Below, in pieces: positions 1 to 64,000 of a DNA stretch of 64,000 bases. Source of the stretch: Kaistia geumhonensis (GTDB taxonomy: Bacteria; Pseudomonadota; Alphaproteobacteria; Rhizobiales; Kaistiaceae). Made by a program: the position numbers and the translations under genes. Below the pieces are notes generated by a model that did not search any database, was not told the origin of the DNA, and saw nothing but the letters and a program-made list of their open reading frames with translations. Where the stretch lies: contig NZ_JAUSWJ010000001.1 of assembly GCF_030815145.1 (NCBI RefSeq), forward strand, positions 1,860,001 through 1,924,000, given 5' to 3'. Numbering within the stretch: position 1 is the stretch's first letter; each line of letters begins with the position of its first letter.

Positions 1-953
1 CGGTCGCCGGAAATCTCTTCGAGCTGAAGCAGTTCTCCGGCCTGCGCCTCCTCGACATCCGCCTCCCCGCCGCCTTCGCCGCCGCCTATCCGGGGCCGAA
101 ATTCGGCATCGAGGGCACGCGGCGCCTCGCCGGCGTCGAAGGACGGCCGCTGATCGGCACCATCGTCAAGCCGAGCGTCGGCTTCTCGCCGGCCGAGACC
201 GCCGACCTCGTGCGCCTCCTCGCGGAGGCCGGGATCGACTTCGTCAAGGACGACGAGTTGCAGGCCGACGGCCTGCATTGCCCGTTCGACGAGCGGGTGC
301 GCGCCGTGATGCGGGTGGTCAACGACCATGCCGACCGCTCCGGCAAGAAGGTGATGTTCGCCTTCAACCTCTCCGGCGAGATCGACGAGATGCGGCGGCG
401 CCACGATCTCGTGCTCGCCGAAGGCGGCACCTGCGTGATGGCCTCGATCAACGCGGTCGGCCTTTCCGGCATGATCGCGCTCGGCCGCCACAGCGAACTG
501 CCGATCCATGCCCATCGCAACGGCTGGGGCGCATTGTCCCGCGCTCCAGCGCTCGGCTTCTCCTATGTCGCCTTCCAGAAGTTCTGGCGGCTGGCCGGCG
601 CCGACCACATGCATGTCAACGGCCTCGCCAACAAGTTCGCCGAAAGCGACGAGAGCGTCATCGCCTCGGCACGCGCATGCCTGACGCCGATGTTCGCCGA
701 CAAGCCCTGCATCGCCATGCCTGTCTTCTCCTCGGGTCAGACGGTGCGGCAGCCGCCGGCGACTTTCGCAGCGCTCGGCAGCACCGACCTCATCTATGCG
801 GCCGGCGGCGGCATCATGGCTCATCCCGACGGCCCGGCCGCCGGCGTCGAGAGCCTCAGGCAATCCTGGGCCGCCGCCATGGCGGGCATCCCGCTCGAGA
901 CCCATGCGCGCGACCACGCCGCGCTCGCGGCGGCGCTCGGAGGCCGGTCATGA
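1..953 (+). CDS. RuBisCO-like protein (RLP), apionate pathway; 5' truncated
   Basis: The frame is open from base 3 and lacks its first roughly 100 residues, which lie before the window. The visible 316 residues form a RuBisCO large-subunit-type barrel: GTIVKP carries the lysine equivalent to RuBisCO Lys175, VKDDE carries the carbamylated-Lys/Asp/Glu metal site, HAHRNG and GADHMHVNG carry the barrel histidines, and GGGIMAHP is the phosphate-binding loop. The loop-6 lysine of true RuBisCO is not seen; that region reads PVFSSGQT. With a DUF1537 kinase and an ApnO-like dehydrogenase directly downstream, it is inferred to act on 3-oxo-isoapionate 4-phosphate, either as decarboxylase (OiaX) or as transcarboxylase/hydrolase (OiaT). 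The two subtypes cannot be separated by eye. Its TGA overlaps the next ATG. Confidence 0.85.
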   Translation, partial: VAGNLFELKQFSGLRLLDIRLPAAFAAAYPGPKFGIEGTRRLAGVEGRPLIGTIVKPSVGFSPAETADLVRLLAEAGIDFVKDDELQADGLHCPFDERVRAVMRVVNDHADRSGKKVMFAFNLSGEIDEMRRRHDLVLAEGGTCVMASINAVGLSGMIALGRHSELPIHAHRNGWGALSRAPALGFSYVAFQKFWRLAGADHMHVNGLANKFAESDESVIASARACLTPMFADKPCIAMPVFSSGQTVRQPPATFAALGSTDLIYAAGGGIMAHPDGPAAGVESLRQSWAAAMAGIPLETHARDHAALAAALGGRS

Positions 954-2350
954 CGGCGCCTGCGGACCAGTTGCCGGAGGGTGTCCTCGTAGCCTGGTAT
1001 GGCGACGACTTCACCGGCTCGGCCGCGACCATGGAAGTGCTGGCCTTTGCCGGCCTCGCCTCGGTGCTCTTTCTCGACATTCCGACCGCCGAGGACCTCG
1101 CCCGCTTTCCCGGCGCGCGCGGCATCGGCATCGCCGGCATCGCCCGCTCCAAGCCGCCCGCCTGGATGGACGAGAACCTGCCGCCGGTCTTCTCGGCGCT
1201 CGCGGGGATCGGCGCGCCGGTCAGCCATTACAAGATCTGCTCGACGCTCGATTCCGCGCCGCATGTCGGCTCCATCGGCCGCGCCGTCGATCTCGCCGCG
1301 CCCATCCTCGGCGGCGCATGGCATCCGCTGGTCGTGGCGGCGCCGCCGATCGGCCGCTACCAGGCCTTCGGTACGCTCTTCGCCCTCTATGACGGCGCGG
1401 TCTACCGGCTCGACCGGCATCCGACCATGAGCCGCCACCCCGTGACCCCGATGCACGAGGCGGATGTCCGCCGCCATCTCGGTTTGCAGACCACGCGGCC
1501 AATCGGCCTCGTCGATCGGCTCGGCCTTCATCGCGATGCCGGCGCGGCGCTCGCCGCCGCGCGCGACGGTGGGGCGGACATCGTCGCCATCGACGTCATG
1601 GACGACGAGGATCTCGCTTGCGCCGGCCGCCTCGTCTGGGAGAACCGCGGCGAGCGGCTGCTTGCGATCGGCTCGCAGGGGATCGAATATGCGCTGGTGG
1701 CCCATTGGCGCGAGGCCGGACTGATCGATGCCGCGCCGGCCGCGCCCTCGGCCGGTCCGGCGGAACGGATGGCCGTCGTCTCCGGCTCCTGCGCGCCGCA
1801 GACCGCGGCGCAGATCGCCCATGCTGCCGCCGCAGGTTTCGAGATCGTCCGGCTCGACGCCAGCCGCGCCGTTAACGCAGCGGCGTGGCAGGCGGAACTC
1901 GGCCGCGTGGAGGCGGCGGCACTCGCCGCGCTCGGCCGCGGTCGCGCGCCGATCGTCGCGACGGCCGAGGGGCCGGACGATCCGGCCGTGGCGGAAGTCA
2001 ACGAAGCCATCGCGACGAGCGGGCTCGACGCGGCGACCGTCAACGAGCGCATCGGGCGCGGGCTCGGCGCCCTGCTCGGCCGGCTGATCGCGGAAGCGCG
2101 GCTGCCGCGCGCGGTCATCGCCGGCGGCGACACCTCCGGCTACGGCGCGCTCGCGCTCGGCATCCGCGCGCTGACCGCCCTCGCGCCCACGGTTCCCGGC
2201 GCCGCGCTCTGCCGCGCCCATTTCGCGGACGCCGCGCGTGCGCCGCTCGAGATCGCGCTCAAGGGCGGGCAGATGGGCGCGCCGGACTATTTCACGTCAA
2301 TCAGGAATGGCGGCGGCGGAACCGTCGCCGCGAGGAGCAAGGCAGCATGA
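950..2350 (+). CDS. oiaK: 3-oxo-isoapionate kinase-like protein (DUF1537 four-carbon acid sugar kinase family)
   Basis: This 466-residue protein has the two-domain DUF1537 layout. The N-terminal segment carries WYGDDFTGSAATMEVL, the substrate-binding DDxTG motif, and KICSTLDSAPHVGSIGRA. The C-terminal nucleotide-binding segment carries AVIAGGDTSGYGALALGI. Kinases of this family phosphorylate sugar acids. Next to an RLP and an ApnO-like enzyme, the expected reaction is ATP-dependent phosphorylation of 3-oxo-isoapionate to the 4-phosphate consumed by the RLP. The start is the ATG that overlaps the upstream stop in ATGA, implying translational coupling, and its own stop overlaps the next gene in the same way. 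Substrate assignment rests on gene context. Confidence 0.85.
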   Translation: MTAPADQLPEGVLVAWYGDDFTGSAATMEVLAFAGLASVLFLDIPTAEDLARFPGARGIGIAGIARSKPPAWMDENLPPVFSALAGIGAPVSHYKICSTLDSAPHVGSIGRAVDLAAPILGGAWHPLVVAAPPIGRYQAFGTLFALYDGAVYRLDRHPTMSRHPVTPMHEADVRRHLGLQTTRPIGLVDRLGLHRDAGAALAAARDGGADIVAIDVMDDEDLACAGRLVWENRGERLLAIGSQGIEYALVAHWREAGLIDAAPAAPSAGPAERMAVVSGSCAPQTAAQIAHAAAAGFEIVRLDASRAVNAAAWQAELGRVEAAALAALGRGRAPIVATAEGPDDPAVAEVNEAIATSGLDAATVNERIGRGLGALLGRLIAEARLPRAVIAGGDTSGYGALALGIRALTALAPTVPGAALCRAHFADAARAPLEIALKGGQMGAPDYFTSIRNGGGGTVAARSKAA

Positions 2351-3195
2351 CCAAGATCGCGCTACTCGGTGCCGGCGGCAAAATGGGCGTCCGGCTCGCC
2401 ACCAATCTCAGGGGCTCGCGCTTTTCCGTCGACCATGTCGAGATCACGGCCGAGGGCCGCGAACGGCTGAAGCAGGCCATCGGCGCCGACTGCGTCGGCG
2501 AGAACGAGGCTCTGGCCGGCGCCGACGTCGTCGTGCTGGCGGTCCCGGACCGGCTGATCGGCAAGGTCGCGCACCAGATCATCGGCCGCGTGCGGCCGGG
2601 CACCGCGCTGATCGTCCTCGACGCGGCGGCGCCCTATGCCGGCGAGATGCCGGACCGCGCCGACGTGACGACCTTCGTCACCCATCCCTGCCACCCGTCC
2701 GTCTTCCCCGAGAACGTCACCGACGGCCAGCGCGACTTCTTCGGCGGCGTCAGCGACCCGCAGGCGATCGTCTGCGCGCTGGTCCAGGGGCCGGAGGAGC
2801 ATTACGCGCTCTGCGAGGAGGTCGCCCGCACGATCTATGCCCCCGTCTCGCGGGCGCATCGCTGCTCGCTGGAGAATATCGCCATCATGGAGCCGGCGAT
2901 GTCGGAGACCGTGGGCGCGACGCTGTGCCTGGCGCTGCGCGAGGCGACCGACGAGGCGGTGCGGCGCGGCGTTCCGCGCGAGGCGGCGATGGACTTCATG
3001 CTCGGCCATATCCAGATCGAGCTCGCCATCGCCTTCGGCATCTTCAAGGAAGGCAAGTTCTCGGACGGCGCGCTGCATGCCATCCGCGAGGCTCGGCCGC
3101 TGATCTTCAAGGACAACTGGCTCGAAGCCGTGTTCAGCCCCGAAGCCGTGATGGCCTCGGTCAAGGACATCTGCAACCCGAAGCAGGCGGCCTGA
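2347..3195 (+). CDS. apnO: D-apionate oxidoisomerase-like dehydrogenase
   Basis: The 282-residue protein begins with a Rossmann fold (KIALLGAGGKMGVRLATNL) and continues with a helical C-terminal domain of the phosphogluconate-dehydrogenase/ketol-acid-reductoisomerase type. ApnO enzymes convert D-apionate to 3-oxo-isoapionate in a coupled oxidation and isomerisation. That is the step before the kinase and RLP encoded immediately upstream, so the three genes give a complete conversion from D-apionate to a ketotetrose phosphate. The ATG lies in an ATGA overlap with oiaK. The family and operon agree well; the precise substrate is inferred from the described apiose/apionate pathways. No transporter or regulator for this operon is visible, as its 5' side lies outside the window. 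Confidence 0.8.
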   Translation: MTKIALLGAGGKMGVRLATNLRGSRFSVDHVEITAEGRERLKQAIGADCVGENEALAGADVVVLAVPDRLIGKVAHQIIGRVRPGTALIVLDAAAPYAGEMPDRADVTTFVTHPCHPSVFPENVTDGQRDFFGGVSDPQAIVCALVQGPEEHYALCEEVARTIYAPVSRAHRCSLENIAIMEPAMSETVGATLCLALREATDEAVRRGVPREAAMDFMLGHIQIELAIAFGIFKEGKFSDGALHAIREARPLIFKDNWLEAVFSPEAVMASVKDICNPKQAA

Positions 3196-3207
3196 GCGGC
3201 GCGGCAG

Positions 3208-4137
3208 CTACGGGCCGAAGATCGACCAGTCCATGGCGCGGGCGAGGCGCTCCAGCGCCCGCGAGCCGAGCAGCGAATTGCCGACCTTGTTGAGGCCGGG
3301 CGACCAGACGGCGATCGACGCCTTGCCCGGCACGATGGCGAGGATGCCGCCGCCGACGCCGCTCTTGCCCGGAATGCCGACCCGAAAGGCGAAATCGCCC
3401 GAGCCGTCATAGTGGCCGCAGGTGAGCATCAGCGCGTTGATGCGCCGCGCCCGCTCGGCCGAGACGACCTTCTGGCCGGTCAGCGGATGACGCCCCTGGC
3501 CAGCGAGGAAGCTGCCGGCCACCGCGAGCTGGCGGCAGCTCATGGCGATGGCGCATTGGTGGAAATAGACGCCCGTCGTCATCTCCACCGGATGGCGGAT
3601 ATTGTCGTAGGCCTTCATGTAGTTGGCGAGCGCGCGGTTGCGGAAGCCGGTCTCCTGTTCCGAGCGCGCCACGTCCATGTCGATGACGATGCTCTCGTCG
3701 TCGGCCAGCGAGCGCATGAAGCGCAGGATGAGGCCGATCGCCTCGCGCGGCTTGTAGCCGGCGAGGATCACGTCGGTGACGACCAGCGCGCCGGCATTGA
3801 TCAGCGGATTGCGCGGGATGCCGTGCTCATATTCGAGCTGGACGATCGAATTGAACGGATTGCCCGAGGGCTCGCGGCCGACGCGGTTCCACAGCGTGTC
3901 GCCGACCTGGCCGAGCGCCAGCGTCAGCGTGAACACCTTCGAGACGCTCTGGATCGAGAACGGGAGATCGGCGTCGCCCGCCGTGAACAGCGCGCCGTCA
4001 TGGGTGAGGACCGCGATGCCGAACTGGCCGGGATCGACCTTGGCGAGCTCGGGGATATAGGCGGCGACCTTGCCGCGCTCGGTCGCCGCGCGCGCCTCGG
4101 CGGCGATCTCGTCGAGGACAGTCTGAAGCTCGGGCAT
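3208..4137 (-). CDS. glsA: Glutaminase
   Basis: The 309-residue product has the usual length and conserved blocks of serine-dependent glutaminases. [13 protein letters not shown] carries the SxxK catalytic pair, [11 protein letters not shown] and the C-terminal [11 protein letters not shown] segment are typical. It hydrolyses glutamine to glutamate and ammonia in the cytoplasm. No signal peptide is visible. The start at 4137 gives [11 protein letters not shown], a normal family N-terminus. It lies 8 bases downstream of the histidine kinase gene on the same strand and may share its transcript, and it converges with the apionate operon across only 12 bases. Confidence 0.95.
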
Positions 4138-4145
4138 GCGCTCCC

Positions 4146-7100
4146 TTATCCGGCCAGCACCCGCGTCGCGGGGAAGGTGATGCGGATCAACGTCCCCTGC
4201 CCTACGGCCGAATCGATCACGAAGGAAGCCCGGTTCGCCTCGACCAGCGCCTTCGTGAGCGGCAGGCCGAGCCCGGTGCCGTCGCTGCGCCGCTCGCGCG
4301 AGGTCGAGAGCTGGCGGAACGGCTTCAGCGCCGTCTCGATGTCCTTCTCCGACATGCCGATGCCGGTGTCGCGGATGCGCAGGCTCACCTCGCCATGCGG
4401 CTCCATGGCGGTCGAGACGACGACCTGACCGCCGGCGAGCGTGAACTTCACCGCGTTCGAGACGAGGTTGAGCACGATCTGGCGGATCGAGCGCGGATCC
4501 GCGACCACATTCGGTACCTGGCCGGACAGCGAGGTGCGGATGATGATCCGCTCGCGATTGGCCTGCGGCTGCATCAGCGCCACGCATTCCATGACGATGT
4601 CGTTGAGCGCGACGGACTCGAAATTCAAATCGAGCTTGCCGGCCTCGATCTTGGAGAGATCGAGCAGGTCGTTCAGGAGGCTCATCAGATGCGCGCCGGA
4701 GACATGGATGTCGCGCAGATATTCCTTGTAGCGCTCGGTGCCGATCGGGCCGAAGCGCTCCTCCATCATCACCTCGGAGAAACCGATTATGGCGTTGAGC
4801 GGCGTGCGGATCTCGTGACTGACCTTGGCGAGGAAGTCCGACTTCTGCATCGAGGCGCTTTCGGCCGCCCGCCTGGCGTTGATCAGCTCGCCCTCGGCAT
4901 TCTTCCACTGCGTGATGTCGCGCAGCACCGCGCAGAACTTGCCCGTTTCCGGCAGCCGGCCCATCGTCATGAACAGTGGGATCAGCCCGCCCTGCGGCAC
5001 CCGCGCGATGACCTCGCGGCCGTCGTTGAGCACGCTGGCGACGCCGTTGCGCGCCAGGCCGTCGAGATAATCGAGCGCCGACTGGCGGCTTTCCTCGGCG
5101 AGGAGATCGGGAAGGCGGAGGCCTGCCACCGACGCCGACTCGACGCCGAACAGCGCCTCCGCCGAACGGTTGATGCGCTCGATCCGGGCATCCTGGTCGA
5201 CGACGATGATGCCGTCGGTCGCCGTATCGAGGATCGCCTCGAGCTCGACGATGCGCTGCCGGGCATGGGCGAGTTCGGCCTCGCGCAGCGGATCCGGCAA
5301 AGGCGAGGCGGGCACGGCTGCCTCGGCGGGTGGCGTCTCGGCGACAACCTCCGTCGCTGCTGGCGCGGGCTCGGGCTCGGGTTGCGAAGTGGTGTCCGCC
5401 GCGGCGGCCTCGATCTCGTGCGGCACGAACGGCGCATCCGGCGCTTCGGCCGGCGGCGGCTCGATGGCCGGAGCCTCCGCCGGGCCGCTCTCGGCCTCGG
5501 CCTCGGGAGGCTGATCGGACGAGGTCTCCGCGACCTGATCGGGGATCGCCGCCGCGACGGCCTCGGGGGCCGGTGTCCCGGTCGCGGAAGGAACCGATCC
5601 GGCGGGCTCGGTCGTCGCCGCCTCGGACGTTGCCGTTTCAGGAGCCGTCGCCTCAGAAGCTGGAGGCTGGGGGGCGGCTGCGGGCGGACGCGGGGCGGAC
5701 GGGCTGCTCAGCGCCGCGGCGATGCGGCGGAAGGCATCCTGCTCGGGCACCGACAGCCGGTCCGTCTCGGTTGCGGGCAGCGCCCGCGCCAGGCGGATGA
5801 CATTGGAGCCCTGCGGCTGCATGGCGCTGCGCGGCCTCTCGACCGGCGCGGGCGGCGCCTCGGGGCGGTCCGAGCGGCGGATGACCCCGAAGCCGCGATA
5901 GCCCTCGAACAGCCGGTCGCGCGAAAAAGCCGGCAGGGCCGCGAGATCGACGGCGACGAAATGCTCGCCGTCCTCGGCCGGCCAATCGAGCGTCACGCCG
6001 CTCCAGGTGTCGCGGCGGGCAATGAGCCCGGCCACGGCGCCTGTCGGATCGAGGCCGAGCCGGGCGGCCATCTCGCCCCAGGTCTCTCCGACGGCGATCG
6101 CCGAAGCCGGGCCGACCACATCGGCAAAATCCGGCGACACGAAGGTGAAGCGCCCATCTGCGTCCATCTGGAACACGAAGCGCACCGGACCCTGCGGCGG
6201 CGCGAAGCGGAAGCCGCCCGACGGCTCCGGCTGAGGCTCGGACTGCGACACGGGCTCGGGCTGCGCCTCGGGTTCGACTTCGGCCTCGGACGCGATGGCC
6301 GGTTCGGGCGTCGCGTCCTCCGCGACCTCGATCCCGGCGGCCGCGCGGTCGATCAGAGGCGGCGGCTCGACCGCTTCGGACGGCGCGGACACAGCGGCCG
6401 TGGGCTCCGGCTCGACGTCCGGGGCCTCGATCGCCGCCGGCTCGGCCAGGTGGACGGGCTCCCCCGGTGCGGCCGGCTCGACCAGCACCCGCTCGCCCGG
6501 TCCGACGACCAGGAGATGGAAGCGGCTGTCCTGATCCTCGAAAACCGCCAGCCCGGCAGGACGGCGCATGTCGCCAATGCGGAGTGCACGCCGCGCCAGC
6601 CTCTCGCCGCGCCGTGCGGCAGAGCCGACGAGTTCGGCGACCGCCGCCTCGCCGTCGACCAGCCAGGCGGCGCCGCCGCGTTCCGCGAGCACGGCGCCCT
6701 CGGCATCGAGCACGGCGACGGCGCAGTCCTCCTCGGCGAGCGCAGCCACAAGATCTTCCGCCGCCTGTCGCGCCGCCGGCCGCTCGCGGCTCTCGGGAAG
6801 CGCGACGAGCATGGCGGGCTCGCCGTCCGGAAGGGCGATGCGCCGGCATTCGGCGGCATGGCTCGCGAGCCCTGCCCCGACGGCGAAGCGGATGCGCTCC
6901 AGCCTCGCCGCGCCGGGCGCGAGGCTGCGCGCCGCGCGGGCGATCTGCATGGTGGCCGGAAGCGCAGGCGAGAAGCGTCGATCGAGGAGATCCTCGATCC
7001 GCCGCTCGCCGAAGAACCGCGCGCCGGCCGCATTGGCGAACAGGATTCGCCGCCCGTCGGCCGAGAAGAGCAGAACCGGACGGGGCGCAAACAAGGCCGA

Positions 7101-7154
7101 TCCCAGCGCCGGCAGGGCCGCCAGCTCGAGAAAGGCATGATCGCGTCCGCTCAT
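4146..7154 (-). CDS. pdhS: PdhS-like (PleC/DivJ family) PAS-sensor histidine kinase
   Basis: The protein is about 1000 residues. It has an N-terminal PAS-like region ([18 protein letters not shown]), a second sensor segment, a long low-complexity Ala/Pro/Glu-rich linker, and another PAS domain ([19 protein letters not shown]). The kinase core has H-box [24 protein letters not shown]-box [12 protein letters not shown]1 RDTGIGM and G2 GTGLGLPL. The text around the H-box ([22 protein letters not shown]) is characteristic of the PleC/DivJ/PdhS kinases that control asymmetric division through DivK in alphaproteobacteria. No transmembrane segment is evident, which fits the cytoplasmic PdhS type. 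The MSGRD start (7154) is preferred; an in-frame ATG at 7193 would add 13 residues but has no ribosome-binding site. Confidence 0.85.
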
Positions 7155-7364
7155 CGTCGGTCGGGCTCCCAAGCTCCGGATCGGTCCCGGCATGCCGCAA
7201 CAGTCTGATTGCTTAACAAGACTCTAATAGATTGCCGGCGCGGCAAGGTCTATGCACGCGCCTCTTTTGCCCGACGGACTCGAAGGGCTTGGTTAATCTC
7301 CGACACGTTTTCACAGCCTTCCGATGGGGCTATGCTGTCCGCCCCAGCCGCGGAGGACGAGGCG

Positions 7365-7745
7365 ATGGCCAAAGAGACAGAATTCGATATTCCCGAGGCG
7401 ATGCGCACCTTCGCCGACAAGAGCGTCGATCAGGCCCGCAAGGCCTTCGACGATTTCATGGCGGCGACCGTGAAGGCCGTCGACAAGGCCGAGACCTCCG
7501 CGAAATCCGTGCACGAAGAGGCCCGCACGGCCAACAAGCAGGCGATCGGCTTCCTCGAGGAAAACCTCGCCGCGTCGTTCGAATTCGCCCAGAAGATGGT
7601 CCGCGCGCGGACGCTGGAGGAACTGCAGGCGATCCACAGCGAGTTCATCCAGCGTCAGGTTTCGGCGGCCGAGGCGCAGACGCGCTCCGTCGGCGAGGCG
7701 ATCACCAGAGCCGCGAGCGATCTCGCCGCCAAGGTCAAACCCTGA
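7365..7745 (+). CDS. Phasin family protein
   Basis: A 126-residue, highly helical, Ala/Lys/Glu-rich protein with the phasin pattern: MRTFADKSVDQARKAFDDFM, then FLEENLAASFEFAQKMVRARTLEELQAIHSEF, and a C-terminal SVGEAITRAAS segment. Phasins coat polyhydroxyalkanoate granules; small rhizobial members may also act as general granule or stress proteins. The start ATG at 7365 is chosen because GGAGGACGAGG lies just upstream and the reading then begins MAKETEFDIPE, a normal phasin N-terminus. Earlier in-frame starts give unphasin-like sequence. It is divergent from the histidine kinase and lies 286 bases before a second phasin. Confidence 0.9.
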   Translation: MAKETEFDIPEAMRTFADKSVDQARKAFDDFMAATVKAVDKAETSAKSVHEEARTANKQAIGFLEENLAASFEFAQKMVRARTLEELQAIHSEFIQRQVSAAEAQTRSVGEAITRAASDLAAKVKP

Positions 7746-7897
7746 CCGCGGCGCCGGCCGCGTGATGCGCAGCTAAGCGGCACTGCCCGTTTGAGCGGCA
7801 TCGCAGTGCAGCATGCTGAGCCGGCAAGACGGTGCCGAATTAATGCGAGCCTCAGCAAAATTGCCGTTTCGCGACAGAAAGAATGAACGCGAATCCC

Positions 7898-7932
7898 CTT
7901 GTGCGTCGCAAAATGATGTTGCAATGCACAAG
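7898..7932. promoter_or_regulatory. Inverted repeat upstream of the second phasin, candidate PhaR-type site
   Basis: CTTGTGC (7898-7904) and GCACAAG (7926-7932) form a perfect inverted repeat around an AT-richer core that also contains TTGCAATGCA. TGC/GCA-rich sites upstream of phasin genes are the known targets of the PhaR/AniA repressor in alphaproteobacteria. The distance, about 100 bases before the phasin start, suits promoter control. The assignment is inferred from motif style and position. Confidence 0.4.
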
Positions 7933-8031
7933 GTGACTGGCTATATGTGAGGCATCTCGACTGGAGCCGAACGGATCGTCTGTCACGGCTCTCTCGCTCT
8001 CGAGATCGACGCATTCTCAAGGAGAGCCGAC

Positions 8032-8532
8032 ATGACCGATACCCCTGCCGCGAAGCCCGCCAAGACCGCCGCCGCCAAGGCCGCCAAGGCTTTCGAGGCG
8101 CCCTTCGAGGCGTTCAGCTTCAACTTCCCGACCGCCGAGATGCCGGCTGCCTTCCGCGACCTCGCCGAGAAGACGCTGTCCGGCAGCAAGGACGCCTACG
8201 CCAAGATAAAGGCTGCCGCCGAAGAGGCGACCGAGGCCTTCGAGGACAGCGTGGAGACGGCGCGCAGCGGCATGGTCGAGCTCAGCCACAAGTCGCTCGA
8301 CGCGGCCAAGGTCCACAGCGACGCCTCCTTCGCCTTCGCGAAGGAGCTGCTCGGCGCCAAGACCTTCGCCGAAGTGCTCGAGCTGCAGATGGGCTTCGCC
8401 CGCAAGCAGACCGAGGCCTTCGCGGCCCAGGTCAAGGACATGCAGGACTTCTCGCAGAAGTTCGTCGCGGACGCCTCGCGTCCGGTCAAGGCGAGCGTCG
8501 AGAAGGCGCTGAAGGGCACCACGCTCAACTGA
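8032..8532 (+). CDS. Phasin family protein
   Basis: A 166-residue phasin with an Ala/Lys-rich N-terminal stretch (KTAAAKAAKAF), a hydrophobic FEAFSFNFPTAEMP segment, and the long amphipathic helices of the family (KTLSGSKDAYAKIKAAAEEATEAF; AKTFAEVLELQMGFARKQTEAF). It should bind the surface of polyhydroxyalkanoate granules. The ATG follows AAGGAGAGCCGAC, a strong ribosome-binding site. It is likely transcribed alone: an inverted repeat precedes it and a strong intrinsic terminator follows it. It is a distinct paralogue of the phasin at 7365, longer at both ends. Confidence 0.92.
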   Translation: MTDTPAAKPAKTAAAKAAKAFEAPFEAFSFNFPTAEMPAAFRDLAEKTLSGSKDAYAKIKAAAEEATEAFEDSVETARSGMVELSHKSLDAAKVHSDASFAFAKELLGAKTFAEVLELQMGFARKQTEAFAAQVKDMQDFSQKFVADASRPVKASVEKALKGTTLN

Positions 8533-8551
8533 GCGGCTGCCGCGACATTCG

Positions 8552-8583
8552 AAGGCGCCGGCGGTCCCGCCGGCGCCTTTTTT
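8552..8583 (+). terminator. Intrinsic terminator after the second phasin
   Basis: A perfect 13-bp stem (AAGGCGCCGGCGG with CCGCCGGCGCCTT) has a two-base loop and runs into T6. It lies 19 bases past the phasin stop. This is a textbook Rho-independent terminator. Confidence 0.92.
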
Positions 8584-8692
8584 CGTGATGCCCCGCCGCC
8601 TCCGAAGCGCGCTGGGGAAAGCGGAACCGACGCGCTGTTAGCACTTGCAACGCGCCGCCAATGCTTCTAGGTTCCGCTCGCTTTCAAGGTAG

Positions 8693-8769
8693 GCAGCTGT
8701 AGCTCAGTTGGTTAGAGCGTCGGATTGTGGCTCCGAAGGTCGGTGGTTCGAGCCCACCCAGCTGTACCA
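8693..8769 (+). tRNA. tRNA-His (GTG), CCA encoded
   Basis: A complete cloverleaf is visible. The acceptor stem is GCAGCTG (8693-8699) with CAGCTGT (8759-8765). The D arm GCTC...GAGC follows TA at positions 8-9. The anticodon stem TCGGA/TCCGA encloses loop TTGTGGC with anticodon GTG (8727-8729). The T arm is GGTGG/CCACC, and CCA is encoded at 8767-8769. The discriminator base is A73 and the first pair is G1:U72, so position 73 cannot pair with a G at -1 as in most bacterial tRNA-His. This is the known alphaproteobacterial variant recognised by a co-adapted HisRS. Confidence 0.97.
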
Positions 8770-8857
8770 AAGCAATCTCCCCGCATTGAGCAGTCCGCGC
8801 AGCGCGCCCCGCCACTGGTGGCGTGCGCGGTGACAGGCGCCTTGGCGCGAAGCGTGC

Positions 8858-9736
8858 TCAGCGTCCCGGCGCGCTCGGCGGTACGACCACGGTCGCCGAA
8901 AGACCGCTGATCAGCTCCACGTCAGGCGGAACGTCGTCGAGGGCGATGCGAACCGGGATGCGCTGCGCGAGGCGGATCCACTCGAAGTTCGGGTCGACAG
9001 TCGCCAGCAGGCCACCCGAGGCGGTCGGATTGGCGATCGCGCGGCTGAAACCCTGGACCGTCCCGCCGAGCCTGACGCCCCCCGCCATCAGGCGGATCTC
9101 GGCCCGGCTGCCGATCCTGATCTCCGGCAGCTTCGTTTCCATGAAATAGGCATAGACATAGAAGCTGTCGCTATCGACCAGCGCCAGCACGCTCGTCCCA
9201 GCGATCGCATAGTCGCCGGAGCCGGCCGTCAGGTTCGTGACATATCCGTTGACGCGTGAACGCACCGTGCTGCGCTCGAGGTTCAGCTTCGCCGTCGCCA
9301 GTTCCGCCTCGGCGATGCGCAGATCCGCCGCCGCCTGATCGGCCTTGGCCTGCGAGTTCTCGGCGGTCGCGCCGGAGATGGCACTCGGATCGCTGGCCAT
9401 TACTTCGGCATCGCGGCGCGCGTCGTCTTCGGCGAGCTTCAGCGCCGACTGGCGGTCGGCCACCGTCGCCTCGGCCTGCTGCACCGCCAGCGCGAAACGC
9501 TGCTGGTCGATCACGAACAGCACGTCACCCTTGGCGACCTTCTGGTTGTCCGTGACGTTGAAGGTCGTGATCGGTCCCGAAACGTCCGGCGCGACGGAGA
9601 CGACGGTCGCGAGAACGCGCGCATCCCGCGTCCAGGGCGAGAAGGTGTAGAGCGTCCACAGCCACCAGCCGCAAAGGCCGGCGGCGACGACGGCGACGAG
9701 CGTGACCGCCACGCGGATGATCGAGGTCAGAGCCAT
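8858..9736 (-). CDS. HlyD/AaeA-type efflux periplasmic adaptor
   Basis: The 292-residue protein has one N-terminal membrane anchor (IIRVAVTLVAVVAAGLCGWWLW), then the biotinyl-lipoyl-like hairpin split by a coiled coil (VQQAEATVADRQSALKLAEDDARRD ... AELATAKLNLERS), and a beta-barrel region ending LSATVVVPP. It is the adaptor of a three-gene efflux system with the DUF1656 and FUSC proteins encoded upstream, an arrangement like E. coli aaeXAB, which exports aromatic carboxylates. Its start overlaps the DUF1656 stop by 10 bases. Substrate unknown; no outer-membrane channel gene is adjacent. Confidence 0.9.
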   Translation of the reverse strand: MALTSIIRVAVTLVAVVAAGLCGWWLWTLYTFSPWTRDARVLATVVSVAPDVSGPITTFNVTDNQKVAKGDVLFVIDQQRFALAVQQAEATVADRQSALKLAEDDARRDAEVMASDPSAISGATAENSQAKADQAAADLRIAEAELATAKLNLERSTVRSRVNGYVTNLTAGSGDYAIAGTSVLALVDSDSFYVYAYFMETKLPEIRIGSRAEIRLMAGGVRLGGTVQGFSRAIANPTASGGLLATVDPNFEWIRLAQRIPVRIALDDVPPDVELISGLSATVVVPPSAPGR

Positions 9737-9957
9737 GCCGGAACTCCGAGATAGACGATGCCGCCCAGAAGGAGAACGTAGAGCGCGACGTTGAACAGGG
9801 CGCGATGCCAGACGAAGCGGTAGAGGCCGAAGCGCTGCAGCACCACCCGGAGGATCAGGAACGGGACGAGCGCGAGCACCGCCCAGAGCATGACCGGCGG
9901 AAGATAGAAGCCGAACAGGACCGTGTCGGGAAAGAGGCCGAGGCCGGGCGCCTGCAT
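9727..9957 (-). CDS. DUF1656 (AaeX-like) small inner-membrane protein
   Basis: A 76-residue protein with two hydrophobic segments (VLFGFYLPPVMLWAVLALVPFLIL and ALFNVALYVLLLGGIVYL), the size and topology of AaeX/DUF1656 proteins. These accompany FUSC/HlyD efflux pumps, with poorly defined function. The start at 9957 gives MQAPGLGLFPD and has GGGAGGG about 11 bases upstream. An ATG at 9984 overlapping the FUSC stop would add nine residues and is the alternative. It sits between the FUSC and HlyD genes in a single overlapping operon. Confidence 0.82.
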   Translation of the reverse strand: MQAPGLGLFPDTVLFGFYLPPVMLWAVLALVPFLILRVVLQRFGLYRFVWHRALFNVALYVLLLGGIVYLGVPAWL

Positions 9958-9976
9958 GAACACTGCTTCCCTCCCC

Positions 9977-12139
9977 TCAGCCATCGTCGAACCGGCGGGC
10001 GAGATAGGCCCGGTCGATCGTGAATCGGTCGGCCAGGAACCGGACCGACGCCCCCGCCTGCAGCAATGCTGTCGCCGCTTCGCCGGGCGCAATGCTGCGG
10101 CCGGCGAGGTCGGCACGCAACGCCTCAATGGCCGCCTCCGCTGCCGCGAGTGCGGCCTGGTCGTCGCGGGCGGCGACGCCGAGCCGCTCCAGCGTCGCGG
10201 CGAATGCCTCGAGGAAGGCGGCGATGCCGGCGGCGGCGTCGGGCGGCATGGCGGCGTCCCGGCTCAGGACGCGCAGTCTCCCGATCTCGATGCATGACGA
10301 GGCGACACCGAGGCTGCCGCGGAAGAAATCCTCGTCGCGCTGCTGGCTGAGGGTAAGGCGCGGCAGGAGCGCCGCGAGCAGGGAGACGATCTCGGCCGAT
10401 CCCTCGCGCGGCGGGATCGCGCCACGCGCCACGCCCGGCAGCACGGCGCCGACCGCGCGGCGCCATGCGCTGCCGCGGCGGGCCGCCGAGGTGACGGGCC
10501 ATATGGCGAGCACCAGCAGGGTGAGCGCCATGCCGCCGAGCAGCGCGAAGGCGTTGCTCACGAAGCCGGCCTCGTCGAGGACGTAGAGATTGCCGGTGGA
10601 GAGCTGCGAGATGCCCATGGCGCCGATCGCCGTGCCGAGCGCCCCCGTCGCGGGCGTTCCGGCGAGCAATCCTGCCGGCAGCAGAAGCAGCATCAGAACC
10701 ACCGCCAGCTCGCCGAAGCCTTCGAGGCCCGGCAGGACGAAGACGAATACGAGATAGGACGCGGCGACGGCGATGGCGGTGCCGGTGAGGAACGGCAGGG
10801 CCGCGTCGATCTGCCGGTCCTGGTTGACGGACAGGAACAGCGTGATGACACCGCCCGCGACGGCGGCGAAGCCTTCCGACCACCCCGTCGCCATCCAGAT
10901 GACCGTCAGCAGCAGGATGGCGGCGGCGCCGCGCAGCCCGAGCAGCAGCGGCTCGCGATTGGGCGCGCCGGGCCTGGAGGCGGGCTGGCGGACGGTTCGC
11001 CCGCCGGCGCCGGAGGCGTCGATCATCGTTGCCAGCGCCAGCGCCTCGACGAGTTCGCCGGCCCGGCGGAGGATGAGCAGCCCATTCGCAAGCGCATCGA
11101 ACGGGACGCGCCCCGCCATCGCGTCGATCTCGCGGCCGCTCGCCTTCAGCGACGCCGCGGCGGCCGCGGCCTCGTGGCGAAGGGTGGCCGCATCGGGCCG
11201 TCGCGCCCCATCGGCGGCGAGGGCGTCGATCCGTGCGGCGAGGCCTTCCAGCACCGGCCGCACCCGCGTCTCGACGCCGGCCGCCGCGTCGCCGGCGAAG
11301 GCGTCGATCCGGACATGGAGGCCCCGCGCCACGGAGAGGACGAGCAGGAACTCGTGCACGATGCGTTGCAGGCGAGGTCCGTCCGCGCGCATGTCCGGCG
11401 CCTCGAACAGCGCCGAGGCGCGGAGCGCATCGAACTGCACGACCCGCGTGACCATACGGCCGCGTATCCGGGCGAACTCGGCCGGCGTCGCGGAAAGCCG
11501 CAGCGCCGTCGCCGCGTAATGCGCGAGGTCGCGCCGCGTGCCGGCCAGCGATGCGCGCAGCGCGTCGCCGGCATAGCGGGGCAGGACGAGGACGGTCATC
11601 AGCGTGCCGCAGCCGATGCCGATCAGGATCGCCGCCGTCCGGTCGCCCGCCACCATCCAGGCATCGAGCGGACTGGACGATCCTTCATAGGCGACGAGGA
11701 TGGTCGTGTAGCCGAAGAGCAGCGCACCGTAGGAGACGAAATTGCGCAGGCGCGAGGCGAGATAGAAGCTGACGAAGACGACGATCACCGTCGCGCCGAC
11801 CATAAGCTCCGGAGCCTCGGCGAGGAGCGCGACGATGCCGAGCCCCGTGATGCCTCCGAGCACGGTTCCGATGGCCCGCCACAGGCCCTTCGAGAGCGCG
11901 GCGCCGACGGTCGGCTGCGCGAGCAGATAGACGGTGAGAGCCGCCCATTGCGGGTCACCGAGCTCGATCCGGTAGCAGATCGCGAGCGCCAGCACGGCCG
12001 CCGCCGCCGTGCGCAGCGAGAAGACGATGTTGCGCCAGCCGAGGTCGACCGGAACGAGCGGCCGCGCCACGACTCCTTCCGACGCTGCCGACGCCCCCGC
12101 GCCTGTTCGCATTCCTGCCATCACAAGGCGCCGCTCCAT
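9977..12139 (-). CDS. FUSC family inner-membrane efflux protein (AaeB-like)
   Basis: A 720-residue protein with the duplicated FUSC architecture: an N-terminal block of about six membrane helices (including AVLALAICYRIELGDPQWAALTVYLLAQPTVGAALSKG split over several segments), a long soluble helical domain, a second membrane block starting near LLLGLRGAAAILLLTVIWMATGW, and a soluble tail. The DPQWAALTV and GAALSKGLWRAIGT motifs are typical. It would export aromatic acids or similar compounds together with the DUF1656 and HlyD proteins encoded downstream. ATGs at 12121 and 12112 are possible alternative starts. No LysR regulator is adjacent. Confidence 0.88.
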   Translation of the reverse strand: MERRLVMAGMRTGAGASAASEGVVARPLVPVDLGWRNIVFSLRTAAAAVLALAICYRIELGDPQWAALTVYLLAQPTVGAALSKGLWRAIGTVLGGITGLGIVALLAEAPELMVGATVIVVFVSFYLASRLRNFVSYGALLFGYTTILVAYEGSSSPLDAWMVAGDRTAAILIGIGCGTLMTVLVLPRYAGDALRASLAGTRRDLAHYAATALRLSATPAEFARIRGRMVTRVVQFDALRASALFEAPDMRADGPRLQRIVHEFLLVLSVARGLHVRIDAFAGDAAAGVETRVRPVLEGLAARIDALAADGARRPDAATLRHEAAAAAASLKASGREIDAMAGRVPFDALANGLLILRRAGELVEALALATMIDASGAGGRTVRQPASRPGAPNREPLLLGLRGAAAILLLTVIWMATGWSEGFAAVAGGVITLFLSVNQDRQIDAALPFLTGTAIAVAASYLVFVFVLPGLEGFGELAVVLMLLLLPAGLLAGTPATGALGTAIGAMGISQLSTGNLYVLDEAGFVSNAFALLGGMALTLLVLAIWPVTSAARRGSAWRRAVGAVLPGVARGAIPPREGSAEIVSLLAALLPRLTLSQQRDEDFFRGSLGVASSCIEIGRLRVLSRDAAMPPDAAAGIAAFLEAFAATLERLGVAARDDQAALAAAEAAIEALRADLAGRSIAPGEAATALLQAGASVRFLADRFTIDRAYLARRFDDG

Positions 12140-12226
12140 GCGGCCGTTTCGCGTCGGGCACCGGGCCTTCGGTCTCTCCGGCTCCGAAGTCGACGAGCGG
12201 CAGCGAGTCGCAATGTCGGTGAGAAT

Positions 12227-12475
12227 CTATTCCTTCGGCAAGGGGTCCATCCCGTCCGCGATCGCAGCGGCCCGCAGGGCCGCGTTCATCCGCTCCTGCC
12301 AGCCCGGGCCATTCGCCTGAAAGTGCTCGACCACGTCGCGATCGATCCTGATCGAGACGAGTTCCTTCGCCGTCGGAAGCGCGCCGGTGCCGATGTCCGG
12401 CTGCCGCTTCTTCGCGAACATCGCCTCGGCGGCGGCAAAGGGGTCCTTGGGGCGGCGGGGCCGATCCGTGGTCAT
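12227..12475 (-). CDS. BrnA/DUF4415-like antitoxin, apparently orphan
   Basis: An 82-residue basic protein whose C-terminal half (KELVSIRIDRDVVEHFQANGPGWQERMNAALR) matches the ribbon-helix-helix domain of BrnA-type antitoxins (DUF4415). In type II systems BrnA is encoded just after the BrnT toxin. Here the 260 bases upstream on the same strand contain no BrnT-like frame, so the gene looks orphan and may act as a stand-alone DNA-binding regulator. The start MTTDRPRRPKDPF at 12475 is chosen because upstream in-frame sequence is arginine-rich non-coding text. Confidence 0.75.
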   Translation of the reverse strand: MTTDRPRRPKDPFAAAEAMFAKKRQPDIGTGALPTAKELVSIRIDRDVVEHFQANGPGWQERMNAALRAAAIADGMDPLPKE

Positions 12476-12737
12476 GTGCGTTCCTCGCGTTCTCGCCCTT
12501 CCAGGGCATGTGGCGGCATAGGCGATAATCGGCGGCAGCGCGAGGCCAGTCCGCTCGGACCGACGCTCCGGAGCGCGCCACCCTTGATGCGCCGCCCCGA
12601 TGGCGGATCCCCGTCGCGACCGGACATCGGCTGGCGACAACCGTCTTTCCCGGGGCGCGCCTTCATTCATATGAAACGCGACGGGAATGTCGCGCGTTGA
12701 AGCGAGGTCGACCATCCGACGTTCGAGAGGGATCATC

Positions 12738-13106
12738 ATGAAATCGAGGGTCGAACGATTCATCGATCAACTGGCGGCCTCTTCCTTTGGCCTGAAGGAG
12801 GCCCGCAACGATGTCCACAGCGCTTCTGTCGGGAACGAGGCGGTCGCGCCCCTGACGCTGCTCGCTCTCGGACACAGACTGGCCGACGATGCTGCACGAT
12901 CCGACGCCGAACGCAACGAGGCAGCGTTCGACACGATCGAGCGGGCGTTTGCCGACGGCGACCCCGACCTCTCGGCCGCGTCCGGCCGCGTCATCGAGGC
13001 GGCTGTCGCCCGGGCCGTCGATCTCGAAACCTGGCCTGATCTGCGGCTGAGGTTCGGCGAGCGCTCGGGCGCGCACGCTCTCAACTGCATTGCGCTCGAT
13101 CGCTAG
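12738..13106 (+). CDS. Hypothetical protein, 122 residues
   Basis: No family was recognised. The product is soluble and helical, starting MKSRVERFIDQLAASSF and ending GAHALNCIALDR, with no signal peptide or membrane segment. GAGAGGG lies 8 bases before the ATG. The composition is acidic and alanine-rich, and codon usage resembles its neighbours, so it is probably a real gene. It is divergent from the BrnA-like gene and 72 bases before a lipoprotein gene on the same strand. Confidence 0.6.
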   Translation: MKSRVERFIDQLAASSFGLKEARNDVHSASVGNEAVAPLTLLALGHRLADDAARSDAERNEAAFDTIERAFADGDPDLSAASGRVIEAAVARAVDLETWPDLRLRFGERSGAHALNCIALDR

Positions 13107-13178
13107 CGGCGAGCCTGCCGCCGTGGGATGATGCGAGGTCGGGCGATACCCGATGGCGAAGCGCGGAGGACCCCTCCC

Positions 13179-13457
13179 ATGATGGCGCGCAGACTGGTGA
13201 TCGCGCTCTTCGGCCTGGCGCTCCTGTCAGGCTGCAACACCTGGGAACGATACCAGGCGTCGGTCGAACAGGGTTGCCGCGAGCAATTCGGGGACAAGAC
13301 CAAGCGCTACAATGACTGCCTGAAGCGGGCCGCGGCAGCCGACCGCGCAAAGCTCAGGCACCAGGACCAGATGTGGTACGACAGCATCGACGACGCCATG
13401 AGCGTGCCGATCGTGCCGGTGGTGCCGCTCAGGCCTCACCCGCCGCATCGTTGGTGA
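13179..13457 (+). CDS. Small putative lipoprotein
   Basis: A 92-residue product with a type II signal peptide: MMARRLVIALFGLALLSGC, where LLSGC is the lipobox and the cysteine would be lipidated. The mature part (NTWERYQASVEQGCREQFG...RYNDCLKRAAAADRAK) has two further cysteines that could form a disulfide, and a proline-rich tail VPIVPVVPLRPHPPHRW. Two adjacent ATGs (13179, 13182) follow a GGAGG about 14 bases upstream. Function unknown; it faces the sugar isomerase gene convergently. Confidence 0.72.
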   Translation: MMARRLVIALFGLALLSGCNTWERYQASVEQGCREQFGDKTKRYNDCLKRAAAADRAKLRHQDQMWYDSIDDAMSVPIVPVVPLRPHPPHRW

Positions 13458-13509
13458 AGTGCAGCGGCGGGCTGGCGGGCCGCCCCTCGCGAAGAATGCT
13501 CGACGGCCG

Positions 13510-14322
13510 CTAGACCCCCACAGCATCCTTCAGCATCCGCCGGTTCTTGGCGACCGCGGCGGCGGGGTCTCGGCCGGCTTCCTCGGATTCCTCCTCGACG
13601 ACCAGCCACCCGTTGAAGTTCGGGGCTTTCGCGACGGTTGCGACGACGGCGGGAATGTCGCAAGCGCCCGCGCCCAGCATCGCCCAGTGGCCGGAGGCAT
13701 CGACATCCTTCAGGTGCAGGTAGCGGATGCGCGTGGCATAGGTTTCGAGCGTATCGAGGATGTCCTGACGGCCGCGCAGGATGTGGCCCGTGTCGGGCAC
13801 CCAGCCGATCAGCGTCGGGTCGGTCAGCTCCATGATGCGGTCATAGTCGGCGCGGGTCTCGAGCAGCGTGTCGTGGTGCGAACTCGGATGGAAGGCGACC
13901 GTGACGCCATGCCGGCGGCCGGCCTCGCCGGCGGCGTTGTAGAAGCGCGCGGCGGCGGCGAACTTCGCCTCGCGCGGGCCGGGCGACATGACAGTCGCGC
14001 TGCCGAGCGACAGCACCGCGCCGGGAAAGGCGGCGGTGAAGGCAAGCGCCCGCTCGACCATCGCGAGATCCTCCGCCAGCGCCGCCTCCTCGGTGAAGCC
14101 GGACGAGCTGCCGCAGGCGAAGGCGACGAGCACGAGGCCGTTTTTCGCCAGCGCCTCGGCGAAGGCGCCCGGACGGCCGGCATAGGCGCCGATCATGGTG
14201 TCGGTGATCTCGATGCCCTGGTAGCCGGCCGCGCCGATCGCCGCGAGGAGATCGTCCGGCTCGCCGCGGAAGGCATCGCCCAGCATCTCCCAGGTATAGG
14301 TCTGGCAGGCCGGCTTCAGCAT
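13510..14322 (-). CDS. Sugar phosphate isomerase/epimerase (xylose isomerase-like TIM barrel)
   Basis: A 270-residue AP-endonuclease-2-family TIM barrel: YQGIEITDTMIGAY near the N-terminus, VAFHPSSHHDTL, GWVPDTGHILRG, IRYLHLKDVDASG and WLVVEEESE, supplying the His/Glu/Asp metal ligands of sugar epimerases, isomerases and inosose dehydratases. It is the last gene of an operon with an ABC importer, so it probably isomerises or epimerises the imported sugar. The family also includes the cofactor-free decarboxylase OiaC, so decarboxylation is possible. The start at 14322 has AAAGG upstream; an ATG at 14340 that overlaps the permease stop in ATGA would add six residues. Confidence 0.82.
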   Translation of the reverse strand: MLKPACQTYTWEMLGDAFRGEPDDLLAAIGAAGYQGIEITDTMIGAYAGRPGAFAEALAKNGLVLVAFACGSSSGFTEEAALAEDLAMVERALAFTAAFPGAVLSLGSATVMSPGPREAKFAAAARFYNAAGEAGRRHGVTVAFHPSSHHDTLLETRADYDRIMELTDPTLIGWVPDTGHILRGRQDILDTLETYATRIRYLHLKDVDASGHWAMLGAGACDIPAVVATVAKAPNFNGWLVVEEESEEAGRDPAAAVAKNRRMLKDAVGV

Positions 14323-14336
14323 GGGTGCACCTTTCG

Positions 14337-15173
14337 TCATTCCTTCACCGCGCCCTGCGTCAGTCCGTCGATGATGTGGCGCTGGAAGAGCAGCACCAGG
14401 AGAACCAGCGGGATCGTCACCACGATCGAGGCGGCGGCGATGTCGCCCCACGGGATGTAATGGAGATTGGTGAAATTCGCGATGCCGACCGGGACGGTCT
14501 GGTGGTCGATGTTCGAGGTGAAGGCCAGCGCGAACATGAACTCGTTCCAGGCCGCGATGAAGGCGAGTAGGCCCGTCGTCACGAGGCTCGGAGCCGAGAT
14601 CGGCAGGATGATCCGCCAGAAGAGCCCGACGGTCGAGCAGCCGTCCATGCGCGCCGCCTCGTCGATCTCGCGCGGCAGCGTGTCGAAATAGCCGAACATC
14701 ACCCAGGTCACGAGCGGCACGCCGAGCGCGACATAGGTGATCACGAGGCCGGAATAGGTGTCGAGCAGCGCCAGGTCGGAGGCGAGCAGATAGAGCGGGC
14801 CGACGATCGCGATCTGCGGGAACATCGATACCGAGAGGATCGCGGCGAGGATGCCGAACCGGCCCTTGATGTCGAGGCGCGACAGGGCGAAGCCGGCCAT
14901 GGCCCCGACCGCCAGGCAGAACAGCGTCGTGAAGCCGGCGACGATCAGCGAATTGCGCAGATAGAGCTGGAAGCTCTTCTCGACGAATATGTTCGCGTAG
15001 TGGTCGAAGGTCAGGGGCGAGGGGATGAAGGACGGCGTCGCGGCCGTCAGCTCGACATCGTTCTGGAACGAGGTCGAGAGCTGCCACAGGAAGGGGGCCG
15101 CCGACCAGAAGAGGATCAGCAGGCCGCCGCAATAGATGAGGATCGTCTGGAGACGGTTGCGCTCGTAGATCAT
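14337..15173 (-). CDS. Carbohydrate ABC transporter permease (MalG/CUT1 type)
   Basis: A 278-residue inner-membrane permease with six predicted helices and the EAA loop REIDEAARMDGCSTVGLFWRIILPISAP, which contacts the ATPase. It is the second permease of a CUT1 sugar importer, following the MalF-type gene whose stop overlaps its start. No ATP-binding subunit is encoded in this operon, so it probably shares a MsmK/UgpC-like ATPase from elsewhere. Substrate unknown. Confidence 0.93.
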   Translation of the reverse strand: MIYERNRLQTILIYCGGLLILFWSAAPFLWQLSTSFQNDVELTAATPSFIPSPLTFDHYANIFVEKSFQLYLRNSLIVAGFTTLFCLAVGAMAGFALSRLDIKGRFGILAAILSVSMFPQIAIVGPLYLLASDLALLDTYSGLVITYVALGVPLVTWVMFGYFDTLPREIDEAARMDGCSTVGLFWRIILPISAPSLVTTGLLAFIAAWNEFMFALAFTSNIDHQTVPVGIANFTNLHYIPWGDIAAASIVVTIPLVLLVLLFQRHIIDGLTQGAVKE

Positions 15174-16105
15174 CGCGGCGCCCGCATCTTGCGCATGATG
15201 AAGAAGCCGAAGCCGATCGCGATCAGCGCCTCGGTGATGAACATCGCGGTCGCCATGGCCGAGCCGTAGCCGAACTGCAGCGCCGAGAAGAGCGTCTTGT
15301 AGGACAGCGTCGACAGCGTCTCGGTCGCGTCGGCGGGGCCGCCGCCGGTCAGCACATAGACGAGGTCGAAGACTCGGAAGGCGTCGAGCGCGCGGAACAT
15401 GCCGGCGATCAGGAGCGTCGACATCAGGAGCGGCAGCCGCACATGGATGAAGGTCGCGACCGGTCCGGCGCCGTCCATCCGCGCCGCCTCGATCAGCGAC
15501 TTCGGGATGGTCTGCAGCCCGGCCATCAGGAGAAGCGCCATGAAGGGCGCCGTCTTCCAGACATCGGCGATGATGATCGTGGTCATCGCGTGGTCGATCG
15601 AGCCGTACCAGTTGATGTTCTCGGCGATGAGGCCGCTGCTGCGCAGCGCCCAGTTGACGACGCCATACTGGCCGTCGAACAGCCAGCCGAACATCTTGGA
15701 CGTGACGACCGTCGGCATCGCCCAGGGCACGAGCATCGCGGCGCGCACGATGGAGCGGCCGGCGAAATGCTCGACGAGGAGCAGCGCCATGACGAGGCCG
15801 AGGATGGTCTCGGCGAGGGTCGAGACGACGGTGAAATAGACGGTGTGCCGCCAGGCGTTCCAGAAGAGATCGTCGCCGAGCAGCTGCGCGTAGTTCTCGA
15901 GGCCGATGAAATCGTGCTCCTGCGTCACCAGCGAGGTGTTGGTGAAGGAGAGCCAGAGGCCGTTCAGGATCGGGTACAGCGACACCGAACCGAGCGAGAC
16001 GGCGATCGGCAGCAGGAACAGCAAGGGCGCGAGACGCGGCATCGACCAGCCGGCCCCCCGAGGGGGACCGGCCAGCGCCGCGGCCGGGAGGGACCGCGCT
16101 GTCAT
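15170..16105 (-). CDS. Carbohydrate ABC transporter permease (MalF/CUT1 type)
   Basis: A 311-residue permease. A short cytoplasmic N-terminus leads into six helices, with the EAA loop KSLIEAARMDGAGPVATFIHVRLPLL and the typical TGGGPADATETLSTLSYKT stretch near the C-terminus. It pairs with the MalG-type permease downstream (ATGA-type overlap) and with the binding protein upstream, whose TAA overlaps its ATG by one base in TAATG. Together they form an import complex lacking a local ATPase. Confidence 0.93.
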   Translation of the reverse strand: MTARSLPAAALAGPPRGAGWSMPRLAPLLFLLPIAVSLGSVSLYPILNGLWLSFTNTSLVTQEHDFIGLENYAQLLGDDLFWNAWRHTVYFTVVSTLAETILGLVMALLLVEHFAGRSIVRAAMLVPWAMPTVVTSKMFGWLFDGQYGVVNWALRSSGLIAENINWYGSIDHAMTTIIIADVWKTAPFMALLLMAGLQTIPKSLIEAARMDGAGPVATFIHVRLPLLMSTLLIAGMFRALDAFRVFDLVYVLTGGGPADATETLSTLSYKTLFSALQFGYGSAMATAMFITEALIAIGFGFFIMRKMRAPR

Positions 16106-17418
16106 TACTTCGAGACGATCGCGTCGATCTTCTTGGCTGCCGCCTCCAGCTCCTCCTTCACCTTGCCGGTGACGAGGGCGCGGGAGATGCCGGACTGGGC
16201 CGCCAGCGAGACCTGCGGATATTTCGGCGTCTTCGGGCGCGGCGTTGCGCCGGTGAACACCGTCTTCAGCGACTGCATGAAGGGCTGCTCCTTGCCGAGC
16301 GTCTCGTTGTCGAAGACGGCCGGGCGGGTCGGGGCGATGCCCATCTTGAGGGCGAAGCGGAGCTGCGTCTCCGGCGAGGCCATCCAGGTGAGGAACTCGA
16401 CGGCCGCTTCGCGCTGCTTGGTGTTGGCGTTGATGCCGTACTGGTAGCCGCCGAGGCAGCCGGCGCTCTTGCCACCCTCGAAATGCGGCAGCGGGGCGAC
16501 GCCGACCTTGCCGGGCACCTTGGACGACTTCGCGTCCTGCGCCAGGACATAGACATAGGACCAGTTGCGCAGGAACGCCGCCTCGCCGCCGGTGAAGGGC
16601 GCGCGCGAGGGCTCCTCGTCCCATGAGAGCACGTCCGCCGGGCTGATCTTGTACTTGTTGATCGTGTCGTGAAGGAACTGGATCGCCTCGACGGCCTTGT
16701 CGCTTGCCAGCGTCGAGGAGCGGCCGTCGCCGGCGAGGATCGAGGCATTGTTGGAGGCGAGCACCGAGACGGCGTCGCAGACCAGCACTTCCGCCTGCTT
16801 GCCCTGCCACAGGAAGCCGAACTTCACCTTCTTGTCGGCCTGCAGCTTCATCGCCTGCTCGGTCATCTCGGCCCAGGTCGTCGGAACCTTGGCGCCGATC
16901 TCGTCGAGCAGATCCTTTCGGTAGAACATCATGCCGGAGTCGATGCCCCAGGGCAGCGCGGTCAGCTTGCCGTCATAGGTGCAGGCATCGATGGTGCCGT
17001 CGAAGAACTGGTTCTTCACGCCGCCGAAATACTCGTCGAGCGGCAGCGCCCAGCCGGCAGCGGCGAATTCGGCGATCCAGATCACGTCCTGCGTGAAGAC
17101 GTCGGGCGAGCCGTTTTTGCGGGCGAGCTGCTGGACGAGCGCCTGATGCACCTCGGTCGAGGAGCTCGGCGGCGGCAGCTCGATATATTTGACGAAGATC
17201 TTGCTCTGCGACTCGTTGAAGGTGTCGACGACGTTGCCGATCGACTCGGTGCCCTGGAACTTGGCGCTGGCGAAGCTGATCTCGACACGGTCGGCGGCGC
17301 GCGCGAGGCGCGGCATGCCGAGCGCGGCGGCGCCCGCGGCGACGCCGGCGCCCATCATGAACTGACGGCGCTGGATTCCACCCTTCCCGCTGGCGGGGGT
17401 CTTCGGTGTCCTGGTCAT
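16105..17418 (-). CDS. Sugar ABC transporter substrate-binding protein (CUT1, Tat-type leader)
   Basis: A 437-residue extracytoplasmic binding protein. The leader IQRRQFMMGAGVAAGAAALGMPRLARA carries a twin arginine and suggests Tat export. The mature part has the cluster-1 binding-protein pattern (IEVSFASAKFQG-like first strand, ALPWGIDSGMMFYRKDLLDEIGA, FTGGEAAFLRNWSY). The start at 17418 follows GGGAGAGAGG; the reading frame runs further upstream but without a good start. It is the first gene of the importer operon and has a DeoR-type repeat about 80 bases upstream, so it is probably controlled by the DeoR regulator at 20741. Confidence 0.93.
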   Translation of the reverse strand: MTRTPKTPASGKGGIQRRQFMMGAGVAAGAAALGMPRLARAADRVEISFASAKFQGTESIGNVVDTFNESQSKIFVKYIELPPPSSSTEVHQALVQQLARKNGSPDVFTQDVIWIAEFAAAGWALPLDEYFGGVKNQFFDGTIDACTYDGKLTALPWGIDSGMMFYRKDLLDEIGAKVPTTWAEMTEQAMKLQADKKVKFGFLWQGKQAEVLVCDAVSVLASNNASILAGDGRSSTLASDKAVEAIQFLHDTINKYKISPADVLSWDEEPSRAPFTGGEAAFLRNWSYVYVLAQDAKSSKVPGKVGVAPLPHFEGGKSAGCLGGYQYGINANTKQREAAVEFLTWMASPETQLRFALKMGIAPTRPAVFDNETLGKEQPFMQSLKTVFTGATPRPKTPKYPQVSLAAQSGISRALVTGKVKEELEAAAKKIDAIVSK

Positions 17419-17498
17419 TTCCTCTCTCCCTTTGGTGCCGGCGATCATTCGCCAGCTGTTTTTTGCATCATGCTTGCCGCGCTCCTCGGCAGCGTCAA

Positions 17499-17522
17499 GC
17501 ATAAAGACGCAAAATAACGCAA
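17499..17522 (-). promoter_or_regulatory. Candidate DeoR operator upstream of the importer operon
   Basis: Read on the minus strand this holds TTGCGTTATT followed ten bases later by TTTTGCGTCTTTATGC. The 16-base word TTTTGCGTCTTTATGC recurs exactly at 20657-20672, beside the DeoR gene. Direct repeats one helical turn apart are typical of DeoR-family operators. Location about 80 bases before the binding-protein start fits promoter control. Confidence 0.6.
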
Positions 17523-17540
17523 TCGTGCGGACTGGATCGC

Positions 17541-18293
17541 CTAGAAGGCGCCCAGCCCGCCATTGATCTCGATGATCTCGCCGGCGATGAACCCGGCCGC
17601 GGGGGATGCGAGATAGAGCACAGCGGCGGCGACATCGGCCGGCGTGCCCTCGCGTCGCATGGGGGTGCGCTCGACCGTCGCCTTGCGTCCCTCGGCGGTC
17701 GAGAAGCGGTCGTGGAACTGCGTGCCGATGAGGCCGGGGGCGACGCCGTTCACGCGCACGCCGTCCGGGCCGACCTCCTTGGCGAGCGCGCGGACGAAGG
17801 TCATCACGCCGCCCTTGGAGGCCGCATAGTGCGATGCGCCGGCGCCACCGCCGTCATGGGCGGCGAGCGAGCTCATCAGCACGATCGCGCCCGATTTCGC
17901 CTCGGTCATCTGCGGCACGACCGCCCTCGCCAGCAGGAAGGCGCTGGTGAGATTGACGGCGAGCGCCTCGTTCCAGAGCTGCAGCGAGCACTCGGCCACC
18001 TTGCTGCGCTTCAGCAGCCCGCCGGCATTGCCGACGGCGATGTCGATGCGTCCGAAGGCGGCATTGGTCCGCGCCACCGCCTCGGCCACCGCGTTTTCGT
18101 CGGTGGCGTCGGTCTGAAGCGCAAGCGCCTTGGCCTCGCCATGCGCGGCGACGATCTCGGCCGCCTGCGCGCCGCTCGAGGCATAGGTGAAGGCGACGCG
18201 GGCGCCCTGCTCGATGAACGCTTCGACGATGCCGCGGCCGATGCCCGAGGCGCCGCCCGTGACCAGCACCGTCTTCCCGGAGAAGCCGGTCAT
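17541..18293 (-). CDS. Short-chain dehydrogenase/reductase
   Basis: A classical 250-residue SDR: cofactor motif TGGASGIG near residue 13, VGNAGG, catalytic Ser in LMSSLAAHD and YxxxK in HYAASKGG, ending EIIEINGGLGAF. It should oxidise or reduce a sugar, sugar acid or aldehyde with NAD(P). It lies two bases after the LacD-like aldolase gene in the kinase-aldolase-SDR operon. One plausible role is to oxidise or reduce an aldehyde released by the aldolase, but acting on the intact sugar is equally possible. Confidence 0.9.
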   Translation of the reverse strand: MTGFSGKTVLVTGGASGIGRGIVEAFIEQGARVAFTYASSGAQAAEIVAAHGEAKALALQTDATDENAVAEAVARTNAAFGRIDIAVGNAGGLLKRSKVAECSLQLWNEALAVNLTSAFLLARAVVPQMTEAKSGAIVLMSSLAAHDGGGAGASHYAASKGGVMTFVRALAKEVGPDGVRVNGVAPGLIGTQFHDRFSTAEGRKATVERTPMRREGTPADVAAAVLYLASPAAGFIAGEIIEINGGLGAF

Positions 18294-18295
18294 GC

Positions 18296-19324
18296 TCAGG
18301 CCTCCTGCCAGCTGGAATACCAGCCGTCGGGGAAGGCGGCGGCGAGCTGGTCGCCGGTCACCGCCGGGGCGTAGGGACGGCCATGACGGCGCGTGACCTC
18401 GGTCAGCTCGGCGAGGCGGGCGGCCGCCTCCCTGGCCGCGACGGCGCGCGCCGCCGGGTCGCGGGTCGAGACCGCGTCCTGCCAGATCGAGCGCCCCCCG
18501 AGGAAGCCCGAGGCGCCGGCGTCGCAGGCGACTTCCACCTGCGTGCGGAATTCCTCGTAGCCGACGCCGGCCGAAAGGATGACCCAGGGCTGCACCATGC
18601 CGTCATTGAGGCGCTGGCAGGCCTTGGCGGCGGCGCGGCGGCCCTCCGGCGTGGAGACGTCGCCGGGGAACTCCACCTTCAGCATGTCGGCGCCGAATTC
18701 GGCCGCGATATGCGCGGATTCGATGATCCCCTCGACGCGGCGCTCCTTCCAGGCCGTGCTCTTGGTGTCCTCTCCCGGCAGCGCGTACCAGATCGGCTCG
18801 ACGACGAAGGGCAGCGACTGCTCGGCGCATTCGGCGACGAGATCGCGCACGACCTGGCGCTGCGCCTCGGCCGTCTTGGCGTCGGAGCGGTAGAACCAGA
18901 GCAGCTTCTCCATATCCGCGCCGAGCATCTTGATCTTGCGCGTCGTCCAGTGGGGGCGGAAGCGGGTGCGGCGCTCGCCGTCGACCGTGTCGAAGCCCTC
19001 GCCCTCGATCGAGGCGATGAGGCCGACAGAACCGGGAAGGGCGCGCGAGGCGATGACCTGCGCCAGGCTGAACTGCGCTTCCAGCAGGAAGGCGCTGGCG
19101 ACCGGCGCGACTGCGTTGACCAGTTCGAGCTTGGCGTCGACGGCCTGCTGGTAGCTGACCTTCGAGCGGTCGTCGGCCAACATGTCCTTGAACGAGATCA
19201 GATGGTCGAGCGCGAGGACGACGAAGAAGCCGTCGCTGGTGGTGATGCGCTGCAGACCGCGCATCTTGCCGGGGTCGAGCGAGGGCATCGAGCCCTGAAG
19301 GCGGGCGGGCGCGGCAGAGGTCAC
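18296..19324 (-). CDS. LacD/YihT-like class I aldolase (tagatose 1,6-bisphosphate aldolase family)
   Basis: A 342-residue class I aldolase. LALDHLISF, RFRPHWTTRKIKMLGADMEKLLWFYR, PFVVEPIWY, MLKVEFPGDV (the lysine expected to form the Schiff base) and WVILSAGVGYEEF align with LacD, the tagatose 1,6-bisphosphate aldolase, and with YihT, which splits 6-deoxy-6-sulfofructose 1-phosphate. It lies between an ADP-dependent-kinase-family gene and an SDR gene, so it probably cleaves the ketose phosphate made by the kinase. An ATG at 19288 (MPSLDPGKM) is an alternative start. The substrate may be tagatose-, fructose- or sulfofructose-like; sequence alone does not decide. Confidence 0.82.
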   Translation of the reverse strand: MTSAAPARLQGSMPSLDPGKMRGLQRITTSDGFFVVLALDHLISFKDMLADDRSKVSYQQAVDAKLELVNAVAPVASAFLLEAQFSLAQVIASRALPGSVGLIASIEGEGFDTVDGERRTRFRPHWTTRKIKMLGADMEKLLWFYRSDAKTAEAQRQVVRDLVAECAEQSLPFVVEPIWYALPGEDTKSTAWKERRVEGIIESAHIAAEFGADMLKVEFPGDVSTPEGRRAAAKACQRLNDGMVQPWVILSAGVGYEEFRTQVEVACDAGASGFLGGRSIWQDAVSTRDPAARAVAAREAAARLAELTEVTRRHGRPYAPAVTGDQLAAAFPDGWYSSWQEA

Positions 19325-19370
19325 GGAAGTCTCCTTGGGAACGAAATCGAAGGGGGTGAGAGGTTCGGGC

Positions 19371-20624
19371 CTAGCTGCCCGGCGGCTGGCAGTGAACGAG
19401 AAGCGTCCCGGCCAGGAAGGTGTCGCCGAGCCCGATCGTGCTGGCGGGCCGACTCAGCCAGGGAGCCGGACAAGTGACGGCGGCATAGCCATCGGCCGCT
19501 CCGCCGAATTGCGGCGGCGGCGAAAAGACGGCATCGGCGGGGATGTCCTGCGGCCGGACCGGCCGGCCGGCCGCGGCGCGGGCACCGGCCAGCACGCAGC
19601 CGGCGAACAGCGCCCTCGCCTCGCGCTCGGCGTCGCCCGTCGTGACCGCGAGCGCATAATCGTCGGCATGGACGCAGAGCCGCGCGAGGCCATGGCGGCG
19701 CGCAAACGCAGCCATCGGGCCGGGCTCGGCCGGCCCCTTGCCGATGACGCGCCATTCGGACAGGCTCATGCCGACCGAGGTGACGAGCCCGGCGAGGCTG
19801 CCGAGGATCATGGCCGGCAGATGCGGCCGGTGGCCGTAGTCGGCGAGTTCGATATGCACGAAGCCGAGTCCGGCGGCGCGCCAGCCGCGCGCGAGATCCG
19901 CGACACGGGCCAGCGTTTGCGGCAGCAGGTGATCGGGTGTCGAGACGAGGCTGGAGATCGCCGCGGCGCCGGCATTGCGGGCCATGTCGAGGCTGAGCGC
20001 CGCGAAGGCGGGGTCGTTTTCGGGCACGTCGTCGACAAGGCGCACGATGACGCGCGTCGAGCGGCTCACGACCTCGCCGGCAACCTCGGTTCCGGCGGTG
20101 GACTCGAAGATCCAGTGACGCGCCTTGGCGCGCGCGGGGTCCGGCGCGATCTCCGCCAGCGGGCGGGCAGACCCGCCCTCCGCGATCAGGATGCCGGGAT
20201 CGAGCACGGCAAGCTGCGCCGGGCTGCGATCGGCCAGCGCCAGAAGGGCCGGCGCGCCGAGAATCCCGAAGGCCTTGGCGATCTGGGCCGACGTGCCGCC
20301 GGCACCGATGTCGTGCGGCAGGTTCTCCGCCAGCCAGGCGTCGCCGGTCGGCCAGTCGATGCTGTATTCGCCGCCGCGACCGGCGCGGATACGGGCAAGG
20401 AGTTCTCCGGCAAGATCGCGCGCCGGCAGCGGCGCATCGGGCGCGAACAGGAGGACGGCCTTTTCGAGGCGGACGGAGGCGTCGACGAAGGCCGAGAAGC
20501 CGAGCAGCACCGGCCGCGCCGCCCTGGCGAGCGAGGACATCGCCGCCGCGGTCTCGGCAAAGCGCCGACGCCAAAGGCGATCGAAACCCTCGAGATCGGC
20601 CGAGACCCGGTCGGCGGCACCCAT
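19371..20624 (-). CDS. ADP-dependent sugar kinase family protein (ADP-PFK/GK-like)
   Basis: A 417-residue ribokinase-fold protein whose best resemblance is to ADP-dependent phosphofructokinase/glucokinase. The signs are DIGAGGTSAQIAKAFGILGAPALL for nucleoside or substrate binding, FVHIELADYGHRP like the HxExA metal segment, and TIGLGDTFLAGTLL, the GxGD catalytic-base motif near the C-terminus. The family's NxxE magnesium motif appears as SLSE (in SVGMSLSEW), with the Asn replaced. It starts a kinase-aldolase-SDR operon, with GAGGA before the ATG, divergent from the DeoR regulator. It likely phosphorylates a ketose or ketose phosphate; ADP use is assumed from the family and untested here. Confidence 0.72.
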   Translation of the reverse strand: MGAADRVSADLEGFDRLWRRRFAETAAAMSSLARAARPVLLGFSAFVDASVRLEKAVLLFAPDAPLPARDLAGELLARIRAGRGGEYSIDWPTGDAWLAENLPHDIGAGGTSAQIAKAFGILGAPALLALADRSPAQLAVLDPGILIAEGGSARPLAEIAPDPARAKARHWIFESTAGTEVAGEVVSRSTRVIVRLVDDVPENDPAFAALSLDMARNAGAAAISSLVSTPDHLLPQTLARVADLARGWRAAGLGFVHIELADYGHRPHLPAMILGSLAGLVTSVGMSLSEWRVIGKGPAEPGPMAAFARRHGLARLCVHADDYALAVTTGDAEREARALFAGCVLAGARAAAGRPVRPQDIPADAVFSPPPQFGGAADGYAAVTCPAPWLSRPASTIGLGDTFLAGTLLVHCQPPGS

Positions 20625-20639
20625 GCGCGTTTCCTCTTT

Positions 20640-20680
20640 TGCGCTTTTATTCTGTGTTTTGCGTCTTTATGCGTTTTTAG
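20640..20680. promoter_or_regulatory. DeoR-type direct repeats in the divergent kinase/DeoR promoter region
   Basis: Three copies of an 11-base unit are present on the plus strand: TGCGCTTTTAT (20640), TGCGTCTTTAT (20660) and TGCGTTTTTAG (20670). The middle copy shares 16 bases, TTTTGCGTCTTTATGC, with the site upstream of the ABC importer operon. It lies between the divergent kinase (start 20624) and DeoR (start 20741) genes, suggesting control of both. Confidence 0.6.
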
Positions 20681-20740
20681 GATGATCCATTGGCATCGTC
20701 AAGCGACTTCCGGTAGCATGACGGCAAAAGGAGATTCCGA

Positions 20741-21523
20741 ATGAAGAGACGGTCCGCCGTCGCCCTGCCGCTCAGCCGCAGGACGGAAATGCTGCGTCTC
20801 GTCGCCGAGCAGGGCAGCGTTTCCGTGCCGGAACTTGCCGATTTGTTTCGCGTTTCGACCGACACCGTCCGCCGCGATCTCGACTCGCTGGCCAGCAGCG
20901 GTGCGGTGCTCCGGACGCATGGAGGCGCCGTGCGCGCCGAGGGCGCCGGGATCGTTCCGGTCGCCGACCGCATCGTGACGCAGGCCGACGCCAAGACGCG
21001 GATCGCCGCGGCGGCGGCGCAGCTCATCGAGAGCGGCGAGACGCTGATGGTCAATGGCGGCTCGACGACGCTGGCCTTCGCGCTGATGCTTCCGGCCGAC
21101 CGCTCCGTCGGGCTCATCACCAATTCGGTGTCGATCCTCGACCAGATCGACACCAGCGCCTTCACCAATGTCTATGCGATCGGCGGCGAGCTGTTCAGCG
21201 TGTCGCGGGTCATGATCGGGCCGGTGATCTTCCCCCATTCCGACCGCATCCATGTCGACACCGCCGTGATCGGCGTCCGCTCCATCCACCCCTCGCGCGG
21301 CATCTCGACGGCGACCGTCGCCGAGGCGGCCATGATCTCGGAGATGATGCGGGCGGCGCGGCGCACCATCGTCGTCGCCGATGAGACCAAGTTCACGCAG
21401 AGCGCCTTCGCGGCCATTGCGCCGCTCTCGGAGATCGACATCCTCGTCACGAGCGCGACGCCGCCCGAGCCGATGGCCGAGGCGCTCGCCGAGGCGGAGG
21501 TTCAGGTGATCGTCGCGCCCTGA
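20741..21523 (+). CDS. DeoR/GlpR family transcriptional regulator
   Basis: A 260-residue DeoR repressor. The N-terminal winged helix-turn-helix reads RRTEMLRLVAEQGSVSVPELADLFRVSTDTVRRDL over residues about 13-47. The C-terminal sugar-phosphate sensor domain has INGG-type text VNGGSTTLAFA, TNSVSIL, IGGELF and VVADETKF. Such regulators are usually released by a phosphorylated pathway intermediate. GGAGATTCCGA precedes the ATG. It is divergent from the kinase-aldolase-SDR operon and is the obvious regulator for that operon and for the importer, both of which carry the shared repeats. Confidence 0.93.
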   Translation: MKRRSAVALPLSRRTEMLRLVAEQGSVSVPELADLFRVSTDTVRRDLDSLASSGAVLRTHGGAVRAEGAGIVPVADRIVTQADAKTRIAAAAAQLIESGETLMVNGGSTTLAFALMLPADRSVGLITNSVSILDQIDTSAFTNVYAIGGELFSVSRVMIGPVIFPHSDRIHVDTAVIGVRSIHPSRGISTATVAEAAMISEMMRAARRTIVVADETKFTQSAFAAIAPLSEIDILVTSATPPEPMAEALAEAEVQVIVAP

Positions 21524-21529
21524 GGGGCG

Positions 21530-22291
21530 TCAGACCCAGCCGCCGTCGATGACATAGGACTGGTTGGTGCAGGCGGACGCCTCGTCGGAGGCGAAGAACA
21601 GCACCGGCCGCGCGATGTCCTCGACCTGCAGCGGCCGCTTGAGGCACTGGCCCTGCATCAGGTCGGCGACGCCCGCCGGCGTCAGATAGAGGCTGACCTG
21701 CCGCTCCGTCATGATCCAGCCGGGCACGACCGAGCAGACGCGGATGTTGAACGGCCCGAGATCGCGCGCGAGACTGCGCGTCAGCCCGACGATCGCCGAT
21801 TTCGCCGTCGTGTAGCCCGGCATGCCGCCGCGCGACTGCATCCAGGAATTGGAGCCGATATTGACGATGGCGCCGCCGCCTGCCGCCTTCATGTCGCCCA
21901 TCACGGCTTGCGCCGCGAAGAACTGGTGCTTGAGATTGACCGCGAGGCGCTGGTCCCAATAGTCCGGCGTCACGTCCTCGATGGCGTGGCGCTCGTCATG
22001 GGCGGCGTTGTTGATGAGGATGGTGATCGGCCCGAGATGCTCGCGGACGCGGCCGATCGCGGCGCGCAGCGCTTCGATATCGGTGATGTCGCAAGGCTCG
22101 AAATGAACGGTCCCCTCGCCTTCCAGTTCGGCGACCAGGGCCCTCGAGCCCGTCTCGTCGATGTCGAGGAAGCCGACCTTCGAGCCCTGGGCGACGAAAT
22201 GGCGGACGATGGAGGCGCCGATGCCGCCGCCGCCGCCGGTAACGAGCACGGTGCGGTTCCTGAGGCTCGGATAGGTCGCGATGTCACTCAT
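21530..22291 (-). CDS. SDR resembling NAD-dependent D-xylose 1-dehydrogenase (XylB-type)
   Basis: A 253-residue SDR. The N-terminus ATYPSLRNRTVLVTGGGGGIGASI, the segment FLDIDETGSRALVAELEG, INNAAHDERHAIEDVTPDYWDQRLAVNLKH, catalytic NIGSNSW, GYTTAKS and the end SYVIDGGWV closely follow Caulobacter-type xylose dehydrogenase (starts AIYPSLKGKRVVITGGGSGIG; ends EYWIDAGWR). It would oxidise an aldopentose or similar sugar to the lactone. It follows the Gfo/Idh gene by eight bases, so the two probably form an operon, convergent with DeoR. The substrate could differ from xylose. Confidence 0.83.
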   Translation of the reverse strand: MSDIATYPSLRNRTVLVTGGGGGIGASIVRHFVAQGSKVGFLDIDETGSRALVAELEGEGTVHFEPCDITDIEALRAAIGRVREHLGPITILINNAAHDERHAIEDVTPDYWDQRLAVNLKHQFFAAQAVMGDMKAAGGGAIVNIGSNSWMQSRGGMPGYTTAKSAIVGLTRSLARDLGPFNIRVCSVVPGWIMTERQVSLYLTPAGVADLMQGQCLKRPLQVEDIARPVLFFASDEASACTNQSYVIDGGWV

Positions 22292-22299
22292 AATGGTCC

Positions 22300-23433
22300 T
22301 CAGGCGGCCTGCAGCGCCGCGGCCTCGGCCTCGGAGAGGGCCGGCGGGCGGTCGATCGTGGTGGTGAGAGGACGCGGCTTGCCTTCCGCGGCGGACAAAA
22401 GGATCGCCTCCATGATCTCGAGCACATGCAGCGCCAGCTTGCCCGACGCGCGCGACGCGCGCTTCCCGGCGAGCGAGGCGGCGAGATCGGCGACGCCGAG
22501 CATGCGGTAGTTGGCGCGATCCGGCTTGTCGAAGGGCCAGTTGTGTCGCCCGTTGAGCAACTGGTCCGTCGGCATCTCGCGCCAGTCGCCACCGCGTTCG
22601 CTGAGCGCCACCGTGCCGCCGAAGGTGTCGGGGTCGGGAAGGCGAAGCGACCCTTCGGTGCCGTGCAGCTCGATCGGATGGTTGCCATGCCGGAACACGT
22701 CCCAGCTCATGCCGACGGCGACCACGGCGCCGCTCGCGAATTCTAGCGCGGCATGGACCGTGGTCGGCGTTCCGACCGAGAAGCGGGTGCCGGATGTCGG
22801 GCCGGGCGCGGTGATGAGCCGCTCGGCCTCGCCCGTCGTCGCGATCGCCGTCACGCGCCGCGCCGGACCGAGCAGGGTCGCGAGCATCGTCAGGTAATAG
22901 GGGCCCATGTCGAGCACCGGACCGGCGCCGGGCTGGTAGTAGAACTGCGGATTGGGGTGCCAGTGCTCCATGCCGCGCGACATCATGAAGGCCGTCCCCG
23001 TCACCACGCGACCGATGGCGCCCTCGTCCATGAGCCGCCGCGCCATGCGGCCGGCCGCGCCGAGAAAGGTGTCCGGCGCGCAGCCGAGCGCGAGCCCGTG
23101 CGCTTCCGCCATATCGACCAGTCGCCGACCCTCGTCGAAGGAGACCGAGAGCGGCTTTTCGGTGAAGACGTGCTTGCCGGCGGCGAGCGCGGCCGAGGAA
23201 ATGTCGAAATGCGCGGCCGGGATGGTGAGATTGAGGACGAGATCGACCTCGTCCGAGCGGATCAGCTCATCGACCGCAAGGGCGCGCAATCCATAGGTGT
23301 CAGCCCGCCGCGTCGCCGCCTCGGGAACGAGATCGGCGCAGGCCGTCAGCTCGACGCCCGGGAACATCCTGGCGTTGCGCAGATAGGTCTCCGCTATATT
23401 GCCGCAACCCACGATGCCGACGCGAAGCCGCAT
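22300..23433 (-). CDS. Gfo/Idh/MocA family oxidoreductase
   Basis: A 377-residue two-domain NAD(P)-dependent sugar dehydrogenase. The Rossmann part is VGIVGCGNIAETYL, and EKPLS carries the conserved lysine of the EKP motif near residue 95. The C-terminal beta-sheet domain includes MEHWHPNPQFYYQPGAGPVLDMGPYYL. Family members oxidise or reduce hydroxyls of sugars, inositols and their derivatives. The start at 23433 places MRLRVGIVG directly at the fold; an upstream ATG at 23451 is possible. It is the first gene of a two-gene operon with the XylB-like SDR, suggesting stepwise sugar oxidation. Substrate unknown. Confidence 0.88.
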   Translation of the reverse strand: MRLRVGIVGCGNIAETYLRNARMFPGVELTACADLVPEAATRRADTYGLRALAVDELIRSDEVDLVLNLTIPAAHFDISSAALAAGKHVFTEKPLSVSFDEGRRLVDMAEAHGLALGCAPDTFLGAAGRMARRLMDEGAIGRVVTGTAFMMSRGMEHWHPNPQFYYQPGAGPVLDMGPYYLTMLATLLGPARRVTAIATTGEAERLITAPGPTSGTRFSVGTPTTVHAALEFASGAVVAVGMSWDVFRHGNHPIELHGTEGSLRLPDPDTFGGTVALSERGGDWREMPTDQLLNGRHNWPFDKPDRANYRMLGVADLAASLAGKRASRASGKLALHVLEIMEAILLSAAEGKPRPLTTTIDRPPALSEAEAAALQAA

Positions 23434-23541
23434 GATCGTCCAACCCGCCATTCGCAGCGCGACGGCCGGATGCCTGTCGCCGCCGGCATGGATGCAACAT
23501 TTTGCGGCTCTCTGCAAGAATCATCGGTGCTGCCCGCAGGC

Positions 23542-23787
23542 TCATGCCTGGTCGAGAATACCGGCGTCGTCGGCGACCTTGACCAGCGCTTCGCGGGCGC
23601 TGGCGGGCGAAGCCTTGCCGTTCAGGACGTCGAGACAGGTGCGCAGTGCCTTGCCGTAGCTGCGCGGCTTGACCGTGCCGGTCGGCCACCTCTCCAGCAG
23701 CCATCGCGCGGCTTCCTCGACATTGGTCAGCCGCCGTCGGCGGGTCACGGTCTCCCAGACGGAGACACGCTCGATCGGATGCATCAT
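23542..23787 (-). CDS. DUF982 domain protein
   Basis: An 81-residue protein with the DUF982 pattern common in Rhizobiales: VSVWETVTRRRRLTNVEEAARWLLERWPTGTVKPRSYGKALRTCLDVLNGKASPASAREALVKVADDAG, quoted here only to show that the whole length belongs to the domain; the key positions are the central WL.ERWP and the C-terminal AR.AF/AL motif. Its function is unknown. Two adjacent ATGs (23787, 23784) are possible starts. It stands alone between the Gfo/Idh gene and the lipoprotein gene. Confidence 0.8.
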   Translation of the reverse strand: MMHPIERVSVWETVTRRRRLTNVEEAARWLLERWPTGTVKPRSYGKALRTCLDVLNGKASPASAREALVKVADDAGILDQA

Positions 23788-23884
23788 CGCCCTCACCGGA
23801 TCATCCCTCTCAAGGTCCGACCGGGCGCGCGGTTCCGTCAAGTAGTGCGCTCCGTCGCACAGGGCCGGGGCGCGCGATCCCGTT

Positions 23885-24784
23885 CTATCGCGCGGGCGCG
23901 GGAGCGGGGGCGCGGGCGGAGGGATCCGTCCATTCCGGCGGGGCGCCCACCATACCGCTGACGAAGCCGGGAATGCCGGCCTGGCGGCCGAAGGCGTCGC
24001 AGGCGGCATATTTCGGCTTGCCGCCCAGGAAGGACTGCACCCGCTGGCCGGAGGGAATGGCGATGTTGACGTCCGGCGGCGGCGTGCCCTTGGCGAGCAG
24101 CGTCGCGAGCGCGCCGCCATAGGACGAGGCGAGCGCATAGGCGTCGCCGACATCGGAGACGCGCGGCTTGGTGGTGAGCGAATTGGCGCCCTTGGCCCAG
24201 ACCAGCGCGGCGACCTGCTGGCCGGACCGGTCGAGGGCCTCGCCTTCCATCGACAGCCCGCCGAGGCCGAGCGGCAGGCGCGGCGCGCCAACCGGCAGCA
24301 CGAAGCTGCTGCCCAGCGAGACCGCGACCGACGCGCCCGCCAGCACCTTGTCGGTCGGCACGATGTCCGCGACGATGCTGTGCACGGAAAGATCGGCCGG
24401 CTGGTTGCCCGCCACGATCTCGAACCGGTCGCTGAGTGCGATGCAGGTGGCGCGGTCGATGGCGTTGGAGACGAGCACCCGGTCCGCCGCCTTGGGAACG
24501 CGGCTCGCCGCCTGCGCCGACAGCGTGGTCGGCACGATGCGGACCGTTCGGGCGGCCGCAAGGGCCTGCTTGTCGGCGAAGCTGCGCGTCTTGCCGAAGC
24601 TGCCGCTCTCCTGGCCGAGCCGTGCCGTCGAGGTGAGGCCGGCCCCCGAGGAAAGAGGCACCGACGCGCATCCCGCGAGCAGCGCCAGCGCGGCCGCGGC
24701 GAGCGCGGCGCGCGCCAGGCGGCGTCCGGCCGCTCGGGACGGCCGCGCGGTCGGGCTGGTCTGCTCGGAGGAAGGAAATGTCAT
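23885..24784 (-). CDS. DUF3313 family lipoprotein
   Basis: A 299-residue exported lipoprotein. After a positively charged N-terminus, RRLARAALAAAALALLAGC gives the hydrophobic core and lipobox, with Cys near residue 38. The mature domain (LGQESGSFGKTRSFADKQALAAARTVRIVPTT..., then ADLSVHSIVADIVPTDK) resembles DUF3313 proteins, which have no defined function. The start at 24784 gives MTFPSSEQTS and removes non-coding upstream text. The C-terminal tail is an Ala/Pro repeat (ARAPAPAPAR). It stands alone. Confidence 0.8.
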   Translation of the reverse strand: MTFPSSEQTSPTARPSRAAGRRLARAALAAAALALLAGCASVPLSSGAGLTSTARLGQESGSFGKTRSFADKQALAAARTVRIVPTTLSAQAASRVPKAADRVLVSNAIDRATCIALSDRFEIVAGNQPADLSVHSIVADIVPTDKVLAGASVAVSLGSSFVLPVGAPRLPLGLGGLSMEGEALDRSGQQVAALVWAKGANSLTTKPRVSDVGDAYALASSYGGALATLLAKGTPPPDVNIAIPSGQRVQSFLGGKPKYAACDAFGRQAGIPGFVSGMVGAPPEWTDPSARAPAPAPAR

Positions 24785-24979
24785 GCCGTGGCCTCGTGTG
24801 GGATTCCGGCCGTCCGTGCCGGGACCGCCGCGCCGAATAGGGCATGATTCGCGCCGGGCCGCACCATCACGGACGCGCGTCGCGGCCCATGACAGATGGC
24901 GGCGGGCGGTCATCCGGCCCTCTTTTCGCGCCTTATACGGCGCGACGCCCGCGACGGATCGGTTCCCTGGTGAAGGCGC

Positions 24980-25984
24980 TCAGGCGGCGCGGCGCGCGGT
25001 CTCGATGCGGTCGATCATGGCGAGGACGGCGTCCGGCGCCGTCTGCTGCACCATATGCCCGGCATGCGGGACGATGTCGACCAGGGCGCCGGGAATGGCG
25101 GCCTTGAGCAGCCCGGCCTGCTCGGCGGCATCGATGAGATCGTCGGCGTCGCCTGCGAGGATGCCGACCGGCGCCGTGATGCGGCTGTAGTCCGGCACCA
25201 TGGCCGAGGCGGCGATCAGGAGCGCCGACTCGGCCGCGACCGAGCGCAGCCCCTCCGGACCGCAGGCGAGCTCGCGCAGCGAGGCCGAGAAGCGTGGCGC
25301 GATCGGCGCGGGGCGGAACATCTTCTCCAGCACCAGCGGCCAGGTCTTCCGCGCGAGAAGGGGAAGGACCGTATAGCGCGCGATGGTGCCGAGGATGGGA
25401 ACGGCCGGGAGCGACGCGAACGCAAGCGCCGGGCGGGGCTTCGGAAAATAGTAGCCCGAGACGGCGATGACGCCCGCGACCGCCTCCGGATGGCGCAGCG
25501 CACATTCGAGCGCGACGGATGCGCCGAAAGAATGGCCGAGCACGAGATAGCGCTCGATGCCGAGTTGCCGAAGCGCCGCATGGATGAGATCCGCCTGCGC
25601 GGCCGGCGTCCAGATCGGGCCGCGCGGACGGGAACTCGCGCCGAAACCGGGCCGGTCGAAAGCGAGCACGCGGTAGCGCCCCGATGCCGCCCCGATGAGG
25701 CCGCTCGCGACGAAATCCTCGGCGGCCGAGCCATTGCCATGCAGGAGCACGAGCGGCATGCCCACGCCTTCGTCGAGGACATGCAGGCGCACCGCGCCGA
25801 CATGCATGAGCCGGCCGCGCAGCGCGCGGAGCACCGCCTGCCGGGCGCGGACATGATTATAGGCGGCGAGCCCGGCGAACGACGCCGCCACCACCAGCGG
25901 CAGCAGCGAGACCGACCGCTTCCGCGCGGCCCGCGTTCGCTTCGTCACGGCGGCGGCGACCGCCCCGCCCATGCCCTTGATCAT
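24980..25984 (-). CDS. Alpha/beta hydrolase
   Basis: A 334-residue alpha/beta-fold hydrolase with one N-terminal hydrophobic segment (SLLPLVVAASFAGLAAY), probably a membrane anchor. LVLLHGNGSAAEDF holds the oxyanion loop, GHSFGASVAL the nucleophile elbow (Ser near residue 165), ILAGDADDLID the acid, and VPHAGHMVQQ the catalytic histidine. The substrate is unknown; esterase, lipase or haloperoxidase-like activity are all possible. The start ATG at 25984 follows GGAGTGCGTC. It is monocistronic, with a roughly 300-base non-coding region upstream. Confidence 0.87.
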   Translation of the reverse strand: MIKGMGGAVAAAVTKRTRAARKRSVSLLPLVVAASFAGLAAYNHVRARQAVLRALRGRLMHVGAVRLHVLDEGVGMPLVLLHGNGSAAEDFVASGLIGAASGRYRVLAFDRPGFGASSRPRGPIWTPAAQADLIHAALRQLGIERYLVLGHSFGASVALECALRHPEAVAGVIAVSGYYFPKPRPALAFASLPAVPILGTIARYTVLPLLARKTWPLVLEKMFRPAPIAPRFSASLRELACGPEGLRSVAAESALLIAASAMVPDYSRITAPVGILAGDADDLIDAAEQAGLLKAAIPGALVDIVPHAGHMVQQTAPDAVLAMIDRIETARRAA

Positions 25985-26292
25985 GACGCACTCCTTCGAT
26001 CGTCGCGGCCGCGATCTGCCGCGCCCATCCTCTCGAACCGCGACCGGAGAAGGCGGTTCCGCGGAAGAGGCCGGGAACATCTCTGGCCGTACTCTCCGGC
26101 GTTGGCGGGGGAGGATGCGACAGCCGACGATACTCCCGCCGGACAAAACCGAGGAGACACAAGCGAGGGCGTCGCGGCTGGATGGCCGAACGGATGCGCC
26201 GGCCGGCGCGCGGCGCCGATTGGCCGTCGTGCGCGGCGTCGGAAGCAGAAAGGCGTCGGTGCCGCCGTGCTGCGGCGATGGCCTGGCTGGCC
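25985..26292. other. Non-coding interval between hydrolase and HAD genes
   Basis: About 308 bases separate the hydrolase start from the HAD stop, both genes on the minus strand. Frames crossing it are arginine-rich and lack family motifs. It presumably contains the hydrolase promoter. No clear terminator, repeat or RNA fold was recognised. Confidence 0.5.
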
Positions 26293-26967
26293 TCAGGCCG
26301 CAGGCGCGCGATGCACCCGCACCCCGTCGCCGTCGAGCGCCACGACGAGTTCGGCATAGGTGCCGATGACCGGATGCGGCGTCGCCATTTCCTCGCGATG
26401 CGTCGCCGCCACCACGAGGACGCGCGCGCCCGACGCCTCGCCGGCGGCGATGCCGGCCGGCGCGTCCTCGACTACGAGGCAAGCGGCGATATCGACGCCG
26501 AGACGGCTCGCGGCGAGGAGATAGCAGTCCGGCTGCGGCTTGCCGTTCACGACGTCGTCGGCCGTGATCAGCAGTTCCGGCACCGGCACGCCGGCTGCCG
26601 CGAGGCGGCGAAGCGCGAGGGGGCGGGGCGCCGAGGTCACGATCGCCCAGCGATGGCCAGGCAGTCCGGCGAGGAAATCGACCGCGCCGTCGATGGCGCG
26701 GATGCCGCCCATGTCGTCCATCTCGGCGAGCGTCAGTTCATGCGCCTCGCGGACGGCATCGACACCGGGAAGGCCGAGCTCGGCGATCGTCTCGACCGCG
26801 CGCTTGCCATGGATCGTCGGCAGGAAGGTCTCGACATCGAGCCCGTGACGGGCCGCCCAGCGCGACCAGATCCGCTCCGCCGCTTCGATCGAGGACAGGA
26901 GCGTTCCGTCCATGTCGAACAGGAGCGCGGCAAAGGACGCGCCGGGAAAAAGATCCGTGCCGGACAA
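26293..26967 (-). CDS. HAD superfamily sugar phosphatase-like hydrolase
   Basis: A 224-residue subfamily IA HAD protein: LLFDMDGTLLSS (nucleophile and acid/base Asp), WAIVTSAPRPLA (motif II Ser/Thr), GKPQPDCYL (motif III Lys) and LVVEDAPAGI (motif IV). Members of this size dephosphorylate sugar phosphates. The start is read as TTG at 26967, because AGGAG sits six bases upstream and the protein then begins MSGTDLFPGASFAALLFDMDG. An upstream in-frame start would add about 40 proline-rich residues without a binding site. Confidence 0.85.
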   Translation of the reverse strand: MSGTDLFPGASFAALLFDMDGTLLSSIEAAERIWSRWAARHGLDVETFLPTIHGKRAVETIAELGLPGVDAVREAHELTLAEMDDMGGIRAIDGAVDFLAGLPGHRWAIVTSAPRPLALRRLAAAGVPVPELLITADDVVNGKPQPDCYLLAASRLGVDIAACLVVEDAPAGIAAGEASGARVLVVAATHREEMATPHPVIGTYAELVVALDGDGVRVHRAPAA

Positions 26968-27099
26968 TCGAAACTCCTCAGCTGTTGGTCCCGGCGCGGG
27001 GGGATGCTGGGGCTCGGCCGCGGACGGCGCGAGATATGGCACGAAGCAGCGCGGGGATGAAGGGCGGAAGGCGGCGATGCCGGCCATGCGGCCGGAACG

Positions 27100-27270
27100 T
27101 CATTCCTTCATCTGCCTCGCGACCCAGCCAACCCCGCCGAGGATGAGACCGCCGCCGAAGAGCCCGGCGACGCCGCCCCAGATCGCGCCGGCGCTGCCGG
27201 CGAACGCATTGCCGACGAGAACACCGCCGACGCCGAGAATGATCGGCGCGAGACACCCGATCGCAATCAT
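27100..27270 (-). CDS. Small glycine-rich membrane protein, 56 residues
   Basis: The product MIAIGCLAPIILGVGGVLVG... is almost wholly hydrophobic and glycine-rich, with two likely transmembrane segments joined by GSAGAIWGG and a short charged tail (ARQMKE). GGAGG is placed six bases before the ATG. It resembles small hydrophobic proteins seen in many Rhizobiales genomes; no function is known. It lies in the same direction as the flanking HAD and epimerase genes but with gaps of about 95-130 bases. Confidence 0.65.
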   Translation of the reverse strand: MIAIGCLAPIILGVGGVLVGNAFAGSAGAIWGGVAGLFGGGLILGGVGWVARQMKE

Positions 27271-27364
27271 CCGATCCTCCAAGGCGCGTGGCCCGCGCCT
27301 CCACGGCCAGGCCTTCGCCGCGCAGGATGGACCGCGCCGCCGCCTCGAGGCAAGCGCCGTCCGG

Positions 27365-28261
27365 TCAGCTCGTCGGCACGAAGCGGCGCCAGTCGCCCGC
27401 CTCGCGGAAACCGAGGAGTTCGCGCGCCTTGCGGTTGGAGAGCGGCGCCTCATGGCCGGGCAGCGGCCGGGTCAGCGGCGTCTGCGGCTGATGCTTGGCC
27501 AGAAATTCCTCGGTCGGCTCGTTGGCGATGATGCGATCGTTGGTGGCGTTGAACACCTGGAAGCCGAGCCCGTCCGTCTCGATGCAGCGATGCACGATCT
27601 CGGCGAGGTCGGTGACGTCGATATAGCTCCAGGCGTCGCGCTTGCGCGACAGCGGATCGGCGAGATTGGCGGCGAAGCGCTTGTAGTCCTCCGGCGCCGT
27701 CACCGCGCCGATGCGCAGCGCATAGATGTCGGCGCCGCTGCGCGAGGCGAAGGAGCGGGCGATCTTCTCGCCGACGATCTTGGACAGGCCATAGCTGTCG
27801 GTCGGATCGGCATCGCTCTCCTCGTCGACCGGGAAGCTCGCAAAGTCCCGGTCGCCCTCGGCGAAACAGATGCCGTAGACTGTCTCGCTGGAGGCGGTGA
27901 CGATCTTGCGGATGCCGAGCTTCGTGGCGGCCTCGATCACGTTGTAGGTCGAGAGGACGTTGGTGCGGAACATCGCGTTGTCCGGCCGCGCGAAGATTCG
28001 GGGGATCGCCGCGAAATGCACGACCGCGTCGATCGGCGCCCTGCCCTTGCCCGAGAAGTATTCGGGGAAGCCGAAATGGCTCGAAAGGGCGTTGAACGCC
28101 TCGCCGCTGTCCGAGAGATCGACGATCATCGTCTCGACGCCGGGGAAGTCCAGCGGCACGAGATCGAGATTGAGTATCTCGTAGCCCCTGGCGACGAGAT
28201 TGGGGATGACGAAGCGGCCGGCCTTGCCGCTGCCGCCCGTGAAGACGATGCGCTTGCCCAT
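27365..28261 (-). CDS. NAD-dependent epimerase/dehydratase (extended SDR)
   Basis: A 298-residue extended SDR. VFTGGSGKAGRFVIPNL is the nucleotide motif, VVHFAAIPRIFARPDN and VIEAATKLGIRKIVTASSETVYG carry the conserved strand and catalytic Ser/Thr, and DSYGLSKIVGE holds YxxxK. The architecture fits nucleotide-sugar epimerases and uronate dehydrogenases; the latter (Udh, hexuronate to aldaric lactone) are of similar length and fit the neighbouring acid-sugar dehydratase. The start at 28261 follows GAGGG. It lies 82 bases after the enolase-superfamily gene and is probably part of the same leftward catabolic operon. Confidence 0.82.
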   Translation of the reverse strand: MGKRIVFTGGSGKAGRFVIPNLVARGYEILNLDLVPLDFPGVETMIVDLSDSGEAFNALSSHFGFPEYFSGKGRAPIDAVVHFAAIPRIFARPDNAMFRTNVLSTYNVIEAATKLGIRKIVTASSETVYGICFAEGDRDFASFPVDEESDADPTDSYGLSKIVGEKIARSFASRSGADIYALRIGAVTAPEDYKRFAANLADPLSRKRDAWSYIDVTDLAEIVHRCIETDGLGFQVFNATNDRIIANEPTEEFLAKHQPQTPLTRPLPGHEAPLSNRKARELLGFREAGDWRRFVPTS

Positions 28262-28343
28262 GGGAACCCTCGCCCCTTGTCCGAGCCCTTCGGAAGAGCC
28301 GGGCCCGCGTCGCGGCCCCGGTCTCTCGACTTGGAGCCTTGCC

Positions 28344-29501
28344 TCAGGCGAAGATGCCGAAGCCGGGGACGGCATGGCGGCGCACGCCGTCCATGTCGAG
28401 CTCGACGCCGATGCCGGGGGTGTCGGGGATGACGATGTGGCCGTCCTCGACGATCGACTTGGCGCCGTTCGGCAGCTTCACATAGCTGTCCCAGGCCTCA
28501 CGCTCTTCCAGCGCATGCCATTCGAGCACGAGGAAATTCGGCACGACGGCGCAGGTCTGCGCGGTCGCCATGGTGCCGATCGGCGTCGAGACGAGATGCG
28601 GCGCGAAGGGCAGGTAGTAGATCTCGGCGAGATTGGCGATCTTCTTGCTCTCGGCGAGGCCGCCGCATTTCGGCACGTCGGGCATGATCACGTCCGCGAC
28701 CTGCTGCTGCATCATCTCGCGGAAGCCCCAGCGCATGTAGAGGTTCTCGCCGATGCAGATCGGCGTGCGGCTGCGCGAGCGGATCTGGCGGAGCGCGTCG
28801 ACATTCTCGGCCGGGATCGGCTCCTCGAGCCAGAGCAGGTTGAAGGGCTCCATCTCCCAGGCGATGCGGCAGGCGCTCGGCACGTCGTAGCGGCCATGCA
28901 GGTCGATGCAGAGGTCGATATCGGGGCCGATCGCCTCGCGAACCGCCTGCACGCGCTCGACCATGGTGCGGATCTCGGCATTGTTCGCCGTATGGTTCAT
29001 CCGGTCGAACTTGGCGGGATGGTTCAGATTGTCGATGTCGAACTTCAGCGCGGTGAAGCCCTCGGCGACCATGCGCTTCGCGCGCGCGGCGCAGCCGGCC
29101 GGCGAGCCGGACTTCTCGTCGCCATCGCCGCAATCGGCATAGAGGCGGATCTTGTCGCGATACTTGCCGCCCATCATGCGGTAGAGCGGCTGGCCGGCCG
29201 CCTTCGCCGCGAGGTCCCAGAGCGCGATCTCGATGCCCGACAGCGCGATCAGGAACACGCCCGACTGCGCACCGGAGAAGATGTGCGCACGGCGCAGCTT
29301 GTCCCAGCAATATTCGACATTGCGCGGATCCTCGCCGATCAGCTCGTGCTTCAGCTCGGAGATCAGCCCGACGATCGCCGCGGCGCCGGCATCCGGATTG
29401 GCCTCGCCGATGCCGTAGATCCCCTCGTCGGTGTCGATGCGGACCAGCGTGGCGTGGCCGTGATAGGCGACCACGGCGGTCTTGATGTCGGTGATCTTCA
29501 T
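28344..29501 (-). CDS. Enolase-superfamily (mandelate racemase/muconate lactonizing enzyme) sugar-acid dehydratase
   Basis: A 385-residue enolase-superfamily enzyme. The N-terminal capping domain (MKITDIKTAVVAYHGH...) leads to the barrel with ALKFDID (Lys), CIDLHGRYD, WLEEPIP and CIGENL, whose Asp/Glu/Glu bind magnesium, and FAPHLVSTPIGT with a catalytic His. Such enzymes mostly dehydrate aldonic or aldaric acids to 2-keto-3-deoxy acids. Its neighbours, an epimerase/dehydrogenase and an aldo-keto reductase, and the nearby GntR regulator support a sugar-acid pathway. A second member lies at 35568. The substrate is not determined. GAGAGAGTTTCC precedes the ATG. Confidence 0.87.
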   Translation of the reverse strand: MKITDIKTAVVAYHGHATLVRIDTDEGIYGIGEANPDAGAAAIVGLISELKHELIGEDPRNVEYCWDKLRRAHIFSGAQSGVFLIALSGIEIALWDLAAKAAGQPLYRMMGGKYRDKIRLYADCGDGDEKSGSPAGCAARAKRMVAEGFTALKFDIDNLNHPAKFDRMNHTANNAEIRTMVERVQAVREAIGPDIDLCIDLHGRYDVPSACRIAWEMEPFNLLWLEEPIPAENVDALRQIRSRSRTPICIGENLYMRWGFREMMQQQVADVIMPDVPKCGGLAESKKIANLAEIYYLPFAPHLVSTPIGTMATAQTCAVVPNFLVLEWHALEEREAWDSYVKLPNGAKSIVEDGHIVIPDTPGIGVELDMDGVRRHAVPGFGIFA

Positions 29502-29761
29502 GGAAACTCTCTCCCTCGTCTGATCGGTGGCGCGGCACCCGCGGCGATCATTCCTGCCCGGACGCGTCTCGGCGCATGCTGGATGGTCGGCCGCGCCACG
29601 TCATCGGCTGCGCGGAAACCCTGAATGTCGCGAAGCGGCGCGAGGCGCCGCCCCGGTGGGCGGTCACCCCGCGCGCCGCCCTCGTGGAGGAGGGCTCCGC
29701 GCCGGGGCACTGGCGCGGAGGAGGAGAAGGCGGACGCGCGGGGATTCCGGGTCGCCCGGCG

Positions 29762-30742
<981 letters not shown>

Positions 30743-30815
30743 TCTCTTCCTCCCAAGTCCGGACGGCCATTGAGGCGGCCGCCTCGTCTCCTTGTTCTTT
30801 TATACGGTTATCCGC

Positions 30816-30831
30816 TCATCTGACAAGTCAG
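30816..30831. promoter_or_regulatory. Candidate GntR operator upstream of the aldo/keto reductase
   Basis: TCATCTGACAAGTCAG contains the inverted arms CTGAC/GTCAG around AA. Its left part, TCATCTGACAAG, matches TTATCGGACAAG at 32076 in 10 of 12 positions. FadR/FCD-type GntR proteins bind sites of the general form TNGTCNGACNA, which this resembles. It is about 75 bases before the reductase start. Confidence 0.5.
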
Positions 30832-30898
30832 TTTGGACAAACGCAGCGTGCTTTTCGGGCGAGGCCCCGCATACGGCGGCTGCATCGACGCGGAAATC

Positions 30899-30943
30899 CG
30901 TCATGGCCGCGCTCGTCGCGGCCATCCATGACTGTCTTCGACA
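30899..30943. repeat. Palindromic intergenic repeat (REP-like)
   Basis: The sequence GTCATGGCCGCG-CTCGT-CGCGGCCATCCATGAC is a long imperfect palindrome with a 5-base loop. This type of element, typically CGTCATGGCC...GGCCATCCA, is scattered through intergenic regions of Bradyrhizobium, Bosea and related genomes. It lies between the convergently placed end of the GntR gene and the aldo/keto reductase promoter. No other copy was noticed in the window. Confidence 0.65.
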
Positions 30944-31000
30944 CCCGTTCGGAAAGGCACCCATTGGGAAAGGCGCCTGGCGGGATAGGCCCGGCCTGTC

Positions 31001-31711
31001 TCAGCCCCGGTCGACGATATCGAGGTCGAGTTCGGCGATCGCCTTCAGCGTCACTTCGAGATGGATGCGCATCGCCGTCTCGGCGGCGGCGGCATCGCGC
31101 GCCGCCAGCGCCTCGTAGATGGCGCGGTGCTGGCGCGTCGCGGTCGGCAGCGCGTCCGGCGCCTGGTTCGACACGCGGCGGCTCGCCAGCTGCCACCAGC
31201 GCGAGGAGTACATGAAGCGGTCGAGAATGCGGTTGCGCGTCGCGCGGCAGATTTCCATGTGGAAGTCGAAGTCGAGCTCGACATAGACGTCGGGCTCGCG
31301 TTCGTGGCCCCCCATGGCGGCGAGGATGGCGCCGAGCCGCTTGAGATCGGCCTCGGTCAGCCGCCGCGCCGCTTCTCCGGCGATGGCCGGCTCGAAGATC
31401 AGCCGCGCGTGATGCAGTTCGACGAGCAGGTCGTGCACCTGCTCCTGCGGCAGCCATTCGATGAGAAGCGGGCTCAGATAGTCCCATTCGGCGATCGGGC
31501 GGATGGTGACGCGGCGCCCCTGCGCGATCTCCACCATGTCGAGGGAACTCAGGATCTTCAGCGCCTCGCGCGCGACGGCCCGCGACACGCCGAACTCGAC
31601 CGAAATCTGCTGCTCCGACGGCACCAGCCCGTCCGTGAACGCATCGCTCGCGATGCGGCGGATGAGAACGCCGGCGACCTGCGTCGGCAGCGTGCGGAGC
31701 TGGACCTTCAT
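31001..31711 (-). CDS. GntR-family regulator, FadR/FCD type
   Basis: A 236-residue regulator. The N-terminal winged helix reads VAGVLIRRIASDAFTDGLVPSEQQISVEFGVSRAVAREALKILSSLDMVEIAQGRRVTI over residues about 12-70. The helical FCD domain follows, with HHARLIFEPAIAGEAARR, DFDFHMEICRATRN and the C-terminal ATRQHRAIYEALAARD holding the metal-ligand histidines. Such proteins respond to sugar acids such as gluconate or galactonate. Its neighbours, dehydratases, reductase and ABC importer, fit that role, and matched candidate operators lie on both sides. The start at 31711 (MKVQLRTL) is chosen over longer readings on homology grounds; the ribosome-binding site is weak. Confidence 0.9.
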   Translation of the reverse strand: MKVQLRTLPTQVAGVLIRRIASDAFTDGLVPSEQQISVEFGVSRAVAREALKILSSLDMVEIAQGRRVTIRPIAEWDYLSPLLIEWLPQEQVHDLLVELHHARLIFEPAIAGEAARRLTEADLKRLGAILAAMGGHEREPDVYVELDFDFHMEICRATRNRILDRFMYSSRWWQLASRRVSNQAPDALPTATRQHRAIYEALAARDAAAAETAMRIHLEVTLKAIAELDLDIVDRG

Positions 31712-32401
31712 CTGCACCGTCGTGGCGCCCCCTCGACTCGCGCGAACGGAGAGAGACGCATCATGGCGGGAGTCGGCGCAATCCGCACCATGCCGCGACG
31801 CGGCACTCCGTCGATTCCAGGCCCCACTGCCGGCGATGTCATCGCCGCCACCCCGTCGCTTGTCCGGCGGGCGGCCCGACCGCCGGGGGCCCGCTCCATT
31901 CTTGATGACTGAGACTGACGCGCTCCACAACCCTCCGCCGCGCGGCGAATGCGCCTATCGGCCTCGCCAAACCCGTTTCGCTGCCGCGAAAGACCGGAAC
32001 CCCGGCGCCACAGGCTCGGTCAGGCAAAGAACGGCAGCGTGCTTGACCTGCATGCGAGGCGATAGTAGCATCATCTTATCGGACAAGTCGATAAGCATAT
32101 AAGCGCTGCACACAGCGTGGTCCGAAGCTCGCACCGGCCGTCCCGGCCGTGGGGAGGAGCAATGCCCGTTTCGCCGATGTTCCGACGCTGCATCCAGCGT
32201 TCGCGACCGCCTGCGCCGCTTCCGGCCAAATCCCGTTCCGGGCGCCATGCCGCCGCGGATCCGTCACGGCCGATTTCCGCATGCGGTTCGGAGCGACCGC
32301 CGTGGCCGGGTCGCCCGGCACCCTGAGAATTTCCCGGAGCCGTCGCGGAGGAGCTGGACGGCTGCGGGCGATGCCAACGAACCGAAAAAAGGGAGGTTAC
32401 G
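31712..32401. other. 690-base non-coding interval with regulatory site and importer leader
   Basis: No convincing gene was found between the GntR start and the binding-protein start. Frames crossing it are short, arginine-rich or lack binding sites. It contains the operator-like palindrome at 32075-32095 and, just downstream, TATAAG at 32098-32103 as a possible -10 element reading right. That would give the importer mRNA a leader of roughly 290 bases. No riboswitch fold was recognised in the leader. Confidence 0.5.
32075..32095. promoter_or_regulatory. Candidate GntR operator upstream of the ABC importer
   Basis: A 21-base near-palindrome: CTTATCG and CGATAAG flank GACAAGT. The core GGACAAGTC is shared with the site at 30816. 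It lies between divergent GntR and importer genes, next to a possible -10 element, so it could serve autoregulation and importer control by the GntR protein. Confidence 0.55.
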
Positions 32402-33688
32402 ATGTCCATCAGGCTTACGAGGCGTGGATTCCTCGGGGGAAGCGCCGCCGTCATCGGCGGCTCGACCCTCGCGGCGCCCTATATCGCTCAGGCGCAGAAC
32501 GCCGACGAGATCCGCGCCCTGCTCATCACCGGCGGCCCGCTCTATCCCAAATACTGGGAGAAGGTCGTCGCTGACTTCACCGCCAAGACCGGCATCAAGG
32601 TCAAGTACGACCTGCTCGAGTTCACGCCGCTCACCACCAAGATCGTCACGCTCGGCGCCGCGAGAAGCCCGCTCTATGACGTATTCAGCACGCATACCGC
32701 GCAGATCGACTCCTTCTTCAACTATTTCGGGGCGCTGAACGAGTATTTCACCGCCGACGAACTGAAGGACTTCTATCAGGTCGGCATCGACTACCTCGTC
32801 GACCCGAAGACGAAGAACCTCGCGGCGATTCCGCGCAACATGGATGCGCGCACCCAGTATTACCGCTCCGACGTCTATGCCGAGCACGGGCTGAAGGCGG
32901 CGGTCACCTGGGAGGACCTCGTCAATGTCAGCCAGAAGCTGACCGGCAACGGCTATTACGGCCTCGTCGTCCCCGGCCAGGGCGATCCGGCGCAGCGCAC
33001 CTTCTCCGACTATCTGTGGCAGGCGGGCGGCGACTGGGTCGACGACCAGGGCAAGCCGTCCTTCAACGCCGCTCCCGGCATCGAGGCGCTGACCTATTAC
33101 CGCGACCTCATCCAGAAGTGGAAGGTCGTGCCGCCGGACGCGGTCTCCTACCAGTGGAACGAGAACTCGACGCAGTTCTCCTCCGGGGCGGTGATGGACA
33201 CGTTCGACTGGCCGGGCGCCTTCGCGACACTCGCCAATCCCGAGACGTCGAAGGTGGTCGGCAAGTGGTCGACGGCGCCCTATGTGCGCAACAAGACCGC
33301 GATCTCCTGCGCCATCTCGCATGCCATGGCGCTCAACAGCATGTCGAAGCGCAAGCCGCCGGCCGTCGAGTTCATCAAGTATACGGTGAGCCCCGAGGCC
33401 CAGCTGCTGAACTTCAACGAATACTCGAACTTCCCGAGCCGCCTCTCGGTCGCCAAGCAGGTCGTCTCGGAAGCGACCGGCGCCAAGGCCGAGTGGCTTG
33501 CGCAGCTCGAGCAGACCATCGCCACCGGCAAGGAATGGCCGAAGCTGCCCGGCTTCTCCCGCGTGTGCACGCTGATGTTCTCGACCATCGAGCGCGCGCT
33601 CAGCAACCAGCAGACGCCCGAGGAGGCGCTCAACCAGGCCGCCGCCGAAGCCCTGCAGATCATGACGCAGGCCGGGGCCTATAACTAG
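32402..33688 (+). CDS. Sugar ABC transporter substrate-binding protein (CUT1, Tat leader)
   Basis: A 428-residue binding protein. The leader RLTRRGFLGGSAAVIGGSTLAAPYIAQA contains RRGFLGG, a twin-arginine Tat signal, then AQA for cleavage. The mature protein has the cluster-1 fold (FTAKTGIKVKYDLLEF; LAAIPRNMDARTQYYRSDVY; TFSDYLWQAGGDWVDDQG). GGGAGG lies before the ATG. It is the first gene of a three-gene importer operon with no ATPase and is probably controlled through the palindrome about 310 bases upstream. Substrate unknown; the flanking dehydratases suggest a sugar acid or oligosaccharide. Confidence 0.93.
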   Translation: MSIRLTRRGFLGGSAAVIGGSTLAAPYIAQAQNADEIRALLITGGPLYPKYWEKVVADFTAKTGIKVKYDLLEFTPLTTKIVTLGAARSPLYDVFSTHTAQIDSFFNYFGALNEYFTADELKDFYQVGIDYLVDPKTKNLAAIPRNMDARTQYYRSDVYAEHGLKAAVTWEDLVNVSQKLTGNGYYGLVVPGQGDPAQRTFSDYLWQAGGDWVDDQGKPSFNAAPGIEALTYYRDLIQKWKVVPPDAVSYQWNENSTQFSSGAVMDTFDWPGAFATLANPETSKVVGKWSTAPYVRNKTAISCAISHAMALNSMSKRKPPAVEFIKYTVSPEAQLLNFNEYSNFPSRLSVAKQVVSEATGAKAEWLAQLEQTIATGKEWPKLPGFSRVCTLMFSTIERALSNQQTPEEALNQAAAEALQIMTQAGAYN

Positions 33689-33689
33689 C

Positions 33690-34616
33690 ATGACCACGGC
33701 CGCAAGGCCGGCGGGGCGCCAGCGGCGAGGTTCGTCGCTGGCGCCGAGCTGGCAGAAGGGTTACCTGCTCGCCAGTCCGGCGCTGATCGCGATGATCGCG
33801 ATCCTGATCTATCCGCTGGGCTATTCCTTCGTGATGAGCTTCTACCGGTGGGATCTCGCCTCGCCGTCTCAGTATTTCGTAGGGCTCTCCAACTATCGCG
33901 ACACGTTCAACAGCCTCGGCTTCCAGCAGACGCTGCGCGTCCAGCTGATCTTTTCCTTCGTCACGATCGCCATCGAGGTCGTGGCCGGCATCGGCGTCGC
34001 CGTGCTTGTCAACGGCAAGCTGCGCGGGTTGAAGCTCGCCCGCACGCTGCTGCTCGTGCCGCCGATGATCGCCCCGGCGGTGGTCGGCCTCAATTTCCGC
34101 TGGCTGTTCAACGGCCAGTACGGGCTCGTCAACGCGGTGCTCCGCTTCCTCGGCCTGCCCGAGGCGCCGTGGCTGTCCGACCCGAACTGGGCGCTCGTCT
34201 CGGTGATGATCGCCGATATCTGGCAGAACACGCCGCTCCTCGTGCTGCTTTTCCTCGCCGGCCTGCAGTCGCTGCCGCAGGAGCCGATCGAGGCGGCGCA
34301 GGTCGACGGCGCCTCGTCCTGGGGCATCTTCTGGCACATCACGCTGCCGCTGCTGCGGCCGGTGATCATGATCGTGCTGATGCTCCGCATCATCGACACG
34401 TTCCGCACCTTCGACGTCATCTGGCTGATGACGCAGGGCGGTCCGGGCGGCGCCACCAACCTCGTCACCGTCAACGCCTATCTGCTGGCGTTCCAGAGCG
34501 CGTCCTTCGGCCATGCCTCGGCCGTCTCCTATATCGCGCTGTTCATGTCGCTGATCTTCCTGGCGCTCCTTTACGGGCTGCCATGGCTGCGGCGCAGACT
34601 GAGGAGGACCTCATGA
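33690..34616 (+). CDS. Carbohydrate ABC transporter permease (MalF/CUT1 type)
   Basis: A 308-residue six-helix permease starting one base after the binding-protein stop. The EAA loop is EPIEAAQVDGASSWGIFWHITLPLL; LVNAVLRFLGLPEAPWLSD and MTQGGPGGATNLVTVNAYL are typical of MalF-type partners. Its stop overlaps the next permease start in ATGA. It forms the importer channel with the MalG-type protein encoded downstream. Confidence 0.93.
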   Translation: MTTAARPAGRQRRGSSLAPSWQKGYLLASPALIAMIAILIYPLGYSFVMSFYRWDLASPSQYFVGLSNYRDTFNSLGFQQTLRVQLIFSFVTIAIEVVAGIGVAVLVNGKLRGLKLARTLLLVPPMIAPAVVGLNFRWLFNGQYGLVNAVLRFLGLPEAPWLSDPNWALVSVMIADIWQNTPLLVLLFLAGLQSLPQEPIEAAQVDGASSWGIFWHITLPLLRPVIMIVLMLRIIDTFRTFDVIWLMTQGGPGGATNLVTVNAYLLAFQSASFGHASAVSYIALFMSLIFLALLYGLPWLRRRLRRTS

Positions 34617-35500
34617 CCGCATCCGCCACCGCTTCCCCTCTCCGCCGGCGGCGCGGCCGCCCGGCGCTGCGCGAAGGCATCACGGCGGGCCTCGTGATCC
34701 GCTACCTGGTGCTGATCGGCACCGTCCTCCTCACCATCTTCCCGCTGATCTGGCTGGTGCTGACCTCGCTCAGAAGCTCGGCCGACATCTTCGCGGTGCC
34801 GGTGCGGGTGCTGCCGGAATCGGTCACCTTCAACCAGTATGTCGCCGTCTTCAGCCAGTACGGCCTCGACAACTATCTCTGGAACACCGTCATCGTCTCG
34901 GTGGCGACGGTGGTTCTCGTGATCCTCTGCGCCGTGCCCTGCGCCTATGCCATGGCGCGGTTCAACCTGCCCGGCGCCAAGGTCGTGGTCAGCATCCTGC
35001 TCATCATGCGCATGATCCCGGTCGTGGCGCTCGCCATCCCGCTCTTCGCGGTGTTCGCCTCGATCGGCCTGCTCGATACGCTGACGGCGCTCGTGCTCGC
35101 GCATACCGCCTCGAAGCTTCCCGTCGCGATCTGGCTGCTGATGGGCTTCATCCAGGACCTGCCCAAGGAGATCGAGGAATCGGCGCAGATGGACGGCGCG
35201 AGCACGCTCCGCATCATCGTACAGATCGTCTCGCCGCTGATCGCCCCCGGCATCGGCGCGACCGCGGTCATCACCTTCCTCTTCACCTGGAACGACCTCC
35301 TGCTCGCCCTGACGCTGTCCTCCTCGGAAGCGGCTCAGACGCTGCCGGTCGGGCTCACCAATTTCGTGTCGCAATTCGGCATCGACTGGGGCGCCATGTC
35401 GGCAGCCGGCGTTATGATGGTCATCCCGACGCTGATCTTCGTATGGTTCGCCCAGGGCCTCCTCGTGAAGGGGCTCGTCACGGGCGCCGTGCGCGGCTGA
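34613..35500 (+). CDS. Carbohydrate ABC transporter permease (MalG/CUT1 type)
   Basis: A 295-residue permease with the EAA loop KEIEESAQMDGASTLRIIVQIVSPL and a MalG-like C-terminus ending LLVKGLVTGAVRG. GAGGAGGACCTC precedes the ATG within the upstream gene. The operon then continues 67 bases later into an enolase-superfamily gene rather than an ATPase, so the energising subunit must come from elsewhere. Confidence 0.93.
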   Translation: MTASATASPLRRRRGRPALREGITAGLVIRYLVLIGTVLLTIFPLIWLVLTSLRSSADIFAVPVRVLPESVTFNQYVAVFSQYGLDNYLWNTVIVSVATVVLVILCAVPCAYAMARFNLPGAKVVVSILLIMRMIPVVALAIPLFAVFASIGLLDTLTALVLAHTASKLPVAIWLLMGFIQDLPKEIEESAQMDGASTLRIIVQIVSPLIAPGIGATAVITFLFTWNDLLLALTLSSSEAAQTLPVGLTNFVSQFGIDWGAMSAAGVMMVIPTLIFVWFAQGLLVKGLVTGAVRG

Positions 35501-35567
35501 CGGACAATCGAAAGCGGCCGCGCCGCCATGGGGCGAAGCGCGGCCCGGCAAGGCAAAAGGGACGGAA

Positions 35568-36731
35568 ATGAAGATTACCGAGGTCATCCCCTGGCTCGTG
35601 AAGGTGGACCGCGTCTACTGGGGCGAGTTCCTCTTCGTCGAAGTGAGAACCGACGAGGGCATCTCGGGCTGGGGCGAGATCACCACCACGACGAAGCCGG
35701 CCAACCGCGCCGTCGCCGCCATCCTGCGTCAGCTCAACGACCTCATCGTCGGCGACGACCCGACGCGCATCGAGCAGATCTGGCACAAGATCTTCCGCTC
35801 CTTCACCTATATGGGCTCGCGCGGCGCCGCCTCGCATGTGGTGAGCGGCATCGACATCGCGCTGTGGGACATCGTCGGCAAGCTGCGGGGCGTTCCGATC
35901 TATGAACTCCTCGGCGGCGCGGTGCGCGACGACGTCCTCATCTACACCCATCCCGACCAGTCGAAGTTCACCTCGAAGGAAGGGGTGATCGCCGAGATCA
36001 AGCGCATCACCGATTCCGGCCATACCGGCATCAAGTTCGACCCCTTCCCGACCTATGAGCAGCGCGCGAGCGAGCCGCACGGCTATCTCGACGGCTATCT
36101 CTCCAAGAAGGGCGAGCGCGAGGCGGCCGAGCTCACCGAGCTGATCCGCCAGACCGCCGGCCCCGAGGTCGAGATCCTGATCGACGCGCATGGCCGCTTC
36201 GACGTGCCGACGGCGGTCCGGCTCTGCCGCTCGCTCGAGGAGGCGGGCCAGATCGACTGGTTCGAGGAGCCGGTGCCGGTCGAGAGCTATCACGCGCTGC
36301 GCCAGGTGCGTGAGAAGGTGTCGGCCGCGATCTCCGTCGGCGAGCGGCTGCACACCCGTTGGGAGTGCATTCCGATCCTCGAGAACGAACTCGCCGACTA
36401 TCTGATGCCCGACGTCACCTGGACCGGCGGCATCAGCGAACTGAAGAAGATCGCGACTTTGGCCGAGGCCTATTACGTGCCGATCAGCCCCCATGACGCC
36501 AGCGGCCCGATCAACGTCACCGCCGGCGCGCATGTCATGATGACGGTGCCGAACTTCTATCGCATCGAGACGAGCGACTGCGACCTCTCGCATTACGACC
36601 CGATCATCGAGACGCCGCTCGACAACAGCGGCGGCCGCATCCACTTGAGCCGCGCCCCGGGGCTCGGCATCACGATGAACATGGACTATCTGCGCGCGAA
36701 CGTGTTCGAGGGCTTCGGCGAGCGGTCGTAG
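35568..36731 (+). CDS. Enolase-superfamily sugar-acid dehydratase (galactonate dehydratase-like)
   Basis: A 387-residue enzyme of the mandelate racemase group. TGIKFDPF supplies a Lys, LIDAHGRFD, WFEEPVP and SVGERLHTRWE the Asp/Glu/Glu magnesium ligands, and PISPHDASGP the His-Asp dyad. These resemble galactonate, arabinonate and gluconate dehydratases. It probably turns an aldonic acid into a 2-keto-3-deoxy acid. It lies 67 bases downstream of the importer, in the same direction and presumably cotranscribed, while the other enolase-superfamily gene (28344) lies on the opposite arm of the same locus. The exact substrate is unknown. Confidence 0.87.
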   Translation: MKITEVIPWLVKVDRVYWGEFLFVEVRTDEGISGWGEITTTTKPANRAVAAILRQLNDLIVGDDPTRIEQIWHKIFRSFTYMGSRGAASHVVSGIDIALWDIVGKLRGVPIYELLGGAVRDDVLIYTHPDQSKFTSKEGVIAEIKRITDSGHTGIKFDPFPTYEQRASEPHGYLDGYLSKKGEREAAELTELIRQTAGPEVEILIDAHGRFDVPTAVRLCRSLEEAGQIDWFEEPVPVESYHALRQVREKVSAAISVGERLHTRWECIPILENELADYLMPDVTWTGGISELKKIATLAEAYYVPISPHDASGPINVTAGAHVMMTVPNFYRIETSDCDLSHYDPIIETPLDNSGGRIHLSRAPGLGITMNMDYLRANVFEGFGERS

Positions 36732-36740
36732 CGCGGCCGA

Positions 36741-37571
36741 TCACCCGTCCAGCAGGACGGCAAGGGTCTCGCCGGCGACGGGTTTCGCGATCGCCGGCGA
36801 CGAGATCGCCTTCGAGGCGCCGTCGATGACGGATTCGTCGATGGTGTTGAAGGCGAACAGGCCGAAATGGTGCGGCACCAGGAAGGCGGCGCCGGCCTGC
36901 CGCGCGCAGTCGATCGCCTCGCCGAGCGTCATGTTGCCCGGAATGCCGGCGGCGAGCCTTTCGGCATCGCGGCCGTTCACGGGCAGAAGCGCGATATCGG
37001 GCGCGAAGCGCGCAAGGCGCTCTGCGAGACCGTCGAACGGTATGGTGTCGCCGGAATGATAGACACTGAGGCCTTCCGCCTCGATGCCGTAGCCGAGGAA
37101 GAGATCGCGCCCATCCGCGTCGCGCTCGCGCGTCTCATGCGCGGCCGGGAATACCGTGACCGCGATGCCCGGGACCGGCTCGATGCGCGTATCGGCCTCG
37201 GCGGGGAGAAGCAGCGCATCGCTGCCGATCCGCTCTCGGGCAGTGGCGAGCTTCGCCGCCGGAACGATGAAGGGAAGGCCGGGATGGCGCTCGGCCAGGG
37301 GCCGCAGCGTCTCGCCGTCCATATGGTCGGTATGCGCATGCGTGACCAGAACGAGGTCCGGCCGCGGCAGGTCGGCCACCGCGACCGGCGGCGGCATCAT
37401 GCGGCGGTGGTCGTTGGCACGACCCGCATATTTCCGGGCGAGGCTGTCGGAGAGATAGGGATCGATCAGGATCCGGTGCCGGCCGGTCTCGATCCAGAAG
37501 CCGGCCTGTCCGAGCCAGAACAGGCCCGGCTCGCCGGGCTTCGGGAAGCCGGGCCTCCGCTCAATGCGCAT
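36741..37571 (-). CDS. Metallo-beta-lactamase-fold hydrolase, UlaG-like lactonase candidate
   Basis: A 276-residue protein with THAHTDHMDGE (HxHxDH zinc motif near residue 80), HETRERD, VYHSGDTIPFDG and VPHHFGLFAFNT, matching the UlaG/L-ascorbate-6-phosphate lactonase branch of the fold. It is the last gene of the five-gene leftward operon, overlapping the D-2-hydroxyacid dehydrogenase gene by 11 bases. In a sugar-acid operon a lactonase would hydrolyse the lactone produced by a sugar dehydrogenase. No secretion signal is present. The lactonase role is inferred. Confidence 0.78.
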   Translation of the reverse strand: MRIERRPGFPKPGEPGLFWLGQAGFWIETGRHRILIDPYLSDSLARKYAGRANDHRRMMPPPVAVADLPRPDLVLVTHAHTDHMDGETLRPLAERHPGLPFIVPAAKLATARERIGSDALLLPAEADTRIEPVPGIAVTVFPAAHETRERDADGRDLFLGYGIEAEGLSVYHSGDTIPFDGLAERLARFAPDIALLPVNGRDAERLAAGIPGNMTLGEAIDCARQAGAAFLVPHHFGLFAFNTIDESVIDGASKAISSPAIAKPVAGETLAVLLDG

Positions 37572-38508
37572 CGGTCTGCGCGTTCCGGCCAAGCGCGTCG
37601 ATGAGATTGGCGACCGCCCGGACGGTGCAGCGCTCGACGGAGGCGTCGGTGAAACCGCCGATATGGCTCGTGAGCACAACCCGCGGATGCGCCAGAAGGG
37701 GCGAGGGATCGGGCGGCTCCTTGTCGAAGACATCGGTAGCATAGCAGGCGACACGCCCGCTCTCGAGCGCCGCGAGCAGCGCCGTCTCGTCGACGAGGCC
37801 GGCGCGGGCGGTGTTGACGAGCACCGTTCCCGGCGCCATCGCGGCGATGCGGCCGGCGGTCAGCAGCGGGCGGCCGTCCTCCGGCATCGGCGCGTGCAGC
37901 GAGACGGCATCGACGCCGGCGATGGCCTCGTCGAGGTCGACGCGGGTGAAATTCCGATGCGTCACGCGGTCGGCATTGGCGAAGGGATCATAGCCGCGCA
38001 CGCGCGCGCCGAGATCGAGGCAGAGCTGCGCCAGCGTCGCGCCGACGGCGCCGAGCCCGACGATGCCGACCGTCGCGTCGCACATCTCGCGGCCCATGAG
38101 GCGCGGCCAGCCGCCATTGCGCATGCCCTCATGCGTCCAGACGATCTGGCGGAGGCCCGAAAGCGTCAGCGCGAGCGCCAGTTCGGCGACGCCGCGGGCA
38201 TTGGTCGCCTCGGCGCGGCGCAGTTCGATGCCCCGCGTCTCCAGCGCGCGGAGCGGCAGATTGTCGACGCCGGTGCCGTTGCGGCTGATAACGCGCAGGC
38301 GATCGGCGGCGTCGAGGACGCGCTCGCTGACCGGCTCCACGCCGGCCAGCCAGCCGACGCAGCCGGGCAGCGCCGCCATCAGCGTCTCCTCGTCCGGCAG
38401 CGAGCCGGGCGCGGGCATCACGAGGCTGTAGCCGGCTTGCTCCAGCATGCGCAGCGCCGGATGGCCGCCACGCGAGAGCGAGCGGGGCGTGACGAGAATG
38501 CGGTCCAT
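37561..38508 (-). CDS. D-2-hydroxyacid dehydrogenase
   Basis: A 315-residue NAD-dependent enzyme of the phosphoglycerate dehydrogenase family. VISRNGTGVDNLPL opens the substrate side, GIVGLGAVGATLAQ binds NAD, and the catalytic Arg, Glu and His lie in VNTARAGLVDE, DVFDKEPPD and LTSHIGGFTD. It should interconvert a 2-hydroxy acid and a 2-keto acid. It is the fourth gene of a five-gene operon; its ATG overlaps the AroE-like stop by one base. It may act on a keto acid released by the aldolase or on the sugar acid itself. Confidence 0.9.
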   Translation of the reverse strand: MDRILVTPRSLSRGGHPALRMLEQAGYSLVMPAPGSLPDEETLMAALPGCVGWLAGVEPVSERVLDAADRLRVISRNGTGVDNLPLRALETRGIELRRAEATNARGVAELALALTLSGLRQIVWTHEGMRNGGWPRLMGREMCDATVGIVGLGAVGATLAQLCLDLGARVRGYDPFANADRVTHRNFTRVDLDEAIAGVDAVSLHAPMPEDGRPLLTAGRIAAMAPGTVLVNTARAGLVDETALLAALESGRVACYATDVFDKEPPDPSPLLAHPRVVLTSHIGGFTDASVERCTVRAVANLIDALGRNAQTDAH

Positions 38509-39494
38509 CAGCCGCGCCCCGTCGCCCTGGCGGCGATGGCCGCGATGGCGTCGAATTCGGGACCCGAGGTCGGGATCTCGATGTCGAACACCTCGGCGAT
38601 CACCTGTGTCCAGCCATGGATGAAATAGGTCCAGCCATCCTCGACCTGCAGGCGGCGCGCCTTTTCCTGCGCGCGGGCCTGATCGAGGAAGACGAGCTCG
38701 CCGCGATAGTTGAGCTCCCAGACGACCGCCTCCTCGGGAAAGCGCGCGGCATCCGTGAGCGGCGAGCCGGGGGCGTCCTTGCCGAGGCCGGTCGCATTCA
38801 CGACGAGGCTGCCGGGCTTCATCGTGGCGAGGATCGCGTCGTTGTCGCTTGGATCGGGCGCAAGGCGATACTCCACAGGGATGTGGGCGCCGATCCTGCG
38901 GTGGATGGCGGCGATATGGTCGAGGCGGGCCTGCGAGCGGTTCGAGACGACGATGCGCGAGGGGCGATCGGCGCCGCGGCTCGCCTGCATCAGGTGCCAG
39001 GTGATGGCGATGGTCGAGCCGCCGGCGCCCATGGAGAACAGCTCCGCGCCGGTGCGGGCGAAATGGCCCGGCGCGAGGAAACCGTCGATCGAAAGGCCGG
39101 AGGAGATCGGGTCCTTGGCATGGCAGACGAGCCGCCCTCCCCGCTTGGAGAGGCAGCTCGTCTCGGCCATCAGCGCGGCATGCGGGTCGATCTCGTCGAA
39201 GAGATCGCGGCAGGCATCGTAGAGGTCGAGCTTGTGCGTGGTGACGAGGGCGCCGAGCGAGAGCGGGTCGTTCTTCAGAAAGGTGACGGCCTCGCGATAG
39301 CGCGCGGGATCGTCATGCGGCACGAAATCGATGCCCTTCATCTCGACATCGCCGAGCCCGAGATGGCGCGCCCATTCAGGGAACACCTTCATGATCGAGG
39401 ACTTCGCCGTCGTCACGCCGATGAAATAGAAGGTCGGCCGCGTCGCGGGGGCATAGGGCGCGGACAGGGTGCCCAGAGCTGGAATGGTGCTCAT
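38508..39494 (-). CDS. Shikimate dehydrogenase (AroE/YdiB)-like oxidoreductase, divergent
   Basis: A 328-residue protein, longer than typical AroE. The N-terminal substrate domain has FIGVTTAKSSIMKVFPEWARHLGL and LVTTHK, retaining the catalytic Lys of the NVTxPHK motif. The NAD(P) domain has LFSMGAGGSTIAITWHL and VSNRSQARLDHI, and the text VNATGLGKDAPGSP corresponds to the NATxxG motif. Shikimate-binding residues elsewhere are not conserved. It lies between KDPG-type aldolase and D-2-hydroxyacid dehydrogenase genes with overlapping ends, so a catabolic role on a polyol or sugar acid is more likely than aromatic biosynthesis. The substrate is unknown. Confidence 0.78.
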   Translation of the reverse strand: MSTIPALGTLSAPYAPATRPTFYFIGVTTAKSSIMKVFPEWARHLGLGDVEMKGIDFVPHDDPARYREAVTFLKNDPLSLGALVTTHKLDLYDACRDLFDEIDPHAALMAETSCLSKRGGRLVCHAKDPISSGLSIDGFLAPGHFARTGAELFSMGAGGSTIAITWHLMQASRGADRPSRIVVSNRSQARLDHIAAIHRRIGAHIPVEYRLAPDPSDNDAILATMKPGSLVVNATGLGKDAPGSPLTDAARFPEEAVVWELNYRGELVFLDQARAQEKARRLQVEDGWTYFIHGWTQVIAEVFDIEIPTSGPEFDAIAAIAARATGRG

Positions 39495-40138
39495 GACTTC
39501 CCCCTGACCGCGGCGACGCGGGCGACGGCCGCGCGCGCGTTCTCGGCGATCCTCGCGAAATTGCCGGCCGCGATGTCGGCGCGGGTCGCGATCCAGGTCC
39601 CGCCGACGGCGGCCACCTCCTTCAGCGCCAGCCATTCGGCGAGATTGTCGAGCGTGACGCCGCCGGTCGGGTTGAAGCGGATACCGGTGTGGAGATAGGG
39701 AGCGGCGATGTTCTTCAGCATCGACGGCCCGCCGGCCGGCATGGCGGGGAAGAACTTCACCATGCGGCAGTCGGCCCGGAGCGCCGCCTGAAGATCGGTC
39801 GGCGTCATGATGCCGGGAGCAAAGGGCAGCCCCCGCGCGGCGGCATGCGCGAGCACCTCGCGGTCGAGGCCCGGCGAAAGCGCGAAGCGCGCACCGGCGT
39901 CCAGCGCCTCGTCGACCTGCGCCTCGCTCAGCACCGTCCCGGCGCCGATCAGCATTTCGGGCCGCGCCTTGGCGATGGCCTCGATGGTGGCGCGGGCGGC
40001 CGGGGTGCGGAAGGTGATCTCCGCAACGGGCAGGCCGCCCTCGATCAGCGCATCAGCGAGCGGCAGCGCGGCTGCCGGGTCGTCGAGGGCGATGACCGGC
40101 ACCACGGCATGGGCGGAAAGGCTGTCGAAGATGGACAT
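39491..40138 (-). CDS. KDPG/KHG aldolase family protein (Eda-like)
   Basis: A 215-residue class I aldolase. AEITFRTPAARATIEAI has the Glu-Thr-Arg catalytic group, MLIGAGTVLSEAQVDEALDAGARFALSPG follows, and MVKFFPA carries the Schiff-base Lys near residue 126, with FNPTGGV for phosphate binding. It cleaves a 2-keto-3-deoxy acid (phosphate) into pyruvate and an aldehyde. It is nine bases after the cupin isomerase gene, and its stop overlaps the AroE-like start in ATGA. The operon and the nearby dehydratases point to an oxidative sugar pathway; whether it is KDPG-specific is not clear. Confidence 0.92.
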   Translation of the reverse strand: MSIFDSLSAHAVVPVIALDDPAAALPLADALIEGGLPVAEITFRTPAARATIEAIAKARPEMLIGAGTVLSEAQVDEALDAGARFALSPGLDREVLAHAAARGLPFAPGIMTPTDLQAALRADCRMVKFFPAMPAGGPSMLKNIAAPYLHTGIRFNPTGGVTLDNLAEWLALKEVAAVGGTWIATRADIAAGNFARIAENARAAVARVAAVRGKS

Positions 40139-40147
40139 CGGCTGTGA

Positions 40148-40768
40148 TCAGTCCTGCGTGGCGAGAATGGCGTCGATCTCGGCCGCGCTGCGCGGCCGGT
40201 AGTCAGCGTTCGGAACGGCTTTCCAGCCGGTTCCATCGGCGAGGATGCGGGTCGCCATGCCGCCGGAGCGGGCGATGAGACCATAGTCCTGGCCGGCATC
40301 GGCGGGGTAGCAGAAGCTCATGACCAGCGGCGCCGACCCGGTGTTCACCGAGCGGTGGATCCAGAGCGGCGGCACATAGACCATCACGCGCGGCCGGACC
40401 TCGAGGATGCTGGTCTCGCCCTCTGGCGATTCCATCAGCATCAGCCCCTCGCCCGCCTCGCCGTAATAGGTCTCCGGCCGGTTGGCGCGGGCGTGGATAT
40501 GCCCGCGCGTCACGTAGAATTCGTCGCCGATCCGGCCCGGCTCCATGAAGGTCGTGCCGAAGATCAGGTCGCCGCGCGCCGCGGCCGGGCGCACCTCGTG
40601 CACGGCATAGACGATGCTGTCGCCACGCTCGGCGAGGGCCGCCGCGAAGGCGTCGGCATCGGCATAGATACCGGCGAGCTCGGCCAGCCGCTTCTCGTAG
40701 CGGCCCGTCGGAGAGGAGAGGACGCCGGTCGCCGGATCGATGCGATGGGACGTCGGGGGTACAGCCAT
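40148..40768 (-). CDS. Cupin-type glucose-6-phosphate isomerase family protein
   Basis: A 206-residue cupin of the archaeal-type phosphoglucose isomerase family. GDLIFGTTFMEPGRIGDEFYVTRGHIHARANRPETYYGEAGEGLML contains the HxH...E metal-binding cupin motif, and YVPPLWIHRSVNTG the distal His. The family isomerises aldose and ketose phosphates with a bound metal. The start at 40768 is chosen because GGAGG sits five bases upstream; an ATG at 40780 would include that site in the coding region. It is the first gene of the five-gene operon, just downstream of a HexR-like operator candidate. Confidence 0.85.
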   Translation of the reverse strand: MAVPPTSHRIDPATGVLSSPTGRYEKRLAELAGIYADADAFAAALAERGDSIVYAVHEVRPAAARGDLIFGTTFMEPGRIGDEFYVTRGHIHARANRPETYYGEAGEGLMLMESPEGETSILEVRPRVMVYVPPLWIHRSVNTGSAPLVMSFCYPADAGQDYGLIARSGGMATRILADGTGWKAVPNADYRPRSAAEIDAILATQD

Positions 40769-40782
40769 GGGAACCTCCATTC

Positions 40783-40797
40783 GGTAGTGAAATTACC
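40783..40797. promoter_or_regulatory. HexR/RpiR-like operator candidate before the isomerase operon
   Basis: GGTAGTGAAATTACC is an inverted repeat matching the known HexR-type site TGTAGTAAAATTACA at 12 of 15 positions. It lies 15 bases upstream of the isomerase start and faces a second similar site at 40888 in the same divergent region. The RpiR-family regulator encoded at 44827 is the obvious candidate ligand-responsive partner. Confidence 0.55.
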
Positions 40798-40887
40798 GTT
40801 CCGGACTTCATATGCAACATGAATGAGCGATATGACGACTAATTTCGGGTTCCGAAGCCTATTTGTTGGCTTGATGCGCGGCATTTG

Positions 40888-40902
40888 TGTAGTATGAGTA
40901 CA
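40888..40902. promoter_or_regulatory. HexR/RpiR-like operator candidate before the CUT2 importer
   Basis: TGTAGTATGAGTACA resembles the HexR-type site TGTAGTAAAATTACA at 12 of 15 positions. It lies about 145 bases upstream of the binding-protein gene, in the intergenic region shared with the leftward isomerase operon. Between the two sites is another inverted repeat, TTCAT...ATGAA (40808-40824). Confidence 0.45.
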
Positions 40903-41048
40903 TAACCGATCGCAGGATCGGCGCCTGCGGGAGGCAGGCCGCCCCCATATCGGGCCGGAGTCCCGCCAGGCACCCCAACGCCAATTGCGGCCCGTCACGC
41001 GCCTTTGCGCGCGGTGATGCAGGCCGTCACAATCCGGGAGGAATTCGC

Positions 41049-42110
41049 ATGACCGTTTCGTTCCGCACGCATGCCTCTGGCCTGCGCGCCTCGATGCTGG
41101 CCCTCGCCTCGGCCGCCGCGCTCGTCGCGGGCACGAGTGCCGTGCTCGCCGAAGACATGGCGCCGATCGCCGGCCGGCCGGAGCCGGTCGCCAACGAGGC
41201 GGGCACCAAGGCGAAGATCGCCATCATCGGCTTCGCCAACAATCCCTACTGGGTCGCCGTCCAGAAGGGCGCCGAGACTGCCAACGAGGTGCTGAAGTCG
41301 CGCGGCGGCGAGGTGAAGTGGATCGTCGGCGGCGCCAATATCGACGTCCCCACCGTCAACCAGGCGATCAACGCCGCCGCGACGCAGGGCTATAACGGCA
41401 TCGGCTTCTTCATCGCCGGCGAGGGCAACTGCGCGCTGGTCAAGAAGCTGACCGACGAGAAGAAGATCTCGCTCGGCGCCTACAACACGCTGTTCCCCTG
41501 CGTGGAAGAGGCCGGCGGCGTCATCGACTATGCGCAGGACCAGGTCGCGGCCGGCAAGAACGCCGCCGCCGAGCTGATCAAGGCGGTCGGCGACAAGGAA
41601 GGCAAGGTCGGCATCATCGTCAGCCAGTTCACGGCGCCGGGCTCCGAGCAGCGCCGCAAGGGCTTCGTCGAGGGCCTTCAGGGCAGCAAGCTCACCGTGA
41701 TCGGCGAAGGCGTCGAGGCCAAGGATTCGGCCGGCGCCACCTTCGCCGCGGCCAAGGACTTCCTCACCTCGACGCCCGATCTCGTCGCCATCTATGCGAC
41801 GGCCGGCGGACCGTTCGGCGCCGCGCAGGCTGTCAAGGCGGCCGGCAAGCAGGACAGCGTCAAGGTGATCGGCTACGACTTCACCAAGGAGAACATCGCG
41901 GCGATCCGTGATGGCAGCATGTATGGCGCCACCGGCCAGGACGAGTTCGGCCAAGGCTACAACGTCGCCATCGCGCTCTTCAACAACATCGTCGCGCAGC
42001 AGAAGCCTGCCGAGATTCTCCAGCCCGCGGTCAGCCTGTTCATGACCAAGGAAAACGTCGACAAGCTCGACCCCGAAATGCAGCCGCTCGGCGCCGTGCC
42101 GAAGCTCTGA
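41049..42110 (+). CDS. Sugar ABC transporter substrate-binding protein (CUT2/RbsB type)
   Basis: A 353-residue periplasmic binding protein. The Sec signal peptide (ASMLALASAAALVAGTSAVLA) ends at AEDMAPI. The mature domain has the type 1 fold: KIAIIGFANNPYWVAVQKGAE, GANIDVPTVNQAINAAATQGYNGIGFF and KVIGYDFTKENIAAIRDGSMYGATGQDEFGQGY, all typical of pentose/hexose-binding proteins. GGGAGGAATTCGC precedes the ATG. It opens a rightward operon with ATPase, permease, RpiR regulator, DeoC-type aldolase and FGGY kinase. The ligand is not deducible. Confidence 0.94.
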   Translation: MTVSFRTHASGLRASMLALASAAALVAGTSAVLAEDMAPIAGRPEPVANEAGTKAKIAIIGFANNPYWVAVQKGAETANEVLKSRGGEVKWIVGGANIDVPTVNQAINAAATQGYNGIGFFIAGEGNCALVKKLTDEKKISLGAYNTLFPCVEEAGGVIDYAQDQVAAGKNAAAELIKAVGDKEGKVGIIVSQFTAPGSEQRRKGFVEGLQGSKLTVIGEGVEAKDSAGATFAAAKDFLTSTPDLVAIYATAGGPFGAAQAVKAAGKQDSVKVIGYDFTKENIAAIRDGSMYGATGQDEFGQGYNVAIALFNNIVAQQKPAEILQPAVSLFMTKENVDKLDPEMQPLGAVPKL

Positions 42111-42138
42111 CGCAACACGCATCGACCGGGTCGAAGCC

Positions 42139-43725
42139 ATGTCCACCGAAATGCCCATCGCCCTCGAAGTCGTTTCGGTCGACAAGAGCTTCGGCTCGGT
42201 CCATGCCCTCTCCGATGTCAGCATGCGCTTTCGCCGCGGCGCGGTGACGGCGCTCCTGGGCGAGAACGGCGCCGGCAAGTCGACGCTGATCCGCGTCTGC
42301 TCCGGCGTCCACCAGCCCGATCGCGGCGAGGTGCGCGTGGCGGGTACGCCCGTCCGCCTCGCCGGCTCGCTCGCCGCCAAGGCGATGGGCATCGCGGTCG
42401 TGCATCAGGAGCCGCAGCTCGTCACCCAGATGACGGTGGCGGAGAACATCTTCCTCGCACGGCTCGGCAGCCGGACCGCCGGCGGTCTCCATCGCGGCGG
42501 CGCGCTGGTCGGCGAGGCGAAGGCCCTCCTCGCGAGCCTCGGCCTCGAGAACGACCTCCCCGATCTCGACGGGCGTTGCACCGGCCTTTCCGCGGCCGAG
42601 CGGCAGCTGGTCGAGATCGCCCGCGCGCTCGCTGCCGATCCGCATGTCCTTTTCCTCGACGAGCCCAATTCCAGCCTGACGCGCAAAGAGACCGACCGTC
42701 TGTTCGACATCGTCCGGCGCCTGCGCGATCGCGGCACCGCCGTCGTCCTCGTCAGCCATCGCCTCGGCGAGGTCTACGAGATCGCCGACGAGGTGATCGT
42801 GATGCGCGACGGCCGAAAGGTCGGCGAAGGCTCGGTCGAGGCTCTGCCGAAGACGCGGGCGATCCAGCTGATGGCCGGCGAACGGCTGAAGGCGGCGCTC
42901 GATATCGGCGAGGCCGAATCGCGGCCCGCGCTCAAGGCCGACGCGGTGCCCGTCCTTTCCGTTCGCGAGGCGAGCGGCCTCGCCTTCTCGGATGTCTCCT
43001 TCGACATCCATGCCGGCGAGATCGTCGGCATGGCCGGTCTGGTCGGCTCGGGCCGCACCGAGATCATCCGCGCCATCATCGGCGCCGATCCGCTCCTCGG
43101 CGGCACGGTCAGCCTCAATGGCCGGCGCGTGCGCTTCGCCTCGCCGCGCGATGCCCTCAAGGGCGGCATCGCCTTCATCAGCGAGGAGCGCCGCACCTCC
43201 GTCTTCTACGGCCACGACATTTCCTTCAACCTGACCTCGAACGTGCTCGACCGCTTCGGCAGCTTCGGCTTCTTCTCGGACCGCAAGCGCCGCGCCTTCG
43301 CGCAGGCGAGCGCCGACGAGATCGGCGTCAAGGCCGAGACCGTCGACGTGCCGATCCGCACGCTGTCGGGCGGCAACCAGCAGAAGGTGCTGCTCGCCCG
43401 CGCCCTTGCCTCCAATCCGTCGCTCGTCATCCTCGACGAGCCGACACGCGGCGTCGATGTCCGCACCAAGGCCGACATGTACCGCCTCATCCGCGCGCTG
43501 GCGCATGAGCGGGGGCTCGCCGTCTGGTTCGTTTCCTCCGAACTCGACGAGATCCTCCAGCTCGCCGACCGCATCGTCGTGGTGCGCGGCGGGACGATCG
43601 CCGACAGCCTCGCGCGCGGCCCTGAGGCGGCACGCGTCGTCGCATCGGCGCTCGGCGAGAAGATCGAAGACGCCGGGGCGACCGCCCTCGCATCGGACCT
43701 CGCCCCGACATTGGGCACGACCTGA
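42139..43725 (+). CDS. Sugar ABC transporter ATP-binding protein (CUT2/RbsA type)
   Basis: A 528-residue fused double ATPase. The first domain has GENGAGKST (Walker A), LSAAERQLVEIARAL (signature) and VLFLDEPNSSL (Walker B). The second has the relaxed VGSGRTE P-loop usual for this family, LSGGNQQK and LVILDEPTRGVD. It powers the importer with the permease starting one base after its stop. A small gap of 28 bases separates it from the binding-protein gene. Confidence 0.95.
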   Translation: MSTEMPIALEVVSVDKSFGSVHALSDVSMRFRRGAVTALLGENGAGKSTLIRVCSGVHQPDRGEVRVAGTPVRLAGSLAAKAMGIAVVHQEPQLVTQMTVAENIFLARLGSRTAGGLHRGGALVGEAKALLASLGLENDLPDLDGRCTGLSAAERQLVEIARALAADPHVLFLDEPNSSLTRKETDRLFDIVRRLRDRGTAVVLVSHRLGEVYEIADEVIVMRDGRKVGEGSVEALPKTRAIQLMAGERLKAALDIGEAESRPALKADAVPVLSVREASGLAFSDVSFDIHAGEIVGMAGLVGSGRTEIIRAIIGADPLLGGTVSLNGRRVRFASPRDALKGGIAFISEERRTSVFYGHDISFNLTSNVLDRFGSFGFFSDRKRRAFAQASADEIGVKAETVDVPIRTLSGGNQQKVLLARALASNPSLVILDEPTRGVDVRTKADMYRLIRALAHERGLAVWFVSSELDEILQLADRIVVVRGGTIADSLARGPEAARVVASALGEKIEDAGATALASDLAPTLGTT

Positions 43726-43726
43726 C

Positions 43727-44797
43727 ATGAGCAGCATTTCCAACGGACCCGCGAAAGGCGGCGATCCGGCAACACGCAGTGAGGGACATCGCATGGGTTT
43801 CGCCAGGCTGAGGCGCCTGCCTTTTCTCAAAGGCCAGGAAGCGGGGCTCGTCGGCGTCATCGTCGTGCTGTCGGTCGCCTTCTCCTTCGTCAACCCGAAC
43901 TTCCTGACGACCGACAACCTGCGCAACGTGCTCGTCGCGGTCGCGGTGGTCGGCATCATGTCGATCGGCCAGTGCTTCGTGATCATCGCCCGCGAGATCG
44001 ACCTCTCCGTCGGCTCCGTGATGGGCCTTTCCGGCCTCTGCGGCGCCTGGCTGATGGCTGCGGGGCTCAATCCGTGGATCGCCGTCGCGCTCGCGATCGG
44101 CGTCGGCGCCGCGGCCGGCTTCGTGAACGGGCTCATTGTGGTCCTCTTCCGCGTCAACTCCTTCATCGCGACGCTCGGCATGCTCTCCGTTGCGCGGGGC
44201 CTGACGCAGGTCATCTCCGGCGGCCTGCCGATCATGGTCGATCCGCAGGTGATGTTTCTCGGCCAGGGCAGCTTCCTCGACATCCCGGTCCAGGTGCTGA
44301 TCTTCATCGGCCTCGTGATCGTCGGCCAGTTCGTGCTGAAGCGCAGCGTGATCGGCCAGCGCATCGTCGCCGTCGGCGACAATGACGAGGCGGCGCGGCT
44401 CTCGGGCATTCCGATCGCCTCGACGCGCATCGCCGTGTTCGTCGTCTCCGGGGCGCTCGCCGCCATCGCCGGTATCGTCTACACGGCGCAGGTCAGCGTC
44501 GCCGAGGCGCAGGCCGGCACCGGACTCGAGCTCGACGTGATCGCCGCGGTGGTGATCGGCGGCGCCAGCCTTTCCGGGGGCCGCGGCTCGATCCTTGGCG
44601 CCATGCTGGGCGCCTATCTGCTCGGCGCGCTGCGCAACGCGTTCATCCTGCTCGAGCTTTCGCCCTTCCTGCAGCAGATGAGCGTCGGCCTCGTCATCGT
44701 CCTCGCCGCCATCTTCGATCAGGTCCGGCAAGGCTCTTTCCGCAATGCCGGCATCATGCAATCGTTCGTCGGCATCTTCCGGTCGCGCTCGCGGTAG
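43727..44797 (+). CDS. Sugar ABC transporter permease (CUT2/RbsC type)
   Basis: A 356-residue permease with about nine membrane helices. VGVIVVLSVAFSFVNPNFLTT, IGQCFVIIAREIDLSVGSVMGLSG, NGLIVVLFRVNSFIATLGML and GDNDEAARLSGI are RbsC-like. The start at 43727 is just past the ATPase stop; an in-frame ATG near 43795 (MGFARLRR) would remove a hydrophilic 22-residue extension. It completes the three-part importer. Confidence 0.93.
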   Translation: MSSISNGPAKGGDPATRSEGHRMGFARLRRLPFLKGQEAGLVGVIVVLSVAFSFVNPNFLTTDNLRNVLVAVAVVGIMSIGQCFVIIAREIDLSVGSVMGLSGLCGAWLMAAGLNPWIAVALAIGVGAAAGFVNGLIVVLFRVNSFIATLGMLSVARGLTQVISGGLPIMVDPQVMFLGQGSFLDIPVQVLIFIGLVIVGQFVLKRSVIGQRIVAVGDNDEAARLSGIPIASTRIAVFVVSGALAAIAGIVYTAQVSVAEAQAGTGLELDVIAAVVIGGASLSGGRGSILGAMLGAYLLGALRNAFILLELSPFLQQMSVGLVIVLAAIFDQVRQGSFRNAGIMQSFVGIFRSRSR

Positions 44798-44826
44798 GAG
44801 AGCGGCCGGCGGGGGAGCGTTCGATC

Positions 44827-45711
44827 ATGCAGCCACATGTTTCCGCCTTTGTCGGCGGCACGGGCAATATCCTCGAGGTCGCGCGCGCGATGCGCGGCGA
44901 GCTCCGGAAATCCGACCGCAAGGTCTGCGACACGATCCTCGCCGATCCGCGCCGCATCCTCTCGGCGACCGTGGCCGAGACGGCGCAGCTCGCCGATGTC
45001 AGCCAGCCGACGGTCATCCGCTTCTGCAACGCCGTCGGCTGCGACGGCTTCCAGGATTTCAAGCTGCGGCTCGCCCAGGCGCTGGCGCTCGGCGTCCCGG
45101 CGACGCATTCGGTCATCACCGACGCCGACAGCCCGGACGCCGTCGCCCGCAAGATCTTCGACTACACGATGACCAGCCTCGACTGGGCGCGCAACCGGCT
45201 CGATTCGGCGGCGCTCTCGCGCGCGGTCGATGTTCTGCTCGCGGCGCGGCGGATCGAGTTCTTCGGTTTCGGCGCGTCGGGCATCGTGGCCATGGACGCG
45301 CAGCAGAAGTTCCCGCTGTTCGGCGTGCCCTGCGGCGCGGAGATCGACTCGCACCAGCAGGTGATGGTCGCCTCGATCCTGAAGCCCGGCGACGTCGCCG
45401 TCGCGATCTCCAACACCGGCACCACGCGCTCGACCGTCGAGGTCGCGAAGCTCGCGCGCGAGAACGGCGCCACCGTCATCGGCATCACCGGCAACGAAGG
45501 CCCGCTCGCCGATGCCTCCGACATCGTGTTGCTCACCGAGACGCTCGAGAACACCAATATCTACACGCCGACCATCTCGCGGATCGCGGCGCTGGTCGTC
45601 GTCGACATCCTCTCGACGGCCGTCGCGCTCCGGCGTGGCGAGACGCATGTCGAGAGCTTCAAGCGCATGAAGCGCACGCTCTCGCATATGCGCTCCACCT
45701 CCAGGATCTGA
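44827..45711 (+). CDS. RpiR family transcriptional regulator (HTH + SIS)
   Basis: A 294-residue regulator. Residues about 20-80 form the RpiR helix-turn-helix (VCDTILADPRRILSATVAETAQLADVSQPTVIRFCNAVGCDGFQDFKLRLAQAL), and the SIS sugar-phosphate isomerase-like domain follows, with IEFFGFGASGIVAMDAQQKF and VAISNTGTTRSTVEVAKLARENGA. Such proteins sense sugar phosphates; HexR is the best-known member. It is encoded inside the CUT2 importer operon, and two HexR-like sites lie in the divergent region at 40783-40902, so it is the probable regulator of both operons. Confidence 0.93.
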   Translation: MQPHVSAFVGGTGNILEVARAMRGELRKSDRKVCDTILADPRRILSATVAETAQLADVSQPTVIRFCNAVGCDGFQDFKLRLAQALALGVPATHSVITDADSPDAVARKIFDYTMTSLDWARNRLDSAALSRAVDVLLAARRIEFFGFGASGIVAMDAQQKFPLFGVPCGAEIDSHQQVMVASILKPGDVAVAISNTGTTRSTVEVAKLARENGATVIGITGNEGPLADASDIVLLTETLENTNIYTPTISRIAALVVVDILSTAVALRRGETHVESFKRMKRTLSHMRSTSRI

Positions 45712-45790
45712 CCGCCCGCCGGCAGCCCGGGCGGTGCCGGACTCCGCGCCCGCGCCGTCTGTAGCAACAGTACAGGACCCATCGACGCCC

Positions 45791-46516
45791 ATGCCCGCCA
45801 TTCCGTCCAGCCTCGGCGCCGCCGATCTAGCGCAAATGATCGACATCAGCGCCGTTCAGGCCTTTCACACCGAAGCCGATGTCCGCTCGCTCGCCGATCT
45901 CGCGGTGGCGCAGGGCTTTGTCGCGGCGCATGCGCTGCCGAATTTCGTACCGCTGCTCCGTTCGCTGATCCCTGAAGGTGGCCGGACGCTCGTCGGCGGG
46001 CCGATCGGCTTCCCGGCCGGCGGCCACATGACGGCGATCAAGGTCACCGAGGCGAAGGCGCTGCGCGAGGCCGGGGCGGACGAACTGGACCTGATGATGA
46101 ATGTCGGCCGCCTGAAGTCGGGCGATCTTGCTTACGTCCGAGACGAGGTTGCCGCGGTGATCGAGGCGGCGGCACCGGTCCCGATCAAGGTCATCATCGA
46201 ATTGCACCATCTCACCGACGCCGAAATGGAGACGGCGGCCGAGATCGTCGCGGCGAGCGGCGCCGCCTTCGTCAAGACCGGCACCGGCTGGACGCCGGCC
46301 GCGGCGACGCTGCCGCGCATCCGCCGTATCGCGGCCGTCGTCGCCGGACGCGCCGGCATCAAGGCATCCGGTGGCATCCGCGATCTCGACACGGTCGCCG
46401 CCATGGTCGGCATGGGCGTGACACGATTCGGCATCAACACGACTTCCGCCACCGAACTCGTCGAGCGCGTTCGCGCGCTGCCGGGCGGGCGGCTCCCGAT
46501 CCAGGCGCAGGGCTGA
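45791..46516 (+). CDS. Deoxyribose-phosphate aldolase family protein (DeoC-like)
   Basis: A 241-residue class I aldolase. IGFPAGGH follows the first strand, ELDLMMNVGRLKSGD carries the catalytic Asp, AFVKTGTGW holds the Schiff-base Lys (FVKTSTGF in DeoC), and GIKASGGIRD has the second active-site Lys. It cleaves or forms a 2-deoxy-aldose phosphate or close analogue. The ATG at 45791 begins MPAIPSSLGA. It lies between RpiR and FGGY kinase genes, 79 bases after a GC hairpin, and five bases before the kinase. Context suggests it cleaves the kinase's product. Confidence 0.87.
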   Translation: MPAIPSSLGAADLAQMIDISAVQAFHTEADVRSLADLAVAQGFVAAHALPNFVPLLRSLIPEGGRTLVGGPIGFPAGGHMTAIKVTEAKALREAGADELDLMMNVGRLKSGDLAYVRDEVAAVIEAAAPVPIKVIIELHHLTDAEMETAAEIVAASGAAFVKTGTGWTPAAATLPRIRRIAAVVAGRAGIKASGGIRDLDTVAAMVGMGVTRFGINTTSATELVERVRALPGGRLPIQAQG

Positions 46517-46520
46517 GGCG

Positions 46521-48035
46521 ATGACGCGCACGGTGCTCGCCCTCGATCTCGGGACCGGCGGCGTCAAGTCGGCGCTCTTCGATGCTACCGGCGCCTGCCT
46601 CGCCGAGCGGGTCGAGGCCTATCGCACCCATTATCCGGCGCCCGGCTATCACGAGCAGGATGTCGGCGACTGGTGGAACGCGGTCGTCGCCAGCATCGGC
46701 GCGCTCGTCGCGAGCGACGGCGTCGATGCCTCGTCCGTCGGCGCGATCAGCATCTCGGGCCACAGCCTCGGCTGCATCCCGCTCGGTGCCGACGACGAGC
46801 CCTTGCTGCGCCGCGTGCCGATCTGGTCCGACGCGCGCGCCGGGGCCGAGGCCGAAGCCTTCTTCCGCAGCTTCGACGCCGACCGCTGGTATGGCCTCAC
46901 CGGCAACGGCTTCCCGGCCGCGCTCTACCCGCTGTTCAAGATCCTGTGGCTGCGCAACCACCATCCGGAGATCCTGGCACGGACCCGCTCGATTGCGGGA
47001 AGCAAGGACTACATCAATCTCCGCCTCACCGGCCGCCACGCGACCGATCCCTCCTATGCCTCGGGCAGCGGCGCCTATGACCTCCAGCGGCGCCTCTTCT
47101 CGGACGAGATCCTGACCGCGGCGGGCGTCGATCGCTCGCTCTTCCCGGACGTCGTGCCGTCCACGGAGATCCTCGGCACGCTGCTTGCCGAGGTCGCGGC
47201 CGAGCTCGGCCTTCCGCGCGATGTCGTCGTCATCGCCGGCGGCGTTGACAATTCCTGCATGGCACTCGGCGCCCGCACCTTCCGCGAGGGCGATTTCTAC
47301 TGCTCGATGGGCTCGTCGAGTTGGCTGACGGTCTCCTCCGCGAGGCCGGTGCTGGATGCGCGCGTGCGGCCCTTCGCCTTCGCGCATGTCGTGCCGGGTC
47401 AGGTCATTTCGGCGACGTCGATCTTCTCGTCCGGCACCAGCCTCGCGTTCATGAAGGACGTGCTGACCGGCCAGTCGGCGGCAAGCTACGAGACGCTGTT
47501 CGCCGAGGCCGGCACGGCGCCGTTCGGCGCCAGCGGCCTCGTCTTCGTTCCGACGCTCGGCGGCGGGACGAGCCTCGAGGGCGGGCCGGAGATCCGCGGC
47601 GCCCTTCTCGGCCTCGATCTCGGCCACACCCGCGCCGACATCGCCCGCGCGACGATCGAGGGCATCGCGCTCGGCCTCCGCGTCGCGCTCGACGAACTGC
47701 GGAAGCTCACGTCGGTCAGCGAGACCATGACGATCGTCGGCGGCGGCGCGCGGCATCCGCTGATGCGGCAGGTCATGGCCGACATTCTCGGCTGCCGCAT
47801 CGTCAAGACATCGGTCGACCAGCAGTCGGCCTCGCTCGGCGCCGCGAGCCTCGCCATGGTCGCCCTCGGCATCTGGCCGGATTTCTCGGCCGTGATGCGG
47901 GCGCATGGCGGCGCGGACGAGCATGCGCCTGAGGAGGGCCGCCGCGAGCGGGTCGCGGCCATGGTCGCCGCCTATCGCGCGAGCGCCGCCGCGCAGGCGA
48001 CGCTCGCGCCGCTTCTGGCGCCGCTTCGCCGCTGA
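46521..48035 (+). CDS. FGGY-family carbohydrate kinase (xylulokinase-like)
   Basis: A 504-residue sugar kinase of normal FGGY length. LALDLGTGGVKSALFD is the N-terminal phosphate motif, HEQDVGDWWNA and SISGHSLGCIPL bind sugar, GSKDYINLRLTGRHATDPSYASGSGAYD holds the catalytic Asp region, and IVGGGARHPLMRQVMADILG is the C-terminal ADP motif. It phosphorylates an imported sugar or polyol. It follows the DeoC-like gene by four bases. With CUT2 importer, RpiR and aldolase this gives an import-phosphorylate-cleave module of unknown substrate. It converges with the esterase gene. Confidence 0.9.
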   Translation: MTRTVLALDLGTGGVKSALFDATGACLAERVEAYRTHYPAPGYHEQDVGDWWNAVVASIGALVASDGVDASSVGAISISGHSLGCIPLGADDEPLLRRVPIWSDARAGAEAEAFFRSFDADRWYGLTGNGFPAALYPLFKILWLRNHHPEILARTRSIAGSKDYINLRLTGRHATDPSYASGSGAYDLQRRLFSDEILTAAGVDRSLFPDVVPSTEILGTLLAEVAAELGLPRDVVVIAGGVDNSCMALGARTFREGDFYCSMGSSSWLTVSSARPVLDARVRPFAFAHVVPGQVISATSIFSSGTSLAFMKDVLTGQSAASYETLFAEAGTAPFGASGLVFVPTLGGGTSLEGGPEIRGALLGLDLGHTRADIARATIEGIALGLRVALDELRKLTSVSETMTIVGGGARHPLMRQVMADILGCRIVKTSVDQQSASLGAASLAMVALGIWPDFSAVMRAHGGADEHAPEEGRRERVAAMVAAYRASAAAQATLAPLLAPLRR

Positions 48036-48038
48036 GGG

Positions 48039-49004
48039 TCAGATCCGGCCGGAGAGCCAGTCGAGCTGCGCGCGATCCTGGAAGGCGCCGCCGCCCTCGT
48101 GGTCGTTGAAGCCATATTCGCGGATCGCCTTCTCGGCGCCGGCATGGGCGTTGTAGGCGGCGAAGATCGTCGAGGGCGGGCAGATCGTGTCCATGATCGC
48201 CACCGAATAGAGCGCCGGCGTCGAATCGGTCGAGGCGAAATTGACGCCGTCGAAATAGGCGAGCGTCGCGAAGACCCGTTCGACCTTGTCGCGATGCACC
48301 GCGAGGAAGCGCGAGATCTCCGGGAAGGGATCGCGCGGCGTCAGGCCGACGGCGCGCGGGAAATCGCACAGGAACGGCACGTCCGGCATCAAAGCCTTCA
48401 GCGAGCCGTCGAGGGCGGAAGCGGCGATCGAGATGCCGCCGCCCTGGCTGCCGCCGGTGACGGCGATGCGCGCCCCGTCGACGGCATCATGGCTGCGCGC
48501 CGCCTCGATGGCCCGCACCGCATCGGTGAAGACGCGGCGATAATAATAGGTCTCCGGTGAGAGGATGCCGCGGGTCATGAAGCCCGGATGCGCCGGATCG
48601 GAGCCGACCGGATCGGCCGTATCGCCTTTCGACCAGCTGCTGCCCTGCCCGCGGGTATCCATGACGAAGACGGCATAGCCGGCGGCCGGCCACAGCAGAT
48701 GCTCGTGGGGGAAGCCGCGGCCGCCGCCATAGCCGATATATTTGACGACGCAGGGGAGCTTCCCCTCGCGCTGGCGCGGCAGGATCAGCCAGGCCTTGAC
48801 CGGATGGCCGCCGAAGCCGGCAAAGGTCACGTCGAAGACCTCGACGATCTTCAGCCCGGCATCGAAGGGCTCGAAGCGAGCCGCGAGCGGAACGGCGCGC
48901 GCCTCCGCCAGCGTTGCGGACCAGAAGGCATCGAAATCGTCCGGACGGACGACCTCGCCGCGATAGGCGCGAAGCTCCGCGATGCTGAGATCATAAAGCG
49001 GCAT
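48039..49004 (-). CDS. CE7-family acetyl esterase (acetyl xylan esterase/cephalosporin-C deacetylase-like)
   Basis: A 321-residue carbohydrate esterase family 7 protein. DTRGQGSSW is the RGQ signature, [13 protein letters not shown] the nucleophile elbow (Ser near residue 180), [13 protein letters not shown] the acid-containing segment with Asp just before it, and FNDHEGGG the catalytic His. CE7 enzymes deacetylate acetylated xylo-oligosaccharides and other small acetyl esters. No signal peptide is present, so it acts on imported sugars in the cytoplasm. It faces the FGGY kinase convergently and lies upstream of the RraA-like gene's stop by 132 bases. Confidence 0.88.
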
Positions 49005-49136
49005 GGACTCTCTCCCGAATCGTGCCGGCCCAGTGTCGCCGCCGTCGCGGCTTTGGCAAGGCAGGGAGATGCGCCCGGCGCGCTTGCCGGAAAATGTCCA
49101 CCCCGCGGCGCCGCATGGCGCCCCGGGAGCGATGGC

Positions 49137-49793
49137 TCAGAACTTGCCGTAGGTGAGATAGGCGGTCTGCGGGTCGACGCCGGCGAGGATCGCCTTGCGG
49201 ACGAGATTCTCGGTCGCGATGGCGGCCTCGGCGCGGCTGGCCACCTCTTCGGCGATCGCCCGCGGAATGCGGATGAGCCCGTCGCGGTCGCCGACCAGAT
49301 AGTCGCCCGGCGCGATCGCGACGCCGCCGATCTCGACCGGCACATTCGTCGCCGCCGGCAGCCAGTAGCCGACGATGTCGCGCGGCGTGAAGCCCCGGCA
49401 CCAGGTCTGGAAGCCGATCTCGAGCAGGAAGTTGACGTCGCGGGCGAAGCCGTCGACCACACAGCCGCGCACGCCCTTGTTCTTCAGCGTCTCGGCCGAC
49501 AATTCGCCCATATGCGCGACGCGGTCGTCATTGGGCTGCGAGACCCAGATCGCGCCGGCCGGCGCCTGCGAGAGCAGTCCCGTCCAGGCGAGCAGCGTCT
49601 CATGCGCGTCGGCCGAAGGGTCGACCTTGCCGAGAATGGTGAACGCCGGACCGGCCATCGCGCGCTCCGGCAGGATCGGACGCAGTTCCGGCGGCAGCGT
49701 GAAGTCCGAAAGGCCCATGGCCCGCATGACGTCGTGGACGACGCCGGTGTAGCAGGCCTCGAGCCGTTCGGTGAGCGTCCTTGCGGCCGTCAT
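49137..49793 (-). CDS. RraA-like protein (4-hydroxy-2-oxo-acid aldolase/oxaloacetate decarboxylase family candidate)
   Basis: A 218-residue RraA/HMG-aldolase-fold protein. GPAFTILGKVDPSADAHETLLAW, DRVAHMGELSAETLKNKGVRGCVVDGFARD (the G..xRD metal/substrate motif with Arg-Asp) and VGDRDGLIRIP are characteristic. Family members either inhibit RNase E or cleave 4-hydroxy-4-methyl-2-oxoglutarate-type compounds; in a sugar-acid operon the aldolase role is more likely. It follows the UxaA-type gene by 13 bases, so it may cleave the 2-keto-3-deoxy acid made by that dehydratase. Activity is inferred from context. Confidence 0.83.
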   Translation of the reverse strand: MTAARTLTERLEACYTGVVHDVMRAMGLSDFTLPPELRPILPERAMAGPAFTILGKVDPSADAHETLLAWTGLLSQAPAGAIWVSQPNDDRVAHMGELSAETLKNKGVRGCVVDGFARDVNFLLEIGFQTWCRGFTPRDIVGYWLPAATNVPVEIGGVAIAPGDYLVGDRDGLIRIPRAIAEEVASRAEAAIATENLVRKAILAGVDPQTAYLTYGKF

Positions 49794-49806
49794 GGCAGTG
49801 TCCTCG

Positions 49807-51018
49807 TCAGGCAGCGGGAAGGCAGGCGGGGCCGATCGGCTCGAACGACTTGTAGGTCAGGATGAATTCCTGATGGCCGAGTTCTTCCGAGCGCGTGCGC
49901 GCACCGGCGCCGAGCGAGACCACGCAATCGTGGATCTCGCGGCCGACCTCGTCCAGGCTCGCCCTGCCCTCGAGGATGCGGCCGGCATCGACATCCATGT
50001 CGTCGGCCATGCGGCGGTAGGTCTCCGGATTGGCGCAGATCTTCACGACCGGCGAGATCGCCGAGCCGACGACCGAGCCGCGGCCGGTCACGAACAGCAC
50101 GGCATGGCTGCCGCAGGCGATGAGTTCGGCGATCTCGGCATTGTCGTTGATATTGGGGAAGCCGAACCGCACCTCGCCGTCCGGCACCACGTCGAGCAGA
50201 TAGAGACCGCCGCGCGGCGGGATGTCGCCCGGCTTGATGAGGCCGGCGATTGGCGAGGCGCCGGATTTGGCGTAGGCGCCCATCGACTTCTCCTCGATCG
50301 TCGTCAGTCCGCCATCGGCGTTGCCGGCGGCGAAGGAGCCGTAGCCGAGCGTCGCATAATAGCGCGCGGCCTTGGCGACGCTCGCCTCGAGCTCGGCGCC
50401 GAGCGCCGGCGTCGCGGCGCGAGCGGCCATGATGTGCTCGCAGCCGATGAGTTCTCCCGTCTCCTCGAAGATGCAGGCGGCGCCCTCGGCGACGAACTGG
50501 TCGAAGGCGCGGCCGGCGGCCGGATTGCCGGTGATGCCGGACGTGCCGTCGGACCCGCCGCACACCGTGCCGATCACGAGCTCGTTCACTGCCATCGGGA
50601 CGGTCGGCTCAGCGTCGAGCAGCGCCCGCTGCTCGGCGACGAAGGCGCGCCCCTCGTCGATCGACTTGCGCGTGCCGCCGGCGGCCTGGATGACGATGGT
50701 CTTCACCGGCCGTCCGCTCGCCCGCACCACCCGCTCCAGCGCATATTTGTTGAAGCTTTCGCAGCCGAGCGAAACGAGCAGCACCGCGCCGACATTCGGA
50801 TGCGTGCAGAGCCGCTCCATCATGGCCTGCGCGTAGTCGTTGGGATAGCAGCCGGGAAAGCCGATCACATGCACGTCGCGATCGCGGAACGGCACGACGA
50901 TCTCGCGGGCGACGTGATGGGCGCATTCGACCAGATAGCCCACCGCGACGACATTGCGGATGCCCTTGCGGCCATCGGCGCGCAGCCAGCCGCGCATCTC
51001 CCCCGCGTTGCCCATCAC
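49807..51018 (-). CDS. UxaA-family dehydratase, C-terminal catalytic subunit
   Basis: A 403-residue protein matching the catalytic part of altronate/galactarate dehydratases. GIRNVVAVGYLVECAHH, FPGCYPND, VSLGCES, GTVCGGSDGTSGITGNPAAGRAFD, IGCEHIMAARA and GRGSVVGSAISPVVKICANPETYRRMADDMDVDAGRIL are all family blocks. In E. coli UxaA the N-terminal SAF domain and this part form one protein; here the SAF domain is a separate upstream gene, overlapping by four bases. The enzyme should dehydrate a sugar acid to a 2-keto-3-deoxy acid with an iron centre. Confidence 0.92.
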   Translation of the reverse strand: MMGNAGEMRGWLRADGRKGIRNVVAVGYLVECAHHVAREIVVPFRDRDVHVIGFPGCYPNDYAQAMMERLCTHPNVGAVLLVSLGCESFNKYALERVVRASGRPVKTIVIQAAGGTRKSIDEGRAFVAEQRALLDAEPTVPMAVNELVIGTVCGGSDGTSGITGNPAAGRAFDQFVAEGAACIFEETGELIGCEHIMAARAATPALGAELEASVAKAARYYATLGYGSFAAGNADGGLTTIEEKSMGAYAKSGASPIAGLIKPGDIPPRGGLYLLDVVPDGEVRFGFPNINDNAEIAELIACGSHAVLFVTGRGSVVGSAISPVVKICANPETYRRMADDMDVDAGRILEGRASLDEVGREIHDCVVSLGAGARTRSEELGHQEFILTYKSFEPIGPACLPAA

Positions 51019-51329
51019 CGGCCCTCCGCCTCTGCGCCGACGAGATGGTAAGTCGGCGTATAATCGCTCTTCACGTTGTGGACATGCACATGGGCGCCAG
51101 GCGCGATCGCCGCGGTGGCCGAGCCGATCGGCGCGCCGTATTTCACGATCTTCTCGCCGGCACCGATCGGCCGCCGCGCGATCTTGTGGCCGATGGCCAG
51201 CGGCGCGGCGAGACGGACCGTGTTGCCCTCGACCGCGATGTCCTCGCCAGCCGCGATCCTCGACCGCGCGACGAGAACATTGTCGGCCTCGTCCAGCAAA
51301 AGCAGGCGCTTGTCGGTCTCGGCGGGCAC
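51015..51329 (-). CDS. UxaA-family dehydratase, N-terminal SAF-domain subunit
   Basis: A 104-residue SAF domain (LLLLDEADNVLVARSRIAAGEDIAVEGNTVRLAAPLAIGHKIARRPIGAGEKIVKYGAPIGSATAAIAPGAHVHVHN is the visible domain, with the HKIA and HVHVHN segments conserved). In single-chain altronate dehydratases this lies before the catalytic domain. The start is read as GTG at 51329 with GGGGAGGAAGCC directly upstream; a longer TTG/ATG reading reaches 51458 but has no good binding site. The stop overlaps the large subunit's ATG. The divergent GntR gene begins 127 bases upstream and probably controls it. Confidence 0.82.
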   Translation of the reverse strand: MPAETDKRLLLLDEADNVLVARSRIAAGEDIAVEGNTVRLAAPLAIGHKIARRPIGAGEKIVKYGAPIGSATAAIAPGAHVHVHNVKSDYTPTYHLVGAEAEGR

Positions 51330-51456
51330 GGCTTCCTCCCCGATGCCGGGGCGGTGGCCGCCCCTCGTCCCGGCCAAGCGGTAGCGCATCGCCGCAAAAT
51401 CGGAAACAGAATATTTTTTATTGCGAGGCGCCGAGTTTGCTGCGAGGCTCGTTTCC

Positions 51457-52137
51457 ATGAGAGCGCTGAAGCGATCGACCCTCGCCGAACAGGCCTATGA
51501 AGAGCTGCGCAGCCAGATCGTGTCCGGCCGGCTGCGCGGCGGCGAGCGGCTGCTCGCCGACGAGCTGGCCGACAAGCTCGCGATCAGCCAGACGCCGGTG
51601 AAGGAGGCGATCGCCCAGCTCGAGCGCGACGGGCTGGTCGAGGGGACGGCACGACGGGCCTCCGTGGTCCGCCGTTTCACGCCCGCCGATATCGTCGAGA
51701 TCTTCGAGGCGCGCATGCTGCTGGAGCTGCATGCGACCGAGAGCGCCTTCGCGGCCGGCCGGGTGACGCCGTCGTTTGCGGCCGGCCTCAGGGCGCTGTT
51801 CGAGGCGCATGTCGCCGAGGTGCGCAAGCAGAACGGGGAGGCGCTCGCCGAGGCGATCAGGCTCGACCGCGAGTTCCACGAGGCGCTGGTGCAGCTCGGC
51901 GCCAACGATACCATCGCCGGCTGGCACCGCATCGTGCAGCGCCAGACGCAGACCATCCGCAATTTCACGCTCAAGACCTACACGCTGGAGCGCACCACCC
52001 GCGAGCACGCGGCGATCGTGGAGGCGATCGAACGCGGCGACGCAAGAGCGACGCTCGATGCGCTGAAAGCGCATCTGACGGCGAGCCGCGACGCCATGGT
52101 GTCGCGCGCGCCGGAGGAATTGCCGGTTCGAGGCTGA
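51457..52137 (+). CDS. GntR-family regulator, FCD type
   Basis: A 226-residue regulator with an N-terminal winged helix (LAEQAYEELRSQIVSGRLRGGERLLADELADKLAISQTPVKEAIAQLERDGLVEGTA) and a helical FCD ligand domain with EIFEARMLLELHATESA, LDREFHEALVQLGAND and TTREHAAIVEAIERGD, whose Asp and His residues bind metal in the family. It is divergent from the split-UxaA/RraA operon and precedes the CUT2 importer in the same direction, so it probably controls one or both. The ATG at 51457 starts MRALKRST; a TTG at 51421 would add twelve residues. A strong terminator follows. Confidence 0.92.
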   Translation: MRALKRSTLAEQAYEELRSQIVSGRLRGGERLLADELADKLAISQTPVKEAIAQLERDGLVEGTARRASVVRRFTPADIVEIFEARMLLELHATESAFAAGRVTPSFAAGLRALFEAHVAEVRKQNGEALAEAIRLDREFHEALVQLGANDTIAGWHRIVQRQTQTIRNFTLKTYTLERTTREHAAIVEAIERGDARATLDALKAHLTASRDAMVSRAPEELPVRG

Positions 52138-52142
52138 AGGCG

Positions 52143-52172
52143 AAGGGCGGCATCGGAGGATGCCGCCCTTTT
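52143..52172 (+). terminator. Intrinsic terminator after the GntR gene
   Basis: A perfect 12-bp stem (AAGGGCGGCATC with GATGCCGCCCTT), four-base loop GGAG, and TTTT at the 3' end, six bases past the GntR stop. It separates the regulator transcript from the importer operon. Confidence 0.88.
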
Positions 52173-52306
52173 CGCATGTCCCGGAAGGGGCGACTTCGGG
52201 AGGAGGTCGTCGCCGCCGCAAGGTTCGCCCTCGTGAAGAAGGGCGGCCACGCGGCGGCACGAGGAAGCAAGAAGACACCAAGAAAGAACACACCAGGGAG
52301 GAAAGA

Positions 52307-53335
52307 ATGACGCTTCTGAAATCGGGCCCGGCCGCGATCGCCGGCGCACTCTTCGTCGCCGGAGCGGCAACGCTCGGCCTCGGCGGAACGGCAAGCGCCG
52401 AATCCGGCAAGGTGGCGGTCGATCTCACGACGCTGACCTCGCCGTTCTGGACGTCCTACAACAAGTACATCATCGAGGAAGCCAAGGCGCAGGGCGTCGA
52501 GCTGCTCGAGCCGTTCAACTCCGAATTCGACACGGCCAAGCAGATCACCGGCGTGCAGAACGCGCTGTCGCTCGGCGCCAAGGGCATCATCTTCTCGCCC
52601 TTCGAATCCGCAGCCGCCGGCAATGTGCTGAAGGCCGCGGAAAAGGCGGGCGCCAAGGTGGTGGCCGTCGACGTCGCGCCGGACAACGGACCGGTGGCGA
52701 TCGTGGTGCGCGCCAACAACCTCGCCTATGGCGAGAAGGCCTGCAAATATATCGGCGACCATGTCAAGGAAGGCGCCGTCCTGCAGATCATGGGCGACCA
52801 GGCCTCGATCAACGGCCGCGACCGCGGCAACGGCTTCCGCGACTGCATCACCAAGAACTATCCCAAGCTGACGCAGCTCGAGGTGCCGACCAAGGCGTGG
52901 TCGGGCGAGGATGCCGCGGCGGGCCTCGACGCGATCCTCAACTCGAACCCGGACCTCAAGGCGATCTACATGCATGCCGGCGGCGTCTTCCTGGCGCCGA
53001 CCCTGCAGACGCTGAAGCGCAAGGGCCTGCTGAAGCCGGCCGGCGAAGAGGGACACATCGTCATCGTCTCGAATGACGGCATTCCCCAGGAGTTCGACGC
53101 CATCCGCAAGGGCGAGATCGATGCCACCGTCTCGCAGCCGGCCGACCTCTATGCCAAGTACGGCATCATGTATCTGAAGCAGGCGATGGACGGGAAGACC
53201 TTCGCGCCCGGCCCGACCGACCACGATTCGACCATCGTCGAGGTCCGTCCGGGCGTCCTGGAGGACCAGCTGGCCGCGCCGCTGGTCACCAAGGAGAATG
53301 TCGACGACAAGAGCTTCTGGGCCAACCAGCTCTGA
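52307..53335 (+). CDS. Sugar ABC transporter substrate-binding protein (CUT2)
   Basis: A 342-residue periplasmic binding protein. The signal peptide KSGPAAIAGALFVAGAATLGLGGTASA is followed by ESGKVAVDLTTLTSPFWTSYNKYI. Type 1 fold landmarks include GVQNALSLGAKGIIFSPFES, VVAVDVAPDN, GDQASINGRDRGNGFRDCI and VIVSNDGIPQEFDAIRKGEIDATVSQPADLYAKYG. GGGAGGAAAGA precedes the ATG. It starts a second CUT2 importer, distinct from the one at 41049, and has a GC-rich stem-loop after it. The ligand is unknown, though the adjacent sugar-acid dehydratase suggests a uronate or aldonate. Confidence 0.94.
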   Translation: MTLLKSGPAAIAGALFVAGAATLGLGGTASAESGKVAVDLTTLTSPFWTSYNKYIIEEAKAQGVELLEPFNSEFDTAKQITGVQNALSLGAKGIIFSPFESAAAGNVLKAAEKAGAKVVAVDVAPDNGPVAIVVRANNLAYGEKACKYIGDHVKEGAVLQIMGDQASINGRDRGNGFRDCITKNYPKLTQLEVPTKAWSGEDAAAGLDAILNSNPDLKAIYMHAGGVFLAPTLQTLKRKGLLKPAGEEGHIVIVSNDGIPQEFDAIRKGEIDATVSQPADLYAKYGIMYLKQAMDGKTFAPGPTDHDSTIVEVRPGVLEDQLAAPLVTKENVDDKSFWANQL

Positions 53336-53341
53336 CGATCA

Positions 53342-53368
53342 GGCGCGCGCCCCTCGCGGGCGCGCGCC
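53342..53368 (+). other. GC-rich stem-loop between binding-protein and ATPase genes
   Basis: A perfect 11-bp stem (GGCGCGCGCCC with GGGCGCGCGCC) around a five-base loop, six bases past the stop and without a T-tract. Such hairpins commonly stabilise or attenuate, so that the binding protein is made in excess of the membrane components. Confidence 0.7.
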
Positions 53369-53395
53369 CTTCATTCCCCCAGGAAGCCCAACGCC

Positions 53396-54913
53396 ATGCA
53401 AGAGCCCCCATCGGGCGGCGCGCCGCCGATCGTCGAGGCGATCGGCGTCTCCAAGCGCTACGGCCCCACCATCGCGCTCAGCGATGCCGGCATCCGCGTC
53501 CATGCCGGTGAATCCCACGCGCTTGTCGGCCGGAACGGCGCCGGCAAGTCGACGCTGGTCGGCATCCTTACGGGCCTGCGCGCCTCCGATACCGGCGAGG
53601 TCCGCTTCTCGGGCGAGCCGGCGCCGCCGCTGTCCGATCGCGAGGGCTGGCGCCAGCGGGTCGCCTGCGTCTACCAGCATTCGACGATCATCCCGGACCT
53701 CACGGTCGCCGAGAACCTCTTCATCAACCGTCAGCCGCTGCAACGCGGCTTCATCTCCTGGCCGACGCTGCGGCGCGAGGCGCGCGCTCTGCTCGACCGC
53801 TGGAACGTCTCCGTCCCGGAGGACATGCGGGCCGGCGACCTCCGCGTCGAGGCGCGGCAGCTGGTCGAGATCGCGCGTGCCCTGTCCTACGGCGCCCGCT
53901 TCATCATTCTCGACGAGCCGACCGCGCAGCTCGACGGCGAGGAGATCAAACGCCTCTTCGTCCGCATCCGCGAATTGCAGGCGGCCGGCGTCACCTTCCT
54001 CTTCATCTCGCATCACCTGCAGGAGGTGTACGAGATCTGCCAGACCGTGACGGTGCTACGCGATGCCCGCCACATCGTCACCGCGCCGGTGGCGGACCTT
54101 CCCAAGAGCCGCCTGATCGAGGCCATGACCGGCGAGAACGTCCATCTCGACATCGCCGACGCCGCCGGCCGCGTGCCCGACCCCACCGCGCCGGTGGCGC
54201 TCACCGTCGAGCGGATCTCGGGCGAGGATTTCAGCGATGTCAGCCTCACCGTCCGCAGCGGCGAGGTGGTCGGGCTCTCCGGCTCGACATCGAGCGGGCG
54301 CGTCGGCGTCGCCGAGGCGATCGCCGGGCTCGGGCGCTATCGCGGCGGGACGATCCGCATCGGCAGCCGCACCCTGCCCTCCGGCGACGTCCCGACGGCG
54401 CTTTCGCTCGGCGTCGGCTGCGTGCCCAAGAGCCGGCACAAGGAGGGCCTCGTGCTCTCGATGCCGATCGCCGACAACACGACCATGACCATCAACCGGC
54501 TGCTGGGACCCCTCGGCTTCATCCCGCCAGCCAAGCGCAGGAACCGGGCCGAGGAGACGATCCGCTCGCTCGGCGTGGTGACGCAGGGGCCGGAACAGCT
54601 CGTCTCGGGCCTGTCGGGCGGCAACCAGCAGAAAGTCGTCATGGGCCGCGCGCTCGCCAACGATCCGGCGGTGCTCGTGCTCATGGACCCGACTGCCGGC
54701 GTCGACGTGAAGTCGAAGGAAGCGCTTCTCGGCGTCGTCGAGCGCATGCGCGCCGCCGGCAAGGCGATCCTCGTCGTCTCCAGCGAGGTCGAGGACCTCA
54801 GGACCTGCGACCGGGTGCTCGTGATGCGCCACGGTTCGATCGTTGCGGAACACAAGGCGGGCTGGAGCGACAATGCGCTCGTCGCCTCGATAGAAGGAAT
54901 TGAGGCCCTATGA
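53396..54913 (+). CDS. Sugar ABC transporter ATP-binding protein (CUT2), degenerate second domain
   Basis: A 505-residue double ATPase. Domain one has GRNGAGKST (Walker A), YQHSTIIPDLTVAENLF (Q loop) and FIILDEPTAQLD (Walker B), but its signature reads LRVEARQLVEIARAL rather than LSxxE/GxQ. Domain two has STSSGRVG in place of the P-loop, LSGGNQQK, and VLVLMDPTAGVD where LDEP is expected, so the Walker B Asp and Glu positions are Met and Asp. Asymmetric sites are usual in this family, but this pair is unusually degenerate. Its stop overlaps the permease start. Confidence 0.93.
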   Translation: MQEPPSGGAPPIVEAIGVSKRYGPTIALSDAGIRVHAGESHALVGRNGAGKSTLVGILTGLRASDTGEVRFSGEPAPPLSDREGWRQRVACVYQHSTIIPDLTVAENLFINRQPLQRGFISWPTLRREARALLDRWNVSVPEDMRAGDLRVEARQLVEIARALSYGARFIILDEPTAQLDGEEIKRLFVRIRELQAAGVTFLFISHHLQEVYEICQTVTVLRDARHIVTAPVADLPKSRLIEAMTGENVHLDIADAAGRVPDPTAPVALTVERISGEDFSDVSLTVRSGEVVGLSGSTSSGRVGVAEAIAGLGRYRGGTIRIGSRTLPSGDVPTALSLGVGCVPKSRHKEGLVLSMPIADNTTMTINRLLGPLGFIPPAKRRNRAEETIRSLGVVTQGPEQLVSGLSGGNQQKVVMGRALANDPAVLVLMDPTAGVDVKSKEALLGVVERMRAAGKAILVVSSEVEDLRTCDRVLVMRHGSIVAEHKAGWSDNALVASIEGIEAL

Positions 54914-55932
54914 GCACCACGCCCTCCGCCGCCTCCGCCTCGATCGGTCCGGCGCGGACCCCGTCATCGCGCGCGCTGGCCGGCCGCATCCGCGATCTCG
55001 CCCTGCTGCCGGCTCTCGTCGTGCTGGTCATCGCCGGCGCGCTCGTCAGCCCCGCCTTCCTGACCCAGGCCAACATCACGACGATCCTGACCTCGTCGGC
55101 GGCGCTGGCGCTGGTCGTTCTGGCGGAATCGCTCATCATCATCACCGGCAAGTTCGACCTGTCGCTCGAATCGACCGCCGGCTTCGCCCCCGCGATCGGG
55201 GCGCTGGTCGTGCTGCCGGTGGCGAGCAACGGCTTCGGCCTCGAACTGCCGACCTTCGTCGGCATCCTGATGGTGCTGGCGATCGGCGCGCTGGTCGGCT
55301 TCGTCAACGGCTTCCTGATCGTCCGCCTGCAGCTCAACGCCTTCATCGTCACGCTGGCGATGCTGATCATCCTGCGCGGCATGCTGGTCGGCGCCTCGAA
55401 GGGACGCACGCTGTTCGACCTTCCGGACGCCTTCTATGCGCTGATGATCGTCACCTTCCTCGGCATCCCGCTCGCGGTGTGGCTCGCCGCCCTCGCCTTC
55501 CTGATCGCCGGCATCGTGCTCAAATATCATCGGCTCGGCCGGGCGCTCTATGCCATCGGCGGCAATCCGGAGGCCGCGCGCGCCGCCGGCATCCGCGTCG
55601 AGCGCATCACCTGGGGCGTCTATGTGCTGGCCGGCGTGCTCGCCTCGATCGGCGGCCTCGTCATCACCGGCTATGTCGGGGCCATCAGCGCCAACCAGGG
55701 CAACGGCATGATCTTCACCGTCTTCGCGGCGGCGGTGATCGGCGGCATCTCGCTCGACGGCGGCAAGGGCACCATGTTCGGCGCGCTCACGGGTGTGCTG
55801 CTGCTCGGCGTCGTGCAGAACCTGCTGACGCTGGCGCAGGTGCCGTCCTTCTGGATCCAGGCCATCTACGGCGCGATCATCCTCGGCGCGCTGATGGTGG
55901 CGCGCCTGACATCCGGCACGCCGCAGAACTGA
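54910..55932 (+). CDS. Sugar ABC transporter permease (CUT2/RbsC type)
   Basis: A 340-residue RbsC-like permease with about nine membrane helices. LALVVLAESLIIITGKFDLSLESTAGFAPAIGAL, GFVNGFLIVRLQLNAFIVTLAMLIILRGM and GGNPEAARAAGIRVERI are family landmarks. Its ATG lies in an ATGA overlap with the ATPase gene. It completes the second CUT2 importer and converges with the ETF-QO gene across 42 bases that contain an imperfect GC hairpin (GCCGCGG 55939-55945 with CCGCGGC 55963-55969). Confidence 0.93.
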   Translation: MSTTPSAASASIGPARTPSSRALAGRIRDLALLPALVVLVIAGALVSPAFLTQANITTILTSSAALALVVLAESLIIITGKFDLSLESTAGFAPAIGALVVLPVASNGFGLELPTFVGILMVLAIGALVGFVNGFLIVRLQLNAFIVTLAMLIILRGMLVGASKGRTLFDLPDAFYALMIVTFLGIPLAVWLAALAFLIAGIVLKYHRLGRALYAIGGNPEAARAAGIRVERITWGVYVLAGVLASIGGLVITGYVGAISANQGNGMIFTVFAAAVIGGISLDGGKGTMFGALTGVLLLGVVQNLLTLAQVPSFWIQAIYGAIILGALMVARLTSGTPQN

Positions 55933-55974
55933 GGGGCAGCCGCGGCCGGCGCTCGCAGCCCGCCGCGGCCTTAC

Positions 55975-57633
55975 TCACATGTTCGGGTAGTTCGGGCCGC
56001 CGCCGCCCTCGGGCACCGTCCAGGTGATGTTCTGGTTCGGGTCCTTGATGTCGCATGTCTTGCAGTGGACGCAGTTCTGCGCGTTGATCTGGTAGCGCGG
56101 CCCCTCGGGCCCCTCGATCCACTCATAGACCCCGGCCGGGCAGTAGCGCTGCGACAGCCCCGCGAAGACGTCGTGCTCCGAGGTCTTCTGCAGCAGCGAG
56201 TCGGCGACCTTCAGATGGACCGGCTGGTCCTCCTCGTGATTGGTGTTCGACAGGAACACCGAAGAGGCGAGATCGAAGCTGACGACGCCGTCGGGCTTCG
56301 GATAGTCGATGACGCGGGCCTTGGCCGCCGGCTCCGTCGCCGCGAAATCGGCCTTGCCGTGCTTCAGCGTTCCGATCGGCGAGCCGCCGAACAGCGTCGA
56401 GGCCCACATGTCGACGCCGCCCGCGAGGATGCCGCCGAACGTGCCGAGCCGCGACCAGAGCGGCTTGACGTTCTTCACCCTGGCGAGGTCGGCGCCGATG
56501 TCCGAGCCGCGCCAGGCGGCCTCGTAGTCCTCAAGCGTGTCATGGGCGCGGCCAGCGCCGATCGCGGCGGCGACATGATCGGCGGCCAGCATGCCCGACA
56601 GCATCGCATTGTGACTGCCCTTGATGCGCGGCAGGTTGACGAAGCCCGCCGAGCAGCCGATCAGCGCCCCGCCCGGGAAGGCGAGGTTCGGGACCGACTG
56701 CCAGCCGCCCTCGGTGATGGCGCGCGCGCCATAGGAAATCCTGCGCCCGCCCTCGAACAGCGGCGCGATCGCCGGATGCGTCTTGAAGCGCTGGAACTCG
56801 CGGAACGGCGAGAGATAGGGATTGCGGTAGTTGAGATGGACGACGAGGCCGACCACGACCTGGTTGTCCTCGAGGTGATAGAGGAAGGAACCGCCGCCGG
56901 TCGAATTGTCGAGCGGCCAGCCGAAGGAGTGCTGCACGAGGCCGGGCCGGTGACGCGCCGGATCGACCTGCCACAGTTCCTTGATGCCGAGGCCGAACTT
57001 CTGCGGCTCGCGCCCTTCGGAGAGGCCGAAGCGGGCGATCAGCTGCTTGGCGAGCGAACCGCGCGCGCCCTCGCCGATCAGCGTGTAGCGGCCGACCAGC
57101 TCCATGCCGCGCTGGTAGTTCGGACCCGGCTCGCCGTCGCGGCCGACGCCCATGTCGCCGGTCGCGACGCCGATGACGGCGCCGCTCTCGTCGAACAGCA
57201 ACTCGGCGGCGGCGAAGCCCGGATAGATCTCGACCCCCAGCGCCTCGGCCTTGCCGGCCAGCCAGCGGCAGACATTGCCGAGCGAGACGACATAGTTGCC
57301 GTGATTGGACATCAGCGGCGGCATGACGAAGGCCGGAAGGCGGACACTGCCGGCGGGGCCGAGATAGAGGAAGCGGTCCTCGGTGACCGGCGTCCGGATC
57401 GGCGTCTCCTCGCTCCGCCATTCCGGCAGCAGGCGGTCGAGCGCGACGGGGTCGATGACGGCGCCGGAGAGGATATGGGCGCCGACCTCGGAACCCTTCT
57501 CGACGATGACCACGGAGAGGTCCGGCGCGCGCTGCTTGAGCCGGATCGCGGCGGCGAGTCCGGCCGGGCCGGCGCCGACGATCACGACGTCGAATTCCAT
57601 TCTCTCGCGCGCGGGCAATTCGTCCGCCGTCAT
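55975..57633 (-). CDS. etfD: Electron transfer flavoprotein-ubiquinone oxidoreductase
   Basis: A 552-residue ETF-QO. MEFDVVIVGAGPAGLAAAIRL binds FAD, IVEKGSEVGAHILSGAVIDPVALDRLLP and GTLKHGKADF are family text, and QNCVHCKTCDIKDPNQNITW holds three cysteines of the 4Fe-4S cluster, with the fourth upstream in YCPAGVYEW. The enzyme passes electrons from ETF, reduced by acyl-CoA and related dehydrogenases, to ubiquinone at the inner membrane. The start at 57633 gives MTADELPARERMEFD. It appears monocistronic and unrelated to its catabolic neighbours. Confidence 0.96.
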   Translation of the reverse strand: MTADELPARERMEFDVVIVGAGPAGLAAAIRLKQRAPDLSVVIVEKGSEVGAHILSGAVIDPVALDRLLPEWRSEETPIRTPVTEDRFLYLGPAGSVRLPAFVMPPLMSNHGNYVVSLGNVCRWLAGKAEALGVEIYPGFAAAELLFDESGAVIGVATGDMGVGRDGEPGPNYQRGMELVGRYTLIGEGARGSLAKQLIARFGLSEGREPQKFGLGIKELWQVDPARHRPGLVQHSFGWPLDNSTGGGSFLYHLEDNQVVVGLVVHLNYRNPYLSPFREFQRFKTHPAIAPLFEGGRRISYGARAITEGGWQSVPNLAFPGGALIGCSAGFVNLPRIKGSHNAMLSGMLAADHVAAAIGAGRAHDTLEDYEAAWRGSDIGADLARVKNVKPLWSRLGTFGGILAGGVDMWASTLFGGSPIGTLKHGKADFAATEPAAKARVIDYPKPDGVVSFDLASSVFLSNTNHEEDQPVHLKVADSLLQKTSEHDVFAGLSQRYCPAGVYEWIEGPEGPRYQINAQNCVHCKTCDIKDPNQNITWTVPEGGGGPNYPNM

Positions 57634-57912
57634 CCCCTTCTCCCTGCAAGCTTCGTGAGGGTTGCCGGCCCGTGGCGAGCACGGCCGGCGCCCGCCCGCA
57701 ATACACCAGGAGAGGCGGCAGCCGCCAGCGCGCCGGGCGCGCAATCGCCCGGCGCCGGCGAATTTCGTCCTCGAAGGTGCCGGATCGTCACGATTGCGCC
57801 CGAAGCGGACGCTAAACCACGGGCCTTGCCGGGCGGGCCAGTCGTGGGACGGCCGCCGGCATATCGGGGAAAGGCCCGCGCCGGGCGCGGGCCCAGTGAT
57901 CGGGGAAACGAC

Positions 57913-59337
57913 GTGTCACATCTGTTGCGCAGGATCGCCATCGCGGCCCTCGCCATCGCCGCTTCGGCGACGGTCGGGCTCGCCGCGGAGCGCGCGCCCA
58001 ATATCGTCTATATCGTCGCCGACGATCTCGGCTATGCCGATGTCGGCTTCCATGGATCAGAGATCCGCACGCCCAGCATCGACGAGCTGGCGGCCGGCGG
58101 CGCGCGGATGGAGCAGTTCTACGCGCAGCCGATGTGCACGCCGACCCGCGCCGCGCTGATGACGGGCCGCTACCCGCTGCGCTACGGCCTGCAGAGCTTC
58201 GTCATCCTGCCGGACCAGACCTATGGCATCCCGACCGACGAGAAGCTGCTGCCGCAGGTGCTGAAATCGGCCGGCTACGACACTGCCATCATCGGCAAAT
58301 GGCATCTTGGCCATGCCAATGAGGCGCTGCTGCCGAACGCGCGCGGCTTCGACTACCAGTATGGCCCGCTGATCGGCGAGATTGACTACTACACCCACGA
58401 GGTGCACGGCGTTCCGGACTGGTATCGCGATGGCAAGCCGCTCGACGAGAAGGGCTATTCAACGACGCTGATCGGCGAGGAGGCGGTGCGCTACATCGAC
58501 AGCCGCAGCCCCGAAAAGCCGTTCTTCCTCTATCTCGCCTTCAACGCGCCGCACACGCCGCTTCAGGCGCCCGAGGCCGATGTCGAGACCTACAAGGACA
58601 TCGCCGACCCGAACCGCCGCACCTATGCCGCCATGGTCTCGGCGATGGACAGGCAGATCGGCGACGTGCTGGCGGCGCTCGACCGGAAGGGCCTCCGCGA
58701 CAACACGATCATCGTCTTCCAGAGCGACAATGGCGGCGTGCGCAACGCGCTGTTCGCCGGCGAGGGCACGGGCCCGAAGGGCGAGCTGCCGGCCTCGAAC
58801 GCTCCGTTCCGCGACGGCAAGGGCTCGCTCTACGAGGGCGGAACGCGCGTCGTGGCGCTGGCCAACTGGCCGGGCCATATCAAGGCGGGCGAGGTGGACG
58901 GCCCGATCCATGTCGTCGACATGCTGCCGACGCTCGCCAGGCAGGCCGGCGCCTCGACGGACGGAACCAAGCCGCTCGACGGCATCGACCAGTGGCAGGC
59001 GATCAGCACCGGCGCACCGTCGCCGCGCAGCGAGGTCGTCTACAATGTCGAGATGTTCCGCGGCGCGGTGCGCGACGGAGACTGGAAGCTCGTCTGGAAC
59101 ACGCCGTTGCCGGCGAGGATCGAGCTCTTCGACATCGCCAGGGATCCGGGCGAGAAGACCAATCTCGCGGCCGCCAATCCCGAGATCGTCGCGAAGCTGC
59201 AGGCGCGCATCCAGCAGCTCGCCGCGGAGATGAAGCCGTCGCAGTTCTTCGAGGCGACGTTCAAGTCCTATCTCGGCCGCGATGCCGGCGATCCGGTGCT
59301 GCCCAACACCGAAGCCTATTACGACCAGTTCGACTGA
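57913..59337 (+). CDS. Exported cysteine-type sulfatase (arylsulfatase family)
   Basis: A 474-residue alkaline-phosphatase-fold sulfatase. A signal peptide (RRIAIAALAIAASATVGLAAE) precedes NIVYIVADDLGYADVGFHG, which supplies calcium-binding Asp residues. MCTPTRAALMTGRY is the sulfatase signature, with Cys of CxPxR converted to formylglycine by a maturase. GKWHLGH and SDNGG complete the site. It should hydrolyse sulfate esters of sugars or aromatics in the periplasm. The start is read as GTG at 57913, with GGGGAAACGAC upstream. No formylglycine-generating enzyme is encoded in the window. Confidence 0.9.
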   Translation: MSHLLRRIAIAALAIAASATVGLAAERAPNIVYIVADDLGYADVGFHGSEIRTPSIDELAAGGARMEQFYAQPMCTPTRAALMTGRYPLRYGLQSFVILPDQTYGIPTDEKLLPQVLKSAGYDTAIIGKWHLGHANEALLPNARGFDYQYGPLIGEIDYYTHEVHGVPDWYRDGKPLDEKGYSTTLIGEEAVRYIDSRSPEKPFFLYLAFNAPHTPLQAPEADVETYKDIADPNRRTYAAMVSAMDRQIGDVLAALDRKGLRDNTIIVFQSDNGGVRNALFAGEGTGPKGELPASNAPFRDGKGSLYEGGTRVVALANWPGHIKAGEVDGPIHVVDMLPTLARQAGASTDGTKPLDGIDQWQAISTGAPSPRSEVVYNVEMFRGAVRDGDWKLVWNTPLPARIELFDIARDPGEKTNLAAANPEIVAKLQARIQQLAAEMKPSQFFEATFKSYLGRDAGDPVLPNTEAYYDQFD

Positions 59338-59342
59338 GTGCC

Positions 59343-59374
59343 CGACCGGCCGGGGGTTCGCCTCCGGCCGGTCG
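59343..59374. terminator. Hairpin between convergent sulfatase and permease genes
   Basis: An 11-bp inverted repeat (CGACCGGCCGG 59343-59353 with CCGGCCGGTCG 59364-59374) lies between the convergent stop codons. It lacks a T-tract, so terminator function is probable but not certain. Confidence 0.5.
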
Positions 59375-59380
59375 CCCGCT

Positions 59381-60184
59381 TCAGTCCTTCCAGTAGCTCG
59401 GAGACCAGCGCCGGGCCTTGGAGCCCTGCCGCCAGGGCGTCAGCACATATTCGGCGGCGATGACGATGAGGAAGCTGACGAGGCCGAGCAGCGCCAGGAA
59501 CACGATGGCCGCGAAGGTGCCGGACGTGTTGAGCCGCGAGTTGGCCTGCAGCAGATAGGCGCCGATGCCGCCGGAGGTCGAGGCGGTCCATTCCGCGATC
59601 ACCGCGCCGGTGACGCTGAAGGTCGCCGAGAGCTTCAGCGCGGAGAAGAGCGGCGTATAGGTCGCCGGCAGCTTCACATGGCGGAAGACACTCGCCCGCG
59701 ACGCGCCCATGGCGTGGACGAGGTTGAGGATGTCGCGGTCGACCGAGGCGAGGCCGTCGAGCACGTTCACGACCACCGGGAAGAACACGACCAGCGCCAC
59801 GATCACCAGCTTCGGCGCGAGGCCGAAGCCGAGCCAGATCGTCAGCGCCGCCGAGATGGCGACGATCGGGATCGCCTGGCTGGTGATGAGGATCGGATAG
59901 AGGATGCCGCGCACCGGTCGGAACGCATCCATCATCACCGCGAAGACGAAGCCCGCGATCGCGCCGGCGAGGAAGCCGAGCAGGAACTCGACGAAGGTCA
60001 CCCAGAAGCCGCGCAGCAGAGCCGGCCAGTCGTCGGCGATATGCGCGGCCACGTCGGCCGGCGAGGGCATCACATAGCGCGGGATCGCGAAATACGAGAC
60101 CGCGAAATGCCATCCGGCGACCACCACCAGGAGGGCGATGGCCGGATAGGCGATCTTCAGGATCAGCGCGCCGCGCTCAGTCAT
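59381..60184 (-). CDS. ABC transporter permease (NMT1/SsuC/ThiX type)
   Basis: A 267-residue permease with six helices and the BPD segment GLASVDRDILNLVHAMGASRASVFRHVKLPATYTPLFSALKLS. This type serves nitrate, sulfonate, taurine and thiamine-precursor importers. The start at 60184 follows GGAGGTGGTC; a GTG at 60190 is the alternative. It overlaps the ATPase gene by eight bases and is the last gene of the five-gene operon. Confidence 0.92.
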   Translation of the reverse strand: MTERGALILKIAYPAIALLVVVAGWHFAVSYFAIPRYVMPSPADVAAHIADDWPALLRGFWVTFVEFLLGFLAGAIAGFVFAVMMDAFRPVRGILYPILITSQAIPIVAISAALTIWLGFGLAPKLVIVALVVFFPVVVNVLDGLASVDRDILNLVHAMGASRASVFRHVKLPATYTPLFSALKLSATFSVTGAVIAEWTASTSGGIGAYLLQANSRLNTSGTFAAIVFLALLGLVSFLIVIAAEYVLTPWRQGSKARRWSPSYWKD

Positions 60185-60953
60185 GACCACCTCCGGCGAT
60201 GTCCGGCGTCTTCTCGTAGATGAGATCGATGACGCGCTGCTTGATGGCGCTGAAGACGGGGCTCGTCAGCGTCGAGACGGGACGCGGCCGGGCGATCGGC
60301 ACGTCGAGGATCTCGCGGATGCGGCCCGGCCGCGGCGACATGACGACGACGCGGTCGGAGAGGAACACCGCCTCGTCGATGTCGTGCGTCACGAACACGA
60401 TGGTCCGCCGCTCGCTCTCCCAGACCGAGAGCAGCCACTGCTGCATGGCAAAGCGGGTCTGCGAGTCGAGCGCGCCGAACGGCTCGTCGAGCAGCAGCAC
60501 GTCGCGGTGCATGGCGAGCGTGCGCATCAGCGCCACGCGCTGCCGCATGCCGCCCGACAGCGCCGAGGGATAGTGGTTGATGAAGTCCCCGAGGCCGTAG
60601 CGGCGCGCCAGGGCGACGCCCTCCTCGCGTTCCTTGCGGCCCGCCGTGCCCTTGAGAAGCGCGCCGAGCACGATGTTGTCGAGCACGGTGCGCCAGGGCA
60701 GCAGCAGGTCCTTCTGCAGCATGTAGCCGACTTCGCCGGCCCGGCCCGTCACGTCGCGGCCGTCGATGAGCACGCGCCCGCCGCTCGGCTTCAGGACGCC
60801 GGCGATGATGTTGAACATCGTGCTCTTGCCGCAGCCGGACGGGCCGACGACGGAGACGAATTCGCCCGGCGCGATCGAGAGATCGGTCGGCGAGAGCGCG
60901 AGCGTCTCGCCGAAGCGTTGCGTAATGCCCTTGAGGGCCAGCTTGTCGGTCAC
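60177..60953 (-). CDS. ABC transporter ATP-binding protein (SsuB/ThiZ/TauB type)
   Basis: A 258-residue single ATPase. VVGPSGCGKST (Walker A), LPWRTVLDN (Q-loop region), LSGGMRQRVALMRTLA (signature), VLLLDEPFGALD (Walker B) and VTHDIDEA (H loop) are complete. The start is GTG at 60953, supported by the GTGA overlap with the M24 gene stop; later ATG starts would cut the first beta-strand. It powers the importer formed with the permease and the NMT1-type binding protein. Confidence 0.94.
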   Translation of the reverse strand: MTDKLALKGITQRFGETLALSPTDLSIAPGEFVSVVGPSGCGKSTMFNIIAGVLKPSGGRVLIDGRDVTGRAGEVGYMLQKDLLLPWRTVLDNIVLGALLKGTAGRKEREEGVALARRYGLGDFINHYPSALSGGMRQRVALMRTLAMHRDVLLLDEPFGALDSQTRFAMQQWLLSVWESERRTIVFVTHDIDEAVFLSDRVVVMSPRPGRIREILDVPIARPRPVSTLTSPVFSAIKQRVIDLIYEKTPDIAGGGHD

Positions 60954-61666
60954 AGAACCACGCAGCTCTCGCGGCCGAACCAGACGAGATCCTCGACCTT
61001 GACCGCGATGCCCTCGCGCTCGGCGAAGGGCTCGACCGCCCAGGCGCCCCACATCGGCGTGTCGTTGCCGGCATCGATGAAGTTGTGGAGATAGGCGGCG
61101 CCGGCCGTGAGCGAATGGCCGATATTGCCCAGAAGGTCGAGCAGCACGAAGCCGTCGGCCTTCAGCAGGTCGTGGCAGAAGCCGAACAGGTCCTTCGCCG
61201 GCATGCCGGGCTTGCAGAAGGCCAGCGTCCTGGCGTGGATCGCCTCGAGGTCGGCGAGCGCCTTCCGCGCCTCGGGCCAGTCGCCGAGCACGCGGCAGCG
61301 CGTGCAGTCGGCCCAGTGGCCGTCGGGCGTGATCGGGTGCACGTCGAGCATCAGCACGTCGCGCTCGGCCGCCTTCTGCTGCCCCGGCCCTTTGGTAGGG
61401 AAGCAGATCTTGGTGTTTTCGCCGAGCCCGACATTGGTGATCGTCCACACATGCTCGACGCCGTTCTCGGCGAGAAACTCGCTGACGACGAGGTCGATAT
61501 GCTCCTCGGTCATGCCGACATCGAGCGCGGCGAGGCCGACGGCCGCCGCCTGCCGGGCGAGGGCCTGCGCCCGGACCAGGCCGGGCGGAGGCGTGTCGGA
61601 GACGTCCGGACCCGGCTTGTAGGTCCAGGCCGGTGTGATGCGCTTGACGGTGCCTTGTCCGGACAT
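60950..61666 (-). CDS. M24 family (aminopeptidase/creatinase fold) metallohydrolase
   Basis: A 238-residue pita-bread protein consisting of the catalytic half only. VLMLDVHPITPDGHWADCTR carries the two metal Asp residues, LLGNIGHSLTAG the His, and WAVEPFAER and AVKVEDLVWFG the two Glu ligands. M24 proteins include Xaa-Pro peptidases, methionine aminopeptidase and creatinase. It is encoded inside a NMT1-type importer operon next to an M20 amidohydrolase, so it probably hydrolyses the imported nitrogen compound or its product rather than proteins. Substrate unknown. Confidence 0.85.
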   Translation of the reverse strand: MSGQGTVKRITPAWTYKPGPDVSDTPPPGLVRAQALARQAAAVGLAALDVGMTEEHIDLVVSEFLAENGVEHVWTITNVGLGENTKICFPTKGPGQQKAAERDVLMLDVHPITPDGHWADCTRCRVLGDWPEARKALADLEAIHARTLAFCKPGMPAKDLFGFCHDLLKADGFVLLDLLGNIGHSLTAGAAYLHNFIDAGNDTPMWGAWAVEPFAEREGIAVKVEDLVWFGRESCVVL

Positions 61667-61688
61667 CCTCGTTTCCTCCGTTTTGCGC

Positions 61689-62693
61689 CTACTGCGCCAG
61701 ATAGGCGTTGGTGAAGTAGCTGGTCGCCGGGCCGACGTCCTTGACGACCTCGAACTTGGTCAGCGCGGAGAGCAGTGCCGTCCAGTCCTTCTCGTCGTTG
61801 ACGAGCAGATCGTCGCCGAGCGCGCCGAACAGCGGGATCGTGTCCTTCCACTGCTGCGTGATGAACTTCGCGTCATAGGCCTTGGCATAGAGATCCTGGA
61901 ACGCCGCGACGCCCTCGTCAGGATGCTCGGCAGCGTAGCGCATGCTCTTGGCCGTCGCGCGCAGGAAGGCCTTGGCGAGATCCGGATTGGCCTTCAGCCA
62001 GTCTTCGTTGCCGGCCAGCATGAAGATCGGCGTGTTGGGCACGCCATGGTCGGTGGCGGCGATGAATTCGGGCTTCTGGCCGCCGGTGGTCGCCATGCCG
62101 GTGCCCTCGGCATTGGTGATGCCGGTGATGGCGTCGACCCGCTTCTGCAGGAGGAGCGGCACGGTGTCGTCGGCGGCGGCGACCATCTCGACATCGTCGA
62201 GCGTCAGCTTGGCGTCGGCGAGCATCATGCCGAGCTGGGCCTTGGTCCAGGCGTCGTTGTAGATGCCGATGCGCTTGCCCTTCAGATCGGCGACCGTGAG
62301 CTTGTTGCCCTCGGAGCTGAGAATGCCCCAGTTGTTGCCGCGGCCATAGCGAGCGATCGCCACCACCGGCGCCTGCTCGCCGCGCGCGAAGATTACGTCC
62401 ATGACGGTGGTGAAGGCGACATCGGCGCGGCCGGTGCCGAGAAACTTCATCGTGTCGGCGACCGTCGGCGGAACGACGATCTCGATCTCCATGCCTTCCT
62501 CGGCATAGAAGCCCTTCTTGGAGCCGAGGATCCACGGGATCCAGAAGCCGTCCGGCGTCGGCCATTCCTGGACGAAGGTCACCTTCTTCAGTTCGGCGGC
62601 CTCGCCGGGGACGGGGGCCGCAAGCGTCGCCGTAAAGGCCGCGGCGAGGGCAAGGCCCGCCACGACGCTCCGTCTCGTCAGCTTCATGCTCAT
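61689..62693 (-). CDS. ABC transporter substrate-binding protein (NMT1/ThiY type)
   Basis: A 334-residue binding protein. The leader KLTRRSVVAGLALAAAFTATLAAPVPGEA has a twin arginine, and cleavage is likely near GEA-AEL. The mature part has WPTPDGFWIPWILGSKKGFYAEEGMEIEIVVPPT, DVAFTTVMDVIFARGEQAPVVAIARYG and LKGKRIGIYNDAWTKAQLGMML, typical of NMT1-like proteins that bind pyrimidine precursors, sulfonates or nitrate. The ATG at 62693 overlaps the upstream gene's stop in ATGA; a second ATG lies six bases later. Confidence 0.92.
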   Translation of the reverse strand: MSMKLTRRSVVAGLALAAAFTATLAAPVPGEAAELKKVTFVQEWPTPDGFWIPWILGSKKGFYAEEGMEIEIVVPPTVADTMKFLGTGRADVAFTTVMDVIFARGEQAPVVAIARYGRGNNWGILSSEGNKLTVADLKGKRIGIYNDAWTKAQLGMMLADAKLTLDDVEMVAAADDTVPLLLQKRVDAITGITNAEGTGMATTGGQKPEFIAATDHGVPNTPIFMLAGNEDWLKANPDLAKAFLRATAKSMRYAAEHPDEGVAAFQDLYAKAYDAKFITQQWKDTIPLFGALGDDLLVNDEKDWTALLSALTKFEVVKDVGPATSYFTNAYLAQ

Positions 62694-64000
62694 GCGCTGT
62701 TCCTCTTGTCGCGTTGAAGTCGATCCGCGGAGCTGGCGCCGCGGGCCAGCCCTTGTGCAGCCTCGATCGCCGCCCCGAGCAGGACGTCGGCGCCGGCGAT
62801 GCACTGCGCCGGCTCGACATGCTCCCGCTCGTTGTGGCTCACCCCGCCGCGGCAGGGCACGAAGATCATCGCCGCCGGGGCGAGCCCGGCGATCGGCAGC
62901 GCGTCGTGGAACGCACCCGAAACCATGCGCATCGACCCGAGTCCGAGCCGCGCGGCGGCCCCCGCGATCGCGTCTGCCATCATCGGGTCGAAGGCCGTGG
63001 GCGGCGCCGAGAAGAGCGGGCGGATGTCGCCGGCGCAGCCATGGCCGGCGGCCGCCGCCGCGACCGCGGCCTCGACCTCGGCCCTCATCTGCGCGAGACG
63101 GCTGGCATCGGGATGGCGGAGGTCGATCGTGCAGCGGGCGAGCCGCGGCACGGCATTGATCGAATCCGGCTCGGAAGCGAGACGGCCGATGGTGAGCCGC
63201 GCGGCGGGGTCCGCTTCCATGACGGTCGCGCCGAGCCGCGCGAGCGCCTCGACCAGCGCCGCCACGGCATCGTGCCGGGCGGCAAGCGGCGTCGTTCCGG
63301 CATGCGCCGTCTCGCCCGTCACCGTGACTTCGAGCCAGAGCGCGCCCTGCACCGCCTCGACGACGCCGATCGGAAGGCCGGCCGCCTCCAAGATCGGCCC
63401 CTGCTCGATATGCAGTTCGAGATAGCCGGCGATGGGAAAGCCGAGCGGGCGCTCCGCGGCGCCGGGAAGCGCGTCCCTGGTCGCGGCCAGCGCCTCGCCG
63501 AGAGTCACGCCGTCGGCGTCGCGAAGGCCAGCGTCGGGCAATGCGCGGCGCGCAAAGGCCTGCGAGCCCATGGTGCCCGGCGAGAAGCGGCTGCCTTCCT
63601 CGTTCGCCCAGACCACCAGCTCGACGGGGACCCCGGTCGCGATCCGCTGGTCCTCGATCGCTTCGAGGGCCGAGAGCGCGGCCAGCGTTCCGAGCGCGCC
63701 GTCGAAGCGGCCGCCGGTCGGCTGGCTGTCGAGATGGCTGCCGATCAGCAGCGGCGGGAGATCGGGAGCGCCCGGCCGGGCGAGGAAGAGATTGGCGATC
63801 GGGTCCTGGAAGACGCGGAAGCCCCGCTCCGCCGCGATCGACGCGACGAGCGCGCGGGCGGCGCGGTCGGCCTGCGAGAAGGCGGGACGATTCACGCCGC
63901 CATTCGCGAGCCCGCCGAGGGCGGCGAAGGCCGCGATCCGCTCGATCAGCCGCGCGCCGTCGATCCGGGGAACGGACGCGCCGTCGCCACGCGCCGAGGC
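62690..64000 (-). CDS. M20 family Zn-dependent hydrolase (N-carbamoyl-amino acid hydrolase/allantoate amidohydrolase-like); 5' truncated
   Basis: The frame remains open to the window edge (residues visible include VPRIDGARLIERIAAFAALGGLANGGVNRPAFSQAD), so its N-terminus lies beyond base 64000; the GTG at 63895 is not taken as the start. Metal and catalytic motifs of the HyuC/AllC group are present: GSHLDSQPTGGRFDGALG, VVWANEEGSRFSPGTMGS, LELHIEQGPILEA, ETAHAGTTPLAARHDA and SGAFHDALPI. It hydrolyses ureido or amide bonds. It is the first visible gene of an operon with a NMT1-type importer and an M24 hydrolase, pointing to salvage of an imported nitrogenous compound. Confidence 0.92.
   Translation of the reverse strand, partial: ASARGDGASVPRIDGARLIERIAAFAALGGLANGGVNRPAFSQADRAARALVASIAAERGFRVFQDPIANLFLARPGAPDLPPLLIGSHLDSQPTGGRFDGALGTLAALSALEAIEDQRIATGVPVELVVWANEEGSRFSPGTMGSQAFARRALPDAGLRDADGVTLGEALAATRDALPGAAERPLGFPIAGYLELHIEQGPILEAAGLPIGVVEAVQGALWLEVTVTGETAHAGTTPLAARHDAVAALVEALARLGATVMEADPAARLTIGRLASEPDSINAVPRLARCTIDLRHPDASRLAQMRAEVEAAVAAAAAGHGCAGDIRPLFSAPPTAFDPMMADAIAGAAARLGLGSMRMVSGAFHDALPIAGLAPAAMIFVPCRGGVSHNEREHVEPAQCIAGADVLLGAAIEAAQGLARGASSADRLQRDKRNSA

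Follow-up and report, generated by a model that had tools for sequence, protein, structure and literature searches.

A predicted sugar-catabolic cassette in Kaistia geumhonensis pairing an ADP-dependent-kinase-family protein with a LacD-family aldolase

A gene cluster in the window (the whole 64,000-nucleotide stretch of DNA analysed, from the soil bacterium Kaistia geumhonensis) probably encodes a cassette that imports, phosphorylates and splits a sugar, converting a ketose-like substrate to DHAP and an aldehyde. The family memberships of its kinase and aldolase, their recurrent pairing across genomes, the non-orthologous exchange of each half and the loss of several residues of the fructose 6-phosphate (F6P) pocket are observed. 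We also put forward, tentatively, a broader proposal: that an undescribed ketose pathway is widespread in bacteria, that its ketose 1-phosphate would be formed by a specialised branch of the ADP-kinases, perhaps using ADP, and that HYP4, a class I aldolase family not recognised before, would take the place of LacD.

The operon runs on the minus strand from 20624 to 13510, and all named genes were found with open frames. It comprises an ADP-PFK/GK-family sugar kinase of 417 aa (19371..20624), a LacD-family class I aldolase of 342 aa (18296..19324), a short-chain dehydrogenase/reductase (SDR) of 250 aa (17541..18293; PF13561, 205.6 bits), the sugar-binding protein of an ABC importer (16105..17502; PF01547, 154.5 bits), two permeases matching PF00528 (15170..16105, with the start read at 16105 and the profile scan made from 16075, and 14337..15173), and a xylose-isomerase-like, IolE-like TIM barrel that may be a dehydratase or an isomerase (13510..14340; PF01261, 89.9 bits). 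Neighbouring minus-strand genes overlap by 1–4 bases or lie 2–46 bp apart, the spacing that a single operon would show. Divergent from the kinase, on the plus strand, is a DeoR/GlpR-family regulator (20741..21523; PF00455, PF08220), whose blastp cluster is represented in 71 of the 97 sequences compared (96 loci and the window itself); the stretch between the two genes holds only short inverted repeats, which differ among the three loci compared. The first-pass annotation closed the cluster at 21523, but the conserved neighbourhood reaches further. A second, D-xylose 1-dehydrogenase-like SDR (21530..22291, minus strand; NF053674, 324 bits against a cut-off of 400) and a Gfo/Idh/MocA oxidoreductase (22300..23517, minus strand; PF01408, PF22725) are both matched by close relatives in the clusters nearest to this one (L072, L009 and L002), those of the second SDR at 53–96% identity.

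Assignment of the kinase to the ADP-PFK/GK family is borne out by profile and by fold. It scores 51 bits against PF04587 (curated cut-off 27), and all 14 matches in a profile search of PDB sequences are ADP-dependent kinases or their reconstructed ancestors. When its AlphaFold2 model (pLDDT 96.2) was searched with Foldseek, ranks 1–22 were all ADP-GK/PFK chains (E 3.9e-24 to 1.5e-16), at 16–20% identity to ADP-dependent kinases, and the first match outside them was a guanosine kinase (E 2.5e-8); the fold thus favours the ADP-dependent kinases over another ribokinase subfamily. At first pass such kinases were held to be rarely set in a bacterial catabolic operon; kinase–aldolase clusters were nevertheless found in several phyla, although the kinase itself is rare among sampled Alphaproteobacteria (4 of 289). 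Bacterial members of the family have been reported previously (PMC7948494, in excerpt).

The coupling to a LacD/YihT-type aldolase is likewise upheld by Pfam, NCBIfam and PDB matches. The aldolase scores 87.6 bits against PF01791 (DeoC/LacD superfamily; cut-off 23.8) and 225.4 bits against PRK12858 (cut-off 184), and it falls below the cut-off of the tagatose-bisphosphate aldolase LacD equivalog (TIGR01232; 77.9 against 432.2 bits). K140, E176 and K216 are invariant across 16 rows. Its top PDB match is a DUF2090-named protein (8tnf, 146 bits), matches 2–4 are YihT/SFP aldolases (YihT at 97–100 bits), and LacD was also matched. No relevant paper in the literature searched names the PDB codes 8tct, 8tcd or 8tnf, and the second-tier LacD relatives in five related genomes are located in other loci that offer no substrate hint.

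Kinase and aldolase genes occur together in other genomes. In 67 of 78 related loci the kinase has a nearby aldolase, far above expectation for a gene present about once per genome, and three kinds occur: LacD in 25 (at 37–250 bp), HYP4 in 36 (130 bp to 5.6 kb) and a class II aldolase in 6 (81 bp to 3.4 kb; the one scanned is of the PRK08185/ketose-bisphosphate-aldolase type). The 11 aldolase-free loci include L021, which stops at a contig end, and L067, which has a DapA-like lyase instead; several others have flanking sequence and still show no aldolase. A second kinase copy in one genome (G017, locus L094) has no aldolase within the 4.2 kb around it. A set of 41 relatives has four close copies of LacD, every one of them next to the kinase, and includes five genomes that carry both the kinase and HYP4, at a distance of 0.25–6.5 kb. 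A 78-row kinase tree requires four or more switches of aldolase partner, where two would be the fewest possible.

HYP4, which is found in relatives and absent from the window, gave no Pfam match in three proteins scanned and no NCBIfam match in one. Its structure was modelled with moderate confidence (pLDDT 76.8), and the 50 Foldseek matches listed are all of these kinds: ADH synthase, LsrF, LacD, class I FBA and N-acetylneuraminate lyase. K225, in strand 223–227 (strand 6), is invariant in 22 rows, and a Glu on strand 5 (E185) and a GR pair on strand 8 are also invariant. HYP4 models as a candidate Schiff-base class I aldolase, a TIM barrel with a strand-6 Lys. Ten HYP4 loci that do not carry this kinase were compared: in nine, a PfkB kinase is encoded 0–104 bp from HYP4 (three of these nine proteins being identified as PfkB by scan), and the remaining locus is at the start of a contig. 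Because three kinds of aldolase stand beside the kinase, and PfkB stands beside HYP4 where the kinase is absent, kinase and aldolase appear to be interchangeable components of a single unit. The literature searched, which was open-licence only and took in papers on sulfo-EMP2, polyols and YihT, describes no such bacterial operon, though a description may exist elsewhere.

The sugar pocket of the kinase differs from that of AncMsPFK, a relative that binds F6P. There F6P is contacted by N32, N34 and Q116, as reported in the available part of PMC7948494. These positions, mapped by hand from the profile-search alignment, are S44, F46 and T111 in the window kinase, so that the contacts of an ADP-dependent 6-phosphofructokinase are missing. 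The equivalents of N32, N34 and Q116 are retained in 1, 0 and 0, respectively, of 32 kinases from LacD- or HYP4-type loci, and in all three lone alphaproteobacterial kinases. Given these losses, F6P is an unlikely substrate of the LacD- and HYP4-type kinases. Loss of K179, in comparison, proves nothing, since the lone kinases have lost it too. The catalytic features are kept: D471, HXE and R206 are conserved in 32/32 LacD- or HYP4-type kinases, and the HXE and GXGD motifs are complete in every one of these rows, the window included. In the N/DXXE motif the Glu is retained, and the first residue is Ser in 25 of the 32 rows and in the window kinase, and Asn in 7. R195, close to the R212 column, is invariant across the 32 rows, so these kinases may still bind an anionic group. 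The kinases of the set are not all alike, because the four class II-type rows all lack the HXE His and three of them retain the N34 equivalent.

Pocket and pairing both bear on the simplest alternative, that the protein is an ADP-dependent glucokinase or 6-phosphofructokinase of ordinary glycolysis that merely neighbours an aldolase. It belongs to the same family, the equivalents of the sugar contacts D36, E90 and the GG pair are conserved, and the binding protein encoded downstream is akin to trehalose/maltose-binding proteins. We nevertheless consider this reading unlikely: three aldolase partners, together with the exchange with PfkB, imply a joint kinase–aldolase pathway, and the F6P contacts are lost.

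The importer proposed at first pass is represented by a binding protein and two permeases, but no ABC ATPase was recognised among the scanned cluster proteins; the counterpart cluster of Aureimonas AU20 has one of UgpC type. Trehalose/maltose-binding proteins are the nearest solved relatives of the window binding protein, with SmoF tenth in the list. Its orthologues (59–62% identity) are shared between LacD-type loci and loci of the HYP4 type (L012, L037–L039 and L044); probably, then, the two aldolases act in the use of one and the same compound. Across the binding proteins compared, the nearest solved relatives vary between trehalose/maltose, SmoF, chitin-oligosaccharide and ribose types, SmoF being first for SBP19 of L024, another binding protein that accompanies the kinase, and they single out no substrate. 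As at least four kinds of sugar-binding protein accompany the kinase across loci, a single substrate common to all of them is unlikely.

The SDR noted at first pass is indeed present beside the kinase and aldolase (best NCBIfam model PRK07231, 210 bits against a cut-off of 215), but it is not core, since close relatives (>60% identity) were seen in 3 of 78 loci and in AU20, and the co-directional block of L011, L013 and L029 consists of importer, kinase and LacD alone. The TIM barrel, for which an isomerising step had been suggested, has as its best family model TIGR04379 IolE, a dehydratase (87.6 bits against a cut-off of 290), and as its best PDB match 3cny, also IolE, so that 'isomerase' is only a guess; with its IolE-like relatives confined to 3 of 78 loci and the AU20 plasmid, it is not core either, and the suggestion is not borne out. 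The Gfo/Idh protein is closest in the PDB to DgpA1 (77 bits), and reaches 65.4 bits against IolG, its best family model (cut-off 355). Its relatives are found in 12/78 loci, 11 of them at 45–90% identity, and in the Verrucomicrobiota locus L014 the gene adjoins DeoR.

These affinities raise a parallel inositol-type route, in which oxidation and dehydration of a cyclitol would fall to Gfo/Idh and the IolE-like protein, with kinase and aldolase standing in for IolC and IolJ and acting on an acid that resembles deoxy-keto-gluconate. Besides the IolE and IolG models and the spread of Gfo/Idh, the DUF2090-named top match of the aldolase speaks for it, and the invariant R195 could bind a carboxylate. 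We judge it quite improbable: both equivalog scores lie far below their cut-offs, the IolE-like gene is rare, and elsewhere the genome has a DUF2090 domain in a frame of 672 aa, presumably the IolC fusion, which gives no tblastn match with the window aldolase at E 1. Sulfoglycolysis of the sulfo-EMP kind, with the kinase replacing YihV on sulfofructose and the aldolase replacing YihT, was also tested, is unsupported and is very improbable despite the YihT and SmoF matches above, because GH31 (PF01055, the YihQ family) has no match anywhere in the genome, the ten cluster proteins include neither a PfkB (YihV family) nor a PF07221 (YihS family) protein, as the first pass had noted (the genome's three PF07221 proteins all lie away from the cluster), the aldolase is closer to 8tnf than to YihT, no sulfo-specific gene was recognised among the neighbours, part of which were scanned, and Sulfo-EMP2 relies on PfkA- and FbaA-type enzymes, as the available part of PMC9594981 states.

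In the favoured import–phosphorylate–split cassette, the ABC importer would take up a sugar or sugar alcohol, which the SDR, Gfo/Idh and TIM-barrel enzymes of Kaistia would turn into a free 2-ketose or a keto-sugar like it. The partner enzymes suggest that the kinase then phosphorylates the hydroxymethyl group next to the carbonyl, giving a ketose 1-phosphate. LacD aldolases cleave by Schiff-base chemistry, and the window enzyme would release DHAP and a short aldehyde; DeoR would regulate the operon. In a kinase family familiar chiefly from archaea and animals, the bacterial members thereby gain a testable role, and HYP4 becomes a candidate aldolase family to which the Pfam and NCBIfam scans gave no name. 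The substrate of the kinase-then-aldolase pair would define a sugar route common to Kaistia, rhizobia, Verrucomicrobiota, Actinomycetota and perhaps Bacillota; should the donor prove to be ADP, ordinary bacteria would have an energy-sparing sugar kinase step.

Among known systems, the archaeal and animal ADP-dependent PFK/GK enzymes (PF04587; AncMsPFK 6XIO, PfGK 1UA4) share with the window kinase the fold, the GXGD Asp, HXE and the beta-phosphate Arg, whereas the window kinase is distant in sequence, is changed in its F6P contacts and N/DXXE first residue, and sits in a catabolic operon beside an aldolase. The inositol system (IolG–IolE–IolC–IolJ) has accessory enzymes of kinds similar to those of the Kaistia clade, but the window proteins score below the Iol cut-offs and the DUF2090 protein is elsewhere. 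In the tagatose route LacC provides the kinase step before LacD. Both that route and sulfo-EMP (YihV–YihT; PMC9594981, in part) likewise run from a kinase to a class I LacD-superfamily aldolase; the window cluster differs from both in drawing its kinase from another family and in an aldolase far below the LacD equivalog cut-off, and from sulfo-EMP in having no YihS, YihV or YihQ family protein.

The kinase gene (20624-19371, minus strand; PF04587) is the first of a minus-strand block that continues through a LacD-family aldolase, an SDR, a sugar-binding protein, two permeases and a TIM-barrel protein (to 13510), with genes spaced 2-46 bp apart or overlapping by 1-4 bases. A DeoR gene is divergent from this block; on the far side of DeoR follow genes for another SDR and a Gfo/Idh protein, reaching 23517. 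The kinase, aldolase, SDR, importer genes, TIM barrel and DeoR claimed in the first-pass annotation are all present in the window; none of the ten cluster proteins scanned is an ABC ATPase. Elsewhere, a phasin-like protein (assigned by eye; 8032-8532) adjoins a tRNA-His gene (8693-8769), with no relation to the sugar block.

The kinase matched PF04587 at 51 bits (cut-off 27), and a profile of seven relatives matched 14 PDB sequences, each of them an ADP-dependent kinase or a reconstructed ancestor of such enzymes. In a structure search with its AlphaFold2 model (pLDDT 96.2, 43-row alignment), the first 22 chains were all ADP-GK/PFK (E 3.9e-24 to 1.5e-16), with ribokinase-superfamily members following only from E 2.5e-8. 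The ADP-PFK/GK assignment therefore stands against a fold of another ribokinase subfamily. Bacterial members of the family are already recorded in PMC7948494, and we found no operon or pathway for them in the open-licence literature.

A contig scan with one peptide pattern placed kinase relatives in 121 stretches, the best 80 of which gave 78 loci; aldolase partners were assigned by tblastn and recounted by script. The predicted co-occurrence of kinase and aldolase in other genomes was upheld, with LacD 37-250 bp from the kinase in 25 loci, the unannotated family HYP4 in 36 (34 within 1.4 kb, the other two at 3.3 and 5.6 kb; L032 holds only a HYP4 fragment at the contig start) and a class II aldolase at 81 bp to 3.4 kb in 6. 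LacD, HYP4 and class II aldolase were absent by tblastn from 11 of the 78 (L021, which stops at a contig end, L067, L070, L071, L074, L076-L078, L080, L082 and L085). At L067 (323-3774, an Acidimicrobiaceae MAG) the kinase lies downstream of two proteins that score below equivalog cut-offs: a DapA-like lyase, which may be a fourth lyase partner, and a sugar-acid-dehydratase-like protein of the enolase superfamily. Judging by record titles, LacD-type loci span Pseudomonadota, Verrucomicrobiota, Actinomycetota, Chloroflexota and Dormibacterota, and class II-type loci belong to Bacillota. L009 and L047 each carry two kinases, one beside LacD and the other beside HYP4; Kaistia soli has both cassette versions in one neighbourhood (L009 9941-21194; L111 950-13010).

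HYP4 (~338 aa) gave no Pfam match for three members scanned and no NCBIfam match for one. Its structure model (pLDDT 76.8) had 130 matches at E 0.001 or better (best 1.5e-7), and the best 50 of these are all Schiff-base lyases: ADH synthase, LsrF, LacD, class I FBA and N-acetylneuraminate lyase. All 22 aligned rows share Lys225 (strand 6), Glu185 (strand 5) and a GR pair (strand 8), at what we take to be the aldolase positions.

Among 41 relatives, seven genomes carry ten kinase copies: four adjoin a close LacD, five have HYP4 0.25-6.5 kb off, and the second copy in G017 has no aldolase within 4.2 kb around it. In thirteen genomes the LacD relatives are all distant ones, none of them close to the kinase. 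HYP4 is present in 11 of the 41, six of them kinase-less, and in 4 of 289 genomes of a wider sample, none with the kinase. We compared ten HYP4 loci, nine from kinase-less genomes and one around G017's second HYP4 copy, leaving out G024. A PfkB kinase lies 0-104 bp from HYP4 in nine; none was seen in the tenth, L117, at a contig start, and no HYP4-linked PfkB was detected in L001-L096 at E 1e-15. HYP4 with PfkB would form a second putative sugar cassette. Such pairs (L097-L100, L104-L107, L110), some in 1.4-Mb alphaproteobacterial genomes, often accompany a ribose-type ABC importer; several also have an FGGY kinase, and L099 additionally encodes a protein of class II aldolase/adducin type. L115 (5890-9575) has a look-alike cassette using another kinase, in which a distant LacD relative adjoins an SDR and two proteins assigned by eye as a PfkB-type kinase and an HpcH-type aldolase. 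A quick tree of the 78 kinases required four aldolase-partner changes (minimum possible two), long branches leaving single placements unsure. Kinase and aldolase behave as exchangeable halves of a two-step unit.

For the F6P-bound ancestral kinase AncMsPFK (6XIO), the active-site residues given in PMC7948494 were hand-mapped via a profile-versus-PDB alignment onto 43 kinases (alignment A2: 20 LacD-type, 12 HYP4-type, 4 class II-type, 7 without a known aldolase). All 32 LacD- and HYP4-type rows retain equivalents of D36, E90, GG and R206, along with the two HXE letters, the N/DXXE Glu and the Asp of GXGD, and R195 is invariant among them; N32 is kept in one of the 32, N34 and Q116 in none. These retained motifs would hold the transferred phosphate whichever phosphoryl donor serves. 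Class II-type kinases are set apart (N34 in 3/4, HXE His in 0/4). In the wider sample the kinase is rare (4/289 alphaproteobacterial genomes), being found in the window's own genome and as three lone kinases (L101 8134-9537, L102 8293-9717, L103 8151-9578; genomes 1.6-2.3 Mb), around which no sugar cluster was recognised. As controls, the lone kinases retain N32, N34 and Q116, and have the N-x-N-x-D and GGQ motifs of archaeal enzymes; K179 provides no evidence, since they too lack it.

The accessory set varies among the 78 loci. Relatives of the TIM barrel occur in 3, of Gfo/Idh in 12, of the first SDR in 33 (just 3 above 60% identity) and of the second SDR in 32 (just 2 above 50%). A ManA-like protein is an extra component in four actinobacterial loci; the single one scanned reached 46 bits against a cut-off of 116. 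The co-directional blocks of L011, L013 and L029 comprise importer, kinase and LacD, nothing more. Of these loci, 28 encode a relative of the window's binding protein, and those at 59-62% identity accompany both LacD and HYP4, which suggests that one compound can be processed via either. At least four binding-protein types accompany the kinase, so its substrate may differ between loci.

For the features tested, the cluster corresponds to neither the sulfo-EMP nor the inositol pathway. Aldolases of the LacD superfamily and class II ketose-phosphate aldolases yield DHAP from ketose 1-phosphates or bisphosphates; given these partner families, the kinase would most likely act on a free 2-ketose or an equivalent substrate, phosphorylating its C1 hydroxyl.
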